Part shown: piece after piece, positions 1 to 64,000 of the stretch
Layout of the letters: each line of letters begins with the position of its first letter
Position numbering within the stretch: the stretch's first letter is position 1
NCBI GenBank assembly: GCA_021791845.1
Contig: JAJYVT010000003.1
Coordinates: forward strand, 1 to 64,000
DNA from: Actinomycetes bacterium
GTDB lineage: Bacteria; Actinomycetota; Acidimicrobiia; Acidimicrobiales; RAAP-2
Length of the DNA stretch: 64,000 bases
Direction of reading: 5' to 3'
Program-made: the position numbers and the translations under genes
The notes under the pieces: generated by a model
The model's database searches: none
What the model was told of the DNA's origin: nothing
Seen by the model: only the letters and a program-made list of their open reading frames with translations

Positions 1-105
1 GCCAACGGCGGCGGGCGCGCCGCCGGCCCGGCACGCCGCCCGGCGCCGGCACGCCGCCCGCCGCAGCGATCGCGCAAGGGGGGCAAGGGCAAGCGCCGTC
101 GCTGA
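1..105 (+). CDS. C-terminal end of a basic-tailed protein, possibly SecF (partial)
   Basis: An open frame runs from base 1 to a TGA at 103-105 and encodes a tail rich in Ala, Pro, Arg and Gly that ends in a Lys/Arg cluster (SRKGGKGKRRR). Such basic tails follow the last membrane segment of SecF in many actinobacteria, and secD-secF often lies upstream of rel. Only 34 codons are visible and none is diagnostic, so the SecF assignment rests on tail character and neighbourhood alone. Confidence 0.3.
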   Translation, partial: ANGGGRAAGPARRPAPARRPPQRSRKGGKGKRRR

Positions 106-117
106 GCCCCCAGCGAC

Positions 118-123
118 TAGCGT
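118..123 (+). promoter_or_regulatory. -10 box TAGCGT for rel, leaderless arrangement
   Basis: TAGCGT lies exactly six bases before the ATG at 130. This is the spacing expected when transcription begins at the start codon. The same T-A-N3-T box recurs before many starts in this window, which is the main support. Confidence 0.5.
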
Positions 124-129
124 GATGGA

Positions 130-2358
130 ATGGTGACGCTGGCAGCCGTCGGCGGCGGCGAGGCCGCCCCCGCGGAGCCGGAGCACGTCGGGGAACTGCT
201 GGAACCGGTGCTCCGGGCCTTCAGCGCGCGCCACCCCGGGGAGGACGTCGCCCCCATCGTCCTGGCCGGCACCATGGCCACCGAGGCGCACGCCGGCCAG
301 TACCGCCGGTCGGGCGAGCCGTACATCACGCACCCGGTGGCGGTGGCCGGGATCGTGGCCGAGCTCGGCCTGGACGCCGTGTCGCTGGCCGCCGCCCTCC
401 TGCACGACGCGGTGGAGGACACCGGGCTCGGCCTGGACGTCATCGAGCGTGAGCTCGGGCCGGTGGTGGCGGCCGTCGTCGACGGGGTCACCAAGCTGGA
501 CCGCCTCCAGTTCGACTCCAAGGAGGAGCAGCAGGCGGCCACCATCCGCAAGATGCTGCTGGCCATGGCCAGCGACTGGCGGGTGCTCCTCATCAAGCTG
601 GCCGACCGGCTGCACAACATGCGCACCCTGGCCGTGATGCCCGAGTGGAAGCAGCGCCGGATCGCCACCGAGACCTTCGACGTCTACGCGCCGCTGGCCC
701 ACCGCCTCGGCGTCCAACAGGTCCGCTGGCAACTGGAGGACCTCGCCTTCGCCACCCTGCACCCGCGGCGCTACGCCGAGATCGAGCAGATGGTGGCGGT
801 CCGGGCCCCCCAGCGTGAGGAGTACGTGGCCCGGGTGCTGGTGGCCGTGCGCGAGCGGCTGGGGGCGGCGGGGATCGAGGCCGAGGTCACGGGCCGCCCC
901 AAGCACCTCTGGAGCATCTACGAGAAGATGGTCGTCCGGGGCAAGGAGTTCGACGAGATCCACGACCTCGTGGGGCTGCGGGTGGTGACGCCGTCGGAGA
1001 AGGACTGCTGGGCCGCGCTCGGCGCCATCCACGCCATCTGGCCGCCGGTCCAGGGCCGCTTCAAGGACTACATCAACACCCCCAAGTTCAACCTGTACCA
1101 GTCGCTGCACACCACGGTGATCGGGCTGGACGGGAAGCCGATCGAGGTCCAGGTGCGGACCAACGAGATGCACCGCCGGGCCGAGTACGGCATCGCCGCC
1201 CACTGGGGCTACAAGGAGAAGGAGGACGTCTCCTCGGAGATCGCCTGGATGCAGCGCATCGCCGAGGTGGACCGGGAGACCACCGACCCGCTCGAGTTCC
1301 TCGAGGCCCTCAAGCTCGACCTCGAGCAGGACGAGGTCTACGTCTTCACCCCCAAGGGCAAGGTCATCGCCCTGCCGGCCCGGTCGACGCCGGTGGACTT
1401 CGCCTATGCCATCCACACCGAGGTGGGGCACCGCTGCATCGGCGCCCGGGTCAACGGGCGGTTGGTCCCGCTCGACACCCGCCTGGCGTCGGCCGACACG
1501 GTGGAGATCTTCACGTCGAAGTCGCCGGCGGCCGCCCCGTCGCGCGACTGGCTGGACATCGTCGCCTCGTCCCGGGCCCGGAACAAGATCCGGCAGTGGT
1601 TCAGCCGGGAGCGGCGGGAGGACGCCATCGAGACCGGCCGGGACGAGCTGGCCAAGGCGCTGCGCCGCGAGGGCATGCCCCTCCACAAGGTCATGGCGTC
1701 GAACGCGCTGGCCCAGGTGGCCAAGGGGCTCAACCTGGCCGACCCGGACGCGCTCTTCGCCGCCATCGGCGAGCACCAGATCTCGGCCCAGTCGGTCGTC
1801 CATCGCCTCGGGCGCGAGCTGCGAACGGGCGAGCCCGAGCAGCTGCCCACGACGGCCACCCTCACGGCCACCCGGGCGAAGCGCAACCGGATGCCCGTGG
1901 CCGGGCTGTACGTGGAGGGTCTGGACGACGTGATGGTCCACCTGGCGCGGTGCTGCACGCCGGTGCCGGGCGACCAGATCATCGGGTTCGTGACCCAGGG
2001 CCGCGGGGTCTCGGTCCACCGGGCCGACTGCTCGAACGCCACCGCGCTGTCGCAGCGCTCCCAGGAGCGCCTCATCGACGTGGAGTGGGACCGGGGCGTC
2101 GAAGGCGTGTTCCTGGCCACCGTGGAGGTGCTGGCCTTCGACCGGGAGCGCCTCCTGGCCGACGTCAGCCGGGTGGTGTCGGAGCACCACCTGAACATCG
2201 TGGCCGCCCGCACGGCCACCGCACCCGACCGCGTCAGCCGCATGTGGTTCGAGGTCGAGCTGGCCGACCCGACCCACCTGCAGTCGGTCGTGGCGTCGCT
2301 CAAGCACCTCGACGGCGTGTTCGACGCCTACCGTCTGCTGCCCGGCAAGAAGGCGTAG
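130..2358 (+). CDS. rel: Bifunctional (p)ppGpp synthetase/hydrolase Rel
   Basis: Makes and degrades the stringent-response alarmone (p)ppGpp in the cytoplasm. The 742-residue protein has the family order. An HD hydrolase domain carries the intact HDAVED motif near residue 92. The synthetase domain follows, with RFKD near residue 310 (the RxKD form typical of bifunctional Rel rather than ExDD of synthesis-only RelA), YQSLHTT and EYGIAAHWGYKE. A TGS domain spans about 400-465 and an ACT domain covers the last 75 residues. Both catalytic halves look complete. The ATG at 130 is chosen because TAGCGT sits six bases upstream. hisS begins two bases after the stop, so rel, hisS, aspS and rarA probably form one operon. 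Confidence 0.96.
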   Translation: MVTLAAVGGGEAAPAEPEHVGELLEPVLRAFSARHPGEDVAPIVLAGTMATEAHAGQYRRSGEPYITHPVAVAGIVAELGLDAVSLAAALLHDAVEDTGLGLDVIERELGPVVAAVVDGVTKLDRLQFDSKEEQQAATIRKMLLAMASDWRVLLIKLADRLHNMRTLAVMPEWKQRRIATETFDVYAPLAHRLGVQQVRWQLEDLAFATLHPRRYAEIEQMVAVRAPQREEYVARVLVAVRERLGAAGIEAEVTGRPKHLWSIYEKMVVRGKEFDEIHDLVGLRVVTPSEKDCWAALGAIHAIWPPVQGRFKDYINTPKFNLYQSLHTTVIGLDGKPIEVQVRTNEMHRRAEYGIAAHWGYKEKEDVSSEIAWMQRIAEVDRETTDPLEFLEALKLDLEQDEVYVFTPKGKVIALPARSTPVDFAYAIHTEVGHRCIGARVNGRLVPLDTRLASADTVEIFTSKSPAAAPSRDWLDIVASSRARNKIRQWFSRERREDAIETGRDELAKALRREGMPLHKVMASNALAQVAKGLNLADPDALFAAIGEHQISAQSVVHRLGRELRTGEPEQLPTTATLTATRAKRNRMPVAGLYVEGLDDVMVHLARCCTPVPGDQIIGFVTQGRGVSVHRADCSNATALSQRSQERLIDVEWDRGVEGVFLATVEVLAFDRERLLADVSRVVSEHHLNIVAARTATAPDRVSRMWFEVELADPTHLQSVVASLKHLDGVFDAYRLLPGKKA

Positions 2359-2360
2359 GG

Positions 2361-3653
2361 GTGGGGTCGGCACCGGAGAACGGGGGAGCGGCGCGCGCCC
2401 CGACCGGGACGAGGGACGTCCTGTGGCCCGAGTCGTGGCGGTTCGAGGCGGCGGCGGCGCGCTTCGCGCAGCTGGTCCAGGGCGCCGGCTACGGCCTGCT
2501 GCAGAGCCCGACGTTCGAGTACGCCTCGGTGTTCCGCAAGGGGATCGGGGAGGAGAACGACGTCGTCGGGCGAGAGATGTACGAGTTCGCCGACCGGGAC
2601 GGCAAGCTGCTGGCCCTGCGGCCAGAAGGGACCGCCTCGGTGGTCCGGGCGTACCTGCAGCACCGCCCGACGCTCCCGTGGAAGGCCTGGTACGCCACCC
2701 CCCTCTTCCGCCACGAGCGCCCGCAGGCGGCCCGGTACCGCCAGCACCACCAGCTGGGCATCGAGGCGCTGGGGGTGGCCGACGCCGACATGGACGTGGA
2801 GGCGATCTGGATCGCCGACTCGTTCCTGCGCGGTCTCGGGCTCGCCCGGTTCACCCTCCACATCGGGTCGATGGGCGACGGCACCTGTCGGCCCGGCTAC
2901 ATCTCCCTCCTGCACGAGCACCTCGCCGCCCACCGGGACGAGCTGTGCGAGGAGCACCGGCAGCGCCTCGACACCAATCCCATGCGGGTGCTCGACTGCA
3001 AGCGCCCCGAGTGCCGGGCCGTGACGGCCGGCGCCCCGCGCCTGCTCGACCACCTCTGCGACGCCTGCGCCGGCCACTTCCAGCGGGTGCGCGACGGGCT
3101 CGGCGCGCTCGGCGTGCCGGCCGAGATCGACTACCGCCTGGTCCGCGGCTTCGACTACTACACCCGGACCACCTTCGAGTTCGCCTCCGCCGCCATCGAG
3201 GCCGCCCAGAACGCGCTGGGCGGCGGCGGTCGGTACGACGGGCTGGTGGAGATGCTGGGCGGCGACCCCACCCCCGGCGTCGGCTTCGGGATCGGGCTCG
3301 AGCGGGTGCTCATCGCCTGCGAGGCCGAGGGCGTCTTCACCGACGGGCCGCCGCCGCTGGACGCCTTCGTGGTGGACGTGGCGGGGGGCGACGCGGCGCG
3401 CGACCTGACGGCCGCACTGCGGCGGGCAGGGCTGCGGGCGGACCGGGCCTTCGACGGCCGGTCGATGAAGGCGCAGATGAAGCTGGCCGACCGCTCCGGC
3501 GCCCGGCTGGCACTGATCGTCGGGCCCGAGGAGCTGCGGACGGAGACCGTCTTGCTCCGCCCGCTGCGTGGCGACGGGGGGCAGCGCAGCGTGAAGGCTG
3601 GCGAGGTGGTGGCCGCGGTGCAAGAGGAGCGAGCCGGGAAGGACGGGACATGA
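2361..3653 (+). CDS. hisS: Histidyl-tRNA synthetase
   Basis: Charges tRNA-His with histidine. Class II signatures are present in order: LRPEGTASVVRAYLQH (motif-2 region), PLFRHERPQAARYRQHHQLG, the histidine-binding RGFDYYTRTTFEF, and the motif-3 stretch GVGFGIGLERVL, followed by the C-terminal anticodon-binding domain. The start is the GTG two bases after the rel stop, with AAGG just upstream. It gives 430 residues, the usual HisRS length. The stop overlaps the aspS start as ATGA, indicating translational coupling. Confidence 0.95.
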   Translation: MGSAPENGGAARAPTGTRDVLWPESWRFEAAAARFAQLVQGAGYGLLQSPTFEYASVFRKGIGEENDVVGREMYEFADRDGKLLALRPEGTASVVRAYLQHRPTLPWKAWYATPLFRHERPQAARYRQHHQLGIEALGVADADMDVEAIWIADSFLRGLGLARFTLHIGSMGDGTCRPGYISLLHEHLAAHRDELCEEHRQRLDTNPMRVLDCKRPECRAVTAGAPRLLDHLCDACAGHFQRVRDGLGALGVPAEIDYRLVRGFDYYTRTTFEFASAAIEAAQNALGGGGRYDGLVEMLGGDPTPGVGFGIGLERVLIACEAEGVFTDGPPPLDAFVVDVAGGDAARDLTAALRRAGLRADRAFDGRSMKAQMKLADRSGARLALIVGPEELRTETVLLRPLRGDGGQRSVKAGEVVAAVQEERAGKDGT

Positions 3654-5398
3654 CGAGCGCGACGTCGATGCGCACCGGGCTGTGCGGCGAGGTAGGGGTC
3701 GCCGACGTCGGCAAGGAGGTGCGGCTCTGCGGGTGGGTCGCCCGCCGGCGCGAGCACGGCGAGCACCTCGCCTTCGTGGACCTGCGCGACCGCAGCGGCA
3801 TCGTCCAGTGCGTGGTCGAGGGGTCGGCGGACCTGCGCAGCGAGTACGTCGTGGCCGTCCGGGGCACGGTCCGGCGTCGGCCGCCCGGCATGGAGAACCC
3901 TGCGCTGGCGACCGGCGAGGTCGAGGTGGGGGACTGCACCGTCGAGGTCCTGGCCACGGCCGAGCCGCCCCCGTTCGTGGTGGAGGACCGGGCCGAGGTG
4001 GACGAGGCCGTGCGGCTCCGGTACCGCTACGTGGACCTCCGGCGCCCCCGAATGCAGGCGAACCTCCGCCTGCGTGCCGCGGTCGTGGGGGCCATCCGCC
4101 GGGCGATGGACCGCCAGGGGTTCTGCGAGGTGGAGACGCCGCTCTTGTGGGCGCCCACCCCCGAGGGAGCCCGGGAGTTCGCCGTCCCCAGCCGGCTGCA
4201 CCGGGGGGCGTTCTACGTGCTGCCCCAGAGCCCGCAGATCGCCAAGCAGCTGCTCATGGTGGGCGGGTTCGACCGCTACTACCAGATCGCCCGTTGCCTC
4301 CGGGACGAGGACCTGCGGGCCGACCGCCAGTTCGAATTCACCCAGCTGGACATGGAAGCGTCCTTCGTCACCCAGGAGGACGTGCTCGGCTTCGTCTCCG
4401 AGGCCGTCCTCGAGGCGGCGGAGACCGCGACGGGCGAGCGCCCGCCCGCCATCGACCGGATGACGTGGGCGGAGGCCCTCGACCGGTACGGGACCGACAA
4501 GCCGGACCTCCGCATCCCGACCGCCCTCGTGGACCTCTCCGAGGTCTTTGCCAAGACCGAGGTGCGCGCCTTCACCGCGCCCACCGTGAAGGGGCTGCGC
4601 GTCGTCGGCGGCGCGGCCACCAGCCGCTCGGGCCTCGACGCGCTGGTGGAGCGGGCCAAGGCGCTGGGCGCGGCCGGCCTGGCGTGGTTCCGGGTGACCG
4701 AGCACGGCGAGGACGGGCTGCCGGGCCTGGACTCTCCGCTCGCCCGCGTCCTCTCGGACGCCGAGCGCGCCGGCCTGGTGCGAGCAACCGGCGCCGTCCC
4801 CGGCGACCTGGTGCTGGCGGTGGCCGACGAGCACCGTACCGCCTGCACCGTGCTCGGTCAGCTCCGGGTGGAGGTGGCAGGCACCCCGGTCGGCCAGGGC
4901 CCCTACCGCTACGTCTGGGTGGTGGAGTTCCCGCTGTTCGAGAGCATCGCCGCCGACGGGCACCCGGTGGCGGCGCACCACCCGTTCACCATGCCCCATC
5001 CCGACGACGTCGAGCGGATGAAGACGGACCCGCTCTCCGTTCGCTCGCAGGCCTACGACCTCGTGCTGAACGGCTGGGAGCTCGGCTCCGGCAGCGTGCG
5101 GATCCACCGGGCCGACATCCAGGCCCGGGTGTTCTCCGCCCTCGGGATCTCCGACGAGGACGCGGCCTCGCGCTTCGGGTTCCTCATGGGGGCGTTCCGC
5201 TACGGCGCCCCGCCCCACGCCGGGTTCGCCTTCGGGATCGACCGCCTGATCGCCGTGCTTGCGGGGGAGGAGAGCATCCGCGAGGTGATCGCCTTCCCCA
5301 AGACCCAGTCCGGCGCCGACCTCCTGACCGGCGCGCCGAAGGAGCTGCCGGCGAGCCAGCTGGCCGAGCTGGGCCTGCGGACGGCGCAACCGCGATGA
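3650..5398 (+). CDS. aspS: Aspartyl-tRNA synthetase, possibly non-discriminating
   Basis: Charges tRNA-Asp and perhaps also tRNA-Asn. The 582-residue protein has the bacterial layout: an N-terminal OB-fold anticodon domain (CGWVARRREHGEHLAF), the catalytic core (QSPQIAKQLLMVGGFDRYYQ, RDEDLRADRQFEFTQLDMEASF), an inserted GAD domain, and motif 3 (PPHAGFAFGIDRLI). In the OB fold the RRREHGE stretch carries His where discriminating enzymes usually have Leu. His at this position is associated with non-discriminating AspRS in Pseudomonas-type enzymes that work with GatCAB. That reading is inference from one position. ATGA overlaps join it to both neighbours. Confidence 0.95.
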   Translation: MTSATSMRTGLCGEVGVADVGKEVRLCGWVARRREHGEHLAFVDLRDRSGIVQCVVEGSADLRSEYVVAVRGTVRRRPPGMENPALATGEVEVGDCTVEVLATAEPPPFVVEDRAEVDEAVRLRYRYVDLRRPRMQANLRLRAAVVGAIRRAMDRQGFCEVETPLLWAPTPEGAREFAVPSRLHRGAFYVLPQSPQIAKQLLMVGGFDRYYQIARCLRDEDLRADRQFEFTQLDMEASFVTQEDVLGFVSEAVLEAAETATGERPPAIDRMTWAEALDRYGTDKPDLRIPTALVDLSEVFAKTEVRAFTAPTVKGLRVVGGAATSRSGLDALVERAKALGAAGLAWFRVTEHGEDGLPGLDSPLARVLSDAERAGLVRATGAVPGDLVLAVADEHRTACTVLGQLRVEVAGTPVGQGPYRYVWVVEFPLFESIAADGHPVAAHHPFTMPHPDDVERMKTDPLSVRSQAYDLVLNGWELGSGSVRIHRADIQARVFSALGISDEDAASRFGFLMGAFRYGAPPHAGFAFGIDRLIAVLAGEESIREVIAFPKTQSGADLLTGAPKELPASQLAELGLRTAQPR

Positions 5399-6759
5399 CC
5401 GGGCTGTTCGAGGCCGCAGCCGAGGAGCGGTTGCGGGCTCGTGCGCCCCTGGCGGCGCGCCTGCGCCCCCGCACGCTCGACGAGGTCGTCGGCCAGCGCC
5501 ACCTGGTCGGCCCCGGGTCGCCGCTGCGCGTGCTCGTCGAGTCCGACCGCCTGGGATCGGTCGTCCTGTGGGGGCCGCCGGGCACGGGCAAGACCACCCT
5601 GGCGCGCCTCCTGGCCGATGCCACCGCCAAGGAGTTCGTCCCGCTGTCGGCCGTGACGGCGGGGGTGAAGGACGTGCGGGAGGCGATCGAGGGCGCCCGC
5701 CGCCGGCTGGGGGAGCAGGGGCGGGGCACCATCCTCTTCCTCGACGAGGTGCACCGGTTCAACAAGGCCCAGCAGGACGTCCTCCTGCCGGCGGTGGAGG
5801 ACGGGTTGATCGTGCTCGTGGGCGCCACCACGGAGAACCCGTTCTTCGAGGTGAACGCCCCGCTCATGAGCCGGGCCACGCTGTGGCGGCTGGAGCCGCT
5901 GGGCGGGGACGCCATCGCCGAGCTGGTGGGGCGCGGCCTGGAGGCGGAGGGGGCGCGGGCCGAGGAGGGCGTGACCGGGGCCGTCGTGGGCGCGGCGGAC
6001 GGCGACGCCCGCTCGGCTCTCACCACGCTCGAGGTGGCGATCGCCCTGGCCGCGGCGCGCGCCGCCCAGGACCGGTCCGGTGGCGGTGCGCCCGGACCGG
6101 CGGTCGTCACGGTCGACGACGTGGTCCGCGCCCGGGCCGGGCGCCTGTACCACCAGGGCGTGGACGAGCACTACGACCAGGTGAGCGCCTTCATCAAGAG
6201 CGTCCGGGGATCGGACCCCGACGCCGGCCTGTACTGGATGGCTCGGATGCTCGAGGGGGGTGAGGACGCGCGGTTCATCGCCCGCCGGCTCGTCATCCTG
6301 GCCAGCGAGGACGTCGGCATGGCCGACCCGATGGGGCTGGTGGTGGCCGACGCCGCCGCCCGCGCCGTGGAGATGGTCGGGCTCCCCGAGGCGGCGTTGA
6401 ACCTGGCGCACGCCGTCGTCTACCTGGCGACCGCCCCCAAGTCGAACCGGGTGACGGTGGCGCTCGGGCGTGCCCGGGAGGACGTGCGCCGCGGGTCGCG
6501 CGGCGACGTGCCGGCCCACCTGCGCGACAGCCACTACCGGTCGGCCGAGGGGATCGGCCACGGGACGGGCTACCGCTATCCCCACGACTCGCCCACCGGC
6601 TGGGTGGCGCAGGAGTACCGGCCGGCCGAACTGGAGGGCCAGGTGTACTACGAGCCCTCGCCGCACGGGGCGGAGGCAGCCGTTGCCGACCGGCTCCACC
6701 GCCGGGAGCGCCCCGGAGGCTCGGAGGGGGGCGCGCCGCTCGGCGGAGAGGTGGTTTAG
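5395..6759 (+). CDS. rarA: Replication-associated recombination AAA+ ATPase RarA (MgsA)
   Basis: Clamp-loader-like AAA+ ATPase that acts at stalled replication forks. The 454-residue protein has Walker A GPPGTGKTTLAR near residue 58, Walker B FLDEVHRFNKAQQD near 115, sensor 1 in GATTENPFFEVN, and the C-terminal tetramerisation region with YDQVSAFIKSVRGSDPDAGL and the family tail HDSPTGWVAQEYRP. Length and motif order match RarA. The ATG overlaps the aspS stop (ATGA). In related actinobacteria a DUF948 gene and alaS follow closely; here about 12 kb of respiratory genes intervene. Confidence 0.94.
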   Translation: MTGLFEAAAEERLRARAPLAARLRPRTLDEVVGQRHLVGPGSPLRVLVESDRLGSVVLWGPPGTGKTTLARLLADATAKEFVPLSAVTAGVKDVREAIEGARRRLGEQGRGTILFLDEVHRFNKAQQDVLLPAVEDGLIVLVGATTENPFFEVNAPLMSRATLWRLEPLGGDAIAELVGRGLEAEGARAEEGVTGAVVGAADGDARSALTTLEVAIALAAARAAQDRSGGGAPGPAVVTVDDVVRARAGRLYHQGVDEHYDQVSAFIKSVRGSDPDAGLYWMARMLEGGEDARFIARRLVILASEDVGMADPMGLVVADAAARAVEMVGLPEAALNLAHAVVYLATAPKSNRVTVALGRAREDVRRGSRGDVPAHLRDSHYRSAEGIGHGTGYRYPHDSPTGWVAQEYRPAELEGQVYYEPSPHGAEAAVADRLHRRERPGGSEGGAPLGGEVV

Positions 6760-6762
6760 GAT
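6757..6762 (+). promoter_or_regulatory. Possible -10 box TAGGAT for the respiratory block
   Basis: TAGGAT overlaps the rarA stop codon and lies nine bases before an ATG at 6772 and 46 bases before the GTG of the SCO-fusion gene. It is the best promoter-like element between rarA and the block. I see no convincing -35 partner. Confidence 0.35.
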
Positions 6763-6771
6763 CGCCGAGCG

Positions 6772-6807
6772 ATGACGACGGCCGCCGCACCCTCGGGGAG
6801 GCGCTGA
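6772..6807 (+). other. Possible 11-residue upstream open reading frame
   Basis: An ATG ten bases after the TAGGAT box opens a short frame (MTTAAAPSGRR) whose TGA ends one base before the GTG of the next gene. The GGGGAGG that would serve that gene lies inside this frame, so translation of one could affect the other. Short frames are common by chance in GC-rich DNA. Confidence 0.2.
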
Positions 6808-6808
6808 C

Positions 6809-8698
6809 GTGCCGGGAATGTCCCACCCGCTCCAGCTGGACAACCCGCTCATCGTGGCCGCCTTCCACCGGGCGCTCCTCCACCAGCTCCTGGTCGTGCT
6901 CGGCATCGGCGTCGTCCTGGCGGTGGCGTGGAACGTCGCCTTCGCCCTCTACGTGCGCCACGCGTCTCCGTCCGACGCGTCGACCGGCCCGGTCGGGGCC
7001 GCAGCCGGCATCGGGCCGGGCGCCGCCCGGGCCGCGAGGGCCGCTGCCGGGGGCGTGGCCGGGCCCGAGCCCCTGGCGCGCCGGTTGCTCCGCCTGGCCG
7101 TCGGGCTCCTCTGGCTCCTCGACGGGTTGCTCCAGCTCCAGAGCGGGATGCCATTGGGCATGCCCTCGGCCGTGGTGAAGCCGGCGGCCGCCGGCTCGCC
7201 CTCGTGGGTCCACGCCGTCGTCAACGTGGCCATCACGATCTGGTCGGACCATCCCGTCGAGGCGGCGGCGTCGCTGGTCTGGATCCAGCTCGGCATCGGG
7301 CTGGCCATCCTCCTCTCGCCGCGGGGACGCTGGTCGCGTGCCGCCGGTGCGGCGGGGGCCGCCTGGGCCGCCGCGGTCTGGGTCTTCGGCGAGGCCTTCG
7401 GCGGGATCTTCGGCCACGGGCTCAGCTGGCTCACCGGGGCCCCCGGCGCCGCCGTGTTCTACGCCGTCGCCGGCATCCTGCTGGCCCTTCCCGAGTCGGC
7501 CTGGCACGGGCGCCGGCTCGGACGTGCCGTCACCGCGGCCATGGGCGCCTTCTACCTCGGGATGGCCCTCCTGCAGGCATGGCCGGGTCGGGGGAGCTGG
7601 CACGGAGGATCCGGTGCCCACGCCGGGAACCTGGTGTCGATGGTCCATGCCATGGCCGGCACGCCGCAGCCCCGCCTGTTCGCCGGATGGATCGGGGCGT
7701 TCGCCAGCTTCGACGCCGCCCACGGATGGGGGATCAACCTCTTCGTTGTGGTGGCGCTGGCGGTGGTTGGCGCCGCCCTGCTCTCCGGACGCCGGCGGGC
7801 CGTCCTGGCGGGCGCGGCCGGAGCGGTGGCGCTCGGGCTGGCGACCTGGGTGCTGGTGCAGGACTTCGGGTTCTTCGGCGGCGTCGGGACCGACCCCAAC
7901 TCCATGCTGCCCCAGCTCGTGCTCGCAGCCGCGGGGGTGGCGGCGCTCGTGCGGGCCCCGGCAGCCGTCCCCGAGCCGGCGTTCGTGTCGGTGCGCGAGG
8001 TGGCCACCGCCGGCACGGCGCGGCGCTGGGAGGTGCTCACCCCGGCGGTGGTGGGACGGGCCGCGGCGGCGCTGGCGGCGCTGGCCGTGATCGGCGTGGG
8101 CGCCGTGCCGATGGCGGCGGCCTCCACCAACCCCAACGCCGACCCCATCGTGACCGAGGCGTTGAACGGGTCCGTGGACCAGGTGAACAGCCCCGCACCC
8201 GGGTTCACCCTGACCGACCAGGCCGGCAAGACGGTCAGCCTGGCCAGCCTGCGGGGGAAGGCCGTCGCCCTCACCTTCCTCGACCCGGTCTGCACCACGG
8301 ACTGCCCGCTCATCGCCCAGGCGTTCCGCCAGGCAGACGCCGGCCTCGGGAGCGAGGCGAGCCGCGCGGTGTTCGTCGCCATCGTGGCCAACCCCGTGTT
8401 CCACTCGATCGCCAACGTCGACGCCTTCGACCGCCAGGAGCACCTCACCGGCCTCCCGAACTGGCTCTACCTGACCGGGTCGCTCGAGGCGCTGACCAAG
8501 GTGTGGAACGCCTACGGGCTGCAGGTGTCGATCCTGCCTGCGGGCACGATGATCGCCCACTCCGACCTCGCCTACGTCATCGACGGGCGCGGCCGCATGC
8601 GGGCGGCGTTCGGGTCGCTGCCGGGGACAACAGCCGCGGGACGCTCCTCGCTGTCCACGCTGGTGGACCAAGAGCTTCGCCGAGTGATCGGGCAGTGA
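6809..8698 (+). CDS. Polytopic membrane protein fused to a SCO1/thioredoxin-like domain
   Basis: A 629-residue protein. The first 450 or so residues contain many hydrophobic segments and match no family I recognise. The last 175 residues form a SCO/peroxiredoxin-like fold that begins SPAPGFTLTDQAGKTVSLA. It carries the copper-binding CTTDCP motif (CxxxCP) and the distal His in IAHSDLAYVID. SCO proteins deliver copper to the CuA site of oxidase subunit II, usually from a single membrane anchor, so the large membrane region is unusual. The GTG at 6809 is preferred because GGGGAGG ends eight bases before it; an in-frame ATG at 6818 is the alternative. The stop overlaps the next start (GTGA). Likely role: oxidase copper assembly or redox sensing (inference). 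Confidence 0.75.
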   Translation: MPGMSHPLQLDNPLIVAAFHRALLHQLLVVLGIGVVLAVAWNVAFALYVRHASPSDASTGPVGAAAGIGPGAARAARAAAGGVAGPEPLARRLLRLAVGLLWLLDGLLQLQSGMPLGMPSAVVKPAAAGSPSWVHAVVNVAITIWSDHPVEAAASLVWIQLGIGLAILLSPRGRWSRAAGAAGAAWAAAVWVFGEAFGGIFGHGLSWLTGAPGAAVFYAVAGILLALPESAWHGRRLGRAVTAAMGAFYLGMALLQAWPGRGSWHGGSGAHAGNLVSMVHAMAGTPQPRLFAGWIGAFASFDAAHGWGINLFVVVALAVVGAALLSGRRRAVLAGAAGAVALGLATWVLVQDFGFFGGVGTDPNSMLPQLVLAAAGVAALVRAPAAVPEPAFVSVREVATAGTARRWEVLTPAVVGRAAAALAALAVIGVGAVPMAAASTNPNADPIVTEALNGSVDQVNSPAPGFTLTDQAGKTVSLASLRGKAVALTFLDPVCTTDCPLIAQAFRQADAGLGSEASRAVFVAIVANPVFHSIANVDAFDRQEHLTGLPNWLYLTGSLEALTKVWNAYGLQVSILPAGTMIAHSDLAYVIDGRGRMRAAFGSLPGTTAAGRSSLSTLVDQELRRVIGQ

Positions 8699-9978
8699 GG
8701 GGCAGGAGGGCCGGCGCCCGCCGGCGCGCCCTTCTGGCCGCGCTCGGAGCGGCGTGCGTCGCCGGCAGCGCCACCACGGCCGTGGCACCCGGGCCCGCGG
8801 GGGCCGCGCCGGACGCGGCGGCGTCGGGGATCGGCGCCACCTGGGCGACGGCGCAGGGCGCCTGGGCCGCGCTGCCCATGGGGCACCTGGCCTCGGCCAA
8901 CAACACGTTCTGGGAGCTGCTGTTCCGCCGCACGGGGACGACGCGCTGGACACTGGTGACGCCGCCCGGGGTGGCGACCAACGGCGGCGTCGTCGGGGCG
9001 GCCACACCGGCGGCCACAGGGGTCGTGACCGTCGGGATCCAGCCGGCCAAGTACCTGCGCTACTCGCCGGTCGCCCGCACGACCGACGGCGGGAAGCGCT
9101 GGCTGAGCGGCACGCTCCCCTCCGGCCTGGCACCGGTGGCCGACGCGATGGCCAGCGCGCCGGCGGGCACGGTGGTGGCGCTGGAGCGGGGCCGGGGCGG
9201 GACGCTCGTGCGCAGCGACGGCTCGCTCACACGCTGGACCACGATCGCCACCGGGCGCGCCCTGGCGGCGACGGCCGCCGGGCGGGCGTGCGGGCTCCGG
9301 GCGCTCAGCGCGGTGACGCTCGGCTCCGCCGGTCCGGAGGTGGGCGCAGACTGCACGAGGCCCGGGGTGGTCGGGCTGCTGGCCGACCAGGGGGGGAGCT
9401 GGGTGGCAGACGGGCCGCGCGTCGGGCAGGAGGCCGGAGCGACGATGCGCGTCCTGCGCCTCTCCACCGTGTCCTCGGTGACGGCGGCGGTGGTGGAGGC
9501 AAGGACCGGGCGTCGGACGTCGGTGCTCGCCCTCTGGCGCCGGGCCGGCCAGGCGTGGACGGTGTCGGCGCCCGTCCGCGTCGAAGGCGACCTGGTGTCG
9601 GCGGGCTTCGGGCCGGTCGCACCGGACGCCGCCGCCCCGACCGCCGCGACCACCTCGACCACCTCGGCCACCTCTGCCGGGTCCGGCGCGTCGGCAGCCT
9701 CCACGGGACCGGCGGTCGTCGTGGTCACGGCGACGCGCTCCGGACGGGTCGCCGTGCACGCGGTGCCGGGCCCAGGAGCCCGGTGGACCACGGTGGCGGC
9801 GCCGAAGGGAACGGAGGCGGTCGTCGGCCCCGGTGGACCGGCGGACGCCGGCGTCGGCGCCGGCACGACGGCGCTCTCGGTGTCGGGCAGCTGGGTCACC
9901 GTCTGGAGCCGGTCGGCGGGAGGGTGGCGGCGGGGGCCGCGGCTCGAGGTGCCGATCGAGTACGGCTCCTCGACATAG
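8695..9978 (+). CDS. Secreted protein with Asp-box (BNR-like) repeats
   Basis: A 427-residue protein starting at a GTG that overlaps the preceding stop. The N-terminus has a run of Arg followed by a hydrophobic stretch (ALLAALGAACVAGSA) and an Ala-rich region, consistent with export. One clear Asp-box occurs (TTDGGKRW), with weaker repeats such as RSDGSLTRW, suggesting a beta-propeller of the sialidase or photosystem-assembly type. A Thr/Ser/Ala linker near residues 315-335 separates a short C-terminal part. No catalytic signature is visible. Overlap with the SCO-fusion gene suggests a shared task in the periplasm-equivalent space. Function unknown. Confidence 0.7.
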   Translation: MRGRRAGARRRALLAALGAACVAGSATTAVAPGPAGAAPDAAASGIGATWATAQGAWAALPMGHLASANNTFWELLFRRTGTTRWTLVTPPGVATNGGVVGAATPAATGVVTVGIQPAKYLRYSPVARTTDGGKRWLSGTLPSGLAPVADAMASAPAGTVVALERGRGGTLVRSDGSLTRWTTIATGRALAATAAGRACGLRALSAVTLGSAGPEVGADCTRPGVVGLLADQGGSWVADGPRVGQEAGATMRVLRLSTVSSVTAAVVEARTGRRTSVLALWRRAGQAWTVSAPVRVEGDLVSAGFGPVAPDAAAPTAATTSTTSATSAGSGASAASTGPAVVVVTATRSGRVAVHAVPGPGARWTTVAAPKGTEAVVGPGGPADAGVGAGTTALSVSGSWVTVWSRSAGGWRRGPRLEVPIEYGSST

Positions 9979-9984
9979 GGTCCA

Positions 9985-10011
9985 CACCGTGCGCACCGTG
10001 CGCACCGTGCG
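9985..10011 (+). repeat. Three tandem copies of a 9-bp unit
   Basis: CACCGTGCG occurs three times in direct, exact succession (9985-9993, 9994-10002, 10003-10011) in the 54-base gap before ctaG. It could be a simple slippage repeat or binding sites; nothing decides between these. Confidence 0.8.
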
Positions 10012-10032
10012 CTCGAGGCGGGGGGAGTGGTG

Positions 10033-10926
10033 ATGGACGTGATCGGTCACTGGACCCTGGACCCGTTCGCCGTGATCGCCGTCGTGGCCGCCGTCGTGCA
10101 CGAGCTCGGATTGCAGCGCCTGATGGCCCGGGCGGCGCCGGCCCGTGCCCGCCGCCGGCGGCGGCGGTCGCTCCTGTTCTACGGGGGGCTGGTGGTCCTG
10201 GTCCTCGGGGTCGCGTCCCCCGTCGACTACTGGTCCTACCGGTACTTCTACGTCCACATGATCGAGCACATCCTGCTCATGTTCTTCGCCCCCATGCTCA
10301 TGGTGGCCGGCGCGCCCTGGATCCCCTTCGCCTTCGCCGTGCCGGTCGGGGTGCGGCGCCGGATCGGGCGAGCCGTCGCGCTCGGCCGGCGCACCGCCCC
10401 GCTCCGCCGAGCGTGGCGGACGGTGACGGCGCCGTGGACCGCGCTGGTCGTGTTCAACGCCGTGATGGTGTTCTGGCACGTCCCGGGGCCGTTCGACCTG
10501 GCGCAGCGGACACTGGCCGTCTACGTGTGGCTGATGCACGGCAGCTTCGTGGTGAGCGGGCTCCTGTTCTGGCTGCAGATCATCCCGTCGCGCCCGTTCC
10601 ACCGCCGGGGGTCCACGACCTGGCAGATGGGCGCCATCATCTCGAGCAACGTGGTGATGTTCGTGCTGGCGATGGCCATGAGCATCTTCACCAGCACCTC
10701 GTGGTACAGCGTGTACGCCCACGTGCCCGGCGTGTCGCTCTCGCCCTTCGCCGACCAGCAGATCGGTGCCGCCATCTTGTGGGTGTGCGGCGACTTCTGG
10801 GCCATCCCATCGTTGGTCTCGGTGATCCGCCGTGCGGTGGAGCAGGAGGGCAGCTTCTCCGAGGTCATGGAGGTGATCCTTGCCCGCAACCGGGGTTCTT
10901 TCGATCGGCCGACAATTGCACCGTGA
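10033..10926 (+). CDS. ctaG: Cytochrome c oxidase assembly factor, caa3-type CtaG family
   Basis: A membrane protein of about seven helices from the caa3_CtaG family, whose members are needed to assemble caa3-type oxidases, probably by handling copper. Conserved features include SYRYFYVHMIEHILLMFFAP with its paired His (HMIEH), FWHVPGPFD, and SWYSVYAHVPG near the end. The ATG at 10033 is preferred because GGGGGAG lies five bases upstream; a GTG at 10027 would overlap that sequence. The oxidase genes follow after a promoter-bearing gap of about 100 bases. A second, degenerate family member lies at the other end of the oxidase genes. Confidence 0.88.
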   Translation: MDVIGHWTLDPFAVIAVVAAVVHELGLQRLMARAAPARARRRRRRSLLFYGGLVVLVLGVASPVDYWSYRYFYVHMIEHILLMFFAPMLMVAGAPWIPFAFAVPVGVRRRIGRAVALGRRTAPLRRAWRTVTAPWTALVVFNAVMVFWHVPGPFDLAQRTLAVYVWLMHGSFVVSGLLFWLQIIPSRPFHRRGSTTWQMGAIISSNVVMFVLAMAMSIFTSTSWYSVYAHVPGVSLSPFADQQIGAAILWVCGDFWAIPSLVSVIRRAVEQEGSFSEVMEVILARNRGSFDRPTIAP

Positions 10927-10959
10927 AAATGAAAAGACGCGATTTGCGGCTGTAGATGG

Positions 10960-10989
10960 TTGAAACGGGACAACCCGACTGTTTATGGT
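10960..10989 (+). promoter_or_regulatory. Candidate promoter for the oxidase genes (TTGAAA-N18-TATGGT)
   Basis: TTGAAA at 10960-10965 and TATGGT at 10984-10989 are separated by 18 bases in a locally AT-rich gap downstream of ctaG. Transcription would begin near 10996, leaving about 37 bases of leader before the TTG at 11033 and its AGGAGGGAGG. An in-frame ATG at 10985 falls inside the -10 element and is therefore unlikely to be the start. Confidence 0.5.
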
Positions 10990-11032
10990 GGCGGCAAGCG
11001 CAATCGGTTGTCAGGAGGGAGGGAACGGGGGG

Positions 11033-11716
11033 TTGTCCCGATCAGGGCGGATAGCCATCGTGCTGGGACTGTTCGCGGTCGTGGCGTTCCTCGTCGTGTG
11101 GACGGCCATGTCCTTCGTAGCGACGGAACCGGCGACGGTGAGCTTCATCAAGGGGCACTCGCCGGGCGCCCCCGTCCATCTGGTCGCCCAGACGGACGGT
11201 GCCGTCGGCACAGGAGCCCATCCCACATGGGTCTCGTACCAAGTGGAGACACCGCAGTCGCGCAAGTGGGTGCACACCACGCTGTGGCAGCTCCCGGCCA
11301 ACACGCGGATCGACGTCACCATCTACCAGTTCGACTCGGGCAGCCCGCTGCGCAACCAGCAGTGGGGCAGGGTGACCGGCACGATCGGGAACTCGGCCAC
11401 GATCACAGGCACAACATTCCAGGTCGTCAACTCCTACCAGCACACAGTGGGGCACACGTTCACCGTGCCGACGCTCGGCATCAACGTCCCCTTGCGGGGC
11501 GTGGACACATCGAAGAAGGGCTTCTGCACATCGGGACCCTGCAATCCGAAGACGCAGTTGCACCACACCGTCACCTTCTCCTTCAAGACGCCCAAGCTGC
11601 CGGGGAACTACCGGTTCCAGTGCTTCATCCCGTGCGGAGCCGGGCACTACGCCGGTAACGGCGGGCCGATGCAGACCCTCGGGTACATGGGCGGGTTCCT
11701 CGAGGTGCAGGCATGA
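11033..11716 (+). CDS. Membrane-anchored cupredoxin with a CuA-like site
   Basis: A 227-residue protein with one N-terminal membrane segment (IAIVLGLFAVVAFLVVW) and an outward beta-rich domain resembling the C-terminal half of oxidase subunit II. GHTFTVPTLGINVPL aligns with the IHSFWxPxLGVK stretch of subunit II, and PGNYRFQCFIPCGAGHYAG with PGxYxxQCAELCGxxHxxM. The likely copper ligands are His (GHTF), two Cys (CFIPC), the following His and a displaced Met. The Glu between the cysteines is absent. The TTG at 11033 is chosen because AGGAGGGAGG precedes it by ten bases and a promoter covers the upstream ATG. It overlaps coxB by ATGA. It may be an electron-entry or accessory subunit, or a copper carrier. 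Confidence 0.75.
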   Translation: MSRSGRIAIVLGLFAVVAFLVVWTAMSFVATEPATVSFIKGHSPGAPVHLVAQTDGAVGTGAHPTWVSYQVETPQSRKWVHTTLWQLPANTRIDVTIYQFDSGSPLRNQQWGRVTGTIGNSATITGTTFQVVNSYQHTVGHTFTVPTLGINVPLRGVDTSKKGFCTSGPCNPKTQLHHTVTFSFKTPKLPGNYRFQCFIPCGAGHYAGNGGPMQTLGYMGGFLEVQA

Positions 11717-12729
11717 GCGATCGCGCAGGAGCTCCCGGCCGGCCCGCGGGCGCACACCCGCTGCAGGACATCCGCCGGATCTTCGCCATCTGGATCGCGC
11801 TGTCGATCGTCGGGGACCTGATCTTCTGGTTCGTCGCCGGGCCGCACGTCCCACCCGGGGACATGACGTCGTCGGCCAGCGGCGCGCAGTTCGACTTCAA
11901 CGTCCTGTTCATGGTGGCGCTCCCCGTCATCCTCGGGGTGTGGACGTACATGGGCTACGCGGTGCTGATGTGGCGGGCGTCGCGCCCGGGGGTCCCCGAC
12001 CCGGTCGGTGGCCCGCGGGCCCGGTCGAACCTGAAGGTGCAGCTGTGGTGGATCGTGCTCACCACCATCACCGTGCTCGGCATGTTCATCTTCGGGACGG
12101 TCGAGCTGATCGTGCCGGCCGGCGCCGGGGGCGCCGAGGGGCCGAACCCGATCTGGACCCCCACGTCGAAGACCATCCTGCCGGTCCAGGTGATCGCCCA
12201 GCAGTGGAAGTTCACCTACCGCTACCCGACCTTCGGCGGCATGGAGACCAACACGCTGGTCATCCCCGACAACACCACCATCGCCTTCCACGTCACCTCG
12301 CTGGACGTCATCCACAGCTTCTGGGCGTACCAGCTGGGGGTCAAGATCGACGCCAACCCCGGCGTCGACGACATCGGCTACACCACGACCAACCAGCTGG
12401 GCCGGTTCAGCGTCCGCTGCAACGAGCTGTGCGGCATCTGGCACGGGGCGATGTGGGACTTCGGCAAGGTCGTGACCAAGTCGCAGTTCATGCGATGGGG
12501 CGAGGCGACGGAGCGGGCCCACGCCGACAACACCAAGTACCTTCCCCCGTTCGCCTGGACCTACGTGCCGACAGCCAACACAACGACAGGCGTCACAGTC
12601 GCCAACACAAGCGGACAGGCCCCGTTCTCCAAGGTGCAGAAGTACGGCGCAACAACGTCGGCCAAGAAGACACTCAAGAACGTGGTGACAGCCACATCGA
12701 CAATCACAACAGGCGGCAGCACAGGATGA
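11713..12729 (+). CDS. coxB: Cytochrome c oxidase subunit II
   Basis: Accepts electrons through the binuclear CuA centre and passes them to subunit I. The 338-residue protein has two N-terminal membrane helices (about 20-40 and 60-82, with a third hydrophobic stretch near 115), then a cupredoxin domain. All CuA ligands are present: His in DVIHSFW, and Cys, Glu, Cys, His and Met in CNELCGIWHGAM. There is no C-terminal cytochrome c domain. The last 50 or so residues are a Thr-rich tail whose threonines are nearly all ACA, unlike the ACC/ACG used elsewhere. The start overlaps the cupredoxin stop as ATGA; coxA follows after 37 bases. Confidence 0.95.
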   Translation: MSDRAGAPGRPAGAHPLQDIRRIFAIWIALSIVGDLIFWFVAGPHVPPGDMTSSASGAQFDFNVLFMVALPVILGVWTYMGYAVLMWRASRPGVPDPVGGPRARSNLKVQLWWIVLTTITVLGMFIFGTVELIVPAGAGGAEGPNPIWTPTSKTILPVQVIAQQWKFTYRYPTFGGMETNTLVIPDNTTIAFHVTSLDVIHSFWAYQLGVKIDANPGVDDIGYTTTNQLGRFSVRCNELCGIWHGAMWDFGKVVTKSQFMRWGEATERAHADNTKYLPPFAWTYVPTANTTTGVTVANTSGQAPFSKVQKYGATTSAKKTLKNVVTATSTITTGGSTG

Positions 12730-12766
12730 TGGACCGCCACAGGAGCAACGAGAGGAGCCGGAGCCG

Positions 12767-14743
12767 ATGACGCTGGACGTCGCGCCTCCCTCGCAGGTCG
12801 GCAGCGCCGGCGGCGTTCGCCCGCCGGGTGGTGCTGCCATGCGCCGTCCCTCGTGGTTGGGCCAGCACATGGGCACGGGCATCGTGCTCGCCGTGGGAGG
12901 GTACGCCCTCGGGCACTACCTCGGCAACGTCATCGCCAGCGGCTACACCTACGTGGGGACAGCCGCCGAGAACGACGTCGCCATCGTGCTCGCCCTGGTG
13001 CTGGCGGTCGTCGGCTGGCTGCTCGGCGTGGGCGCGCTCAACTACCCGTTGGCCAAGCTGGCCGGCCGTGAGCCGGCAGCCCGCCCGGACGCGGACCACT
13101 GGACCAAGTACTTCCGCTTCAGCGTCGAGCACAAGACCGTCGGTCTGCAGTACCTGATCGCCGTCCTCGTCTTCCTGTTCACCGGCGGGTTGCTCGCCAT
13201 GTCCATCCGGACCGAGCTGCTCAGCCCCACCAACCACATCATCGGCCCCGGCACCTACATCTCGATCGTGGGTGAGCACGGCACGATCATGATGATGATG
13301 GCCTCGTCGCTCGTGGTGGGGCCGCTCGGCAACTGGCTGGTGCCGCTCATGATCGGGGCACGCCGGATGGCGTTCCCCCGGGTGGAGGCCTTCTCCTTCT
13401 GGCTGTTCTCCGCCGGCTACTTCGTCATCCTGACCGCCCTGCCCCTCGGCGGCTTCCCCACCGGCTGGACCGGTTACGCCCCGCTGCAGACGCAGGCGGA
13501 CGTGGGCATGGACTCATACCTGGTCGGCTTCTCGGTCATCGGCCTCGGCATGATCCTGGCCGGGTTCAACCTGCTGGTCACCATCATCAACTACCGGGCG
13601 CCCGGCATGACCTGGGGACGGTTGCCCGTGTTCGTCTGGTCCATCCTGGCCACGAGCGCCCTCCTCACCCTGGCCACGCCCACCCTGGCGGTTGCCTGCG
13701 TCTTCGGCATCCTGGACCGGACGGTCGGCACCTCGTTCTACGTGGCTGCCCACGGGGGCAGCTCGTACCTGTGGGAGAACCTGTTCTGGTTCTTCGGCCA
13801 TCCCGAGGTCTACATCATGGCGCTGCCCGGCTTCGGGATCGTGGGGGAGATGCTGCCGGTCTTCACCCGCAAGCCGCTGTTCGCCTACCGGGTTGCGGCG
13901 GCGGGCATGATCGGCGTGGCGCTGCTGTCGTTCTTCGTCTGGCAGCACCACCTCTTCCAGAGCGGCATCAACCCCGACATGCGCCCGCTCTTCATGCTCA
14001 CCACCGAGCTGATCTCGATCCCCACCGGGTTCATCTACCTCGTGGGCCTCGGGACGCTCTACAAGGCGAAGATACGGTTCGAGGTGCCGATGCTCTTCGC
14101 CTTGGCCATGTACTTCAACTTCCTCATCGGCGGCGTCACCGGCGTCTTCCTGTCCGACGTCCCCGTGGACGTGACCGTGCACGGCAGCTTCTTCGTGCTC
14201 GCGCACTTCCACTACACGATCATGGGCGGCCTCGTCTTCGCCTTCTTCGGAGGGGTCTACTACTGGACGCCCAAGATCACCGGGAAGTCGCTGAACAAGA
14301 CGCTGGCCAAGGCGCACTTCTGGGCGATGTTCGTCTTCTTCAACCTGACGTTCTTCCCGATGTTCCTGATCGGGCTGCTCGGCCAGCCACGCCGGGTCTT
14401 CGAGTACGCCCAGGGCCTCCAGACGCTCAACGACTTCTCGTCGGTCTCGGCATTCTGCCTGGGCGCCTCGTTCATCATCTTCGTGGTGAACTTCGTCTGG
14501 TCGATCTTCATCGCCCCGCAGGAAGCTCCCGCCAACCCGTGGGGCTCGCTCGGGCTCGAGTGGCAGACGGCGACGCCGGTGCCCCGGCACAACTTCGACC
14601 GCATCCCCGTCGTGATGGCCGACCCGTACCACTACAGTGAGCCGGACCCGCCACCAGTCGCTGACCTGGCGCCAACCAGCTTCGCCGAGATGGCGGCGGC
14701 CGGCGCCGACGGAGGGGGCGCAAGCAGGGGGGGTGACCGATGA
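12767..14743 (+). CDS. coxA: Cytochrome c oxidase subunit I (aa3-type) with unusual proton-channel residues
   Basis: Catalytic heme-copper subunit that reduces oxygen to water. All heme and CuB ligands are visible: VGEHGTIMMMM (heme a), WFFGHPEVY with the His-Tyr pair, WQHHLFQSG (CuB) and AHFHYTI (heme a3 and heme a). The core is preceded by an extension of about 115 residues with two extra hydrophobic segments. Several residues conserved in A-type oxidases are changed. GAPDMAFPRxNN reads GARRMAFPRVEA, so the D-channel Asp is lost. PTGIKVF reads PTGFIYL, so the K-channel Lys is lost. YHDTYYVVAHFHY reads VHGSFFVLAHFHY, so the Mg-site Asp is lost. The Glu of GHPEV remains. 658 residues; the stop overlaps coxC (ATGA). 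Confidence 0.95.
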   Translation: MTLDVAPPSQVGSAGGVRPPGGAAMRRPSWLGQHMGTGIVLAVGGYALGHYLGNVIASGYTYVGTAAENDVAIVLALVLAVVGWLLGVGALNYPLAKLAGREPAARPDADHWTKYFRFSVEHKTVGLQYLIAVLVFLFTGGLLAMSIRTELLSPTNHIIGPGTYISIVGEHGTIMMMMASSLVVGPLGNWLVPLMIGARRMAFPRVEAFSFWLFSAGYFVILTALPLGGFPTGWTGYAPLQTQADVGMDSYLVGFSVIGLGMILAGFNLLVTIINYRAPGMTWGRLPVFVWSILATSALLTLATPTLAVACVFGILDRTVGTSFYVAAHGGSSYLWENLFWFFGHPEVYIMALPGFGIVGEMLPVFTRKPLFAYRVAAAGMIGVALLSFFVWQHHLFQSGINPDMRPLFMLTTELISIPTGFIYLVGLGTLYKAKIRFEVPMLFALAMYFNFLIGGVTGVFLSDVPVDVTVHGSFFVLAHFHYTIMGGLVFAFFGGVYYWTPKITGKSLNKTLAKAHFWAMFVFFNLTFFPMFLIGLLGQPRRVFEYAQGLQTLNDFSSVSAFCLGASFIIFVVNFVWSIFIAPQEAPANPWGSLGLEWQTATPVPRHNFDRIPVVMADPYHYSEPDPPPVADLAPTSFAEMAAAGADGGGASRGGDR

Positions 14744-15396
14744 GCCAGGTGCGCGTGCCAGCCGACTCCGGTTACGTCGCCACCCCCGAGGAGCTCGCGT
14801 ACGAGGCCAGGGCGGCCGAGAACGCGCTCTTCACGGCCAGCCGGGTCATGATCGGGATCTTCGCCTTCGCCTTCGCTGCGCTGGCGTTCGCCTACTTCTA
14901 CCTGCGCTCGACCAACAGCGCCGGCCTCTGGCGGCCGCACGACGTGACGGCGCCGGTGGCGACGGGCACCGCCATCATGGCGCTCGTGCTCGCGTCGACC
15001 GGGCTGCTCGCCTTCGGGCTGCGCCAGTTCCGGCGAAACGACACGCTCGACTGGGACGTCGCCGGATGGACGGCCGTGGCGAGCGGGCTCCTGGCGCTGG
15101 GGCTCCAGTGCTGGGAGCTCACGGACCTGCCGTTCTCGCCCTCCACGGGCGGCTACACCTCGGTGTTCATCGGCTGGGCGGTGATGGACATCATCCTGCT
15201 CGTGTCGGGGGTCTACTGGGCCGAGACGCTGCTGGCGAGGCACGCCCGCGTGCGCAAGGCGGCGACGGAGGACTCGCGGTCGGCGGGGTTCGCGAGCGCC
15301 CATTTCCGGGTGAACGTCGAATCGTGCACGTACTTCTGGGGCTTCATCGCCTTCGTGAGCGTGTTCTTCTGGGTCTTCTTCTACATCGCAGGTTGA
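14740..15396 (+). CDS. coxC: Cytochrome c oxidase subunit III
   Basis: Membrane subunit of the aa3-type oxidase, thought to stabilise subunit I and aid proton uptake. The 218-residue protein has five or more hydrophobic segments, starting with SRVMIGIFAFAFAALAFAYF, and conserved features of the family in CWELTDLPFSPSTGGYTSVF and in the C-terminal CTYFWGFIAFVSVFFWVFFY. Its start overlaps the coxA stop (ATGA), and a tiny membrane-protein gene follows after 12 bases. Confidence 0.9.
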   Translation: MSQVRVPADSGYVATPEELAYEARAAENALFTASRVMIGIFAFAFAALAFAYFYLRSTNSAGLWRPHDVTAPVATGTAIMALVLASTGLLAFGLRQFRRNDTLDWDVAGWTAVASGLLALGLQCWELTDLPFSPSTGGYTSVFIGWAVMDIILLVSGVYWAETLLARHARVRKAATEDSRSAGFASAHFRVNVESCTYFWGFIAFVSVFFWVFFYIAG

Positions 15397-15408
15397 GAGG
15401 AGCGAACC

Positions 15409-15522
15409 GTGTTCGGGACTGACCAGTACATCGGGGCGCAGGTCCTCACGCTCGCGATCCCGCTGGGGGCCTTCCTTCTCGGGCTGCTGTGGCTGTTCTT
15501 CCAGCGTCGCCCGGACCACTAG
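15409..15522 (+). CDS. Small single-span membrane protein, candidate oxidase accessory subunit
   Basis: A 37-residue frame starts at a GTG preceded by AGGAG six bases upstream, 12 bases after the coxC stop. It encodes a short polar N-terminus (MFGTDQYIGAQ), one hydrophobic helix (VLTLAIPLGAFLLGLLWLFF) and a basic end (QRRPDH). Small single-helix proteins (subunit IV types, CcoQ) are regular companions of heme-copper oxidases, and position directly after subunit III fits. I recognise no sequence family. The good ribosome-binding site and hydrophobic codons argue that it is real. Confidence 0.6.
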   Translation: MFGTDQYIGAQVLTLAIPLGAFLLGLLWLFFQRRPDH

Positions 15523-16277
15523 GGGACGGCCCGGCCTCGCTGCTCTTCGAGCGCCTCCGACCGTGGGCGCTCGGGTTGGGAGCAGCACTCGTCGTGCTGG
15601 AGTTCGTGCCTCCCCTGTGGACGGAGAGCACGCGCTACGAGTACGTCCAGGCGATCCAGTTCTGCCTCGCCGCCTACGCCGTGCCGGCGTTGGTGGTGGT
15701 CGGGCGGCCCTGGGGGAGGTTGGGCGGAGCGGGAAGCCGGGGCCGGCTCTGGCGGCTCCTCGACCGGGTGGCCGAACGGCGGCTCCGCCACGCCAGCTTC
15801 GTCCGCGCCTTCGCCTTCGTGGCCGCTTTCGCCGCCCTGGTGATCCTGTGGCGCACGCCCGCCTGGACCGACGCCGTCGTGCGGGACCGGTGGCTCGTGC
15901 CGGTGGAGGTGGTGTCCCTGGCGGTGACCGGTGTGGGGCTGTGGCTCGAGATCCTGGCCTGCCCGCCGCTGCGCCCGCGGCTGCACCGGCCCTGGCGGGC
16001 GGTGGTGGCGGCACTGGCCATGTGGGCGACGTGGGTGATGGCGTTCTCCATCGGGTTCGCCCACGATTCGTGGTACCACGCCTTCGACCACGTGCGGACG
16101 GGCATCGGCGTGACGCTCGACCAGGAGATCGCCACGGGCATCCTCTGGCTGGCGGCCGTGGCCGCCTTTTTGCCCGCCATCTTCGCCGACCTGATGACCT
16201 GGCTCAGGAACGGTGACGATCCCGACGCCGAGCTGCGCAGGCTGGTGCGGGACGCGCGCCGCTCCGGGCGGGCGTGA
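15489..16277 (+). CDS. Second CtaG-like membrane protein, metal-site histidines lost
   Basis: A membrane protein of up to 262 residues that resembles the CtaG at 10033. ESTRYEYVQAIQFCLAAYAVP corresponds to WSYRYFYVHMIEHILLMFFAP, and SWYHAFDHV followed by DQEIATGILW corresponds to SWYSVYAHV followed by DQQIGAAILW. The paired His of the HMIEH motif are replaced (QAIQF), so copper binding there is doubtful. The start is uncertain. The GTG at 15489 lies inside the preceding small gene without a ribosome-binding site, and in-frame TTG (15576) or GTG (15594) starts are possible. It closes the plus-strand oxidase operon and faces the minus-strand genes across a 39-base gap. Confidence 0.7.
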   Translation: MAVLPASPGPLGDGPASLLFERLRPWALGLGAALVVLEFVPPLWTESTRYEYVQAIQFCLAAYAVPALVVVGRPWGRLGGAGSRGRLWRLLDRVAERRLRHASFVRAFAFVAAFAALVILWRTPAWTDAVVRDRWLVPVEVVSLAVTGVGLWLEILACPPLRPRLHRPWRAVVAALAMWATWVMAFSIGFAHDSWYHAFDHVRTGIGVTLDQEIATGILWLAAVAAFLPAIFADLMTWLRNGDDPDAELRRLVRDARRSGRA

Positions 16278-16316
16278 GGAGGGCCGGCTGCCAGGCGCAG
16301 CGCCGCGGAGCTCCCG

Positions 16317-16997
16317 TCAGCCGAGCGGGGTGACCGGCAGGGAGGGGTCGGGGAGGTGGGCGCCCCCCAAGCTTCGCTCGGCGGCGGCAATGGCGCGGTC
16401 CGCCTTCGCTCGGTCCAGGCGCAGCAACCGCTCTTTGGCACGCAGGTCGCGGCGTGCCGAGACGTCGGTGGGGTGGGCGACGAGCTTCTGCATGTCGCTC
16501 ATGGCGGCGACGGCGTCCGAGGTCATCCAGACCTCCACGCTGGTGATCATGGCGCTCAGGTGGGGACCTGCCGGGCCGCTGGGCACTGTGAGTGTGCCCA
16601 GCGAGACGACGGCCTGGTTGGCGAACGAGCACGCCTGCTCGTTCTGCGAGAGGAGCGTGGGCACCTGGGACCGTTGGGCCGCGGTGAGGGTCCCGGCCTG
16701 TTGGCGGCCGTAGATCGTGTAGCTCTGGCGCACCGAGTACGTGCATGTGCGGATGTCGGCGTCGACCGCCTTCACCAGCGCGGTGGCCTCGGTGGTGAGC
16801 TCGGAGGTGGTGGCCTGGTGGGGGAGGTCGGCGACGACGGAGGCGCCGGCCACGACCGCCAGGACCACCACCACGAGCACCCAGGTCCGGCGGTACCAGG
16901 GTCGCTTGCCCGACGCCGGCTCGGAGAAGGAGTCGGGGATGGTCTCGGGCGTGAGGGGCGGCAGTGTCGTCCCTCGCGGCGTGAAGAAGGTGCTCAT
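16317..16997 (-). CDS. Membrane-anchored hypothetical protein
   Basis: A 226-residue protein. It has a Pro-rich N-terminus, one membrane helix (TWVLVVVVLAVVAGASVV, about residues 37-54) and an outward, mostly helical region containing two cysteines (RTCTYSVRQSYTIYG and NEQACSFANQAV). The charged C-terminal stretch with repeated Arg/Lys/Glu could form a coiled coil. I recognise no family. The ATG overlaps the stop of the SCO gene (ATGA), so the two are co-translated; a role beside SCO in oxidase assembly is possible but unproven. Confidence 0.7.
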   Translation of the reverse strand: MSTFFTPRGTTLPPLTPETIPDSFSEPASGKRPWYRRTWVLVVVVLAVVAGASVVADLPHQATTSELTTEATALVKAVDADIRTCTYSVRQSYTIYGRQQAGTLTAAQRSQVPTLLSQNEQACSFANQAVVSLGTLTVPSGPAGPHLSAMITSVEVWMTSDAVAAMSDMQKLVAHPTDVSARRDLRAKERLLRLDRAKADRAIAAAERSLGGAHLPDPSLPVTPLG

Positions 16998-17911
16998 GCG
17001 TCGGCCAGCTTTCGGGCGTAGTGGGCGATGCCGGTGGCGAATCGGGTGACCTCGGCCGCGGGCAGGGAGTACGTGCCGCCGGCGGACTCGTTGGCGAAGG
17101 GGGTGGCGGCCCAGGCGACCTTGCCTGCCGGCGAGATGAAGTACATGAGCTCGTTGTGGCTGACCGCTCGGGTGGCCCGGTCGGCGGTGATGGAGATGCC
17201 GTAGGTGGTCCACACCGGGTCGAGCTTCTTGACCGACCCGGTGAGGAAGCGGTAGTTGCGCAGCCCCCCGAGGGCGGTGCGGGCGAGGATGGCGGCGTCC
17301 CCGGGGGCGAGAGCGAGAGGGTCGGTGTTGACGGTCACGAATGTGACCGGCACGCGCGTCGCGCCCAGCATGGCGTCGGCCTGGGCCAGCTCCCGGGCCA
17401 GGACGGGGCAGATGTCGTTGCACGGAGCGTTGGCGAAGGAGAGCACGACCACGTGCCCCGCCAGGTGTGCCAGCGAGACAGGGGTCCGGGTGGCCGCGTT
17501 GGTGAGCGTGAAGCCGGCCGCGGCCGCGCCCTTCAACGTGCTGATCCCCATGAAGGCGGCGAGCGGCGCGTGCACCTGTGCCCCCGCTGTCGCCGCGCCC
17601 GTGTGGCTGGGGACGACGGGGCCGGCGTGGCCCGTCGGTGGCCGGTGCGGGACGGCTGGGGCAGGCGACGATGTGACGAGGTGGTCCGCCAGGGCACCGC
17701 CCACGCCGAGGACGAGGAGCACCGCGATCCCCCAGGCGATCACCCGGGGCGACATGCGCGGCGTGCCGGCGGCGAAGGCGGCCCTCCGGTCCTCGGCCGT
17801 GAGGCCGGCCCGGGACGGCGCCGGCTCCGCGGGTGCCGGCTCCGCCACCGCAGGCTCCACCGCCGGATCCGTCGGATCCGCCGGTGGCCGATCGGAGTGG
17901 CCGACGGTCAC
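16994..17911 (-). CDS. SCO1/SenC-type copper chaperone
   Basis: Delivers copper to, or reduces, the CuA centre of oxidase subunit II. The 305-residue protein has a long Pro/Ala-rich N-terminus, one membrane anchor (VIAWGIAVLLVLGVGGALA, about 57-75), and a thioredoxin-fold domain with the CxxxCP motif (CNDICP) and the distal His in VSHNELMYF. The GTG at 17911 is the furthest in-frame start; no clear ribosome-binding site or -10 box identifies it. It lies 54 bases downstream of ctaB and overlaps the following hypothetical gene by ATGA. Confidence 0.9.
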   Translation of the reverse strand: MTVGHSDRPPADPTDPAVEPAVAEPAPAEPAPSRAGLTAEDRRAAFAAGTPRMSPRVIAWGIAVLLVLGVGGALADHLVTSSPAPAVPHRPPTGHAGPVVPSHTGAATAGAQVHAPLAAFMGISTLKGAAAAGFTLTNAATRTPVSLAHLAGHVVVLSFANAPCNDICPVLARELAQADAMLGATRVPVTFVTVNTDPLALAPGDAAILARTALGGLRNYRFLTGSVKKLDPVWTTYGISITADRATRAVSHNELMYFISPAGKVAWAATPFANESAGGTYSLPAAEVTRFATGIAHYARKLADA

Positions 17912-17965
17912 GGGCTCGCCGCCGATCCGGCGATCAGACTCCAGGACAACCCCCCGAGACCGCCC

Positions 17966-18883
17966 TCAGGGATGGTGCACGATCGCGACGGCGCCCATGG
18001 CCAGGAACAGGACCGTGAGGTAGGTGATCGAGTACCCGAACAGGCGCATGGCCCGACGGGGGCTCGGGTCGGTACGGAGCGGGAGGGCGTAGAAGAAGAA
18101 GCCGGCGTCCAGGGCGACCGTGATGCCGAAGAGGACCCACCCGAGGTGGGTGACGAAGACGAGCACGATGGCCAGCGCCGAGACGACCGCCGTGTAGGCC
18201 AGGATCTGGCGGACGACCTTGCCGATGTCGGCGACCGAGGGAAGCATGGGGACCGAGGCGCGGGCGTAGTCGTCTCGGTGGCGGATGGCCAGGGCCCAGA
18301 AGTGCGGCGGGGTCCAGGCGAACACGATGGCGAACATGACCCAGGCCGCCAGCGACAGGCGACCGGTGACCGCCGCCCACCCCACCAGGACGGGGACGGC
18401 GCCGGCCGCCCCGCCGATCACGATGTTGCTGGAGAAGCGCCGCTTGAGCCACACGGTGTAGACGCCCACGTAGAAGAGCGCCGCCGCCAGGGCCAGGGCG
18501 GCCGAGAGCAGGTTGACGGTCAGCCACAGCAGGAGGAAGGCGGCGAGCTCGAGCCCGACGGCGAGGACCAGGGCGTCGGCGGGCGACACCACCCCTGAGA
18601 CGAGCGGGCGTTGCTTGGTCCGGTCCATCACGGCGTCGATGTCCCGGTCGTAGAACATGTTGAAGGCGTTGGCCCCGCCGGCGGCGAAGGTGCCCCCCAC
18701 CACGGTCAGGGCCACCAGCTCGAAGGAGGGGACCGTCGGCGAGGCCACGAACATGGCCGGGACGGTGGTGATGAGCAGGAGCTCGATGATGCGCGGCTTG
18801 GTCAGCGCGACCAGGCCGGCGACGCGGGGCGGCACGGAGAAGATGGAGCGGTTTCGAGCCGCCGCGCTCGAGAGCTGCTGCAC
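17966..18883 (-). CDS. ctaB: Protoheme IX farnesyltransferase (heme O synthase)
   Basis: UbiA-family membrane enzyme that farnesylates heme B to heme O, the precursor of the heme A used by the aa3 oxidase. The first Asp-rich prenyl-diphosphate motif is NAFNMFYDRDIDAVMDRT, with KPR at the first helix (LTKPRIIELLL) and the second motif region in RHRDDYARASVPMLP. About nine membrane helices, 305 residues. The GTG at 18883 is preferred over a TTG at 18889 because TAACGT lies exactly six bases before it, matching the leaderless pattern. No ctaA (heme A synthase) gene is in the window. Confidence 0.93.
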   Translation of the reverse strand: MQQLSSAAARNRSIFSVPPRVAGLVALTKPRIIELLLITTVPAMFVASPTVPSFELVALTVVGGTFAAGGANAFNMFYDRDIDAVMDRTKQRPLVSGVVSPADALVLAVGLELAAFLLLWLTVNLLSAALALAAALFYVGVYTVWLKRRFSSNIVIGGAAGAVPVLVGWAAVTGRLSLAAWVMFAIVFAWTPPHFWALAIRHRDDYARASVPMLPSVADIGKVVRQILAYTAVVSALAIVLVFVTHLGWVLFGITVALDAGFFFYALPLRTDPSPRRAMRLFGYSITYLTVLFLAMGAVAIVHHP

Positions 18884-18889
18884 ACGCAA

Positions 18890-18895
18890 ACGTTA
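18890..18895 (-). promoter_or_regulatory. -10 box TAACGT for ctaB, leaderless arrangement
   Basis: Read on the minus strand, TAACGT ends six bases before the GTG at 18883. It forms half of a divergent promoter region with the box at 18987-18992. Confidence 0.5.
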
Positions 18896-18986
18896 GCCGG
18901 TGCCGCGCGGCCGTTCCATGACGTGCGGTCCCCGCAGCGTGCCGGGCTGCCGGCCAGGGATACCCGCCGTGGCGCGGGGCGAACGG

Positions 18987-18992
18987 TAGAGT
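18987..18992 (+). promoter_or_regulatory. -10 box TAGAGT for the DUF948-alaS operon, leaderless arrangement
   Basis: TAGAGT lies exactly six bases before the GTG at 18999, the first gene of the DUF948/DUF6167/alaS run. Confidence 0.5.
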
Positions 18993-18998
18993 CGTGGC

Positions 18999-19487
18999 GT
19001 GGACGCCGCAGCAGTCGTCGTGCTGGTCGCGGCCGTCGTGGCGTGCGTCGGTGCGGTCGTCGCCCTGGTGGCGGCGTGGGTCCTGGTGGGGCAGGTGCGC
19101 CGCCTGGAACGGGGCATCGAGGCCCTCCGCCACGAGACGGTGCCGCTCGTGGCGGACGCCCGGATGGCCGCCGACCACGCCGCCGCCGAGATCGCCCGGG
19201 TGGACGCCGTCCTGGCCGACACCGAGGCCGTCACGGCGGCGGTGGACCGGGCCTCCCGGGCCGCCCGCCGGGCCTTCGCCAATCCCGTGGTGAAGGTGCT
19301 GGCCTGGCGGGCGGGCGCCGTCGGCGGGATGCGGAGGCTTCGTCACGGGGACCGCCTCCCCCAGCGTCCGGTCACGGTGGCGCTGGTCCGCGAGGGACGG
19401 GGCGCCGACGACGCCGGCCGCGGGGGGCGGGTGCGCGCCGTGCGTGACGGGCGCGCCGTGCGGGCCGTCGGGGCGAGGAGCCGGTGA
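18999..19487 (+). CDS. DUF948-like membrane protein
   Basis: A 162-residue protein with a single N-terminal membrane helix (VVVLVAAVVACVGAVVALVA) followed by a helical, probably coiled-coil region with Ala, Glu and Arg in heptad-like order. This matches the DUF948 proteins found upstream of alaS in many actinobacteria. The biochemical role is unknown. The GTG start is supported by the TAGAGT box six bases upstream. The stop overlaps the next gene (GTGA). Confidence 0.8.
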   Translation: MDAAAVVVLVAAVVACVGAVVALVAAWVLVGQVRRLERGIEALRHETVPLVADARMAADHAAAEIARVDAVLADTEAVTAAVDRASRAARRAFANPVVKVLAWRAGAVGGMRRLRHGDRLPQRPVTVALVREGRGADDAGRGGRVRAVRDGRAVRAVGARSR

Positions 19488-19753
19488 TCCGCCGCCCGCT
19501 GTGGCTGGGCGCGGGGGTGGCCCTCGGCGTGGGCGGCACCCTGTGGGCCGAGCAGCGGGTGCGGCGCCGCGTCCGGCAGCTCTCGGCCGCGCTCACGCCC
19601 GCGGGCGCCGCCGACGGGGTGCGCCGGTCGGCCCTCGCCGCCGGCGAGCGCCTCCGGTCGGCGGCGGACGAGGCGCGCCTGGAGCGCCGCCGCCGGGAGG
19701 CCGAGCTGTGGGCCGGCCTCGAGCCGAGGGGAGCGGTCCGGCAGCACCGGTAG
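19484..19753 (+). CDS. DUF6167-like small membrane protein
   Basis: An 89-residue protein with an N-terminal hydrophobic segment (PLWLGAGVALGVGGTLWA) and a highly charged helical remainder. Position between the DUF948 gene and alaS, and the form of the N-terminus, match the DUF6167 family of actinobacteria. No function is known to me. It starts at a GTG overlapping the previous stop. The -10 box of alaS lies across its last codon and stop. Confidence 0.7.
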   Translation: MIRRPLWLGAGVALGVGGTLWAEQRVRRRVRQLSAALTPAGAADGVRRSALAAGERLRSAADEARLERRRREAELWAGLEPRGAVRQHR

Positions 19754-19756
19754 GCT
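19751..19756 (+). promoter_or_regulatory. -10 box TAGGCT for alaS, leaderless arrangement
   Basis: TAGGCT covers the stop of the upstream gene and lies seven bases before the alaS ATG, suggesting that alaS has its own leaderless transcript as well as read-through. Confidence 0.5.
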
Positions 19757-19763
19757 GCACCGG

Positions 19764-22331
19764 ATGGACGCCAACCAGCTGCGCGCCGCCTTCACCGGGT
19801 TCTTTGCGGCGCGGGGCCACGAGGTGGTGCCGTCGGCCAGCCTGATCCCCCACGACCCGACGGTGCTGTTCACCATCGCCGGGATGGTGCCGTTCAAGCC
19901 GTACTTCCTGGGCGACGAGCCGTCGCCGTGGCCGCGCGCCACCACGGTGCAGAAGTGCTTCCGCACGGTCGACATCGACGTGGTCGGCCACACCAGCCGG
20001 CACTGCACCTTCTTCGAGATGCTCGGGAACTTCAGCTTCGGGGACTACTTCAAGGAGCAGGCGATCCCCTACGCCTGGGAGCTCGTCACCGAGGTGCTCG
20101 GCATCGAGGCCGGCCGCCTGTGGGTCACGGTGCACCACAGCGACGACGAGGCCGCCGCCATCTGGGCCGACGCCGTGGGTGTGCCGGCGGCACGGATCCA
20201 GCGGATGGGCGAGGACAACTTCTGGCAGATGGGCGAGACCGGGCCCTGTGGTCCGTGCTCGGAGATCTACTTCGACAAGGGCGAGCCCTACGGATCGCCG
20301 GGCGGTCCGGCCCAGGGCGGCGCCGAGCGGTTCGTGGAGATCTGGAACCTCGTCTTCATGCAGTTCAACCGGGCGGCGGACGGGTCGATGGCCGAGCTGC
20401 CGAAGAAGAACATCGACACCGGGGCGGGGCTCGAGCGGATCCTGCCGGTCCTCCAGGGGACCGACTCCATCTTCGACACGGACGTCCTGGCTCCGCTGGT
20501 GGAGGTGGCGCAGGAGCTCACCGGGGCCCGGGTGGGGCGGGACGAGCGGACCGACGTCGCCCTGCGCGTCATGGCCGACCACGGCCGGGCGATGACGATG
20601 CTGGTGGCCGACGGGGTGCTGCCGTCGAATGACGGGCGTGGCTACGTGCTGCGCAGGGTGATCCGGCGGGCGGTGCTGGCGGCGCGACGGGCCGGGGCGC
20701 GCGGCCCCGTCACCCCGGCGCTGGCCCGGACGGCGGCCCAGGTGATGGGGGAGCAGTACCCGGCCGTCCGGTCCGAGATCGACGTCGTGACCGACGTGCT
20801 CGAGCGCGAGGAGGCGGGCTTCGACCGGACCCTGCGCGCCGGGCTCACCATCGTGGAGGCCGCGCTGAGCGAGCTGGCCGGCGTGACCGACGCCGAGCTG
20901 TCGGGCGAGACCGCCTTCCGCCTGCACGACACGCACGGCTTCCCGATCGAGCTGACCGAGGAGCTCGCACGCGAGGCGGGCGTGCGCGTCGACCGTGCCG
21001 CCTACGACGCCCACATGGCCGAGCAGCGGCGCCGGGCGCGGGAGGCGGCGCGGGCACCCGCCGGCGCCGATGAGACCGCCTACCGCGAGCTCCTGGACGG
21101 CGCCGGCCCGACGCGCTTCGTCGGCCGGTCGCCCGACCACTACGCCGTGCCCGCCCGGGTGGTGGGGGTGCTGGCCGGCGCCGAGCCGGGCACGGTCGAG
21201 GTGTTCTTGGACCAGACGCCCTTCTACGCCGAGGGCGGCGGGCAGGTGGGCGACACCGGCTCGATCGTGACCGAGACCGGCCGGGCCGAGGTGTACGACA
21301 CGGTGGCCGCCCTGCCGGGGCTCACGGCGCACCGGGCCCGCCTGTCGGGCGAGCTGTTCGCGGGCCAGGACGCGCTCGCCGCCATCGACGGGGCCCGGCG
21401 GGAAGCCGTCCGCCGCAACCACACCGGGACCCACCTCCTGCACGCGGCCCTGCGCGGGGTGCTGGGCGACCACGTCCGCCAGCAGGGCTCGCTGGTCGCG
21501 CCCGACCGGTTGCGCTTCGACTTCAGCCACCCGGGTGCGCCGGCGGCCGAGGAGCTCGACGCGGTGGTGTCGATGGCCAACGCCGACGTGCTGACCGACG
21601 AGCCGGTCGTGACCCGGGAGGTGGCGAAGGGGGAGGCGGATGCCTTGGGGGCCATCGCCTTCTTCGGGGACAAGTACGGCGACGTCGTGCGGATGGTGCA
21701 GGCCGGGCCGCACTCGCTGGAGCTGTGCGGCGGCACCCACGTGGACTCCCTGGGCATGGTGGGGCCCATCGCGGTGGTCTCGGAGGGCTCGATCGGCTCC
21801 AACACGCGCCGCATCGAGGCGGTGACGGGTACCGCCTCGGTCGAGCGCACGCGCCACCGCGACCGGGTGGTCGACGAGGCGGCGGCGCTCTTGCGGGTGG
21901 AGCCCGAGGGCGTGCTGGACGCGCTCCAGCGGCTCGTCGACCGCCAGCGGGCGGCCGACCGGGAGCTGGGGCGGCTCCGCCAGTCGATGCTGGCGTCGGA
22001 GGGAGCGGCGTTGGCTGCGGCCGCGGCCGACGGGCTGGTCGTGGCCCGGCGTGACGGCCGCAGCCCCGACGAGCTCCGGGCCCTCGCCCAGGCGGTGCGG
22101 GACGGCGGGGCCGCCTCGGTCGCCCTGGGCGGGTCCCCCGACGGGTCGCGGGTCGCCATCGCCGTCGCCACGGGCGGGGACCCCGACGCCGCCGCCGTGG
22201 TGCGCCAGGTGGCGCCGATCGTCGGCGGGGGAGGGGGCGGGTCTCCGCAGGTGGCGCTGGCCGGGGGGCGCGACCCGGGACGGATCGAGGCGGCGCTGGC
22301 CGAGGCGCGGAGGCTGCTCGCCGGGCCGTGA
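19764..22331 (+). CDS. alaS: Alanyl-tRNA synthetase
   Basis: Charges tRNA-Ala and edits mischarged Ser and Gly. The 855-residue protein has the class II core (FFAARGHEVVPSASLIP, KCFRTVDIDVVGHTSRHCTF, FEMLGNFSFGDYFKEQAI), then the editing domain with the zinc-site motif HTGTHLLHAALR and the second half CGGTHVDSLGMVG, and a C-terminal C-Ala domain. Length and order are typical. The ATG is supported by TAGGCT seven bases upstream. ruvX begins four bases after the stop. Confidence 0.97.
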   Translation: MDANQLRAAFTGFFAARGHEVVPSASLIPHDPTVLFTIAGMVPFKPYFLGDEPSPWPRATTVQKCFRTVDIDVVGHTSRHCTFFEMLGNFSFGDYFKEQAIPYAWELVTEVLGIEAGRLWVTVHHSDDEAAAIWADAVGVPAARIQRMGEDNFWQMGETGPCGPCSEIYFDKGEPYGSPGGPAQGGAERFVEIWNLVFMQFNRAADGSMAELPKKNIDTGAGLERILPVLQGTDSIFDTDVLAPLVEVAQELTGARVGRDERTDVALRVMADHGRAMTMLVADGVLPSNDGRGYVLRRVIRRAVLAARRAGARGPVTPALARTAAQVMGEQYPAVRSEIDVVTDVLEREEAGFDRTLRAGLTIVEAALSELAGVTDAELSGETAFRLHDTHGFPIELTEELAREAGVRVDRAAYDAHMAEQRRRAREAARAPAGADETAYRELLDGAGPTRFVGRSPDHYAVPARVVGVLAGAEPGTVEVFLDQTPFYAEGGGQVGDTGSIVTETGRAEVYDTVAALPGLTAHRARLSGELFAGQDALAAIDGARREAVRRNHTGTHLLHAALRGVLGDHVRQQGSLVAPDRLRFDFSHPGAPAAEELDAVVSMANADVLTDEPVVTREVAKGEADALGAIAFFGDKYGDVVRMVQAGPHSLELCGGTHVDSLGMVGPIAVVSEGSIGSNTRRIEAVTGTASVERTRHRDRVVDEAAALLRVEPEGVLDALQRLVDRQRAADRELGRLRQSMLASEGAALAAAAADGLVVARRDGRSPDELRALAQAVRDGGAASVALGGSPDGSRVAIAVATGGDPDAAAVVRQVAPIVGGGGGGSPQVALAGGRDPGRIEAALAEARRLLAGP

Positions 22332-22335
22332 CGTC

Positions 22336-22758
22336 GTGACGCGGGCGGTCGCCATCGACCTCGGGGCGCGGCGCATCGGTGTGGCCGTGAGCGATTCGGC
22401 CGGCACCATGGCCTTCCCCCGGCCGCGCATCGACCGCAGCGGGGACCGGGCGGCCGACCACCGCGCCATCGCGGCCGTCGTGGACGAGGTGGGCGCGGCC
22501 GTGGTGGTGGTGGGCCTGCCGATCTCGCTCGACGGCCGCCACGGAGCGGCGGCGGCGGCAGCGGCGGCGGAGGCGGAGGAGCTGGCGGCCGGCTTGGCGC
22601 AACGTGGGGTGCAGGTCGAGACGCTGGACGAACGCCTGACCACGGTGTCTGCCACCGCTCGGTTGGCCAACGCGGGCAGGCGCTCGCCCGAGCGCCGGGC
22701 CACCGTCGACAGTGCGGCCGCCACCGTGCTCCTGCAATCATGGCTCGACCGCCGATGA
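22336..22758 (+). CDS. ruvX: Holliday junction resolvase-like nuclease RuvX (YqgF)
   Basis: RNase H-fold nuclease of the YqgF family, implicated in rRNA processing or junction resolution. The 140-residue protein has the first catalytic Asp in AIDLGARRIGVAVSD, the VVVGLPISLDG strand, DERLTTVSA and the C-terminal DSAAATVLLQSWLD with its Asp. The order alaS-ruvX-mltG-aroE is widely conserved. The GTG four bases after alaS is taken as the start. The stop overlaps the mltG ATG. Confidence 0.9.
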   Translation: MTRAVAIDLGARRIGVAVSDSAGTMAFPRPRIDRSGDRAADHRAIAAVVDEVGAAVVVVGLPISLDGRHGAAAAAAAAEAEELAAGLAQRGVQVETLDERLTTVSATARLANAGRRSPERRATVDSAAATVLLQSWLDRR

Positions 22759-24059
22759 CCGCTCCCTCCGACAACCCGCGGGCCGCCACCCGGGCCCCCG
22801 ACGGCGACCGCCCGTTCGACCGCGAGCACGCGGAGGCCCCCGACGGCGACACGCCGCCCCACGGCGTCCCGCCGGTGGTGGTGCCTCGCACCCTGGCGCG
22901 CACCGACGCCGGTCCCCGCCCCGGGAGACGGGCGCCCCGCGTCGAGGGGCGCGGGCGTCACCGGCGCGGGCGTCGAGCCCGGCTGACCCGCAGGGCTCGG
23001 CGCATCCTCTTGGTGCTGGCGGTGCTCGTGGTGGTGGTCGGAGGCGGCGGCGGATGGATCGAGTCGGAGGCGAGCCCGTCGGGTACCCCGGGGGCGCCGG
23101 TGGTCGTCCACGTCCACCGGGGCGAGTCGTTGGGCGCCGTGATGGCGACGCTCACACGGGACGGGGTCGTCGGCAGCGCGCTCGCCTTCCGGCTCTGGTC
23201 GATCCTCCATGGCGGCCCGACCGTGCTCCCCGGCCTCTACCAGCTCCGCCGGAACCTGTCGTTCGGCGCCGTGAGCGCCGATCTGTCCGCCGGGCCCAAC
23301 GTCTACTCCCTGGACGTCGTGCCGGGGACCACGGTGACCGAGATCGCCAACCAGCTGTCCCAGCTCCCGGGCAACCTGGCCCAGACCTTCGAGACCGCGG
23401 CCCGCACCGGAGCGGTGCCTTCGCCGTACCAGCCGCAGAAGCACGGCAGCCTCGAGGGGCTCATCGCCGGTGGCCGGTACGAGATCACGCCGGGCGAGTC
23501 GGGGAAGACGCTGCTGTCCCGCATGGTGGCCCGCTTCGACGCCGAGGCGGCGGCGGCCGGGCTCTCGCCCACCACCACGGTGGGGGGCCAGAGCGCCTAC
23601 GGCGTGATCACGGTGGCGTCGATCGCCATGAAGGAGGGGTACTACCCCCGCTACTTCGGCAGGGTCGCCCGGGTGGTCTACAACCGGCTGGCCGACGGCA
23701 TGCACCTCGACATGACATCCACGGTGCTCTACTCCCTCGGCCAGGACGGGGGACCGGTGACTCCGGCCGAGGAGCAGGTCACAAGCCCCTACAACACCTA
23801 CCTCCGCCCCGGACTGACCCCCACCCCCATCTGCACGCCCTCGAGGGCCGCCCTCGCCGCGGCTGCCGCCCCGCCACCCGGCCCTTGGCTCTACTTCGAG
23901 CTCACGACACCGAAGAAGGGCGTGATGGTGTTCTCGGCGTCCTACACAACACAGCTCGCCGCCGAGCAGGCGGCCGCCAACAACCCCGCCTCCTCGTCCC
24001 CCGGGTCCTCCCAGGGGTCCGCGACGTCCTCGGGGTCGGGCAGCGGCACCGGGACGTGA
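22755..24059 (+). CDS. mltG: Endolytic murein transglycosylase MltG-like
   Basis: Membrane enzyme that cleaves nascent peptidoglycan strands and sets glycan length. It has a long disordered Arg/Pro N-terminus, one membrane helix (ILLVLAVLVVVVGGGGGW), and a YceG domain with ITVASIAMKEG, ARVVYNRLADGM, STVLYSLG, SPYNTYLRPGLTPTPI and WLYFELT. The usual ASI(V/I)EKE signature reads ASIAMKE, so the first Glu is Met while the second is kept. The Asp of the QxDxTV(I/V)Y strand also looks replaced. Whether it is active is uncertain. The ATG at 22755 overlaps the ruvX stop; an in-frame start at 22740 would lie within ruvX. 434 residues. Confidence 0.85.
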   Translation: MTAPSDNPRAATRAPDGDRPFDREHAEAPDGDTPPHGVPPVVVPRTLARTDAGPRPGRRAPRVEGRGRHRRGRRARLTRRARRILLVLAVLVVVVGGGGGWIESEASPSGTPGAPVVVHVHRGESLGAVMATLTRDGVVGSALAFRLWSILHGGPTVLPGLYQLRRNLSFGAVSADLSAGPNVYSLDVVPGTTVTEIANQLSQLPGNLAQTFETAARTGAVPSPYQPQKHGSLEGLIAGGRYEITPGESGKTLLSRMVARFDAEAAAAGLSPTTTVGGQSAYGVITVASIAMKEGYYPRYFGRVARVVYNRLADGMHLDMTSTVLYSLGQDGGPVTPAEEQVTSPYNTYLRPGLTPTPICTPSRAALAAAAAPPPGPWLYFELTTPKKGVMVFSASYTTQLAAEQAAANNPASSSPGSSQGSATSSGSGSGTGT

Positions 24060-24961
24060 CCGGGCCGCTGCGGCCGACCGGGGACTGGCCGTCGGCTGCG
24101 TCCGCCGTGGTCGGGGTGATGGGGGACCCCGTCGACCACTCGCTCTCACCGCTCGTCCACAACGCTGCGTTCGCCGCCATGGGCGTCGACTGGGTCTCGG
24201 TGGGCTTCCGGGTCCGAGCCGGGGACGCCGAAGGGGCGGTGACCGGCATGCGGGCGCTCGGGCTGCGGGGGCTGTCCGTCACGATGCCCCACAAGGAGGC
24301 GGCGGCTGCCCTGGCGGACCGTTGCAGCCCGACCGCCGCCGCACTGGGCGCCGCCAACTGCCTGGCGCGCGACGGCGACCTGATCGTGGGGCACAACACC
24401 GACGGCGAGGGGTTCCTGGCCGCGGTGCGGCGGGCGACCGGCTTCGAGCCCGAGGGCGCCGGGGCCGTGGTGGCGGGCGCCGGCGGGGCGGCCCGGGCGG
24501 TCGTGCTGGCCCTCGCCCAGGCCGGCGCGCGCCAAGTGGTGGTGGTGGCCCGGACAGGGCGGCGCGCCGCAGCGGCGGCGGCGCTGGCCGGGTCGGCGGG
24601 GCGGACCGGGGTGCCCGAGGAGGCCGCCGACGCCGACCTCGTGGTGGACGCCACCCCGGCCGGGATGGCCGGCACGCCGGCGGCGGCCGAGCCACCGCTC
24701 GTGCCCGCCGCGCTCCTCGGAGCGGGCCAGGTGGCGGCCGACCTCGTGTACCACCCGCTCGTCACCCCCTGGCTGGCCGCCGCGTCGGCCCGGGGCGCGA
24801 CCACCACCGGGGGACTGGGCATGCTGGTCCACCAGGCCGCCGCCCAGCTCTCCCTGTGGACTGGGCACGACGCCCCGGTCGAGGCCATGTGGCAGGCCGC
24901 GCAACGGGGGGTCCAGGCGGACCGGCACGAGCGCCACGACGAGGCGCCGGGCCGCCGATAA
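24056..24961 (+). CDS. aroE: Shikimate 5-dehydrogenase
   Basis: NADPH-dependent reduction of 3-dehydroshikimate to shikimate in chorismate synthesis. It therefore feeds the trp and men genes elsewhere in the window. The 301-residue protein has the substrate motif GDPVDHSLSPLVHNAAF, VTMPHK with the catalytic Lys, GHNTDGEGF with the partner Asp, the Gly-rich nucleotide loop GAGGAARAVVLAL and NR-like discriminator region ARTGRRA. The GTG overlaps the mltG stop. Its TAA overlaps the -10 box of the next gene. Confidence 0.94.
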   Translation: MTGPLRPTGDWPSAASAVVGVMGDPVDHSLSPLVHNAAFAAMGVDWVSVGFRVRAGDAEGAVTGMRALGLRGLSVTMPHKEAAAALADRCSPTAAALGAANCLARDGDLIVGHNTDGEGFLAAVRRATGFEPEGAGAVVAGAGGAARAVVLALAQAGARQVVVVARTGRRAAAAAALAGSAGRTGVPEEAADADLVVDATPAGMAGTPAAAEPPLVPAALLGAGQVAADLVYHPLVTPWLAAASARGATTTGGLGMLVHQAAAQLSLWTGHDAPVEAMWQAAQRGVQADRHERHDEAPGRR

Positions 24962-24964
24962 CCT
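24959..24964 (+). promoter_or_regulatory. -10 box TAACCT for the SEDS gene, leaderless arrangement
   Basis: TAACCT overlaps the aroE stop and precedes the GTG at 24972 by seven bases. Confidence 0.5.
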
Positions 24965-24971
24965 TGCCCCG

Positions 24972-26159
24972 GTGCAGACGCAGTACCGCATCGGGACCGC
25001 CGCACCCCGCCACTCGTCGACGCGCCGGCCGCTCATGGCCCGACGACCGACGGTGGTGGTGGACCCGTTCCTGATCCTCGGGACCGTCGCCGCCTCGGCG
25101 ATCGGCGTCGTCATGGTGTACACCGCCACCCGGGGGCAGTTGCTGCTGGCGGGCTCGAGCCCGACGTACTACCTGAAGCGCCAGGCGCTCTTCGTCCTGC
25201 TCGGCCTGGTGGTGATGGCCTGCGTGGGCTGGTTCGACTACCGCAAGCTCGAGGCCTTCGGGATGGCCATCTACGGCGCGTCGATCTTCGTCCTCCTGGC
25301 GGTCATGGTTCCCCACGTCGGGTCCCACACCCTGGGCTCCGAGCGCTGGTTCAACCTCGGCCCGATCCAGCTGCAGCCCTCCGAGTTCGCCGTCCTGGGC
25401 ATGATCATCGCCGTCGCTACGTACTGCACCAGACGTCCCGACGGGCTGACCTGGCGCGACGTGGTCAAGCTGCTCGTGCTGGCGGGGGTGCCGATCGGGC
25501 TCGTCATGATCCAGCCCGACCTCGGGACCGGCATCATCATGTCGGTCATCCTGCTCGTGATGCTGGCGGTGGCCGGGCTGCCCAACCGGGTCCTGGTCAT
25601 CCTCCTGCTCGGCGCGGCCGCCGTGGTGACCTTGGTGCTGGCAGCCGGCCTGCTGCACCACTACCAGATCCTGCGGATCACCGGCTTCCTCCACCAGTCG
25701 ACAAAGCACCTGACAAACACACTGGCCGGGGCCATCTACAACCTCCAGCAGGCGAAGGACGCCATCGGGGCCGGCGGCCTCCTCGGGACCGGCATCAACC
25801 ACGGCGCGGCCACCGCCCTGGGCTACGTGCCCGAGCAGCAGACCGACTTCATCTTCACCGCCGTCGGTGAGCAGCTGGGGTTCGTCGGAGCGGTCGCCGT
25901 GCTGTCGGTGCTCGGGCTCGTCGCCTGGCGGGTGCTCCGGGCCGGGCAGCTCGCCCGCGACGACTTCGGGCGCTTGATCTGCGTCGGGGTGTTCACCTTC
26001 ATCGCCTTCAGCACGTTCCAGAACGCCGGCATGACCATGGGCATCATGCCGATCACGGGGATCCCGCTTCCGTTCATCAGCTACGGCGGCACGGCGGTGA
26101 TCGCCTTCTTCACCGGGGTCGGCCTGGCGTTGAGCGTGTACGCCCGACGAGCCGGGTAG
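24972..26159 (+). CDS. rodA: SEDS peptidoglycan polymerase, RodA type
   Basis: Membrane glycosyltransferase that polymerises lipid II during cell-wall elongation. The 395-residue protein has ten or so hydrophobic segments. SEDS signatures present include SERWFNLGPIQLQPSEFAVLG, MIQPDLGTGI with the catalytic-loop Asp, QTDFIFTAVGEQLGFVGA and the C-terminal PLPFISYGGTAVIAFFTGVG. The GTG start is supported by TAACCT seven bases upstream. RodA and FtsW are hard to separate by eye; RodA is preferred on length and because a second SEDS gene lies nearby. Confidence 0.88.
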   Translation: MQTQYRIGTAAPRHSSTRRPLMARRPTVVVDPFLILGTVAASAIGVVMVYTATRGQLLLAGSSPTYYLKRQALFVLLGLVVMACVGWFDYRKLEAFGMAIYGASIFVLLAVMVPHVGSHTLGSERWFNLGPIQLQPSEFAVLGMIIAVATYCTRRPDGLTWRDVVKLLVLAGVPIGLVMIQPDLGTGIIMSVILLVMLAVAGLPNRVLVILLLGAAAVVTLVLAAGLLHHYQILRITGFLHQSTKHLTNTLAGAIYNLQQAKDAIGAGGLLGTGINHGAATALGYVPEQQTDFIFTAVGEQLGFVGAVAVLSVLGLVAWRVLRAGQLARDDFGRLICVGVFTFIAFSTFQNAGMTMGIMPITGIPLPFISYGGTAVIAFFTGVGLALSVYARRAG

Positions 26160-26166
26160 GGGGACG

Positions 26167-26772
26167 GTGCGGTCCCCGGCACCGGGCCCCGGGCGCACGT
26201 TCCGGATCGTCACGGTGTCGTCGGTGCGCGTCGCGCTCCCGGACCAGCACCCGGTGGTCTCGCTGGAGGACACCGAGGTGCAGGGCCGCACCCTCTCCTT
26301 CCGCATCGGGATGGCGGAGGGCGCCGCCTTGGCCCACGTGCTCGACGGCACGGTGTCGCCGCGGCCGTCGACGCACGACCTGTTCGCGGCGGCGTTGCAG
26401 CGCTACGCCGTGGACGTGCTGGCGGTCCGCCTGACGGGTCGCGTCGGCTCCACCTACCTCGCCGAGCTCGACCTCCTGGGGGGGCACGGCCGCGAGGTCC
26501 TCACGTGCCGCCCGAGCGACGGCATCTGCCTGGCGCTGCGCCAGCGCGTGCCGGCTCCGGTGCTCGCCGACGACCGGCTGTTCACCGAAGCCGGTGACGT
26601 GCTGCCCGACGAGGCGCTCCCGGTCGCGCCGCCGCCGGCGCCCGGCGCGGCGGGGGCGGAGCCCGAGACGCCGACCGGGGTGCGCGAGCCATCGGTCACC
26701 GAGCCCGAGGCGCCAGATCCGGCGGGCGAGGCCGTGGAGGCGACGCCGGAGGCGGTCGAGGCCGGAGCCTGA
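26167..26772 (+). CDS. Bifunctional nuclease (BFN/DUF151) domain protein
   Basis: A 201-residue protein. The central region fits the BFN domain: PVVSLEDTEVQGRTLSFRIG, MAEGAALAHVLDGTVSPRPSTHDLF, and the diagnostic RPSDGICLALR near residue 118. Family members have been linked to DNase/RNase activity and stress responses, but substrates are unclear. The last 60 residues form an acidic Pro/Glu-rich tail without recognisable motif. It starts at a GTG seven bases after the rodA stop and ends convergent to the next SEDS gene. Confidence 0.8.
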   Translation: MRSPAPGPGRTFRIVTVSSVRVALPDQHPVVSLEDTEVQGRTLSFRIGMAEGAALAHVLDGTVSPRPSTHDLFAAALQRYAVDVLAVRLTGRVGSTYLAELDLLGGHGREVLTCRPSDGICLALRQRVPAPVLADDRLFTEAGDVLPDEALPVAPPPAPGAAGAEPETPTGVREPSVTEPEAPDPAGEAVEATPEAVEAGA

Positions 26773-26799
26773 ACGCGCCCGGTCACCTGCCTGCCCCGC

Positions 26800-28185
26800 T
26801 CAGGTGGCGGCGACGAACGCTGTCTCCTCGGGGAACCGCATGCCGAGGGCTCGCTCGGTGGTGGACGAGGCACCCTCCTCGGAGACGCGCATGAGCACGG
26901 CGATCAGGATGTAGTTGGCCACGAGCGAGGAGCCGCCGTAGGCGACGAACGGCAACGTGATGCCGGTGAAGGGGAGGAGCCGGATCACCCCGGCCATGAT
27001 GAAGAACGCCTGGAAGCCGAGGACGGTGCTGAGGCCGACGGCCACCAACCGGGAGAAGTCGGAACGGGCGGCCTGGGCCACCCGGAGCCCCGCTGCCACC
27101 AGGAGGACGAAGGCGAACACCACGGCGGCGGCGCCGACGAACCCCATCTCGTCGGCGATGGCGACGAAGATCATGTCGCTTGTGATGGCGTAGATGTACC
27201 GGGCGAAGTGGTCGGTCCCGAGGCCGACGCCGACGATGCCGCCGTGGGCCAGCGCCATGTAGCCCTCGCCCAGCTGGGTGTTGAGCGGGGCGTGGAGCCA
27301 GAGGTTCACCCGTGTCTGCACCTGGTGGAACAGGTGGGCGGCCAGGAAGGCGCCGACCACGAACAGGATGATCGAGAAGACGATGTACGACACCCGCCCG
27401 GTGGTGATCCACAGGAGGACCACGAACATCGTGAAGATGAGCATGGCGAAGCCGACGTCGTTCTCCAGGGCGATGATCCCCATGGACACGGCCCAGAACA
27501 GCAGGATCGGCACCAAGGGGCGGGGGTCGAGGACGAGGCGGTTCCCCACCCGGGCCGTCGGGATGGAGAGCAGCTCCTTCTTCTCGGCGAAGTAGGAGGC
27601 GAAGAACACGACGAGGAGGAGCTTGGCGATCTCGATCGGCTGGAACTCGATCGGCCCGAGCTTCACCCACAGCCGCGTGCCTGTGATGGGCACGCCGATG
27701 TGGGGGATGAGGGGCGCCACCAGCAGGAGCCCGGCCGCCAGCAGGAGGAGGTAGCGGTAGCGGTCGAGGTCGCGGGAGTGGCGGACGGCGATGAGGGTGA
27801 CGATGTAGAAGACGAGGCCGACGGCGGCCCAGGTGGCCTGGGCCTTGGCCCTCGAGGGTGTGAAGCGGACGATGACGACGTAGCCGATGCCGTTGAGCAG
27901 GGCGGCGATGGGGAGGATGACGGCACTGGCGTTGGGGGCGAGCCATCGGTTGGCCAGGTGGGCCACGAGGCCCATGCCCAGGATGACGCCGAGGATCGGC
28001 CCCACGTGCGGGGGGATCCTCCCGTTCGCCCCGATGGAGGCCACCACGTAGAAGGCGACGGTGATCGCGGCGGCGAAGACGAGCAGGCCCAGCTCGGTCC
28101 GCCGCCGCGGCTTGGGACCGCGGCGCCAGACGGGGATCCGGCGGACCGGGCTCGCTGGCGCCTCGAGGGCTGTGGTGGTCGCCAC
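26800..28185 (-). CDS. SEDS-family protein (FtsW/RodA), second copy
   Basis: A 461-residue polytopic membrane protein of the lipid II polymerase family. Signatures include TRLWVKLGPIEFQPIEIAKLLL, LENDVGFAMLIF at the catalytic-loop position, DMIFVAIADEMGFVGAAAVV and GITLPFVAYGGSSLVANY. It is longer than the copy at 24972 and resembles the actinobacterial FtsW-like proteins usually paired with a penicillin-binding protein, though no PBP gene adjoins it here. The GTG at 28185 is chosen because TACGCT precedes it by seven bases on the minus strand; longer upstream frames run into the divergent ppk1 promoter. Confidence 0.85.
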   Translation of the reverse strand: MATTTALEAPASPVRRIPVWRRGPKPRRRTELGLLVFAAAITVAFYVVASIGANGRIPPHVGPILGVILGMGLVAHLANRWLAPNASAVILPIAALLNGIGYVVIVRFTPSRAKAQATWAAVGLVFYIVTLIAVRHSRDLDRYRYLLLLAAGLLLVAPLIPHIGVPITGTRLWVKLGPIEFQPIEIAKLLLVVFFASYFAEKKELLSIPTARVGNRLVLDPRPLVPILLFWAVSMGIIALENDVGFAMLIFTMFVVLLWITTGRVSYIVFSIILFVVGAFLAAHLFHQVQTRVNLWLHAPLNTQLGEGYMALAHGGIVGVGLGTDHFARYIYAITSDMIFVAIADEMGFVGAAAVVFAFVLLVAAGLRVAQAARSDFSRLVAVGLSTVLGFQAFFIMAGVIRLLPFTGITLPFVAYGGSSLVANYILIAVLMRVSEEGASSTTERALGMRFPEETAFVAAT

Positions 28186-28192
28186 CGCCGAG

Positions 28193-28198
28193 AGCGTA
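28193..28198 (-). promoter_or_regulatory. -10 box TACGCT for the minus-strand SEDS gene
   Basis: On the minus strand TACGCT lies seven bases before the GTG at 28185. Its divergent partner for ppk1 is 12 bases away. Confidence 0.5.
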
Positions 28199-28209
28199 GC
28201 GGCGGGCTG

Positions 28210-28215
28210 TACGCT
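28210..28215 (+). promoter_or_regulatory. -10 box TACGCT for ppk1
   Basis: TACGCT lies ten bases before the ppk1 ATG at 28226, giving at most a few bases of leader. It is identical to the divergent box at 28193-28198. Confidence 0.4.
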
Positions 28216-28225
28216 GGAAGCGATC

Positions 28226-30544
28226 ATGGCACTCCAGGGCACGCCCTTCGGCGACGAGGTGTCGGAGGGACCGAGCTCGGCCGGCAACGGGCTGGCGCCG
28301 GCCGAGCGTTCCGCCGGCCCGGCCATCGCCCAGGCTCCGGCGACCGCCGTCGGCGCGATGGGCCGCGCCGAGCCGCTGGCCGGCGCCCGCCGGACCGTCC
28401 CGGTCCGGGAGGCGATCGCCGGGTACGGCTCGCACCGGTTCACCAACAAGGAGCTCTCGCGGCTGGACTTCCTCACACGGCTCCTCGACCTGGCCACCGA
28501 CACCCGGCTCCCGGTGCTCGAGCAGGTGAAGTTCATGGCCATCTTCTCCGAGGGGCTGGACGAGTTCTTCCAGGTGCGGGTGGCGGGGCTGCAGGACAAG
28601 CTGGTGGCCGGGGTGCGCACCCGGTCGGTCGACGGCCTGCGGCCAGGGGAGGAGCTGGCGGCCATCCGGACCAAGGTGGAGCAGCTGGTGGCCCGACAGG
28701 ACGGGATCTTCCTCGACGTGCTGGTCCCGCGGCTGGCCGAGGCCGGGGTGCGCTGGTCCGACTGGTCCTCGCTGGACGACGACGACCGTGCCTACCTCGT
28801 GGACGTCTACCAGCGCGAGATCTACCCGGTCCTCACGCCGCTGGCCGTCGACCCGGGGCACCCGTTCCCCTACATCTCCAACCTCTCGCTGAACCTCCTG
28901 GTGGAGGTGGGGGACCCCGCCACCGGCGACCAGCGCATCGCCAGGGTGAAGGTCCCGCCCGTGCTCCCGCGGTTCGTGGTCATGCCGGACGGCGAGCGCT
29001 TCGTGCCGCTCGAGCAGGTGATCGCCGCCCACCTGGACTCGCTCTTCCCGGGCATGACGATCGGCGAGCACGACACGTTCCGGGTCACGCGCAACGCCGA
29101 CCTGGCCCTCGAGGAGGACGAGGCGGACGACCTGCTCGTGGCGGTCGAGATGGAGCTGCGCCGCCGGCGCTTCGGCAGCGCCGTGCGCCTGGAGGTGGCC
29201 TCGGGGGCCGACCCCGAGCTGGTGGAGCGCCTGCGGGCGGAGCTCGACGTCCCGTCCGACGGCGTGTACACCGTCGACGCCCCGATCGACCTGTCGGGCC
29301 TGTGGGCCGTCTACGCCCTGGACCGCCCCGACCTGCACGCCGAGACGTGGACGCCGATGACCCCGCCGCACCTGGCGACGGCGGGCAACGCCCCCAGCAA
29401 CCTGTTCGACGTGCTGCGGGAGCGCGACGTGCTCGTCCACCACCCGTACGACTCGTTCGCCACCTCCGTGGAGGCGTTCGTGGCCCAGGCGGCGGACGAC
29501 CCAGACGTGGTGGGGATCAAGCAGACCCTCTACCGGACGTCCGGCGACAGCCCGATCGTGGCCTCGCTGATCAAGGCGGCCGAGGCGGGCAAGCAGGTGG
29601 CGGCCATCGTCGAGCTGAAGGCGAGGTTCGACGAGCAGGCCAACATCGGCTGGGCGAGGGTGCTGGAGGAGGCGGGCGTGCACGTCGTGTACGGCCTCGT
29701 CGGCTTGAAGACGCACTCGAAGACGGTGCTCGTGCTCCGGCGCGAGGACGACAGCATCCGCCGCTACTGCCACGTGGGCACGGGCAACTACAACTCCCGG
29801 ACCGCCGCCGTCTACGAGGACCTCGGCCTGCTCACCTCGGACGCCGACATCGGGGCGGACGTGGGGGACCTGTTCAACTACCTCACCGGCTTCAGCCGGC
29901 AGTCCGACTACCGCCAGATCCTGGTGGCGCCGGTGACCCTGCGCCAGGCCGTCCTCGAGCTGATCGCCCGCCAGGCGGCCGCCGGACCGGCAGGGCGCAT
30001 CGTGCTCAAGGTGAACGGCCTCACCGACCCCGAGATGATCGACGCCCTCTACGCCGCGTCGGGGGCCGGGGTGCCGATCGACCTGGCCGTGCGCGGACAG
30101 TGCAGGCTGCGACCGGGGGTGCCGGGGCTGTCGGAGACCATCGCCGTCCGCTCGATCGTGGGCGAGTTCCTGGAGCACTCCCGGATCTTCCGTTTCGGTG
30201 GCAGCAGCGACAATGTGCCCCACCGGGCACCGTCGGGGGACGGCTCCCTCCCGCTCCAGCTCTACATCGGCTCGGCCGACCTCATGGAACGGAACCTGGA
30301 CCGCCGGATCGAGGTGCTGGCGCCGGTCCACGACCCCGAGCTGCAGGCCCGTCTGCTCGAGATCCTCGACCTCGTCTTCGCCGACGACGTCAACGCCTGG
30401 CTCCTGCGCGACCGCACGTGGCAGCGGCTGTGGACCGTGCACGGCACCGACTCCCAGCGCCGCCTCAAGGAGCTGGCCGTCGAGCGGGCCCGCCGCCGCC
30501 GGGAGGTGGACCCCCGCCACGCCGACCCGACCGAGGGCGCCTGA
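28226..30544 (+). CDS. ppk1: Polyphosphate kinase 1
   Basis: Polymerises the terminal phosphate of ATP into polyphosphate. The 772-residue protein has an N-terminal extension of about 65 residues. The family core follows: FTNKELSRLDFLTRLLDLA, the PHPYDSFATSVEAFVAQAADD region, IKQTLYRTSGDSPIV, and two phospholipase-D-like HKD-type sites with LKTHSKTVLVLRRE (autophosphorylated His), RYCHVGTGNYN and CRLRPGVPGLSETI. HSRIFRFGG and ADLMERNLDRRIEVLAPV complete the signature. Transcription diverges from the SEDS gene; it ends 15 bases from a convergent membrane-protein gene. Confidence 0.96.
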   Translation: MALQGTPFGDEVSEGPSSAGNGLAPAERSAGPAIAQAPATAVGAMGRAEPLAGARRTVPVREAIAGYGSHRFTNKELSRLDFLTRLLDLATDTRLPVLEQVKFMAIFSEGLDEFFQVRVAGLQDKLVAGVRTRSVDGLRPGEELAAIRTKVEQLVARQDGIFLDVLVPRLAEAGVRWSDWSSLDDDDRAYLVDVYQREIYPVLTPLAVDPGHPFPYISNLSLNLLVEVGDPATGDQRIARVKVPPVLPRFVVMPDGERFVPLEQVIAAHLDSLFPGMTIGEHDTFRVTRNADLALEEDEADDLLVAVEMELRRRRFGSAVRLEVASGADPELVERLRAELDVPSDGVYTVDAPIDLSGLWAVYALDRPDLHAETWTPMTPPHLATAGNAPSNLFDVLRERDVLVHHPYDSFATSVEAFVAQAADDPDVVGIKQTLYRTSGDSPIVASLIKAAEAGKQVAAIVELKARFDEQANIGWARVLEEAGVHVVYGLVGLKTHSKTVLVLRREDDSIRRYCHVGTGNYNSRTAAVYEDLGLLTSDADIGADVGDLFNYLTGFSRQSDYRQILVAPVTLRQAVLELIARQAAAGPAGRIVLKVNGLTDPEMIDALYAASGAGVPIDLAVRGQCRLRPGVPGLSETIAVRSIVGEFLEHSRIFRFGGSSDNVPHRAPSGDGSLPLQLYIGSADLMERNLDRRIEVLAPVHDPELQARLLEILDLVFADDVNAWLLRDRTWQRLWTVHGTDSQRRLKELAVERARRRREVDPRHADPTEGA

Positions 30545-30559
30545 CCCGCACCGCCGGGC

Positions 30560-31816
30560 TCACGACGCCCCGGGGCCCGCCTCCCGCATCCGCCGTGCGC
30601 TCCGAGCGCCGTGGTGCCGCTCCCGCTCGTGGCGCTCTTGGCGCCGCTCCTTGCCCTCGCGGCCGAAGCGGAGCGTGAGGTAGCAGGCCCCACCGGCCGG
30701 GATGGGGAGCCAGAAGTTGACGAGCCGGTAGGAGAGCACGCCCAGGATGGCGACTGTCTTGGTGACGTGGAACCCCACGAGCGTGGGGATGAGCACACCC
30801 TCGACCACGCCCAGGCCGCTCGGGGTGACGGGGATGACGGCCAGGATGTTGGCCAGGCCGTAGGCGACGAGGAGGTCCACGGGGGAGACGGCCTTGCCGA
30901 AGGCGAAGACGAAGACCCACAGCGACGCGGCGTCGAACAACCAGTTGGCCGCCGCCCACTCCATGGCGTGGACCAGGAGCGCCCGGTTGCGCAGCAGGAT
31001 GCGGAGCCGGTCGGCGATGGTCTGGACGAGGGCGGTCAGCTTGTCCGGGTTGACCAGCGGGACCTTGGCCGCCCAGGCGTGCAGCGACTCCAGACCCCGC
31101 CGCTGACCCCGGGTGAGCAGGATCACGATGGCGGCGAAGGCGGCGAACAGCACGAGGCCGACGAGGGCGGCGAAGCCGTAGAGCGGGTTGTAGCCGGTGA
31201 GGGGGATGGAGATGAAGAGGGCCAGCCAGAACAGCAGGTTGAGCACGACGGCCGAGCCCACGCCCTGGGTGGCCAGCCCGAAGGCGGCCGCGCCGCTCGG
31301 CACGCCCTCCTCGGTCAGGAGCCGGAAGGCGAGGGCCGTCCCGGGGGCGGTGCCTCCGGGGACCACGTGGCTCACCGCCAGGCTCGACATGTTGATCCGG
31401 AAGAGCTTCGAGCGCTTGGGCGCGTCCGTGAGCAGGACCGTGTGGGTCAGCTCGGCATAGGCCAGCAGGGCGACCACCTCCAGTGCGACGCCGACCAGCA
31501 GGCCGACCACGTTCACCGCGCCGAGGAGATGGAGCGACCGGCGGACGTTGGCGAGGTCCGGCAGCAGCAGGTACTCGAGCACGAAGACGAGGGCGACCAC
31601 GGCCACCGTCCAGCGGAACGGAGGCTTCTGCCACCACCGACGGATCCGGGCGAAGGCGCGGTGCAGGCGGGTCCGCCGGGCGGCGCCGGACGGCTCGGCC
31701 TGGGGCGCCGGCCCGGTGCGGGGCGCCTCGTCCTGGGGTGGCACGGCGTCGTGCGCCGTCGGCTCGTCCGCCCGATGGCGTGGAGCGGCGTCGGCAGGGT
31801 CGTCCACGGATCTCAT
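30560..31816 (-). CDS. Flippase-like integral membrane protein (UPF0104/AglD-YbhN type)
   Basis: A 418-residue protein with a charged N-terminus and about eight membrane segments. The pattern SSLAVSHVVPGGTAPGTALAFRLL and the later PVTPSGLGVVEGVL are typical of the lysyl-PG-synthase N-terminal/AglD flippase-like family. Such proteins are linked to lipid or glycolipid movement, but substrates are rarely known. The gene diverges from a polyprenol-mannose-synthase-like gene, so a role in lipid-linked sugar export is plausible (inference). The ATG at 31816 is the start most consistent with the divergent promoter gap. Confidence 0.82.
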   Translation of the reverse strand: MRSVDDPADAAPRHRADEPTAHDAVPPQDEAPRTGPAPQAEPSGAARRTRLHRAFARIRRWWQKPPFRWTVAVVALVFVLEYLLLPDLANVRRSLHLLGAVNVVGLLVGVALEVVALLAYAELTHTVLLTDAPKRSKLFRINMSSLAVSHVVPGGTAPGTALAFRLLTEEGVPSGAAAFGLATQGVGSAVVLNLLFWLALFISIPLTGYNPLYGFAALVGLVLFAAFAAIVILLTRGQRRGLESLHAWAAKVPLVNPDKLTALVQTIADRLRILLRNRALLVHAMEWAAANWLFDAASLWVFVFAFGKAVSPVDLLVAYGLANILAVIPVTPSGLGVVEGVLIPTLVGFHVTKTVAILGVLSYRLVNFWLPIPAGGACYLTLRFGREGKERRQERHERERHHGARSARRMREAGPGAS

Positions 31817-31914
31817 GCTGGCATGGACGGCCCGCCGGAGGCGGGTTCCCCCGCTCGTGGGGGTGCAGCACCCCGCCGCCGCCACGTGGAGGGAAGACGC
31901 CGAGGGGGGCGATC

Positions 31915-31920
31915 TATGCT
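31915..31920 (+). promoter_or_regulatory. -10 box TATGCT for the glycosyltransferase/two-component operon
   Basis: TATGCT lies eight bases before the GTG at 31929, the best box in the divergent gap. Confidence 0.45.
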
Positions 31921-31928
31921 GCCCCGTC

Positions 31929-32696
31929 GTGCGAGTCCTCGTCGTCATCCCCACGTACAACGAGGCGGAGAACGTGGAGGCCGTCGTCCGCCAGGTCCAC
32001 GACGCTCTGCCCGGTGCCGGGATCCTGGTGGTGGACGACGGCAGCCCCGACGGCACGGCCGACCTGGTGGAGAAGGTGGCGACCGAGCTCCAGGACGTCC
32101 ACGTCCTGCGGCGGTCGGGCAAGCAGGGCCTCGGGAGCGCCTACCGGGCGGGGTTCCGCTGGGGCCTCGACGCCGGCTACGACGCGTGCGTGGAGATGGA
32201 CGCCGACTTCTCCCACGACCCCGCGGCCCTGCCGCGGCTGGTGGCGCCATTGGAGGACGGCTACGAGGTGGTGATCGGCTCCCGCTACGTGCCGGGTGGG
32301 ACGATCCCCAACTGGTCCTGGTACCGGCACCTGCTCTCCTGGGGCGGCAACCGCTATGCCGACGCCGTACTGGGCCTCGGGGTGGCCGACTCGACCGCCG
32401 GCTTCCGCGTGTACGCCGCGTCGGTGCTGGGGCGCCTGGACCTCGATCGGGTCCGGGCGGACGGCTACGGCTTCCAGATCGAGATGACCTACCGGTCCAA
32501 GCAGGCCGGCGCCCCGATCACCGAGGTGCCCATCAGCTTCGTGGACCGGGTCGCCGGCTCCTCGAAGATGTCGTCCGCCATCGTGGTGGAGGCCTTCGCC
32601 CTGGTCGGCTGGTGGGGGCTGGGGCGGCTCTGGCACCGGCTCGCCGGCCACGGCGACCGCTCGGAGCAGCGGCCGTCTGCGATCATGGACCGGTGA
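31929..32696 (+). CDS. Polyprenol monophosphomannose synthase-like glycosyltransferase (DPM1 family)
   Basis: GT2 enzyme that probably transfers mannose from GDP-mannose to polyprenyl phosphate at the inner face of the membrane. The 255-residue protein has VLVVIPTYNEAENV at the N-terminus, VVDDGSPDGTADLV, GLGSAYRAGFRWGL, the metal-binding EMDADFSHDP, VIGSRYVPGG and GYGFQIEMTYR. There are no C-terminal membrane helices, so it resembles soluble DPM1 rather than GtrB. The GTG is supported by TATGCT eight bases upstream. The stop overlaps the response regulator start (GTGA). Confidence 0.9.
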   Translation: MRVLVVIPTYNEAENVEAVVRQVHDALPGAGILVVDDGSPDGTADLVEKVATELQDVHVLRRSGKQGLGSAYRAGFRWGLDAGYDACVEMDADFSHDPAALPRLVAPLEDGYEVVIGSRYVPGGTIPNWSWYRHLLSWGGNRYADAVLGLGVADSTAGFRVYAASVLGRLDLDRVRADGYGFQIEMTYRSKQAGAPITEVPISFVDRVAGSSKMSSAIVVEAFALVGWWGLGRLWHRLAGHGDRSEQRPSAIMDR

Positions 32697-33385
32697 GCGC
32701 GGACGGAGAGCGGATCCTCGTCGTCGACGACGAGCCCTTCATCACCGACCTCCTCTCGGCCGCCCTGCGGTTCGAGGGGTTCTCGGTGGAGGTGGCGACC
32801 TCGGGCCGCGACGCCCTCGCCCTGGCCACCCCGGGCCGCCACGACCTCGTGATGCTGGACGTGATGATGCCGGACCTCGACGGCACCGAGGTCTGCCGGC
32901 GACTGCGCGAGACCGGTGTGGACGTGCCGGTCGTGTTCCTCACCGCCCGGGACAGCACCGAGGACAAGGTGGCCGGCCTGGGGATGGCCGACGACTACGT
33001 CACGAAGCCCTTCAGCCTGGAGGAGCTGGTCGCCAGGGTGCGGGCGGTGCTCCGCCGGGCCGGCCACGAGCCTCCCGACTCGCCCGAGCTGCGGTTCGCC
33101 GACCTGGTGATGAACGTCGACACCCACGAGGTGTGGCGGGACCGGACCTCCATCGAGCTGACCGCCACCGAGTTCAACGTGCTGCAGTACCTCCTGGAGA
33201 ACCCCCGGCGGGTGGTGCCCAAGTCGGAGATCCTCGACCACGTCTGGGACTACGACTTCAGCGGCGACGCCAACATCGTGGAGACGTACATCAGCTACCT
33301 GCGCAAGAAGATCGACGAGTTCGACCCCCCGTTGATCCACACCGTCCGCGGCGTGGGCTACACGCTGCGACTGCCCAAGGAGTAG
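32693..33385 (+). CDS. OmpR/PhoB-family response regulator
   Basis: DNA-binding partner of the histidine kinase that follows. The 230-residue protein has a receiver domain with the acidic pair in LVVDDEPFITD, the phospho-acceptor Asp in LVMLDVMMPDLDG, the Thr in VFLTARD and the Lys in DDYVTKPFSLEEL. A winged-helix domain follows with ELTATEFNVLQYLLENP and VETYISYLRKKID, ending HTVRGVGYTLR. It is closest in style to actinobacterial PrrA/TrcR regulators. The GTG overlaps the glycosyltransferase stop; the kinase ATG is eight bases after its TAG. Targets are unknown. Confidence 0.94.
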   Translation: MSADGERILVVDDEPFITDLLSAALRFEGFSVEVATSGRDALALATPGRHDLVMLDVMMPDLDGTEVCRRLRETGVDVPVVFLTARDSTEDKVAGLGMADDYVTKPFSLEELVARVRAVLRRAGHEPPDSPELRFADLVMNVDTHEVWRDRTSIELTATEFNVLQYLLENPRRVVPKSEILDHVWDYDFSGDANIVETYISYLRKKIDEFDPPLIHTVRGVGYTLRLPKE

Positions 33386-33393
33386 CCGGGCAC

Positions 33394-34944
33394 ATGCGGC
33401 TCCACCGGCGGCTGACGCTGACCATGGCGGTGCTGCTGCTGATCGGGTTGGCGATCACCGACATCGTCACCTACACCTCGCTGCGCTCCTTCCTCTACGG
33501 GCGGCTGGACGACCAGCTGGAGTCGAGCCAGGGTGTCGCCGTCCACTACCTGGACTTCGCCGCCCGCCGCCACCTGCACCCGACCCCCGAGCGGGTCAAC
33601 GACCGGGTGGGCCAGCAGGTGTACGTGATGCTCCTCGCCCCGACAGGCCGCATCCTCCTGGAGCGCCCGTCGGGTTCTCCCGGGCGGCCGAACCCCCAGC
33701 CGGTCGTGCCCCGCTCGATGCGGCTCTCGCTGCCGATGGCGACACCCGAGGGCCCGTACCGCCCCAACCCCAACTCCTTCACACTGGACTCCCTGGGTGG
33801 CACGCAGTACCGGGCGGCGGCGGCGGCGGTCCCCCAGGGCACGGTGGTGACGGCCATCCCGCTGGCCCAGACGAACGCCACCATGTCCTCGCTCGTGCGG
33901 ATCGAGGTGGGCGTCTCGCTCGCGGTGCTGCTGTCGTTGTGCGCCCTTGCCCTGTGGACGGTGCGGCGCGGGCTCCGGCCCCTCGACGACATGGCCGAGA
34001 CGGCCAACGCCATCGCCTCGGGCGACCTTGCCCGGCGCGTCGAGCCCTCCGGCGGCGAGAGCGAGGTCGCCAGGCTCGGCAGCGCCCTCAACGCCATGCT
34101 CACCCAGATCGAGGCCGGCTTCGCCGAGACCTCGGCCTCCGCCGCCCGGCTGCGCCAGTTCGTGGCCGACGCGTCCCACGAGCTGCGGACGCCGCTCACC
34201 TCGATCCGCGGCTACGCCGAGCTGCTGCGCAAGGGCGCCTTCCCCGACGAGGAGGAGCGCCTGCGGGCCCTGCGGCGGGTCGAGCACGAGGCGACCCGAA
34301 TGGGCGGCCTGGTCGACGACCTCCTGCTCCTCGCCCGCCTGGACCAGGGCCGCCCGCTCGAGCGGGCGCCGGTCGACCTCCGCCGGGCCTTCCGGGACGC
34401 GGTGGACGACGCGCAGATGACGGACCCCGCCCGGCCCATCGAGCTCGTGGCACCCGTCCCGGTCACGGTGGCCGGCGACCGGGACCGCATCGCCCAGGTG
34501 GCGCACAACCTGGTCCGCAACGCCCTCGTCCACACCCCTCCGGGAACCCCGGTCCGGGTGGAGGTCGCCGCCGACGCCACGACGGGGACCGCCCGGGTGG
34601 TCGACCACGGCCCCGGCCTCACAGCCGTGCGCCTCTCGCTCGTCTTCGACCGCTTCTACCGGGCTGACCCGGCTCGCACCGGCGAGGGCACCGGGCTCGG
34701 CCTCTCCATCGTGCGGGCCATCGCCGAGGCGCTCGGTGGCCGGGCCTGGGCAGAGGGCCATCCCGGCGGCGGCACCGTGTTCTGCGTCGCCCTGCCCCTC
34801 TACCCCGTGGAGGCCGACGCGCCCGTCGGCGGCTCCTTCCCGGAGGAGCGGCCCGAGCCGCCCGAGCCCGCCGCCCCCCGTGCGCTGCTCACAGCAGCGC
34901 CGAGCCGCCGGGCCACAGCGCCTCGAGCACCGGGGAGAGTTTGA
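33394..34944 (+). CDS. Membrane sensor histidine kinase
   Basis: Phosphorylates the preceding response regulator. The 516-residue protein has an N-terminal helix ([17 protein letters not shown]), an external sensor region of about 130 residues without recognisable domain, a second helix ([17 protein letters not shown]), and a HAMP linker ([20 protein letters not shown]). The kinase core follows, with the H-box [21 protein letters not shown]-box [14 protein letters not shown]-box VVDHGPGL and G-box [15 protein letters not shown] sits 11 bases before the ATG. Its last 56 bases overlap the convergent menF gene, and its C-terminal Pro/Ala/Arg tail is probably disordered. Confidence 0.93.
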
Positions 34945-36196
34945 CGGTCGTCTCGGCCAGCTCGGCCTTGGGGTCGGAGTCGGCGACGATCCCCGCCCCG
35001 GCGCGGACGAGGACCCGGGTCCCGTCCAGGACGGCGCAGCGGATGGCCAGCACCCAGCATCCGTCCCCTTGGGCGTCCACCCAGCCGACGGCCCCGGCCC
35101 AGAAGCCCCGGGGCGGCTCCAGCTCGGCGATGCGCCGGAGGGCTGCGTCGCCCGGGACGCCGCCCACGGCGGGCGTCGGGTGCAGCAACCCGAGCAGCTC
35201 GAGGGCGGTGTCGCCGTGGCGGAGGGTGCCGGCGAGCAGCGACCCGAGGCGCGCGTCGGAGCGCAGCCGGACGACGCTGGGGGACTCGGGGACCTCGAGC
35301 CGGGTGCAGCGCGGGCCGAGCGCGGTCGCGATCGCCTCCACCACGAAGCGGTGCTCGTGACGGTCCTTGGCCGACGCCAGGAGGCGGTCCACGGCCCGCT
35401 CGTCCCCGTCGGCCAGCGCCACGGTCCCGGCGAACGCGTGCGAGACGACCTCGGAGCCCCGCCGGGACACCAGCAGCTCGGGTGACGCACCCACCATGCG
35501 CCGGCCCCCGGCCACCGGCACCGAGTACGGGCGGAAGGCCGTGTCGCCCGCCCACAGGCGCTCCAGCAAGGCGCCGGCGGACGGGGCCCTCGGCAGCCGG
35601 ACCTCGACGGCGCGCGAGAGGACGACCTTGTGGAGACGCCCGGCGTGGATGTCGTCCAGGGCCGTGGCGACCGCGCCGGCGTAGTCGGCCGCCGGCGGGA
35701 CCTCGGCCAGGTGGGGCCGGCCCGGGCCCGCCAGGCTGCCCCGGCCGCCCGGGTCCTGCGGCCCGGCCGTTCCCGCCGGCAGCCGCGGCGCGCCGCGGCG
35801 GCGCACGTCCACCCGCCACCTGCCGCCTCCGTCGTCGGCGCACCACGTCGAGGAGGGCACGACCAGGGCGGCCGGCGCCGACGGGTCGAAGGGGAAGGCT
35901 CCGACGGCCGTCACCGCCGGCGAGGGGGGCTCGCCCGGCCCGTGGTGCTCGACCGCCCGCAGCCAGGCGGTGACGGCCCGGAGCGCAGCGGGGTCGGCGA
36001 GCCCCGAGGGCAGGGTGAGCACGGCGGCCGAGCCCAGGGTGGCGACGGTCCTCGTCCGGCCGGCGACCAGGTGCCCGTCGGTGGCCGCCGCGCCGAGGGG
36101 GAGCGGCTCGCCCGCGGCCAGCGGCGTGACATCGGCGACGTACGCCCCCGGGTCGGGGGCCTCCAGGCCGTGGGCCTGCGCCGCGGGGGTGGTCAT
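34889..36196 (-). CDS. menF: Isochorismate synthase
   Basis: Converts chorismate to isochorismate, the first committed step to menaquinone (or to a salicylate-type product). The 435-residue protein has the chorismate-binding core in its C-terminal half: [66 protein letters not shown] and [16 protein letters not shown]. The general-base Lys in LHKVVLSR favours isochorismate synthase over anthranilate synthase. Its ATG overlaps the menG stop, and the joint operon supports a menaquinone role. Its 3' end overlaps the kinase gene on the other strand. Confidence 0.9.
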
Positions 36197-36927
36197 CGCC
36201 CGCTGTCCCCCGCACGGGCCGTCCCGGCGCCGACGTCGCCGGCCCGGGTCCCCGTGACGAGCTGGCTCAGCCCGCCCTGGAGCAGCCTCCGCCCCACGGC
36301 GGCGAACCCCGCCCGGCGGAACAGGGCGCGCAGCGCGGCGTCGTCGGGGAGGTAGGCGACCGAGTCCGGCAGGTAGCGGTAGGCGTCGGGATCGGAGAGG
36401 GCGGCACCGATCCGGGGGACGGCGTGGCGGAACCACACCTGGTGGCCGATCCGCACGACCGGGTTGGGGGGAGTGGCCACCTCGAGCACCGCGATCCGGC
36501 CGCCGGGCCGCACCACCCGCCCGGCCTCGGCGATCGAGGCCGCGAGATCGGTGAAATTGCGCAGGGCGTAGCCGCACACCACCCCGTCGAACGCCCCGGC
36601 CGGGAACGGGAGGGCGGCCGCGTCGCACTGGGCGGCACCCCCGGGGGGGCGGCGGTTGGCCAGCATGCCCACGCTCATGTCGGCGCCCACCACCCGGTAG
36701 CCGGCACGGCGGGCGAGCTCGCCCAGGGCCCCGGTCCCGCATGCCAGGTCGAGCACCGTCGAGCCGGGGGCGAGGGCGAGGGCGTCGACTGCACGGCGGC
36801 GCCAGTGCTGGTCCAGGCCGAAGGTCATCAGCCGGTTCACCAGGTCGTAGCGGGGGGCGATGGCGTCGAACATCGCCCGCACGCGGGCGGTCTTCTCCCC
36901 CCCGGTGGGAAGGGTCCGGGCGGTCAC
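36193..36927 (-). CDS. menG: Demethylmenaquinone methyltransferase (MenG/UbiE)
   Basis: SAM-dependent C-methylation in the last step of menaquinone synthesis. The 244-residue protein has the UbiE signatures VRAMFDAIAPRYDLVNRLMT near the N-terminus and the SAM motif VLDLACGTGALGE. ALRNFTDLAASIAEAGRVVRPGGR marks the second signature. The start is a GTG overlapping the MaoC stop, and the TGA overlaps menF, so the three genes are translationally coupled. Confidence 0.92.
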   Translation of the reverse strand: MTARTLPTGGEKTARVRAMFDAIAPRYDLVNRLMTFGLDQHWRRRAVDALALAPGSTVLDLACGTGALGELARRAGYRVVGADMSVGMLANRRPPGGAAQCDAAALPFPAGAFDGVVCGYALRNFTDLAASIAEAGRVVRPGGRIAVLEVATPPNPVVRIGHQVWFRHAVPRIGAALSDPDAYRYLPDSVAYLPDDAALRALFRRAGFAAVGRRLLQGGLSQLVTGTRAGDVGAGTARAGDSGR

Positions 36928-37379
36928 GAGTAGTAGCGGAAGACCACCTGGGCGGCGCAGGACGGCTTGGGGGCGTCGCGCACCTCGACCGTGACGTCGA
37001 TGGCGACCTGGATCCCGCCGGCGACGTCCTCCACCGACGCGAGCGTGGCGCCGAGCCGCACGTCCGAGCCGGCCGGCACCGGGGCCGGGAAGCGGACCCG
37101 GTTGCAGCCGTAGTTCACGCCGAAGGCCACGCCCTGGACCCGCACGACCTGGCTCAGCAGCATCGGCACCAGGGAGAGGGTGAGGTAGCCGTGGGCGATG
37201 GTGGTGCCGAAGGGGCCCGCCTTCGCCCGCTCCCGGTCCACGTGGATCCATTGGTGGTCACCGGTGGCGTCGGCGAAGCGGTCGATGCGCTCCTGGTCGA
37301 CGGCCACCCAGTCGCTGTACCCCAGGTGCTGGCCGACCAGGCCGCGGAACGCCTCGAGCCCGTCGATGGTGGTGGTCAC
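36924..37379 (-). CDS. MaoC-family (R)-enoyl-CoA hydratase-like protein
   Basis: A single hot-dog-fold domain of 151 residues that adds water to trans-2-enoyl-CoA in related enzymes. The hydratase signature is intact: FADATGDHQWIHVDRERA with the catalytic Asp and His, then GPFGTTIAHGYLTLSL. NYGCNRVRFPAPVPAGSDVR is typical of the family. It resembles the actinobacterial dehydratases with broad fatty-acyl or polyhydroxyalkanoate roles. It lies first in the three-gene overlap with menG and menF, but a direct part in menaquinone synthesis is not established. The GTG at 37379 gives the expected N-terminus. Confidence 0.88.
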   Translation of the reverse strand: MTTTIDGLEAFRGLVGQHLGYSDWVAVDQERIDRFADATGDHQWIHVDRERAKAGPFGTTIAHGYLTLSLVPMLLSQVVRVQGVAFGVNYGCNRVRFPAPVPAGSDVRLGATLASVEDVAGGIQVAIDVTVEVRDAPKPSCAAQVVFRYYS

Positions 37380-37390
37380 GGGGTCGCGGC

Positions 37391-37744
37391 CTACCGGAAC
37401 CAGATGCGCTCGTAGTGCCGGCTCTCGGGATGCAGCAGGAGCACGACGAGGATGCCGGCGAAGAGCAGGTTCAGCAGCCCGCCGAGGCTGCCGCCGACGA
37501 CGAGCGCCGCCACCTCCGCCAGCAGGTAGAGGCAGGCGAGCACCACCCCGCCCCAGTAGGCCCACCGCTTCTCGTTGGCAATGCCGAAGGCGGCACCCGC
37601 CAGCAGCACGAACACCACCAGTAGCGGCTGCATGCCGAGGACGAGCGTGTAGACGAGCGCCAAGGCGGCGTTCAGGTAGGAGAACAGCACGGCGCCCTGG
37701 AGCGTCTGGGGCTGGCTCGGGTTGGTCCACCGACGTTGGGGCAC
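37391..37744 (-). CDS. Small four-helix membrane protein, unknown function
   Basis: A 117-residue protein of about four membrane helices connected by short loops, ending in HPESRHYERIWFR. No family is recognised by eye; similar sizes occur among conserved actinobacterial membrane proteins. It lies 11 bases upstream of the MaoC gene on the same strand and is probably the first gene of that operon. The GTG at 37744 is the furthest in-frame start, with no clear -10 box or ribosome-binding site. Confidence 0.65.
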   Translation of the reverse strand: MPQRRWTNPSQPQTLQGAVLFSYLNAALALVYTLVLGMQPLLVVFVLLAGAAFGIANEKRWAYWGGVVLACLYLLAEVAALVVGGSLGGLLNLLFAGILVVLLLHPESRHYERIWFR

Positions 37745-37785
37745 GGTTCCATTCTGCCAGGCCGCACCGGCGGGGGTGACATCGC

Positions 37786-37791
37786 TACAGT
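37786..37791 (+). promoter_or_regulatory. -10 box TACAGT for the VIT1 gene, leaderless arrangement
   Basis: TACAGT lies six bases before the GTG at 37798. Confidence 0.5.
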
Positions 37792-37797
37792 CGTCGC

Positions 37798-38511
37798 GTG
37801 GCTCCCGACGCCGCCGCCCACGAGGAGGGCCACCACCGGAACGTCCAGTCCGGGGGGGCGCGCGCCGCCGTCTTCGGCATCAGCGACGGCCTGGTCACCA
37901 ACGTGTCGCTCATCCTCGGGGTGGCCGGGGCCCACCCCGCTGGGACCTTCGTGCGCCTCACCGGGCTCGCCGGCCTGGTGGCCGGCGCCTTCTCCATGGC
38001 CGCCGGCGAGTACGTGTCCATGCAGGCCCAGCGCGAGCTCTTCCAGCGCGAGCTCGAGGTCGAGGCCCAGGCGCTCCGCCAGAGCCCGGTGGCCGAGCAC
38101 GAGGAGCTGGTCATCATCTACGAGCGCCGCGGGCTCGAACCCGCCCTGGCGCGGGAGCTGGCCGACCGCATGATGCGGGACCCCGCCACCGCCCTCGAGA
38201 CCCATGCCCGGGAGGAGCTCGGGATCGACCCGCAGTCCCTCGGTTCGCCGGTGCTGGCGGCGATCAGCTCCTTCGCCATGTTCGCGGTGGGGGCGTTGCT
38301 CCCGCTGCTGCCGTGGCTCGTGTCCCGCGGGAACGGGGCGCTCGTCGCCTCGGTGATCGTGGGGGCGGTCGCCGCCCTGGCGGTCGGGACGACCCTCGGG
38401 GCGCTCACCGGTCGCTCGATCGCGCGCAGCGCCGTGCGGCAGCTCGCGGTGGCAGCCCTGGCCGCCGCGGTGACCTACGGGATCGGTCGCGCCGTCGGCG
38501 CGACGGCGTGA
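37798..38511 (+). CDS. VIT1/CCC1-family iron/manganese transporter
   Basis: Predicted membrane transporter that moves Fe(II) or Mn(II) out of the cytosol. The 237-residue protein has the first-helix signature GGARAAVFGISDGLVTNVSLILGVAGA split across residues 19-45, then AGAFSMAAGEYVSMQAQ in helix 2. A charged metal-binding loop (FQRELEVEAQAL, EHEELVIIYERRGL) precedes three C-terminal helices. The order matches bacterial VIT proteins. It diverges from the membrane-protein/MaoC/men operon. Confidence 0.9.
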   Translation: MAPDAAAHEEGHHRNVQSGGARAAVFGISDGLVTNVSLILGVAGAHPAGTFVRLTGLAGLVAGAFSMAAGEYVSMQAQRELFQRELEVEAQALRQSPVAEHEELVIIYERRGLEPALARELADRMMRDPATALETHAREELGIDPQSLGSPVLAAISSFAMFAVGALLPLLPWLVSRGNGALVASVIVGAVAALAVGTTLGALTGRSIARSAVRQLAVAALAAAVTYGIGRAVGATA

Positions 38512-38518
38512 GCTCCCG

Positions 38519-39514
38519 TCAGCCCGCCCCGGCGCCCGCCCTCGGTGCCACCTCGGCCTCGTACGCCGTCTCACGGTGGTGCTCGGCGAACCCGAGCGAC
38601 CGGTAGAGGGTGAGGGCGGCGACGTTGGCGCCCTCCACGTAGAGCATCGCCTCGGGGACGCCACGGGTGGCCAGGTGGTCCAGGCCGGCGACGGTCAGGG
38701 CCCGGCCGAGGCCGCGACCCTGGAAGTCGGGGTCGACCGCGATGACGTAGATCTCGCCCACCACGGGGGTGCGGTGCACCTTGGTCCAGCAGAACCCGGC
38801 GATGCGGTGGTCCACCTCGTGGATGAGGAACCCGCCGGGGTCGAACCACGGCGCCTGCTCCCGGCGCTCGAGATCGGCGAGCGTCCACGCACCTTGCTCC
38901 GGGTGGTGGGCGAAGGCCCGGCGGTTCACCTCCAGCCACGCCTCCTCGTCGCGTCCGGGATGGAAGGGGCGGAGCTGCAGTGGCCGGTCCTGCGCCCGCG
39001 GCCCCGCCTCGACAGGCAGCGGGGCGCGGAGCTGGAGGAGGTCGCGTGCGGGCTCGAGCCCCCGCGCCGCGATCCAGGCCGGCGGGCCGGCGCCGTTGCC
39101 GCGGACCCAGACGGTGATGCGCCCGCCACCGGCCGCCGCCACGGTCTCGAGGGCCGCCCCGAGCAGCGCCCCCTCCGACGTCCCGGCGGGGTGGCGGCGG
39201 GCGGGATGGACGGCCATCTCGAGCGTCCAGTGCCCCCGGCCGTGCCCGCGCCCGGGCTCGAGGACGTGCTCGAGGACGGCGTAGCCGGCGAGGGCGGCGC
39301 CGTGGGCGCGGTCGCCCCGCAGGAGCAGGGCGCGGGCGGAGGCGGAGGTGGAGGCGGAGGACCGGGGACCGACGTCGAGCCGGGCGCGCTCGGAGATGCT
39401 CGGGTACCCGTCGGCTTCTTCGGTCGCGGTCAGGAGGTCGGCGACGTGGTTGGCGTCCACCGTCCCGATCGAGTCCACCACCTCGACGCGCGTGCCGGTC
39501 CGGGGCGTCGTCAC
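38519..39514 (-). CDS. mshD: Mycothiol synthase-like GNAT acetyltransferase (MshD)
   Basis: Probably acetylates Cys-GlcN-Ins in the last step of mycothiol synthesis, the actinobacterial counterpart of glutathione. The 331-residue protein contains two GNAT halves. The C-terminal one is clear, with FCWTKVHRTPVVGEIYVIAV, the acetyl-CoA loop VDPDFQGRGLGRAL and MLYVEGANVAALTLYRSLGF, close to MshD. The N-terminal half is weaker, as in known MshD. The GTG at 39514 is preceded on the minus strand by TAGCCT at exactly six bases. It is a strong marker for Actinobacteria. Confidence 0.85.
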   Translation of the reverse strand: MTTPRTGTRVEVVDSIGTVDANHVADLLTATEEADGYPSISERARLDVGPRSSASTSASARALLLRGDRAHGAALAGYAVLEHVLEPGRGHGRGHWTLEMAVHPARRHPAGTSEGALLGAALETVAAAGGGRITVWVRGNGAGPPAWIAARGLEPARDLLQLRAPLPVEAGPRAQDRPLQLRPFHPGRDEEAWLEVNRRAFAHHPEQGAWTLADLERREQAPWFDPGGFLIHEVDHRIAGFCWTKVHRTPVVGEIYVIAVDPDFQGRGLGRALTVAGLDHLATRGVPEAMLYVEGANVAALTLYRSLGFAEHHRETAYEAEVAPRAGAGAG

Positions 39515-39520
39515 GGCAGC

Positions 39521-39526
39521 AGGCTA
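39521..39526 (-). promoter_or_regulatory. -10 box TAGCCT for mshD, leaderless arrangement
   Basis: On the minus strand TAGCCT lies six bases before the GTG at 39514. Confidence 0.5.
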
Positions 39527-39590
39527 TCGGCGGACGGCGCCGGTGCCGGCGCTCGGCACCGGGTGGCCGGAGGTGGGAGGACGCGGGAAG

Positions 39591-39596
39591 TAGCGT
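39591..39596 (+). promoter_or_regulatory. -10 box TAGCGT for nth
   Basis: TAGCGT lies eight bases before the nth ATG at 39605. It is the same hexamer as before rel. Confidence 0.45.
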
Positions 39597-39604
39597 CGCC
39601 GGCG

Positions 39605-40339
39605 ATGGCAAGGCCGCGGAGCCTGAAGGGACGCGCCACCGTGGTCGCCGCCCGGCTGGCCGAGCTCTATCCCGGGACGGCGACCGAGCTGTGCGCGCTC
39701 GAGCACCGGGACCCGTTCGAGCTCCTCGTGGCGACCATCCTGTCGGCGCAGACCACCGACGCGCGGGTGAACCTCGTCACGCCGGCCCTCTTCGCCGAGT
39801 ACCCCGACGCCGCCGCGCTGGCTTCTGCCGACCCGGACCACCTCGAGGACCTCATCCGCTCGACGGGGTTCTTCCGCGCCAAGGCCCGGAGCCTGCTCGG
39901 GATGGCGCAGGCCCTCGCCGACCGGTTCGACGGCCAGGTGCCGCCGGCGATGGCGGACCTCGTGACCCTGCCCGGCGTGGGGCGCAAGACGGCGAACGTC
40001 GTGCGAAGCGTGGCCTTCGGGGAGCCGGGGCTGCCGGTGGACACCCACGTGGGGAGACTGGCCCGGCGCCTCGGGCTCACCGAGTCGGAGGACCCGGAGG
40101 TGGTCGAGCGGGACCTCGACGCCCTCGTTCCCCCGGCCGGCCGCGGCGCCTTCAGCCTGCGCCTCATCCTCCACGGGCGGGCGGTCTGCACGGCGCGCCG
40201 GCCACGCTGCCCGACATGCGTGCTCGCCGACGTGTGCCCCTCGGCCCGGTTGGACGCTCCGGTGGTGCCGGCCGGCTCCCGTCGAAGCGCCCGGGCGGGC
40301 GGGAGACCGGGTGCCGCCGGGGGTCGGCGCCGCGCCTGA
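39605..40339 (+). CDS. nth: Endonuclease III (base-excision repair glycosylase)
   Basis: Removes oxidised pyrimidines and nicks the abasic site. The 244-residue protein has the helix-hairpin-helix LPGVGRKTANVVRSVAF with catalytic Lys, the catalytic Asp in PVDTHVGRLARRLGL, and a 4Fe-4S loop with C-x6-C-x2-C-x5-C spacing (CTARRPRCPTCVLADVC). The last 35 residues are a basic Ala/Gly/Arg tail beyond the usual end. The start fits the TAGCGT box upstream. Confidence 0.95.
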   Translation: MARPRSLKGRATVVAARLAELYPGTATELCALEHRDPFELLVATILSAQTTDARVNLVTPALFAEYPDAAALASADPDHLEDLIRSTGFFRAKARSLLGMAQALADRFDGQVPPAMADLVTLPGVGRKTANVVRSVAFGEPGLPVDTHVGRLARRLGLTESEDPEVVERDLDALVPPAGRGAFSLRLILHGRAVCTARRPRCPTCVLADVCPSARLDAPVVPAGSRRSARAGGRPGAAGGRRRA

Positions 40340-40483
40340 GGTCCCCGGGCGCGAGGCCTGCCCCACAGCCCTGCGACGTGCGTTGCGGTGTGGGCCGGCA
40401 CGATGCGCACCTCACGGCCCGGCCGGCTTCCGGGCTCGGTGGGTGGGCGAAAGCGATGGACGAAAAAAAGTTGTCAAACGCAA

Positions 40484-40511
40484 TTGCGCGCACTCGGATG
40501 CGTTGTAAGAT
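40484..40511 (+). promoter_or_regulatory. Candidate promoter in an AT-rich island (TTGCGC-N16-TAAGAT)
   Basis: A locally AT-rich stretch (seven A at 40463-40469, then TTGTCA at 40471) leads to TTGCGC at 40484-40489 and TAAGAT at 40506-40511. Transcription would start near 40518. The island stands out from the surrounding GC-rich DNA. Confidence 0.4.
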
Positions 40512-40517
40512 GCCTGA

Positions 40518-40613
40518 GGAACCGGTTCCCGCCACCTGGTTCCACCGAGCGGTGTGCCGGGATCCGCCGCCTGGCCCGCTCGCACGACGGCGCCCTTCCG
40601 GGGGCGCCGTCGT
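40518..40613 (+). ncRNA. Candidate small RNA of about 95 nt
   Basis: The 327-base gap between nth and the RHH gene has no credible coding frame. From the predicted start near 40518 it contains a 10-base palindrome (GAACCGGTTC, 40519-40528), GGAACC (40518-40523) able to pair with GGTTCC (40538-40543), and a very strong terminal hairpin at 40584-40613. A promoter-like AT island lies directly upstream. No RNA family is recognised, and both ends are predictions. Confidence 0.3.
40584..40613 (+). terminator. Perfect 12-bp hairpin with six-base loop
   Basis: ACGACGGCGCCC (40584-40595) is exactly complementary to GGGCGCCGTCGT (40602-40613) across the loop TTCCGG. No U-tract follows, as is usual for strong hairpin terminators in GC-rich actinobacteria. 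It could end the candidate small RNA, or end nth transcripts. Confidence 0.6.
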
Positions 40614-40637
40614 CGCGTCGGCGCGTGTTCCCCGTCC

Positions 40638-40658
40638 GGTAGTACTAGAGGTGCTACC
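40638..40658 (+). promoter_or_regulatory. Imperfect palindrome, likely operator of the RHH gene
   Basis: GGTAGTAC-TAGAG-GTGCTACC is an 8-5-8 inverted repeat with one mismatch. It overlaps the -10 box TACCAT of the RHH gene. RHH antitoxins usually bind such palindromes in their own promoters, so autorepression is likely. Confidence 0.55.
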
Positions 40659-40660
40659 AT
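40655..40660 (+). promoter_or_regulatory. -10 box TACCAT for the RHH gene, leaderless arrangement
   Basis: TACCAT lies six bases before the GTG at 40667 and overlaps the right arm of the palindrome. Confidence 0.5.
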
Positions 40661-40666
40661 GGCGGC

Positions 40667-40936
40667 GTGGTGACGAAGCGATCGGTCTCCCTCTCCGACG
40701 ACGTGGCTCGGGCGGTCGAGGTGGCCGCCAAGGAGGACGGCGTCTCGTTCAGCGCGTGGCTCTCCGCAGCGGCCGAGCGTCAGCTGTTGGTGCGTCAGGG
40801 GTTGCGGGGCGTCGCGGCATGGGAGTCCGAGTCGGGCACGCTCACGGCCGAGGAGATCGCGGCCGGCGAGGCGCTCCTCGGCCGCCTCCTGTCGGGCGTC
40901 TCGGGCATGGCCTCTCGTGTCCGGCGGCGCCAGTGA
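40667..40936 (+). CDS. Ribbon-helix-helix (CopG-like) antitoxin-type regulator
   Basis: An 89-residue protein whose N-terminus fits an RHH fold: the strand KRSVSLSDDVARAVE, then helices through AKEDGVSFSAWLSAAAERQLL. The C-terminal part (TAEEIAAGEALLGRLLSG) is the kind of segment that binds a partner toxin. A palindrome over its promoter supports autoregulation. The following gene encodes a PIN-like protein, which makes a VapBC-type pair the best reading. The GTG start is supported by TACCAT six bases upstream. Confidence 0.75.
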   Translation: MVTKRSVSLSDDVARAVEVAAKEDGVSFSAWLSAAAERQLLVRQGLRGVAAWESESGTLTAEEIAAGEALLGRLLSGVSGMASRVRRRQ

Positions 40937-40946
40937 GGGCGGGTCG

Positions 40947-41339
40947 GTGAGCGGGCGGGACGGGCTGGTCTACGGGGTGGGCGCCTTGCGCGCCGCCGCC
41001 CACGGCGACCGCATGGTGTGGGCGCTGCACCGGGCGGCGCTCAGCTTCGGCGTGGTCCCGGTCGTCACCGTCGGCGCCGTGGCCGAGGCCTACCGGACCG
41101 TCGGGCGGGGCGACCGGCTGGACGCCTTCCTGGCCGGCACCGAGGTGGAGCCCCTGGCCCGGGAGGGCGCGCAGTCGACCGGGGAGCTGGCGGCGCGGGC
41201 CGGCACCGCCGACCTGGTGGCGGTCTCGACGGCGGAGGCCGCCCACCGGCGCAACGCCGCCGTCATCAATTCACGGCAGGCGTCCCTGCGGACGGCCGCC
41301 GTCGTGCTCGGGCACGATCTCGTGCAGTACGCCGTGTGA
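40947..41339 (+). CDS. PIN-domain-like protein with degraded catalytic residues
   Basis: A 130-residue protein resembling PIN toxins in overall order: GLVYGVGALRAAAHGDRMVW, VPVVTVGAVAEAYR, VEPLAREGAQSTGELAARAGTADLVAVS and a final VINSRQASLRTAAVVLGHDLV. In active VapC-type nucleases the first strand has an invariant Asp (LDxxAL) and the fourth acidic residue follows TSD. Here those places read LVYGVGAL and NSRQ, so at least two acidic residues are missing. It may be inactive or differently configured. It starts at GTG 40947; an in-frame GTG at 40917 overlaps the RHH gene. Confidence 0.6.
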   Translation: MSGRDGLVYGVGALRAAAHGDRMVWALHRAALSFGVVPVVTVGAVAEAYRTVGRGDRLDAFLAGTEVEPLAREGAQSTGELAARAGTADLVAVSTAEAAHRRNAAVINSRQASLRTAAVVLGHDLVQYAV

Positions 41340-41361
41340 GCTGACACACCGGCGCGCTGGC

Positions 41362-41592
41362 TCAACGTCGGCGCTCCTCGCTCGCTGCCCGTTCCAGCCG
41401 GCGCAGCGCGCCGGCGAGCCCCCGCTCGACGGAGAACAGGTCGGCGGCGAGGTCGGCGTCGTCGCCGTCCCGGGCCTGCTCGGCCAGCGCGGTCACCCGG
41501 CGGCTCACGTCGGACAAGGTCGAGGTGATCGAGGACAGCTCGGCTCGTACGGCGGACATGGCCGCGATGATGCCCCGTGCCGTGCCGGCCAT
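41362..41592 (-). CDS. Small helical hypothetical protein
   Basis: A protein of 76 residues, or 65 if the internal ATG at 41559 is used. It is predicted to be almost wholly helical (SAVRAELSSITSTLSDVSRR through RGLAGALRRLERAASEERRR), with a heptad-like pattern suggesting a coiled coil. No family is recognised. Small proteins of this type are frequent in actinobacteria near the his genes, but I cannot assign a role. It diverges from hisD. Confidence 0.55.
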   Translation of the reverse strand: MAGTARGIIAAMSAVRAELSSITSTLSDVSRRVTALAEQARDGDDADLAADLFSVERGLAGALRRLERAASEERRR

Positions 41593-41683
41593 GCGCGCCC
41601 GGCGCACCGCCGCCGCCGCGGGGCGCCACCGGAGCCCGGTGTCCTCGCCCGCAACCCCGTCCGGGGCGCTCCGGGCACGCCGG

Positions 41684-41689
41684 TAGCAT
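41684..41689 (+). promoter_or_regulatory. Candidate -10 box TAGCAT for the his operon
   Basis: TAGCAT lies 23 bases before the hisD ATG, predicting a leader of about 17 bases. No attenuator or T-box structure is visible in so short a leader. Confidence 0.4.
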
Positions 41690-41712
41690 CGGGGCCTCGT
41701 GCACGGCTGGCC

Positions 41713-43065
41713 ATGCTGACCCGGATCGACGTGCGGGGTCGCCAGGAGGTGGAACTGGCGGCCCTCCTGCCGCGCCCGGCGGAACCGGGGAGCGACGTGC
41801 GGGCGGCGGTGGCGGCCATCCTCGACCGGGTGCGGCGCGAGGGCGACGCCGCGCTGCGGGCGCTGACGTCGGAGCTCGACGGAGTGGACGTGGCGCAGGC
41901 CCGGGTCCCCGGCCGCGAGGTCGAGGCGGCGTTGCGCCGGGTGCCCGGCGACCTGCGCGCCGCGCTCGAGCTGGCACATCGCAACATCACGGCGTACCAC
42001 GCGCACGAGGCGCCGGCTCCGGGTGACTACGTGGACGACGGGCTCCGCGTTCGCCATCTCGTGCGCCCGGTCGACCGGGCCGGCTGCTACGCCCCGGGAG
42101 GCCGGGCCCGCTATCCGTCGAGCGTCCTCATGTGCGCCGCTCCGGCACGGGTCGCCGGCGTGGGCGAGGTCGTGCTGTGCGTCCCCCCGGGTCGCGACGG
42201 GCGTGTCGACGACGCCACGCTGGCCGCCGCCGCCGTCGCCGGGGTGGACGAGGTCTACGCGGTGGGCGGCGCCCAGGCGGTCGCGGCGATGGCCTACGGC
42301 ACGCAGTCGATCCGTCCCGTGGACGTGATCGTGGGCCCGGGCAACCGCTACGTCGCCGAGGCCAAGCGCCAGGTGTCGGGGGCCGTCGGCGTGGCGGCCG
42401 CCTTCGCCGGACCGTCCGAGGTGGTCGTCGTCGCCGGGCCGGAGACGCCGGCCGACTACGCCGCCGTGGACCTGGCGGTGCAGGCCGAGCACGGCCCCGA
42501 CGGGCTGGCGTGGCTCCTCACCTGGACACCGGGGAAGGCCGAGGAGGTGGAGGCGGCGCTCGCCCGCATCGTCCAGGCGTCACCGCGCCGGGCCGACCTG
42601 GAGTCCACGTTGGGGTCCCACGGGTACACGTGCCTGGTCGACGACGTCGCCCAGGCGCTCGCCGTGGCCAACGTCGTCGCCCCCGAGCACCTGGAGCTGC
42701 TGCTCGACGACGCCGAGGCGCAGCTCGACAGGGTACGGGCCGCCGGCGCCGTGTTCTGCGGGCCGCTCTCGCCCGCCAGTCTGGGCGACTACGTGGCCGG
42801 GCCGAACCACGTGCTGCCGACCGACCGGACGGCGCGCTTCGCCTCGGCCCTGCGGGCCGACGACTTCCGGCGGCATATCCACGCCGTCAGCGTCGACGCC
42901 CGTGCGCTGGGCGCGCTGGCTCCCCACGTGGCCGTCCTGGCCACGACCGAGGGCCTGCCGGCCCACGCCGAGTCGGTGCGCATCCGCACCGAGGGGCCGC
43001 CCACCTCCGGCGAGCCGGGCCCCGGCGGACCGGGCCCCGGCGCCGGGGACGGGTCCCCACGGTGA
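41713..43065 (+). CDS. hisD: Histidinol dehydrogenase
   Basis: Zinc enzyme that oxidises L-histidinol to L-histidine in two NAD-dependent steps. The 450-residue protein shows VDRAGCYAPGGRARYPSSVLM, VDEVYAVGGAQAVAAMAYGT, VDVIVGPGNRYVAEAKRQV, AGPSEVVVVA, DLAVQAEHGPDG with the catalytic Glu-His, and the late NHVLPTDRTARFAS. Length and motifs are complete apart from a Gly/Pro-rich tail. It opens the run hisD-hisC-hisB-hisH-hisA-hisF; its stop overlaps hisC (GTGA). Confidence 0.96.
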   Translation: MLTRIDVRGRQEVELAALLPRPAEPGSDVRAAVAAILDRVRREGDAALRALTSELDGVDVAQARVPGREVEAALRRVPGDLRAALELAHRNITAYHAHEAPAPGDYVDDGLRVRHLVRPVDRAGCYAPGGRARYPSSVLMCAAPARVAGVGEVVLCVPPGRDGRVDDATLAAAAVAGVDEVYAVGGAQAVAAMAYGTQSIRPVDVIVGPGNRYVAEAKRQVSGAVGVAAAFAGPSEVVVVAGPETPADYAAVDLAVQAEHGPDGLAWLLTWTPGKAEEVEAALARIVQASPRRADLESTLGSHGYTCLVDDVAQALAVANVVAPEHLELLLDDAEAQLDRVRAAGAVFCGPLSPASLGDYVAGPNHVLPTDRTARFASALRADDFRRHIHAVSVDARALGALAPHVAVLATTEGLPAHAESVRIRTEGPPTSGEPGPGGPGPGAGDGSPR

Positions 43066-44132
43066 GCGCGCTGATCCCGCGGCGGGAGCAGCTCGCCGCC
43101 ATGGGCGCGTACCGCTCCGTGCAGCCCGACGTGCCCGTGCGCCTCAACACCAACGAGTCGCCGTTCCCGCCGCCTGCGGCGTGGCAGGAGGAGCTGACGT
43201 CGGCACTGCGTGCCGTCAGCTTCCACCGCTATCCCGATCGGGACGTCACGACGCTGCGCCAGGGGATCGCCGAGCTCCACGGCGTCACGCCGGCGGAGGT
43301 CTTCTGTGCCAACGGGTCCAACGAGGTGCTCCAGTGCCTCCTCCTCGCCTTTGGCGGCGTCGGGCGACGTGCCCTGTTGTTCGAGCCGACCTACGCGCTG
43401 CACGGCCACATCGCCCGGCTCACCGCGACCGAGGTGGCGGTGGGCGGGCGCGGCGCCGACCTGCGGATCGACGTCGTCGCCGCGGCCCGCCTCGTGGGCG
43501 AGCTGCAGCCCGACGTCCTCTTCGTCTGCTCGCCGAACAACCCGACCGGTCGGCTGGAGGACCCCGAGACGGTGACCGCCCTGGTGGCCCAGGCGCCGGG
43601 GCTCGTGGTGGTGGACGAGGCCTACGGCCAGTTCGCTCGATGGTCCGCCCTCGAGCTGCGGGGCGCGCAGGGTGCGGAGGGACTGGTCGTGGTGCGGACG
43701 TTCTCCAAGACGTGGGCCATGGCCGGCGCCCGGCTCGGGTACCTGGTGGCGCACCCCGACGTGGTGGACGGGTGCCGGGCCGCCGCCCTGCCCTACCACG
43801 TGTCGAGCCAGACGCAGCTGGCGGGAGTGCTTGCCCTGCGCCACCGCGAGGCGATGGAGGTGCGGGTCCGTCAGGTGGCCGAAGGCCGCGCCGCCCTCAC
43901 GGCCGCGCTGGGATCCCTGGAGGTGGAGACCTGGCCGTCGGACGCCAACTTCGTCCTGTTCCGCCCCCGCCGCCGTGCCGCCGACGAGGTGTGGAAGGGG
44001 CTGCTCGCCGAGGGGGTGCTGGTCCGGGACTTCTCGACCGTGCCCGGTCTCGAAGGCTGCCTGCGCGTGACGGTCGGCACCGACGAGGAGAACCGGCGGT
44101 TCCTCGACGCCCTGGAAAGGATCCTGCAATGA
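43062..44132 (+). CDS. hisC: Histidinol-phosphate aminotransferase
   Basis: PLP-dependent fold-type I aminotransferase forming histidinol phosphate. The 356-residue protein has NTNESPFPPP near the N-terminus, HRYPDRDVTTLRQGIAE, ANGSNEVLQCLLLAFGG, CSPNNPTG, VVDEAYGQFA and the PLP-lysine site TFSKTWAMAGARLGY. It starts at the GTG overlapping hisD and overlaps hisB by ATGA. Confidence 0.95.
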   Translation: MSALIPRREQLAAMGAYRSVQPDVPVRLNTNESPFPPPAAWQEELTSALRAVSFHRYPDRDVTTLRQGIAELHGVTPAEVFCANGSNEVLQCLLLAFGGVGRRALLFEPTYALHGHIARLTATEVAVGGRGADLRIDVVAAARLVGELQPDVLFVCSPNNPTGRLEDPETVTALVAQAPGLVVVDEAYGQFARWSALELRGAQGAEGLVVVRTFSKTWAMAGARLGYLVAHPDVVDGCRAAALPYHVSSQTQLAGVLALRHREAMEVRVRQVAEGRAALTAALGSLEVETWPSDANFVLFRPRRRAADEVWKGLLAEGVLVRDFSTVPGLEGCLRVTVGTDEENRRFLDALERILQ

Positions 44133-44764
44133 CGACGGCCACCACCGCGCCGACCGGGGCCCCGAGCGGCGCCCCGCGTCGGGCCCACCGGCGCCGCGAG
44201 ACCAAGGAGACGATGGTGGACGTCCGCCTGGCGGTCGACGGCGACGGGGCGGCGGCGGTCTCGACCGGGCTCCCGTTCTTCGACCACATGCTCGCCCAGC
44301 TGGGCCGCCATGCCGGCTTCGACCTCGACGTCAGGGCCGAGGGCGACCTCGAGGTGGACGCCCACCACACGGTGGAGGACGTGGGCATCGTCCTGGGCCA
44401 GTGCCTGGCCGAGGCGCTCGGCGACAAGGCCGGCGTGCGGCGGTTCGCCTCCGCGCTCCTGCCGCTGGACGAGGCCCTCGTCGAGGTGGCGCTCGATCTC
44501 TCCGGTCGCCCCTATCTCGCCTACGACGTGCCCTTCGCCCCCGACACGCCGGGGCTGGGCGCGCCTCCCTTCGACCCGCAGCTGGCCGAGGAGTTCTGGC
44601 GGGCCGTCGTGACCTCGGCCGGCATCACCCTGCACGTCACCCGGCGCGCCGGCCGCAACACCCACCACGTGCTGGAGGCCGTCTTCAAGGGCGTGGCCCG
44701 GGCGCTGCGCGATGCCGGGCGCGTCGAGGGCCACGGGGTGCCCTCCACCAAGGGCCGCCTGTGA
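44129..44764 (+). CDS. hisB: Imidazoleglycerol-phosphate dehydratase
   Basis: Manganese-dependent dehydratase of histidine synthesis, here a single-function enzyme without the phosphatase domain. The 211-residue protein carries the metal-site motifs FFDHMLAQLGRH, DAHHTVEDVGIVLGQ, HVTRRAGRNTHHVLEAVFK and the closing VPSTKG. The first 20 residues are a Thr/Ala/Pro/Arg extension. ATGA and GTGA overlaps link it to hisC and hisH. Confidence 0.96.
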   Translation: MTTATTAPTGAPSGAPRRAHRRRETKETMVDVRLAVDGDGAAAVSTGLPFFDHMLAQLGRHAGFDLDVRAEGDLEVDAHHTVEDVGIVLGQCLAEALGDKAGVRRFASALLPLDEALVEVALDLSGRPYLAYDVPFAPDTPGLGAPPFDPQLAEEFWRAVVTSAGITLHVTRRAGRNTHHVLEAVFKGVARALRDAGRVEGHGVPSTKGRL

Positions 44765-45426
44765 CGCTGGCCGGGCCGGGCCCGGAGGGGCCGCGGATCG
44801 CCGTCTTGGACTACGGCATCGGGAACCTGCGGTCGGCCGAGAAGGCGCTGGTCCACGTCGGCGCGGCGGCGCACCTCGTCTCGCGTCCCGACGACGTGGA
44901 GGGGGCCGCGGGGGTGGTGCTCCCCGGCGTGGGGGCGTTCGGCCCCTGCGCCGGCGCCCTCTCGGCGTCCGGCCTGGCCGATGCCGCCCGCCGGGCGATC
45001 GAGACCGGGGTCCCCTTCCTCGGGATCTGCGTCGGCTTCCAGCTGCTCTACGACGGGTCGGACGAGAGCCCCGGCGTCCCCGGCCTCGGGGTCTTCTCCG
45101 GGACCGTGCACCGGCTGCGCGGGCCGGAGCCGGTGCCCCAGATGCAGTGGAACGCGCTGGAGCGCCGGAAGGCGGACCCGGGCCTCCTGGCCGGGCTGGG
45201 ACCCCGACCGTGGGTCTACTTCGTCCACTCCTACGCCCCGCCGATCGGCGGGGAGACGGTGGCCACGTGCGAGTACGGCGGCCCGGTGGCCGCGGCGGCC
45301 GGGCGCGGCACCGTGTGGGGCACCCAGTTCCACCCCGAGAAGTCGGGCACGGCGGGGTTGGCGATCCTGGCCAACTTCGTCGCCCGCTGCGCGGCGGTGG
45401 CCGGCGCGGCGCGGCGGGACCGCTGA
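44761..45426 (+). CDS. hisH: Imidazole glycerol phosphate synthase, glutaminase subunit
   Basis: Class I glutamine amidotransferase that supplies ammonia to HisF. The 221-residue protein has LDYGIGNLRSAEKAL, the nucleophile in FLGICVGFQLLYDGS, and the His-Glu pair in TQFHPEKSGTAGL. It starts at a GTG overlapping the hisB stop and ends one base into hisA (TGATG). Confidence 0.95.
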   Translation: MTLAGPGPEGPRIAVLDYGIGNLRSAEKALVHVGAAAHLVSRPDDVEGAAGVVLPGVGAFGPCAGALSASGLADAARRAIETGVPFLGICVGFQLLYDGSDESPGVPGLGVFSGTVHRLRGPEPVPQMQWNALERRKADPGLLAGLGPRPWVYFVHSYAPPIGGETVATCEYGGPVAAAAGRGTVWGTQFHPEKSGTAGLAILANFVARCAAVAGAARRDR

Positions 45427-46190
45427 TGGACCTCCTGCCGGCGATCGACCTCTTGGAGGGCGGCGCGGTGCGCCTGGTCCAGGGGGGGTTCGACCGGGTG
45501 CAGACGTTCGGGGACCCGCTGGAGGTCGCACGCGACTTCGTGACAGGGGGCGCCGAGTGGATCCACGTGGTGGACCTCGACGCGGCTCGCACGGGGGAGA
45601 GCCGCAACCGGACGTCGGTGCTGTCGGTGCTCGAGCTCGCCCACGAGGCGGGCGTGCGGGTGCAGGTCGGCGGTGGCGTGCGGTCGGACCGGGCGGTGGA
45701 GACGCTTCTGGACGCGGGCGTGGACCGCGTGGTGCTCGGGACGGCTGCGGTCGAGGACCCGGGCTTCGCCGCGCGTGCGGCCCGGCGCCATCCGGGACGG
45801 GTGGCGGTGGGGATCGACTACCGGCGGGGCCGCTCGGGATCGCTCGAGGCGGCGGTGCGTGGGTGGACGGGTGCGACCGTCGGCGGAGTGGGCGGGGTGC
45901 TGGCCGCGCTCGGCGACGAGCCGCTCGGCGCCCTGGTGGTCACCGCCATCGACCGTGACGGCACGCTCTCGGGCCCGGACACCGAGGGGCTCGCGGCGGT
46001 GCTCGACGCCACGAGCCTGCCGGTGATCGCCTCGGGCGGCGTCTCCGGCGCCGACGACCTGCGAGCCTTGGCCGGCCTGCGGTCGCCTGCGCACCGACGT
46101 GCGCCGGCCGGCGCGGTGGTCGGCCGCGCCCTGTTGGACGGGACCCTTCCTCTGGCCGAGGCCCTGGCGGCATGCGCGTCGTCCGGGTGA
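45426..46190 (+). CDS. hisA: Phosphoribosylformimino-AICAR-phosphate isomerase (HisA)
   Basis: TIM-barrel isomerase of histidine synthesis. The 254-residue protein has the first catalytic Asp in [38 protein letters not shown] for phosphate binding, [15 protein letters not shown] and [12 protein letters not shown]. Many actinobacteria use PriA, which also does the TrpF reaction. A separate trpF exists here at 52030, so this is more likely a plain HisA. It overlaps hisF by 19 bases. Confidence 0.92.
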
Positions 46191-46942
46191 TCCCGTGCCT
46201 CGACGTGTCCGGGGGGCGCGTCGTGAAGGGGGTGCGCTTCCAGGACCTGGTGGACGCCGGCGACCCGGTCGCCCTCGCCGCCCGCTACGACCGCGAGGGC
46301 GCGGACGAGCTCACGTTCCTCGACATCGGGGCGTCGCACGAGGGACGCGACACCATGGTGTCGGTCGTCGCCCGCACCGCCGAGGAGGTGTTCATCCCCT
46401 TCACCGTCGGCGGGGGCGTCCGCAGCCCCGAGGACGCCCGCCGCCTCCTGCGCGCCGGGGCCGACAAGGTGGCGGTGAACACGGCGGCCCTGGAGCGCCC
46501 GGCCCTGGTGGCCGAGCTGGCCGGCGAGTTCGGGGACCAGTGCGTCGTGGTCGCCGTCGACGCCCGCGCCCGTCCCGGGGGCGGGTGGGAGGTGTGCACG
46601 CACGGCGGCCGCCGGCCGACCGGCGTGGACGCCGTGCGATGGGCCGAGCAGGCGGCCCGGAGCGGCGCGGGGGAGATCCTGCTCACGTCCATGGACCGCG
46701 ACGGCACCCGGGACGGCTACGACGTGGCGCTCACCCGCGCCGTGGTCGACGCCGTGGACGTCCCGGTGGTGGCGTCGGGCGGCGTGGGCACGCTGGACCA
46801 TCTCGTCGACGGGGCACGGGCGGGGGCCGGTGCGGTGCTGGCGGCCTCGATCTTCCACTCGGGCGAGCACTCCGTCGCCGAGGCGAAGCACCATCTGGCG
46901 GCGTACGGCGTCACCGTCCGTCCCGCGCCCGACGGCGGCTGA
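46172..46942 (+). CDS. hisF: Imidazole glycerol phosphate synthase, cyclase subunit
   Basis: TIM-barrel subunit that uses ammonia from HisH to make imidazole-glycerol phosphate and AICAR. The 256-residue protein has [18 protein letters not shown] with the catalytic Asp, [17 protein letters not shown], the second Asp in [28 protein letters not shown] and [12 protein letters not shown]. It is the last gene of the contiguous his set. The next gene is on the other strand, and the groES-like/hisI unit resumes 0.8 kb later. Confidence 0.96.
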
Positions 46943-46967
46943 CGCTCCGGCGGCGGGCCCCTCGGCG

Positions 46968-47693
46968 TCAGGCGCCCGACGTGGGGTTCCCGTCTCGCAG
47001 GTGGGTGTCGAAGAACGCCACGATGCGCCGGCGGGCGTCGGCTGCCGCCTCGGGCTCGTAGCCCATCCCGAGGGCCGATCCGATGGCGTTGAACAGCGGC
47101 TTGTCGTGACGGTTCATGAAGGCGTGGCCCGCCGTCGGGTACTCCACCACGTCGTGGGGGACCCCGGCAGCCGCCAGGGCGCGCTCCAGGCGCGTGGCGG
47201 CGCCTTTGAGCTGGCGGTCCTTCGCCCCGAAGGATGCGACGACCGGGCACGCGTCCGCCGCCAGCCGGTCCACGTCCCGCGGGACCCGGCCGTAGTTCAC
47301 GTTCGCCACCGCGAACCCGTGGCCGGCGGCGAGGAGGAGGGCGAAGTCGCCGCCCATACAGAACCCGGCGACGCCGGTCCGGCCGGTGCAGCGGGCCTGG
47401 GCCGCGAGCCACCGGCGGACGGCCTCGACGTCGTCGAAGATCCGCCCGCGCCGCGCCCGCAGGTCGTGCACCACGGCCCACAGGCACCTCGGCGTGCTTC
47501 CCCAGTGGAAGAGGTCCGGAGCGGCGGCGAGGAACCCTTCGCCGGCCAGCCAGTCCGCCTGACGCCGCAGGTCGTCGGTCATCCCCAGGACGTCGTGGAC
47601 CAGCACGACACCCGGCGCCGGGTCGTCGCCCGCCGGCTCGGCGAGGTAGCACGGGACGGCGGCCGCCGGAGCGGGCACTCGGACGTCGGACAT
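46968..47693 (-). CDS. Dienelactone hydrolase-family protein
   Basis: Alpha/beta hydrolase of 241 residues with a Cys nucleophile: [14 protein letters not shown] near residue 113, Asp in [10 protein letters not shown] and His in TAGHAFMN. The oxyanion-side stretch [17 protein letters not shown] carries Asp where carboxymethylenebutenolidase has Glu. The physiological substrate is unknown. It starts at an ATG with a good AGGAGG five bases upstream, in contrast to the leaderless genes nearby. It interrupts the his-trp run in antisense orientation. Confidence 0.88.
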
Positions 47694-47768
47694 CGATGCC
47701 TCCTCGTGGGTGTCCCGGCCACCGGCCGGGCCGGCGGAGGCGCTGATCGGGCGCCGTCCGCCATGCGG

Positions 47769-47774
47769 TACCGT
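47769..47774 (+). promoter_or_regulatory. -10 box TACCGT for the groES-like/hisI/trp operon
   Basis: TACCGT lies six bases before the GTG at 47781. An in-frame ATG at 47763 lies upstream of the box and would not be transcribed from it. Confidence 0.5.
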
Positions 47775-47780
47775 GCCACT

Positions 47781-48128
47781 GTGGCACCCACGGAGTCGTC
47801 ACCCCAGGCCAGCCCGACCAAACAGCCGATCACGGTCCTGTTCGACCGCGTGATGGTGCAGGTCACCCCGGCCGAGGGAGAGCGGCGCTCGCGGGCCGGG
47901 ATCCTCATCCCGGCCACCGCACAGGTGTCGCGTCGCCTGACCTGGGCCGAGGCGGTCGCCGTCGGTCCCAACGTCCGTGCCGTGAAGCCGGGCGACAAGG
48001 TGCTCTTCAACCCCGAGGACCGCTTCGAGGTGGAGGTGCAGGGCGAGGAGTACGTGATCCTGCGCGAGCGCGACGTCCATGCCGTGGCGTCGGAGCGGCT
48101 CGACGGGAGCACCGGGCTGTACCTGTGA
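47781..48128 (+). CDS. GroES-like co-chaperonin
   Basis: A 115-residue protein of the Cpn10 fold. It has [20 protein letters not shown], the mobile-loop-like [40 protein letters not shown] and [16 protein letters not shown]. The mobile loop lacks the usual hydrophobic IVL tripeptide context, and the C-terminus carries an extra STGLYL, so this may be a specialised paralogue rather than the main GroES. No groEL lies beside it. The GTG at 47781 is chosen from the -10 box. Its stop overlaps hisI (GTGA), an unusual partner. Confidence 0.82.
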
Positions 48129-48556
48129 CGGGGGAACCGGTGACGGGAGACCCGACGGCCGCCCCGGCGCCCGGCGTGCCGCTCGCCGCCGTGGACCGCG
48201 AGCTCGTGGAGGGCGTCGCCTTCGACAGCAGCGGGCTCGTGCCGGCCATCGTGCAGGACGCCGACGGCGGCCAGGTGCTGATGCTGGCCTACATGAACCG
48301 CGACGCGTTGGCCCGGACGATCGCCACCGGGCGCACGTGGCTGTGGAGCCGCAGCCGCCAGGAGCTGTGGTGCAAGGGGGAGACCTCGGGTGACCGCCAG
48401 TACGTGCGCGAGGTGCGCGTCGACTGCGACGGCGACGCCGTGCTCCTCCTGGTGGACCAGCACGGTGACGCCGCATGCCACACCAAGGAGTGGTCGTGCT
48501 TCCACCGGCCGGCGGCGCGGGGTCCCGGCGTGCCCCGCCCCGACCCCCGCCCGTGA
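48125..48556 (+). CDS. hisI: Phosphoribosyl-AMP cyclohydrolase
   Basis: Zinc enzyme opening the adenine ring in the third step of histidine synthesis. The 143-residue protein has [37 protein letters not shown], the metal-binding [14 protein letters not shown] and the zinc motif CHTKEWSCF. There is no fused HisE domain. The first 20 residues are a low-complexity extension. It overlaps both the groES-like gene and trpE (GTGA in each case). Confidence 0.93.
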
Positions 48557-50133
48557 CCCGGACGGTGCCCCTGCTCCCCGTGCAGCCCGGCGCCGAGGAG
48601 TTCGTCGAGCTCGCGGCGCGTCAGCGGACGGTCCCGGTGTGGGCGCAGATCGTGGCCGACGAGCTCACCCCCGTGTCCGCCTTCCGGGCGGCGGTGGGCG
48701 GCGAGCCGGGGTTCCTGCTCGAGTCGGTCGAGGGGGGCGAGCGCTGGGGCCGGTACTCGTTCGTGGGCCGCCGTCCCCTGGCCACCCTGACCGCCCGGGG
48801 AGGCGAGGTCGTCGCCTCGGGCCGCCTGCAGGTGGCCGACGGGGGAGGGGCGGGCATCCTGGCGGCGCTCGAGCAGCTGCTCGCCGACTGCCGCGTGCCC
48901 GTGAACCCCGACCTGCCGCCGCTCCAGAGCGGCGTGGTCGGCTACCTGGGCTACGACGTGGTCCGGGAGATCGAGCACCTGCCGGCGGTCCCGCCCGACG
49001 ACCAGGGCTACCCCACAGCAGCCCTCGCGGTCATCGGGCAGGTCGCGGCGTTCGACCACTGGCTGCAACGGGTGGTCGTCATCGACAACGTGGTCGTCGA
49101 CCAGGCCTGGACGCCGGACGACGCCCGCGCCGCCCATGCCGCCGCCACGGCGGCCGTGGCCGGGCTCGCCGCCGACTGCTGCGCCGGATCGCCCGTGGTG
49201 CCCGTGGCGGTCCCGCCCCGCCGCCCCGCCCCGGCCGGCCACCGCCGGACGATGGCCTCGGGCGCCTACGAGGCGGCGGTGGCGGTGGCAAAGGAGCACA
49301 TCGAGCTGGGCGACATCTTCCAGGTCGTCCTGTCGCAGCGCTTCGACCTCCACCTGGACGTGGACCCCTTCGACGTCTACCGCGCCCTCCGCCTCCTCAA
49401 CCCCAGCCCCTACCTGTACTTCCTGCGCACCGGCGAGGTGACGGTCGTGGGGTCGTCGCCCGAGCCGATGGTCCGCCTGCGCGACGGGGTCGTGACGTCA
49501 CGCCCCATCGCCGGGTCGCGCCCGCGCGGCGCCAGCGACGAGGAGGACCGGCTCTTCGGGGCCCAGCTGTCGGAGGACCCCAAGGAGATGGCCGAGCACG
49601 TCATGTTGGTGGACCTGGCCCGAAACGACGTGGGCAGGGTGGTCACGTTCGGGACCGAGCACGTGGACGAGCTCATGACGCTCGAGCGCTACAGCCACAT
49701 CATGCACCTCACGTCGCAGGTCTCGGGGCGCCTGCGTCAGGGCCTCGGCCCGGTGGACGTGCTCCGGGCCACGCTGCCCGCCGGGACCCTGTCGGGCGCG
49801 CCCAAGGTCCGGGCCATGCAGATCATCGACGACCTGGAGCCCACCAAGCGCGGGATCTACGGGGGCGTCGTGGGGTACCTGGACTTCTCCGGCAACCTCG
49901 ACACCGCCATCGCCATCCGGACGATGGTCGTCGGCCCGAACGGGAGGGCGTCGGTCCAGGCGGGCGCCGGGATCGTGGCGGACAGCGACCCGGGGGCGGA
50001 GGACGAGGAGTGCCGGCACAAGGCCGCGGCGCTGCTGGCCGCCGTGTCGGCGGCGCGGGCCATGGCCGGCGACCCTGCGCCGGCTGCACCGCGTGCGCCC
50101 ACCGAGGCGCCGGTGGCCGGGGCCCCGTCGTGA
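48553..50133 (+). CDS. trpE: Anthranilate synthase component I
   Basis: Converts chorismate to anthranilate with ammonia from TrpG. The 526-residue protein has the tryptophan-feedback motif [42 protein letters not shown]-like [51 protein letters not shown] and [16 protein letters not shown], with a final [13 protein letters not shown]. The LLES motif indicates feedback inhibition by tryptophan. trpG and trpD are not adjacent and must be elsewhere. The GTG overlaps hisI. Confidence 0.96.
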
Positions 50134-51107
50134 CCGGCGCCGCAGGAACGCTCGGGCTGGACTACGAGGCGCTCCGTACCGGGGTCGGCGCCTACCGCCT
50201 GCCCCGGGACGTGGTGGCGGTCCACGGCCCCGACGCGCCGGTGTACCTCCAGGGGCAGCTGAGCCAGGACCTCGACCCCCTGCGGACGGGGATGTCCGCG
50301 CCGGCGCTCCTGCTCGAGCCGGACGGCAAGCTCGCCGCCCTCGTTCGGGTCACGCGCACGGCCGACGACGCCTACGTCCTCGACACCGACGCCGGCTTCG
50401 GCGAGCAGGTCGCCGCCCGTCTGCTCCGGTTCCGCCTGCGCACGAAGGTGGACGTGGAACCCCTCGCCTGGCCCTGCGTCGCCCTCCGGGGCGCGGGCGC
50501 ATCGGCACCCGCGGCGTCGCCGTCGGCGCCGCCCGACCAGCGCCAGGGCCCCCCCTGGACGCTGCCGGTGGACTGGAACGGGACCCGCGGGCTGGACCGC
50601 CTGGGACCGGGTGCGGAGGACGGCCTGCCCGAGGCGGTCCGTTGGGTGGGCGATGCCGCATGGGAGGGACTGCGGGTGGAGGCCGGCATCCCCGCGATGG
50701 GGCGGGAGCTCGACGAGCGGACGATCGCCGCCGAGGCCGGGCTGGTCGACCGCACCGTCAGCTTCACCAAGGGGTGCTACACCGGCCAGGAGCTGGTCGC
50801 CCGCCTCGACGCCCGGGGCAGCCGGGTGGCACGGCGGCTCGTCGGGGTCGTGGCCGCGTCGCTTCCCCCGGAGGAGGCCGACGTCCTGCTCGGCGCCTCG
50901 CTGTGGACCGGCGGTCGTGACACGCCGGTGGGCCGGTGCACGTCGGCCGCCGTGTGCCCCGGCCTCGGCGCCGTCGGCGCCCTCGCCTACCTCCACCGGA
51001 GCGTCGAGGTGCCCGCCGACCTCACCTGGACGCCGGCAGGGGCGGAGCACCCGGACGGTCGTGCCGGCGGCCGCTGCGAGGCACGGCCCCTCCCGCTCGT
51101 CGGGTGA
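50130..51107 (+). CDS. ygfZ: YgfZ/GcvT-family folate-binding protein
   Basis: Tetrahydrofolate-binding protein involved in repair or synthesis of iron-sulfur enzymes. The 325-residue protein has the GcvT-like N-terminus (HGPDAPVYLQGQLSQDL) and the diagnostic YgfZ motif KGCYTGQELVARLDARG with its Cys near residue 217. The GTG overlaps the trpE stop, so it is co-translated with tryptophan synthesis genes. A functional link to the pathway is not obvious. Confidence 0.9.
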   Translation: MTGAAGTLGLDYEALRTGVGAYRLPRDVVAVHGPDAPVYLQGQLSQDLDPLRTGMSAPALLLEPDGKLAALVRVTRTADDAYVLDTDAGFGEQVAARLLRFRLRTKVDVEPLAWPCVALRGAGASAPAASPSAPPDQRQGPPWTLPVDWNGTRGLDRLGPGAEDGLPEAVRWVGDAAWEGLRVEAGIPAMGRELDERTIAAEAGLVDRTVSFTKGCYTGQELVARLDARGSRVARRLVGVVAASLPPEEADVLLGASLWTGGRDTPVGRCTSAAVCPGLGAVGALAYLHRSVEVPADLTWTPAGAEHPDGRAGGRCEARPLPLVG

Positions 51108-51146
51108 CGCCCGGCCGAGGAGCCCGGCCCGGTGAGGAGCCCGGAC

Positions 51147-51152
51147 TACGCT
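51147..51152 (+). promoter_or_regulatory. -10 box TACGCT for trpC
   Basis: TACGCT lies eight bases before the GTG at 51161, in the 53-base gap after ygfZ. It suggests an internal promoter for trpC-trpF-trpB-trpA. Confidence 0.45.
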
Positions 51153-51160
51153 GGCCCTGC

Positions 51161-52033
51161 GTGCCCCCCTACCTCGCCGAGATCGTTGCCGCGCACCGGC
51201 GCGCCGCCACCGAGGACCGGCGTGACCCTGACGCCCTCGAAGCCGAGGCCATGCGGGCACCGGCGGCGCCCGCCTTTGTGGCCGCGCTCCTGGGCGCCGG
51301 AGGGTCGGCGCCGGCGCAGGGAGGGCCGCCGCGTGCGCCCGAGGGCGACCACGCGCTGGCGGTGATCGCCGAGGTCAAGCGCCGCTCGCCCTCCCGCGGT
51401 GCCCTGGCGCCGGACCTCGACCCTGGCCGGGTCGCCGCCGAGTACGCGGCGGGTGGCGCCGCCTGCCTCTCCGTGCTCACCGACGAGGCCTTCTTCGGCG
51501 GCCGGCCGGGGGACGTGGCCGCCGCCCGCCGGGCGTCCGGCCTGCCCGTCCTGCGGAAGGACTTCACCGTCTCGGCGAACGACGTGTGCGACGCCCGGAT
51601 CATGGGGGCGTCCGCCGTGCTGCTGATCGTCGCAGCATTGGACGACGCCGAGCTGGCCTCGTTCCACGCCCTGGCCGGACGGCTGGGCCTGGAGGCCTTG
51701 GTGGAGGTGCACACCGACGACGAGCTGGACCGGGCATTGGCGCTTCGGGCGCACGTGATCGGCGTCAACCAGCGCGACCTCGCCACCTTCGAGGTGGACA
51801 CCGGACGGGCGGCGCGCATGGCGGAACGGCTGCCCGAGGACGTCGTGGCGGTGGCCGAGTCGGGGATCCGCGGCGCCGAGGACGCCCGCCGGCTGGCCGC
51901 CGCCGGCTACCAGGCCGTCCTGGTGGGGGAGTCGGTGGTGACGTCCGGCGACCGCACCGGTGCGGTGCGGGCCCTCGCCGGCCACCCGGTCGGGTCCCGG
52001 GCCTCTCGCCGGCTGGAGCAGGCACCGCGATGA
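51161..52033 (+). CDS. trpC: Indole-3-glycerol-phosphate synthase
   Basis: Closes the indole ring from CdRP. The 290-residue protein has the catalytic Lys in VIAEVKRRSPSRGAL, AAEYAAGGAACLSVLTDEAFF, PVLRKDFTVSANDVCDARIMG, EVHTDDELDRAL, IGVNQRDLATFEVD and VAESGIRGAEDARRLAA. The N-terminal half contains a short Gly/Pro insertion (about residues 45-60). The GTG at 51161 matches the -10 box. The stop overlaps trpF (ATGA). Confidence 0.95.
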   Translation: MPPYLAEIVAAHRRAATEDRRDPDALEAEAMRAPAAPAFVAALLGAGGSAPAQGGPPRAPEGDHALAVIAEVKRRSPSRGALAPDLDPGRVAAEYAAGGAACLSVLTDEAFFGGRPGDVAAARRASGLPVLRKDFTVSANDVCDARIMGASAVLLIVAALDDAELASFHALAGRLGLEALVEVHTDDELDRALALRAHVIGVNQRDLATFEVDTGRAARMAERLPEDVVAVAESGIRGAEDARRLAAAGYQAVLVGESVVTSGDRTGAVRALAGHPVGSRASRRLEQAPR

Positions 52034-52752
52034 ACGAGGACCTCCTGGTCAAGATCTGCGGGATCACCACCGAGGCGGACGCGCTGCTGGCGGTCGGCCT
52101 CGGGGCCGACGCGGTGGGCTTCGTGCTGGCGCCGTCGCCCCGCCAGGTGACGGCGACCACCGCCGGCGACATCGTCAAGCGCCTCCCCCGCGACGTGCTC
52201 ACCGTCGGTGTCTTCCGCAACGAGGCGCCGGCGCGCGTGGTCGAGATCGCCAACCGGGCCGGTCTGGGGGCCGTCCAGCTCCACGGGCACGAGACGGCGG
52301 AGGAGACCCGCTGGATCGCGTCGCGCGTCGCCTGCACCATCCGCGCCTTCAGCGCCGGGGACGCCGCCATCGGGCGCTTCGCCGACTTCGGCGCGCAGTA
52401 CCTGCTCGTGGACGGCGAGAGCCCGGGGTCGGGCTCGGTCTTCGACTGGCGGCTGGCCGAGGGCGTGGTGGACGTGGGCCGGATGTTCGTCTCGGGCGGC
52501 CTGCACCCCGGCAACGTGGGGGAGGCGATCCGGCACCTCCGTCCCCGCGGGGTGGACGTGGCCAGCGGGGTCGAGTCCGCGCCTGGCCGCAAGGACCCCC
52601 AGAAGCTCCGTTCCTTCATCGCCAACGCCCGCCGCGCCGCCACCGCCGCCCGGGCCCGCCGCGGTCCTGTCGGCTCGTCGCCGGCGGCGGGGGACGCGCG
52701 CGGGGACCAGGCGGTGGCCGGCTCGGGCCCGTACGACTGGATGGACGAATGA
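52030..52752 (+). CDS. trpF: Phosphoribosylanthranilate isomerase
   Basis: Isomerises PRA to CdRP. The 240-residue protein has [16 protein letters not shown] with the catalytic Cys, [41 protein letters not shown] with the catalytic Asp, [16 protein letters not shown] and [16 protein letters not shown]. The last 35 residues are a low-complexity tail ending GPYDWMDE. A dedicated TrpF is notable because many actinobacteria rely on PriA. ATGA overlap with trpC; trpB follows after 16 bases. Confidence 0.94.
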
Positions 52753-52768
52753 GCCGAGGCTGCGACCG

Positions 52769-53959
52769 GTGACCACCGTGCCGGTGCCCATGGGGCGGCC
52801 GGGCCCGGACGGGCGGTTCGGGGACTTCGGCGGCCGGTTCGTCCCCGAGTCCCTGGTGCCGGCCTGCATGGAGCTCGAGCAGGCCTTCGCCGAGGCGTGG
52901 GCCGATCCGGCGTACCGCAACCGTCTCGACGCCATCCTGCGGGACTACGGCGGGCGGCCGACGCCGGTGACCGAGTGCTTCCGGCTCTCCGAGCGTCTCG
53001 GCGCGCGTGTGCTCTTGAAGCGCGAGGACCTGGTGCACGCCGGCTCCCACAAGCTCAACAACGTGATCGGCCAGGCGCTGCTCGCCGAGCGCATGGGCAA
53101 GCGGCGCATGGTGGCCGAGACCGGGGCCGGCCAGCACGGCGTGGCCACGGCCACCGCGGCTGCGCTGCTCGGCCTGGAGTGCACCGTGTACATGGGGGAG
53201 ACCGACATCGAGCGCCAGGCCCTCAACGTGTTCCGGATGGAGCTGCTCGGCGCCGAGGTGCGGCCGGTGCGCTCGGGGAGCCGCACGTTGAAAGACGCCG
53301 TCAACGAGGCGTTGCGGGACTGGGTGGCGACGGTCGACTCCACCCACTACTGCCTGGGCTCGGTGATGGGCCCGCACCCGTTCCCCTACATGGTGCGCCA
53401 GCTCCAGCGGGTGGTGGGGGACGAGGCCCGGGAGCAGTGCCGGGCGCTGCTGGGCGGCCACGACCCGGACGTGGTCGTGGCCTGCGTGGGCGGCGGCTCC
53501 AACGCCGCCGGCACCTTCGCCGGCTTCAGCGAGACGACGGCGCGCCTGGTGGGGGTGGAGGCGGCCGGCGGGGCCGCCGTCACCGACGGGATCCCCGGGG
53601 TGCTCCACGGCATGTGCTCGCTCCTCCTCCAGGACGAGGCCGGGCAGATCCTCGAGGCGGAGTCGATCTCGGCCGGGCTCGACTACCCGGGGGTCGGCCC
53701 CGAGCACGCCCACCTGGCGGCGATCGGGCGGGCGGAGTACGACCGGGCCACCGACGAGGAGGTCCTGGCCGCGTTCCGGCTGATGGCCGAGACCGAGGGG
53801 ATCCTGCCGGCCTTGGAGCCGGCCCACGCCGTCGCCTGGCTGGTCCGGGAGGCCGGTCGGTCCGTCCCCTCGGGCGCAACCGTGCTGGTGACCCTCTCGG
53901 GCCGGGGCGACAAGGACGTCGCCCAGGTGCGCGACCTGCTGGCGGGGGGCACGGCGTGA
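52769..53959 (+). CDS. trpB: Tryptophan synthase beta chain
   Basis: PLP enzyme condensing indole with serine. The 396-residue protein has [13 protein letters not shown], the PLP-lysine motif [63 protein letters not shown], and the C-terminal [12 protein letters not shown]. It is a canonical TrpB1. The start is taken as the GTG at 52769, with a weak purine stretch upstream. The stop overlaps trpA (GTGA). Confidence 0.96.
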
Positions 53960-54735
53960 CACCCCGGTCCCTGGAGGCGCTGCGGGCCCGCCGTGACGCC
54001 GGTGGGAAGCTGCTCGTCCCCTACCTCATGGGCGGCATGAGCGAGGATTGGGTCGACGCCCTGCAGGCGGTGGTGGCGGCCGGCGCCGACGCGGTGGAGG
54101 TGGGCATCCCGTTCTCGGACCCGATGATGGACGGCCCGGTGATCCAGGAGGCGTCGGTCCGCGCCCTCGACCGGGGCGCCACCCCGCACCAGATCGTGGA
54201 CGACCTGGCCACGGCGGCGGTCGGCGTGCCCGTGGCCGTCATGACCTACTACAACATCGTCTTCCGGGCCGGCCATCGCCGCATGGCCCGGTCCCTCAGC
54301 GCCGCCGGGGTCGGTGGAGCGATCGTGCCGGACCTCCCGTTGGAGGAAGTCGGGCCGTGGGCGGCGGAAGCGGACGACGCCGGGGTGGCGACGGTGCTGC
54401 TGGTGGCGCCCTCCACGCCGCCGGACCGGGTGCCCCGCGTCTGCGCCCGCTCCCGGGGGTTCGTCTACGCCGTGGCCCGGATGGGGGTGACGGGGGAGCG
54501 GCCGACACTGGGCGCCGACGCCGTCGAGGTGGTGGCGCGGATCCGTGGCGCCACCGACCTCCCGGTCTGCGTGGGCGTCGGCGTCTCGACCCCGGCGCAG
54601 GCGGCGGCCGTATGCGAGGTGGCGGACGGCGTGGTGGTCGGCTCGGCGCTCGTGCGCCGGCTGCTCGAGGGCGGCGGACCGGACGCGGCCGGCGAATTCG
54701 TCGGCAACCTGCGGTCCGCCCTCGACGGGGGCTGA
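53956..54735 (+). CDS. trpA: Tryptophan synthase alpha chain
   Basis: TIM-barrel subunit cleaving indole-glycerol phosphate. The 259-residue protein has the catalytic Glu in [22 protein letters not shown] split over residues 36-57, [23 protein letters not shown] with the second catalytic Asp, and the phosphate loop [14 protein letters not shown]. It is the last gene of the his-trp run; a 176-base convergent gap separates it from fabF. Confidence 0.95.
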
Positions 54736-54875
54736 CGCCTCCGCCCCACCCGTCTCCCCGTCCGGCCGGCGGGCCCGGCGAGGCTCCGCCGCGTCAGCGC
54801 CACCCGTCCTTCCATCGGGAGCGCCGGCGACGAACGGGGTCGACCGAAGAGGACACCACCCACGGACACTGCGGG

Positions 54876-54908
54876 CGGCCGTCGGTCGAGGGTCGCCGGC
54901 CGTCGGTC
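54876..54908 (+). repeat. Direct repeat of 12 bp at the trpA-fabF junction
   Basis: CGGCCGTCGGTC occurs exactly at 54876-54887 and 54897-54908, 21 bases apart. It lies in the convergent gap just before the fabF stop. Nothing else in this gap looks functional, and I see no strong terminator hairpin. Confidence 0.6.
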
Positions 54909-54911
54909 CTC

Positions 54912-56114
54912 CTACGCCGTGGGCGGCAGGATGACCAGGCAGCCGTTGTGGCCGCCGAAGCCGAAGGAGTTGGACAGCACGGGGCCGGGCTCCCAGGGTC
55001 GTGCCTCTCCCCGGACCACGTCGAGGTGGATCTCGGGGTCGAGCTGCTCGCAGCCGTAGGTGGGGGGGATCAGGCGCCGCTCGATGGCCATGACCGACGC
55101 CACCGCCTCGATCGCCCCCGCCGCACCCAGGCCGTGTCCGGTGACGCCCTTGGTCGAGGTCACCGCCGGGCCGGGCTCGCCGAAGACCTTGGTGATGGCC
55201 CGTGCCTCGGCCAGGTCGTTGAGCGGCGTCGAGGTCCCGTGGGCGTTGATGTGGGCGATGTCGGCCGGGACCATCCGGGCGTCGGCGAGGGCCTGTTCCA
55301 TGCAGAGCACGGCACCGGCGCCGTCGGGGGCGGGGGCGGTGATGTGGTGGGCGTCCGCGGTCGACCCGGAGCCGGCGATCTCGGCGTAGATCCGCGCCCC
55401 GCGAGCGACGGCTCGGTTCCAGTCCTCGAGCACCAGGGCCGCGGCCCCCTCGGTCATGACGAAGCCGTCGCGCCGCACGTCGAAGGGGCGGGACTCGCCA
55501 CTGGTCGAGAGCGCCGTCATGTTGGCGAAGGCGGCCACGGCCACGGGGTGGAACGAGGCTTCGGCGCCGCCCCCGACCACGACGTCGCACCGGCCCGTGG
55601 CCACCAGGCGGGCGGCATTGGCCACCGCGTGGGTGCCGGCGGCGCACGCCGTCACCACCGTCTCCGAGGGGCCGCGCCAGCCGTTGCGCATGGAGACGTG
55701 GGCCGCGCCGGCGTTGGCCATCATCATCGGGACGAGGAACGGCGACACCCGCCGTGCTCCACGGTCGTTGTAGACGGTGACCTGTTCGGCGAGCGTCTCG
55801 AAGCCGCCCACGCCCGTGGCGAAGATCACGCCCGCCCGGTCGGGATCGGCGCCCAGGCTGCCGGCGTCGGCGAGGGCCTGGTCGGCCGCGGCCACGGTGA
55901 AGGCGGCGAACGGGTCGACCCGTCGCGCCTCCTTCGGCCCGAAGTAGTCGGCGGCGTCGAACCCCCGGACCCGGCGCTCGCCGGAGATCGAGGGGTGCAC
56001 GAGGCCCTCCCACAGGGCCTCCACCCCGACGCCGCAGCAGGTCACGGCCCCGATCCCGGTGACGGCGACCCGCCGACCGGCGACGGGGCCGTCGGGTCCG
56101 ACCCCGAGCAGCAT
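54912..56114 (-). CDS. fabF: 3-oxoacyl-ACP synthase II (KAS II)
   Basis: Condensing enzyme for fatty-acid chain elongation. The 400-residue protein has the nucleophile in [15 protein letters not shown] (about residue 157), [13 protein letters not shown], the first His in [14 protein letters not shown], the Lys-His pair in [19 protein letters not shown], and the C-terminal [14 protein letters not shown]. The first 13 residues are an extension before [15 protein letters not shown]. The ATG overlaps the acpP stop by one base (TGATG). It is the last gene of the operon fabD-fabG-acpP-fabF. Confidence 0.95.
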
Positions 56115-56353
56115 CAGAGCTTGGAGCTGATCAGCTCGAAGGCCTGGCCCGCGGTCTCGATGTCCTCGAGCTCGCTCTCCTCGACGGTGATGTCGAAGGC
56201 CTCTTCCAGGGCCATCACGAGCTCCACCAGGTCCAGGCTGTCTGCGTCGAGGTCCTCGGCGAACCGGGCGTCCATGGTGACCTTCTCGGCCGGCACCTGG
56301 AGCACCTCCACGGCGCACTCACGGAACTTCTCGAACGCTGCCTCGTTGTCCAC
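56114..56353 (-). CDS. acpP: Acyl carrier protein
   Basis: A 79-residue acidic carrier of growing acyl chains. The phosphopantetheine site is DLDADSLDLVELVMALEE with the modified Ser near residue 39. The start is a GTG preceded on the minus strand by AGGAG at seven bases. This is a proper ribosome-binding site, fitting a highly translated gene with a 108-base gap upstream. Coupled to fabF by a one-base overlap. Confidence 0.95.
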   Translation of the reverse strand: MDNEAAFEKFRECAVEVLQVPAEKVTMDARFAEDLDADSLDLVELVMALEEAFDITVEESELEDIETAGQAFELISSKL

Positions 56354-56461
56354 GTCGCTTCTCCTTGGTCGGGTCCCCGGCCGCCGGCCACTGCCGGGCG
56401 CCGTGCCGCCCCGACGCCACCGCCGGGCCGGGCCGCGAGCCTATCCTCGCCCGGGCGCCGG

Positions 56462-57259
56462 TCAGAGGCCCATGCCCAGGCCGCCGTCCACCGGGACGAC
56501 GGCGCCGGTCACGTACCCCGCCGCGTCGGAGGCGAGGAACCCGACCACGCCGGCCACGTCCTCGGGGGACCCCACCCGGCCCAGGGGCACCATGGCCTGG
56601 AGCTCGGACACCCGGCCGGCGCCCAGGGCGTCGGTCATGGCGGTCTCGACCACGCCCGGGGCGACCACGTTGACGGTGATGTGGCGGCTGGCGACCTCCC
56701 GGGCCATGGCCCGGGCCATCCCCACCAGCCCGGCCTTGGAGGCGGCGTAGTTCGCCTGGCCCGGCAGGCCGACGAAGGCCCCGACCGACGACACGAGCAC
56801 GATGCGGCCGCGGTGGAGGCGGAGCATCTTGGCCACCGCCCGCTTGGCCACCCGGAAGGCGCCGGTCAGGTTGGTGTCGATGACGGCCTGCCAGGCGTCC
56901 TCGCCCATGCGCAGCACGAGGGTGTCCCGGGTGATGCCGGCGTTGGCGACGAGCACCTCCACCGGCCCGAAGCGCTCCTCCACGGCGGAGAAGGCGGCGT
57001 CCACCGCCTCGGTGTCGGTCACGTCGCAGCGGAGCGCGAGGTACCGGTCCTCGGTACCCGCCGGGGCCTGCGGCGGCTCGGTCCCTCGGTAGGTGACCGC
57101 CACCCGGTCCCCGTTGGCGAGGAACCAGGCGGCACAGGCGGCCCCGATGCCGCGGGACCCGCCGGTGACGAGCACCACCCGCCCCGTCGGGGCGGGGGAC
57201 GCCTCCCCGTCGGCGCCCGCCGCCTCCTCGGTGCGGCCGCCCGCCGTCGGCGGGCTCAC
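56462..57259 (-). CDS. fabG: 3-oxoacyl-ACP reductase, FabG-type SDR
   Basis: NADPH-dependent reduction of 3-oxoacyl-ACP. The 265-residue protein has the nucleotide loop VLVTGGSRGIGAACA, NAGITRD, the catalytic Ser-Tyr-Lys in VLVSSVGAFVGLPGQANYAASKAG, and VAPGVVETAMTDALG with the closing DGGLGMGL. The N-terminal 25 residues are a Gly/Ala/Glu extension. The GTG overlaps the fabD stop (GTGA). It occupies the place where fabH stands in Streptomyces-type fab operons. Confidence 0.92.
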   Translation of the reverse strand: MSPPTAGGRTEEAAGADGEASPAPTGRVVLVTGGSRGIGAACAAWFLANGDRVAVTYRGTEPPQAPAGTEDRYLALRCDVTDTEAVDAAFSAVEERFGPVEVLVANAGITRDTLVLRMGEDAWQAVIDTNLTGAFRVAKRAVAKMLRLHRGRIVLVSSVGAFVGLPGQANYAASKAGLVGMARAMAREVASRHITVNVVAPGVVETAMTDALGAGRVSELQAMVPLGRVGSPEDVAGVVGFLASDAAGYVTGAVVPVDGGLGMGL

Positions 57260-58524
57260 CGGGCCTCGTCGACGACCCGGAGCCACACCAGCGGCTGGCC
57301 CTCCTGGACCCGCTCGCCCGCGACCGACAGCCACCGGACGACCTCGCCGGCGAACGGGGTCCGGACCTCGGTGACCCCGACGCGGCCGACCCGGTCGCCG
57401 ATGCGGACCGCCGAGCTGCCGCCGCCCTCGCCGTGGCCGGCGGTCCCGGGGAGAAGGCCCGTGCCGGGGGCGGCCAGGCTCTCCTCGGGGGCGAAGATGC
57501 CCGAGCACGGGCTGACCACCACCCGCTCGGACATGTACAGGTGCTCGCCCTGGTGCGCGTGGCCCTCGTCGCCCCAGGCGTCGGCCGGGTGGCCGGCGAC
57601 GGCGTCGAGCAGGGCGTCCAGGTCGTCCGGCTTGGCCACCGACAGGGCCTGGAGCTCGGGGGCGATCCGCCGGGCCAGCCCGGTCAGGACACCCCCGGGG
57701 CCGACCTCCACGAAGGTGGTGGCTCCGAGCCCCGAGAGGGTCTCGATGGTCTGGCGCCACCGGACCGGGCCGCACAGCTGGGCCGAGAGCAGCGAGGGCC
57801 AATCGGCCGGGTCCGAGTGCACCCGGGCGTCCACGTTGGCCACCACGGGGATCTCGGGCGCGGCGAAGACGGCGTCACCCAGGGCCTTGCGCAGGGCCGG
57901 GCGGGCCCCGGCCATGAGCGGCGTGTGGAAGGCGCCCGAGACGGCGAGCGGCAGCACCTTGCGGGCGCCGAGCTCGCGGGCGATCTCGCTCACGGCGGCG
58001 ATGGCGTCGGAGGTCCCGGCCACCACCACCTGCCCCTGGGCGTTGTAGTTCGCCACCCACGCCTCGCCCTCGGCCCGGTGGCACGCCGCCTCGGCGTCGT
58101 CGTCGTTGATGCCGATGAGCGCGGCCATGGTGCCGGGGGCGTCCTCCCCGGCGCGGGCCATCGCCTCGCCGCGGGCCACCACGAGGAGCGCGCCGTCGGC
58201 GAAGGGGAGCGCGCCGCTGGCGACCAGGGCCGTGTACTCGCCGAGCGAGTGCCCGGCGCAGGCGGCCGGCGACAGGCCGACCCGCTCCACCGCGTCGAGC
58301 ACGACGAGGGACTGGACGAACGTGGCCAGCTGGGCGTTGGCCGTGCGGGTGAGCTCGTCCATGGGGGCGTCGAGGAGCAGGCGCTCCACGTCGCGTCCGA
58401 CGGCGGCCGACGCTTCGCCGACCACCTCCCACGAGGGGTGCTCGACCCACGGGCGGCCCATGCCCGAGCGCTGGGACCCTTGGCCGGGGAAGGTGAACGC
58501 CAACACGGTGTCCCAGTGTGGCAC
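57256..58524 (-). CDS. fabD: Malonyl-CoA:ACP transacylase fused to a biotinyl/lipoyl-like domain
   Basis: Loads malonyl onto ACP. The first 300 or so residues are a normal FabD: FTFPGQGSQRSGMG, the nucleophile in CAGHSLGEYTALVASG (about residue 92), the His in VSGAFHTPLMAG and VEVGPGGVLTGL. The protein then continues for about 115 residues to 422, well beyond the usual 310. The extension reads SERVVVSPCSGIFAPEES, a Gly-rich linker, then VRIGDRVGRVGVTEVRTPFAG and VVRWLSVAGERVQEGQPLVWL, like BCCP. The hairpin that normally holds the biotin or lipoyl Lys (EAMKM) is missing. The GTG at 58524 is the furthest start; GTG 58509 (VLAFTFPGQ) is an equal alternative. Confidence 0.9.
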   Translation of the reverse strand: MPHWDTVLAFTFPGQGSQRSGMGRPWVEHPSWEVVGEASAAVGRDVERLLLDAPMDELTRTANAQLATFVQSLVVLDAVERVGLSPAACAGHSLGEYTALVASGALPFADGALLVVARGEAMARAGEDAPGTMAALIGINDDDAEAACHRAEGEAWVANYNAQGQVVVAGTSDAIAAVSEIARELGARKVLPLAVSGAFHTPLMAGARPALRKALGDAVFAAPEIPVVANVDARVHSDPADWPSLLSAQLCGPVRWRQTIETLSGLGATTFVEVGPGGVLTGLARRIAPELQALSVAKPDDLDALLDAVAGHPADAWGDEGHAHQGEHLYMSERVVVSPCSGIFAPEESLAAPGTGLLPGTAGHGEGGGSSAVRIGDRVGRVGVTEVRTPFAGEVVRWLSVAGERVQEGQPLVWLRVVDEAR

Positions 58525-58544
58525 GTGCGGGGCGGCCCATGACC

Positions 58545-58550
58545 TACCGT
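58545..58550 (+). promoter_or_regulatory. -10 box TACCGT for the nitrilase-family gene, leaderless arrangement
   Basis: TACCGT lies exactly six bases before the GTG at 58557. The same hexamer and spacing occur before the groES-like gene. Confidence 0.5.
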
Positions 58551-58556
58551 GACAGG

Positions 58557-59360
58557 GTGCGCGTCGCCGCGGTGCAGCTCGTCTCGGGCCTCGACCCCGC
58601 CGAGAACCGCCGCATGGTGGCCGGCCGGGTGGCCGAGGCCGCCGACGCCGGGGCAGAGCTGGTGGTGCTGCCCGAGGCGACCATGTGCACCTTCGGCGAG
58701 CCGGCCTTCGACCTGGCCGGCGTGGCCGAGCCGCTCGACGGGCCCTTCGTGGACGCCCTCCACCAGGTGGCGGGGCGGTACGGGGTCACCGTGGTGGCCG
58801 GCATGTTCGAGCGGTCCGCCGAGCCGCACCGGGCCTACAACACGGCGGTGGCCGTCGGCCCGGGCGGGCTGGACGCCGCCTACCGCAAGATCCACCTGTT
58901 CGACGCCCTGGGGGCCCGGGAGTCGGACCGCCTGGTGGCGGGTGACCCCGCAAAGGACGTGGTCACCTTCGGCCTGGGCGCCTGGCGGGTGGGCCTGATG
59001 ACCTGCTACGACCTGCGGTTCCCCGAGCTGGCCCGGGCCCTGTGCGACGCCGGGGCGACGGTGGTGTGCGTGCCCGCCCACTGGTACCCGGGGCCCGGGA
59101 AGGCGGAGGTGTGGGAGACCCTGGTGGCCGCCCGGGCCATCGAGAACACGGCCTACGTCGTCGCGGCCGGCAAGCCGATGCCCGAGGCGGTGGGGCGCTC
59201 CCGCGTCGTCGACCCCGCCGGCGTCGTGCTGGCCGCCCTCCTCGGCACCGGGGAGGGGACGGCGGCGGCCGAGCTGTCGCTCGACCGGCTGGCCGAGGTG
59301 CGAGCCGCGCTGCCGCTCCTCGAGCACCGTCGGTTCCGGGTGGAGCCCGGCCGTGGCTGA
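58557..59360 (+). CDS. Carbon-nitrogen hydrolase (nitrilase superfamily)
   Basis: Amidase-type enzyme acting on a C-N bond other than a peptide bond. The catalytic triad is complete: Glu in VVLPEATM (about 41), Lys in YRKIHLFD (about 112) and Cys in MTCYDLRFPELAR (about 146). The 267-residue form resembles Nit1/omega-amidase-like members that deaminate damaged glutathione or ketoacid amides; in a mycothiol producer the substrate is open. The GTG at 58557 gives the usual MRVAAVQL start and fits the -10 box; a longer start upstream would precede the promoter. Confidence 0.9.
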   Translation: MRVAAVQLVSGLDPAENRRMVAGRVAEAADAGAELVVLPEATMCTFGEPAFDLAGVAEPLDGPFVDALHQVAGRYGVTVVAGMFERSAEPHRAYNTAVAVGPGGLDAAYRKIHLFDALGARESDRLVAGDPAKDVVTFGLGAWRVGLMTCYDLRFPELARALCDAGATVVCVPAHWYPGPGKAEVWETLVAARAIENTAYVVAAGKPMPEAVGRSRVVDPAGVVLAALLGTGEGTAAAELSLDRLAEVRAALPLLEHRRFRVEPGRG

Positions 59361-60711
59361 GCACCCCGTGCTCGCCGCCCTGGAGGCGCAGCTGCCCGAG
59401 GGCGTGGTCGTCACCGACCCCGACGTGGTGGACGGCTACCGCCACGACCGGGCCCTCACCATCGAGGCCGGGCGCCCGGCGGCGGTGGTACGGGCCACCT
59501 CGACCGCCGACGTGCAGGCGACGCTGCGCGTCGCCTCGCGCTTCTCGGTCCCGGTGGTGACCCGGGGAGCGGGCACCGGGCTGTCGGGTGGGTCGGCGGC
59601 CATCGACGGCTGCATCACGCTCTCCACCGAGCGCATGCGGTCGATCGCCGTCGATCCCGCGGCCATGGTGGCCACGGTGCAGCCCGGCCTGCTCAACGCC
59701 GAGGTGAAGGCGGCCGTGGCCCAGCACGGCCTGTGGTACCCGCCGGACCCGTCCTCCTTCGAGATCTGCTCGATCGGCGGCAACCTGGCCACCAACGCCG
59801 GCGGGCTGTGCTGCGTCAAGTACGGGGTGACGACCGACTACGTGCTCGGCCTCGAGGTCGTCCTGGCCGACGGCCGGGCGGTCCGGCTGGGCGGCCGGAC
59901 GATCAAGGACGTGGCCGGCTACGACCTGAAGCGCCTCTTTGTCGGATCGGAGGGCACGCTCGGCGTCATCACCGAGGCGACGCTCCGGCTGCGTCCCAAG
60001 CCGGCCCCGCTCGGCACGGTGGCGGGGATGTTCGCCGACGTCGTCGACAGCGGCCGAGCCGTGACCCAGATCATGGCCTCGATGCGCCCCGGCGCCCTCG
60101 AGCTCATGGACGGCGCGGCCATCGCCGCCGTCGAGCGCGTGCGGCCGATGGACATCGGCCCCGCCGTGGGGGCGCTCCTGATCGGCCAGTCGGACGTGGG
60201 CAGCGCCGAGTTGTCCGCCATGGCCGAGGCGTGCGAGAAGGCGGGGGCCACCTTCGTGGCCGTGACCGAGGACCCCGGGGAGGGCGACCTGTTGATGGGG
60301 GCCCGCCGGATGGCGATCCCGTGCGTGGAGCGGTTGGGCGCCGTGCTGATCGAGGACGTGGGCGTCCCGATCCCTCAGATCCCGGCCCTGATCGCCGGTG
60401 TCCGCGCCGTGTCGGAGCGACGCGACACGGCCATCCCCATCATCGGGCACGCCGGCGACGGCAATTTCCACCCGCTGGTCACGTTCGACCGTGGGGACGC
60501 CGACGCCACCCTCCGGGCCGGGACGGCCTTCGACGACGTCATGGAGGTGGCGCTCTCGCTCGGCGGCACCATCACCGGCGAGCACGGCGTGGGCATGCTG
60601 AAGGCGAGCCACCTCGGTGCGCAGCTCGGAGCCGTCGCGACCGAGCTGACCCGGACGATCAAGGCGGCGCTCGATCCGCAGAACATCTTGAACCCCGGGA
60701 AGTGGGTGTAG
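59353..60711 (+). CDS. FAD-linked oxidase, glycolate/D-lactate dehydrogenase type (GlcD)
   Basis: Flavoprotein that oxidises a 2-hydroxy acid. The 452-residue protein has an FAD-binding-4 domain (VTRGAGTGLSGGS, PDPSSFEICSIGGNLATNAGG, TIKDVAGYDLKRLFVGSEGTLG) and a C-terminal FAD-oxidase domain (IIGHAGDGNFHPLVTFD, ITGEHGVGMLK, ALDPQNILNPGKW). Glycolate oxidase and D-lactate dehydrogenase cannot be told apart by eye, and no glcE/glcF partners adjoin it. The GTG overlaps the hydrolase gene by eight bases, so the two are co-translated. Confidence 0.9.
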   Translation: MAEHPVLAALEAQLPEGVVVTDPDVVDGYRHDRALTIEAGRPAAVVRATSTADVQATLRVASRFSVPVVTRGAGTGLSGGSAAIDGCITLSTERMRSIAVDPAAMVATVQPGLLNAEVKAAVAQHGLWYPPDPSSFEICSIGGNLATNAGGLCCVKYGVTTDYVLGLEVVLADGRAVRLGGRTIKDVAGYDLKRLFVGSEGTLGVITEATLRLRPKPAPLGTVAGMFADVVDSGRAVTQIMASMRPGALELMDGAAIAAVERVRPMDIGPAVGALLIGQSDVGSAELSAMAEACEKAGATFVAVTEDPGEGDLLMGARRMAIPCVERLGAVLIEDVGVPIPQIPALIAGVRAVSERRDTAIPIIGHAGDGNFHPLVTFDRGDADATLRAGTAFDDVMEVALSLGGTITGEHGVGMLKASHLGAQLGAVATELTRTIKAALDPQNILNPGKWV

Positions 60712-60822
60712 GGCCAGTCCCCTGCACCGAGCATGGGAGCCCGGCGGCGAGGGTCAGCGGCGCCGCTGGAGGAGCCAGGCGGCACGAAGAGTGAGCCCGC
60801 CAAGTGGCGCCGCGGGTGGGCG

Positions 60823-63360
60823 TCAGGGCCTGACGGGCGTCCCCGGCGGCACGGAGGCGCCGGTGACGCCGGGGACGTGCGCGGCGCCGGGGACGCCGGG
60901 GGCGTGCGCGGCGCGCGTCGGGCGTCGGGGGGCGCGGCCACGCCGTCGCCGTCGGCGCCAAAGCGCGCCGCCCGCCAGCGAGAGCCAGGCCGCGGCCAGT
61001 GCCGCCAGGCCGACGACCGCCGCCCAGAGCGAGACGAGGTCGGCCGTCGTGACGTACTCGAGCTCGACCCGGGAGCGACCGGCGCCGACGTGGACCGCCG
61101 TCCAGAGCCCCCCGTCCACCGGGGACGCGGCGGCGCTCCTGCCGTCGACCGTCGCCCGGAGCCCGGGCACGTAGGTCTCCCGGAGCACGACCACGCCGGG
61201 CGAGCGGCTCCGCACGCCGATCGTCACCGTCTGCGCCGTCGACCGTCGCCACAGCCCCGTCGCCCCGCGTGCGGCGCGGAGGGCGACTGCGTCCGAGGTG
61301 ACGTAGGCGGCGAGCGGGACGGTGGCCGTCGATGTCGACAGCCGGTGGGTGAGATCGCGGGTGGCCACGGATGTGGACGGGACCGGCACGGGCCGCGCCC
61401 CCTGCTGCACGAGCGGGTCCGCTCCGATGACGCGGTAGGCGAAGCTCTCGGGCGGTGCGTAGGCGACGCCGGGGTTCGGGCTCCTGATCGCCCCGAGGGA
61501 GCACACCGAGCCGGTGCCCCGGGGCAGGTCCGGGCCGCAGCGCGGGATCGAGGGAAAGGTGCCGGGCGAGAGCGGCGCCGGCACCACCAGCAGGTCGACA
61601 CCGAAGGAGCGGAGCACCGAGACGGCGCGCGGCGTGAGTGTGAGCTGCGCCAGCGTCGGCAGGGCACCGGCGATCGGATCGAGGCCACCGGCCTCGGGAA
61701 CCGAGAACAGGGCCGTGAGCGCGTCGCGGTACGGCGTCGGGATGATCGGGCCGTAGATCTGGAAGGCGTACTGCTGCGTCGGCAGCTGCCTCGTTCCGAA
61801 GAAGGCCAGCAGGTCGCCCCGCTGGGGGGGCAGCCCCGGGACCCGGACGGTGGTGACGGCGGCGTCGTAGGACGGCGGCGGGAAGTTCGTCGGAAGGTCG
61901 TAGACGCAGGTGGCCAGGACCACGAGCGCCATGGCGAGCCCGGCCGGCGCCGCCCCGAGCCTCCGGGCGGCGAGGGCGGCGGCCACGAACGCCACGACGG
62001 CCACCGCCGCCACGATCGGCGCGTGGAGGATGCTCGCCGTGGCGTTGGGCACGTGGGCCGCGGCCAGCGCCTGGCGGTACCGCTCGAAGAAGTAGGCGTC
62101 GAACACCGCCGCGGCCGCCAGGGCCACGAGCCCGTCCTTCCAGCGCAGGAGCCGGGCATGGCTCACGACCGCTCCGAGCAGGAGGCACAGGGGGATCCAC
62201 CATGCGAACTGCAAGAACCGGCGGGACTGGATGGCGTCGAAGAGCGGGACGTCGAAGGCCTGCAGCACGCGGCCGATGTCGGCGTAGCCCAGGATGCCGT
62301 ACACGACGAAGGCGACGCTGGGGAAGACGTACCAGCGCGTCGCGCCGCCCCCGCCACGGGCCGCGATCACGAGCGCCAGCACCACCACGAGCACCAAGAG
62401 GGGCGTCCCGAGCGTGAAGACCACGTTGGACGCGTCCTGGGGCGCTTGGTTCAGCGCCCGGCCGGTGATGGTCGGGAGCGTGAGCGTGGAGAGCCAGTAG
62501 ATCGGGAGGTGCGGCAGGTAGGCACCCGGCGCGTTGAGCGTTGTGCCGCCGGACAGCACCGAGAGGACCGGGAAGATCCCGATGCTGCCGACTGCCCCGC
62601 CCGCGACGGCCGATGCCGCGGTGCCCGCCAGCAGGAGCGGGCGGGCCCGCCACGTCCCGAGGTGCACGACGAGCGCCACCGTGAAGACGATCACGACGAC
62701 GGCCATGAGCGGCAGCACTTCCTGGAAGCCCGAGAGGCAGAGCAACGCCACCGTCGTCGCGATGCCGAGCCACGCCGCCAGGCGATGGCCGGCCTCCGGG
62801 TCGACGGCGTAGCGGACGGCCACGAGGAGGAACGGGAGGACCGCCAGGGGGTTGAGCATCGACATGTTGACGTTGGGAGGGGCTGCGCCCGCCAACGCCG
62901 CCAGGAGCCCGGCGGCCATGGCGCCGAAGAACGTCTGCCCGAAGGCCCGGGCGAGGAGGTAGACGCCGAACGCCAGCGCGATCAGGTTGACGACGTTCCA
63001 GATCGAGTAGTCGGCCGGGAAGAGGAGGTGGAAGAGGAGCTGCGGAGGGTAGACGGGCACACCCTGGTTCGGCAGCAGGGGGACGCCGAACCCCTGGAAC
63101 GGGTCGATGACCGGGAGGCGGAGGTGCAGCCACGACGCGGCGGCCAGCCGTGTCAGCGGGGCGGTGGCCGGTCCGCCGGCCAGCGGGTCCACGACGAACA
63201 GCGGCTGGGACCAGGTGCCGTTGGTGATGAGCGACCGGGAGCCGTCGAGCACGGCGGCGTAGAGCCCGCAGATGACGGCCGCGAGCAGGAGGAAGGCGCT
63301 GAGGTGCTGGTGGCGCCGGAAGGGGCCGTTGACCAGGTGGCGCTCGATGGTGGTCTGCAT
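60823..63360 (-). CDS. Large polytopic membrane protein, YfhO-like
   Basis: An 845-residue protein with about a dozen membrane helices, large outward loops and a C-terminal soluble part. GVPLLPNQGVPVYPPQLLFH after the first helix and the late YVPGLRATVDGRSAA are typical of YfhO-type proteins, relatives of GT-C glycosyltransferases linked to lipoteichoic-acid or polymer glycosylation. Catalytic residues are not evident. The last 45 residues are a basic Arg run followed by Pro/Gly/Val repeats (PGVPGAAHVPGV). It lies 33 bases downstream of the methyltransferase on the same strand. A 111-base gap without features separates it from the convergent oxidase gene. Confidence 0.8.
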   Translation of the reverse strand: MQTTIERHLVNGPFRRHQHLSAFLLLAAVICGLYAAVLDGSRSLITNGTWSQPLFVVDPLAGGPATAPLTRLAAASWLHLRLPVIDPFQGFGVPLLPNQGVPVYPPQLLFHLLFPADYSIWNVVNLIALAFGVYLLARAFGQTFFGAMAAGLLAALAGAAPPNVNMSMLNPLAVLPFLLVAVRYAVDPEAGHRLAAWLGIATTVALLCLSGFQEVLPLMAVVVIVFTVALVVHLGTWRARPLLLAGTAASAVAGGAVGSIGIFPVLSVLSGGTTLNAPGAYLPHLPIYWLSTLTLPTITGRALNQAPQDASNVVFTLGTPLLVLVVVLALVIAARGGGGATRWYVFPSVAFVVYGILGYADIGRVLQAFDVPLFDAIQSRRFLQFAWWIPLCLLLGAVVSHARLLRWKDGLVALAAAAVFDAYFFERYRQALAAAHVPNATASILHAPIVAAVAVVAFVAAALAARRLGAAPAGLAMALVVLATCVYDLPTNFPPPSYDAAVTTVRVPGLPPQRGDLLAFFGTRQLPTQQYAFQIYGPIIPTPYRDALTALFSVPEAGGLDPIAGALPTLAQLTLTPRAVSVLRSFGVDLLVVPAPLSPGTFPSIPRCGPDLPRGTGSVCSLGAIRSPNPGVAYAPPESFAYRVIGADPLVQQGARPVPVPSTSVATRDLTHRLSTSTATVPLAAYVTSDAVALRAARGATGLWRRSTAQTVTIGVRSRSPGVVVLRETYVPGLRATVDGRSAAASPVDGGLWTAVHVGAGRSRVELEYVTTADLVSLWAAVVGLAALAAAWLSLAGGALWRRRRRRGRAPRRPTRAAHAPGVPGAAHVPGVTGASVPPGTPVRP

Positions 63361-63393
63361 GGGTGTCGGCAGTGAGCGGCCGGCCTGCGGGCC

Positions 63394-64000
63394 TCAGGTC
63401 CTCTGCCAGACCGACACGTGGGAGACGCTGTCGGCCGTGAAGGGTTCACGGGTCCAGTCGGCCCACCGCTCCCGGAGCTCCATGCCGGCGAGGCGCGCCA
63501 TCAGGTCCAGCTCCGACGGCCAGACGTAGCGGAACGGCATGGCGATGCGCTCGAGGTGGTCGCCGTCGACGAGATAGTGGTGCGAGGTGAGCCGTTGCGT
63601 GGCGACGTCGATCTCGTCGAACCCGAGATGTGTGGCGGTGACGGAGAAAGGACGGAACGTCTCACCCGGCGGGAGGCGCTGGAGCTGGGGCACCTCCACC
63701 TCGATCACGAAGCACCCCCCGGGTTGCAGGTGGGCGGCGACGTTGTGGAAGCACCGCACCTGGGCGTCCTGGGTCGTCAGGTTCTCGATCGTGTTGTAGA
63801 CGAGGTAGGCGAGGGAGAACTGCCGCCCGAGCGAGGTGGTGGCGAAGTCGCCCATGGCGACCTGGACCGACTCGCCGCCCGGCTTCGCCCGCATCCTGGC
63901 CACCATGGCGGCGGAGAGGTCGATGCCCGCCACCCGGATGCCCCGTCGGCTGAGCGGCAGGGCGAGCCGGCCGGTGCCGATCCCGAGCTCCAGCGCGTCC
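63394..64000 (-). CDS. SAM-dependent methyltransferase (partial, N-terminus beyond window)
   Basis: The frame is open to the end of the window. It carries SAM motif I LELGIGTGRLALPL, then GIDLSAAMVARM, a conserved acidic step MGDFATTS and post-motif NTIENLTTQ, typical of a class I Rossmann methyltransferase. A following domain (EVPQLQRLPPGETFRPFSV) resembles small-molecule methyltransferases with lipocalin-like ends. The substrate is unknown. It precedes the YfhO-like gene on the same strand and may be co-transcribed with it. Confidence 0.85.
   Translation of the reverse strand, partial: DALELGIGTGRLALPLSRRGIRVAGIDLSAAMVARMRAKPGGESVQVAMGDFATTSLGRQFSLAYLVYNTIENLTTQDAQVRCFHNVAAHLQPGGCFVIEVEVPQLQRLPPGETFRPFSVTATHLGFDEIDVATQRLTSHHYLVDGDHLERIAMPFRYVWPSELDLMARLAGMELRERWADWTREPFTADSVSHVSVWQRT

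Follow-up and report, generated by a model that had tools for sequence, protein, structure and literature searches.

Why should an oxidase operon that encodes an intact CuA subunit carry, directly in front of it, a second gene for a CuA-like protein? The question is raised by a gene of an Acidimicrobiia bacterium (assembly GCA_021791845.1, contig JAJYVT010000003.1) that we call CUP, for cupredoxin gene. It lies on the forward strand at positions 11033-11716 of the window, which is the whole stretch of 64,000 nucleotides analysed here. A sequence-only reading of this DNA had described the product as a one-helix protein with an outward CuA-like domain, and had offered two roles for it, an electron-entry partner of the oxidase or a dedicated copper donor. 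Both are still the leading readings. The gene is identified by its open reading frame, an upstream purine-rich stretch, hydropathy, an AF2 model and alignments of 41 and 84 relatives. The proposed frame, which opens with TTG and encodes 227 amino acids, is confirmed: the purine-rich stretch AGGAGGGAGGG precedes the TTG, the family alignment begins at this codon, and one relative has a GTG start at the same site. An alternative in-frame ATG upstream, at 10985, would add 16 residues. Compared with an 84%-identical relative (L002), CUP differs at 31, 15 and 65 first, second and third codon positions, respectively; this bias, together with seven motif residues that are invariant among 84 divergent members, is more than would be expected by chance and shows the pattern of selection at the protein level.

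The encoded protein has one strong hydrophobic stretch (residues ~7-25), in agreement with the single N-terminal helix that had been proposed. The best 19-residue hydropathy, 2.75, begins at residue 7, and the AF2 model has a helix at residues 3-30; a transmembrane helix is therefore probable at residues 7-25 (11051-11107, forward strand). Across the family, the membrane anchor is either an N-terminal helix or a lipoprotein-type signal. Behind the helix, AF2 predicts a cupredoxin with a mean pLDDT of 87.9, and Foldseek matches the model to rusticyanin (the top match), subunit II of the ba3 oxidase and AcoP, so that the predicted outward cupredoxin domain holds. Confidence in the model is lowest at the copper loop, with pLDDT 53-64 for residues 201-220. 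A comparison of CUP with a viral fold library returned no meaningful match.

The operon is arranged in the order CtaG, CUP, coxB, coxA, probable subunit III and second CtaG, all on the forward strand. The first CtaG-type oxidase assembly protein (Caa3_CtaG, 10027-10926; PF09678, E 2e-42) also lies 5′ of CUP in many relatives. The gene coxB (subunit II, 11713-12729; PF00116, E 2e-14) begins within the end of CUP, and the reported ATGA overlap is real, with the TGA of CUP overlapping the coxB ATG at 11713. It was likewise correct that coxB has all of its CuA ligands (CNELCGIWHGAM), namely H201, C236, C240, H244 and M247, and the ligands are kept in all 19 coxB genes aligned. It is followed by coxA (subunit I, 12767-14743; PF00115, E 4e-130), by a gene that probably encodes subunit III (14740-15396), assigned by position and conserved adjacency and matching no Pfam or NCBIfam model, and by the second CtaG-type gene (15489-16277; PF09678, E 4e-17). 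We considered whether CUP might replace a CoxB that has lost CuA, and this was ruled out by the intact CuA of every neighbouring coxB. Upstream, a SCO1/SenC domain (PF02630, E 5e-10, residues 465-596) is fused behind a polytopic membrane domain of ~400 residues (6809-8698, forward strand). Downstream, a second SCO-like gene (16994-17911, reverse strand), identified by its conserved position and similarity across relatives, recurs behind the operon. A probable exported protein is encoded between the SCO fusion and CtaG, at ~8695-9978 of the forward strand.

To define the copper site, 85 distinct CUP members were gathered from public genomes, and 84 of these were alignable over the domain. Seven residues are invariant in all 84: His141, Cys197, Pro200, Cys201, Met213, Met219 and Gly221. 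Asp101 (11333-11335), of a YDSG motif, is present in 83. The cysteines of the window protein are at positions 165, 170, 197 and 201, and its methionines at 26, 213 and 219. According to the sequence-only reading, the segments GHTFTVPTLG and CFIPCGAGH correspond to the CuA motifs of subunit II. Both segments are present, and the alignment is upheld by a profile-profile comparison (hhalign) of the CUP family with the neighbouring coxB genes (E 9e-7), in which His141 (11453-11455) falls on the upstream CuA His and the two cysteines of the C-x2-P-C motif (Cys197-Phe-Ile-Pro200-Cys201, 11621-11635) fall on both CuA cysteines.

The C-terminal half of the site has fared differently. A conserved His2Cys2 site had been expected, with His205 (11645-11647) as its second His. 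This residue, eight positions past Cys197, is a His in only four of the 47 members linked to cox operons, namely the window protein and three relatives close to it; in the rest of that group the position is occupied by F, Y, W, V, R and other residues. On a tree built without this loop, the position shows two changes, a gain of His within a small clade and then a change from H to R in L003. The possibility that His205 is an ancestral CuA His retained in the window protein is ruled out by this tree, on which it is a recent gain. A clustered His2Cys2 set, the lack of which had been named beforehand as counting against a CuA-like site, is thus present in the window sequence taken alone, but it is not a property of the family. 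The CuA Met had been described as displaced. It is indeed absent from its normal position, 11 residues past the first Cys, but "displaced" does not describe what is found in its place, since two methionines are invariant (84/84). Met213 and Met219 (Met213-x5-Met219, 11669-11689) lie 16 and 22 residues past Cys197 and are probable thioether ligands. The distance of Met from the first Cys ranges from 8 to 17 across members, with a loop of variable length, and the spacing between the two methionines is six residues in all members but one, where it is five. The canonical pattern H-x34-C-x3-C-x3-H-x2-M is therefore not that of CUP, in which His occurs at +8 in four members and no Met occurs at +11.

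Is CUP, then, a relative of CuA or an ordinary blue copper protein? In single-sequence searches the window protein matched no model in Pfam or NCBIfam, including the rusticyanin model TIGR03095 and Cupredoxin_1 (PF13473) at their curated cut-offs, and phmmer against the PDB gave nothing of use except AcoP, matched weakly along 38 residues (E 0.32). The statement that the protein belongs to no named family is borne out in these libraries, so that automatic annotation based on them would leave CUP genes unnamed. Our literature searches returned nothing on this family in Acidimicrobiia. When 41 family members were searched, the NCBIfam CoxB model was matched by 18 (best E 2e-5), the most of any NCBIfam model, and the rusticyanin and NosZ models by four each; COX2 (PF00116) was matched by nine (best E 3e-4); neither of these two CuA-type models was matched above its curated cut-off. 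Strong matches confined to type-1 proteins, which had been named as evidence against a CuA relationship, are therefore not what was obtained.

The short-loop members of the family (clade A2) add to this picture. Their profile matches coxB with an hhalign E value of 4e-8, and among solved structures the CuA domain of nitrous-oxide reductase (NosZ) comes first (E 9e-11), with Cys aligned on Cys, His on His and the final Met on Met. The canonical CuA motif has a spacing of 34 residues between His and Cys (PMC6189053); His-x34-Cys is exact in 7 of 13 short-loop members and in 18 of 19 coxB genes, and the spacing in the cox-linked clade is H-x(51-69)-C. Because of the hhalign match to coxB, the match of A2 to NosZ and the exact spacing in these short forms, the sequence comparisons support common ancestry of the CUP domain with the CuA domain of COX2; together with the fold prediction, they support the description of CUP as a cupredoxin of CuA ancestry within a cox operon. 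An ordinary type-1 (blue or green) cupredoxin, akin to AcoP or rusticyanin, is what the Foldseek matches to rusticyanin and AcoP and the weak phmmer match to AcoP would suggest. However, 43 of the 47 cox-linked members have no His at C+8, between Cys and Met, the second Cys is invariant, and CoxB matches outnumber rusticyanin matches by 18/41 to 4/41. We disfavour this explanation and consider it highly improbable.

Among the short forms, 8 of 13 show the pattern C-x3-C-x4-M-x-H, with a His two residues past the first Met, which looks like a swap of the CuA His and Met; these occur in L031, L037, L042, L043, L053, L112 and L117. Judging from the alignment, the second His may thus still be present in some of them, unlike in the long forms. 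One short form (L045) passes the cut-off of Cupredoxin_1 (36.8 bits against 27), whereas the window protein does not match. Cupredoxin_1 is a broad Pfam family of unknown function. The fold of its Bacillus anthracis structure 4hcf is matched by the short-form model, whose mean pLDDT is 63, with the low confidence mostly outside the cupredoxin domain; its Foldseek list is taken as support only.

The family tree contains a cox-linked clade (n = 47, SH-aLRT 95), a long-loop clade (n = 24) and a short-loop clade (n = 13). The adjacency of CUP and coxB seen in the window recurs throughout the first of these: the survey of gene order in relatives placed a CuA-intact coxB directly 3′ of CUP in 47/47 members. 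In the reverse test, coxB was searched for across 296 genomes of the class, and CUP adjoins coxB on its upstream side at all 24 loci scoring at least 100 bits. CUP is absent beside the next-nearest coxB genes of that search (L147-L150 and L152); the lower-scoring match L151 is a contig fragment and was left out of this judgement. The family occurs in 32 of the 296 sampled genomes of the class and, outside it, in a few other Actinomycetota, with a cox operon in G526, G531 and G632. One further record (L004) is titled Acidobacteriota, although its operon and gene order are as in the Acidimicrobiia records, and it is probably a misassigned metagenome-assembled genome. A second cysteine pair, C165 and C170 (11525-11542), is found in many cox-linked long forms and is absent from the other clades; it is probably a disulfide within an insertion specific to the cox-linked long forms.

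Members of the long-loop and short-loop clades adjoin genes for an iron-sulphur protein of the 4Fe-4S type (Fer4_11, E 1.5e-18) and for a membrane protein of the NrfD family (E 3e-24 to 2e-30). These members are often in tandem and accompanied by two-component regulators, with no cox operon. A recurrent module in L042, L043, L045, L047, L053, L111 and L117 consists of two to four tandem CUP-family cupredoxins, the Fer4_11 iron-sulphur protein, NrfD and a DoxX-like membrane protein, and several of these modules include a sensor/response-regulator pair. The module might represent a quinone-linked complex for electron transfer, as yet uncharacterised, that has a copper outlet. We had labelled these non-cox loci "SCO-linked", and this label was rejected because, within the SCO fusion, the membrane domain and not the SCO domain had given the match; the neighbours are the Fe-S and NrfD proteins. 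That membrane domain ('LLDGLLQLQ...') recurs alone near Fe-S/NrfD-linked cupredoxins (L042:3714-4949 and L045:5502-7157) and thus accompanies the CUP family in both settings. A Pfam scan of it gave no convincing match (DUF6041, E 0.001 only).

An oxidase with an intact CuA needs a one-electron donor. In 13 of the 16 CUP-cox genomes checked, the only matches to PF00034 or PF13442 are two domains within one open reading frame of ~290-420 aa, an arrangement that we take for that of QcrC, the di-haem protein of actinobacterial bc complexes; G058, G531 and G632 have further cytochrome c genes. A second coxA is found elsewhere in most host genomes, often on the contig of the QcrC-like frame. The CUP-linked coxB genes that were examined have no CXXCH and no fused haem domain. 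Since the oxidase has an intact CuA, no free cytochrome c was detected with these two models in most hosts, and a membrane-anchored cupredoxin is encoded in front, we favour a role in electron transfer. Specifically, we consider it moderately probable that CUP is a membrane-anchored electron donor to the CuA of the adjacent CoxB, comparable in this to AcoP. CUP would carry electrons into the CuA of the oxidase encoded behind it and thereby take the role that a soluble cytochrome c has elsewhere. Electrons would pass from quinol through the bc complex with its di-haem QcrC, or from another periplasmic donor, to CUP, and from there through the CuA of CoxB and CoxA to O2. The site of CUP would be a remodelled CuA loop, in which His141 and the Cys197/Cys201 pair are kept, the C-terminal CuA His is lost, and Met213 and Met219 supply thioether ligands to one copper or two. 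We infer that CUP binds copper and is redox-active, that electrons flow in this direction and that CoxB is the partner.

The second His is a normal component of both type-1 and CuA electron-transfer sites, and a Cys2Met2His set without it is soft, as would suit a protein that carries Cu(I). Against the donor role speak the lack of a conserved second His, the soft ligands, the low confidence of the modelled copper loop, the further cytochrome c genes of G058, G531 and G632, and the nearby CtaG and SCO genes, which fit copper delivery equally well. The main rival explanation is that CUP is a chaperone for Cu(I), anchored in the membrane, which acts with SCO and CtaG to load the CuA of the adjacent CoxB. 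Such a function would explain why the family lacks the second His and yet keeps Cys2, Met2 and His invariant, and why there is one CUP per oxidase operon, adjoining CtaG and often SCO-type genes. It would also agree with the cupredoxin PmoD, whose two conserved cysteines can either form a disulfide or take part in an unusual copper site (PMC6189053). However, the tandem copies of the sister clades adjoin Fe-S/NrfD modules, at loci that encode no CuA client, ordinary CuA-intact coxB genes of the same class lack CUP, and the cluster already encodes SCO and CtaG. Because the sister clades occur in these electron-transfer settings, a carrier fits better than a loading factor for CuA, and we regard the chaperone as unlikely.

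Within the donor reading, the metal site itself could be a CuA-type centre in the full sense, dinuclear and mixed-valence, in which Met stands in for the C-terminal His, and could act as a second CuA relay in series with that of CoxB. This variant is compatible with the electron-donor explanation, and the CuA-lineage profile, the Cys-x3-Cys motif and the His-x34-Cys spacing agree with it. Met213 and Met219, however, lie 16 and 22 residues past C197 rather than 11, the loop geometry is not resolved in the AF2 model, and we know of no natural single-chain CuA that lacks the second His. PmoD does form CuA from a different set of Cys, Met and His (PMC6189053), and we view a dinuclear centre in CUP as doubtful. 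PmoD and AmoD resemble CUP in that they are membrane-anchored cupredoxins, have two conserved Cys and are encoded next to the copper enzyme that they serve, and the ligand set of PmoD is a non-canonical CuA (PMC6189053). Unlike CUP, PmoD has its site between two monomers and the motif Cx7MxHxnC (PMC6189053), which is absent from the window protein, where no Cys-x7-Met occurs. Finally, CUP might be a structural or stabilising subunit of the oxidase, with Cys197 and Cys201 in a disulfide and no need of copper. AcoP has been proposed to protect its oxidase in acid (PMC4059628), and monomeric PmoD has a disulfide between its conserved cysteines (PMC6189053). A disulfide alone, however, would leave H141, M213 and M219, invariant in three clades and two genomic settings, without explanation, and we consider a purely structural role quite improbable.

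The closest precedent for CUP is AcoP, the Acidophile Cytochrome c Oxidase Partner, which the sequence-only reading had missed. AcoP is a one-helix cupredoxin of iron-oxidising Acidithiobacillus; its gene is part of the cox cluster, and the protein co-purifies with the oxidase (PMC4059628, PMC5982212). In Acidithiobacillus ferrooxidans it receives electrons from cytochrome c4, a di-haem protein (PMC5982212). The two proteins share a single N-terminal helix, an outward cupredoxin domain and a gene in a cox cluster (PDB 7z3b, 7z3f, 7z3g and 7z3i; Foldseek E 9e-4), and a further likeness is the respiratory chain of an acidophile. The copper ligands of AcoP are H85 and C159-x6-H166-x4-M171 (PMC4059628). 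This pattern (H, C-x6-H-x4-M) is absent from the CUP alignment; CUP differs from AcoP in that its second Cys is invariant, a second His is not conserved, and its Met residues lie at +16 and +22. The CuA domain of CoxB (PF00116/TIGR02866) shares with CUP the cupredoxin fold, the upstream His and Cys-x3-Cys-Gly, whereas CUP has no conserved His at +8, no Met at +11, an H-to-C distance of 51-69 rather than 34, and one helix instead of two, and it adjoins a real CoxB. The CuA domain of NosZ, the best PDB sequence match of the short-loop clade, still has the second His as well as Met at +11, unlike CUP, which also lacks the catalytic domain of NosZ. CUP is most likely AcoP-like in role and yet falls outside the ligand definition of AcoP, and by its sequence it descends from the CuA lineage and yet falls outside the ligand definition of CuA.

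CuA ligands are usually regarded as nearly fixed. A large family that keeps the His and both Cys and has lost the second His for a pair of Met would show how the CuA loop can drift and what role that His plays. It would further account for the electron supply of a CuA-type oxidase in genomes without a detected free cytochrome c, and the concept of an oxidase-bound cupredoxin, known from AcoP, would be extended to another lineage whose copper site differs. A bolder version, which we offer as a tentative and rather improbable one, is that a CuA-type centre rebuilt with Met for His in a stand-alone, membrane-anchored cupredoxin has replaced cytochrome c as the obligate donor to a CuA oxidase, that the sister copies are the electron outlet (or inlet) of the Fe-S/NrfD quinone modules, and that Acidimicrobiia-like bacteria would thus have copper-only wiring.

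Two other cupredoxin genes were observed in the same genome. A short-loop paralogue of CUP (L107:3413-4273, reverse strand, contig C117) adjoins an apparent ECF sigma factor and anti-sigma factor. A rusticyanin-like protein (L110:5596-6399, forward strand, contig C148; TIGR03095, E 3.5e-20, below the cut-off) is encoded beside an apparent CopZ-like protein and a copper-type P-ATPase, which suggests copper handling rather than iron oxidation.
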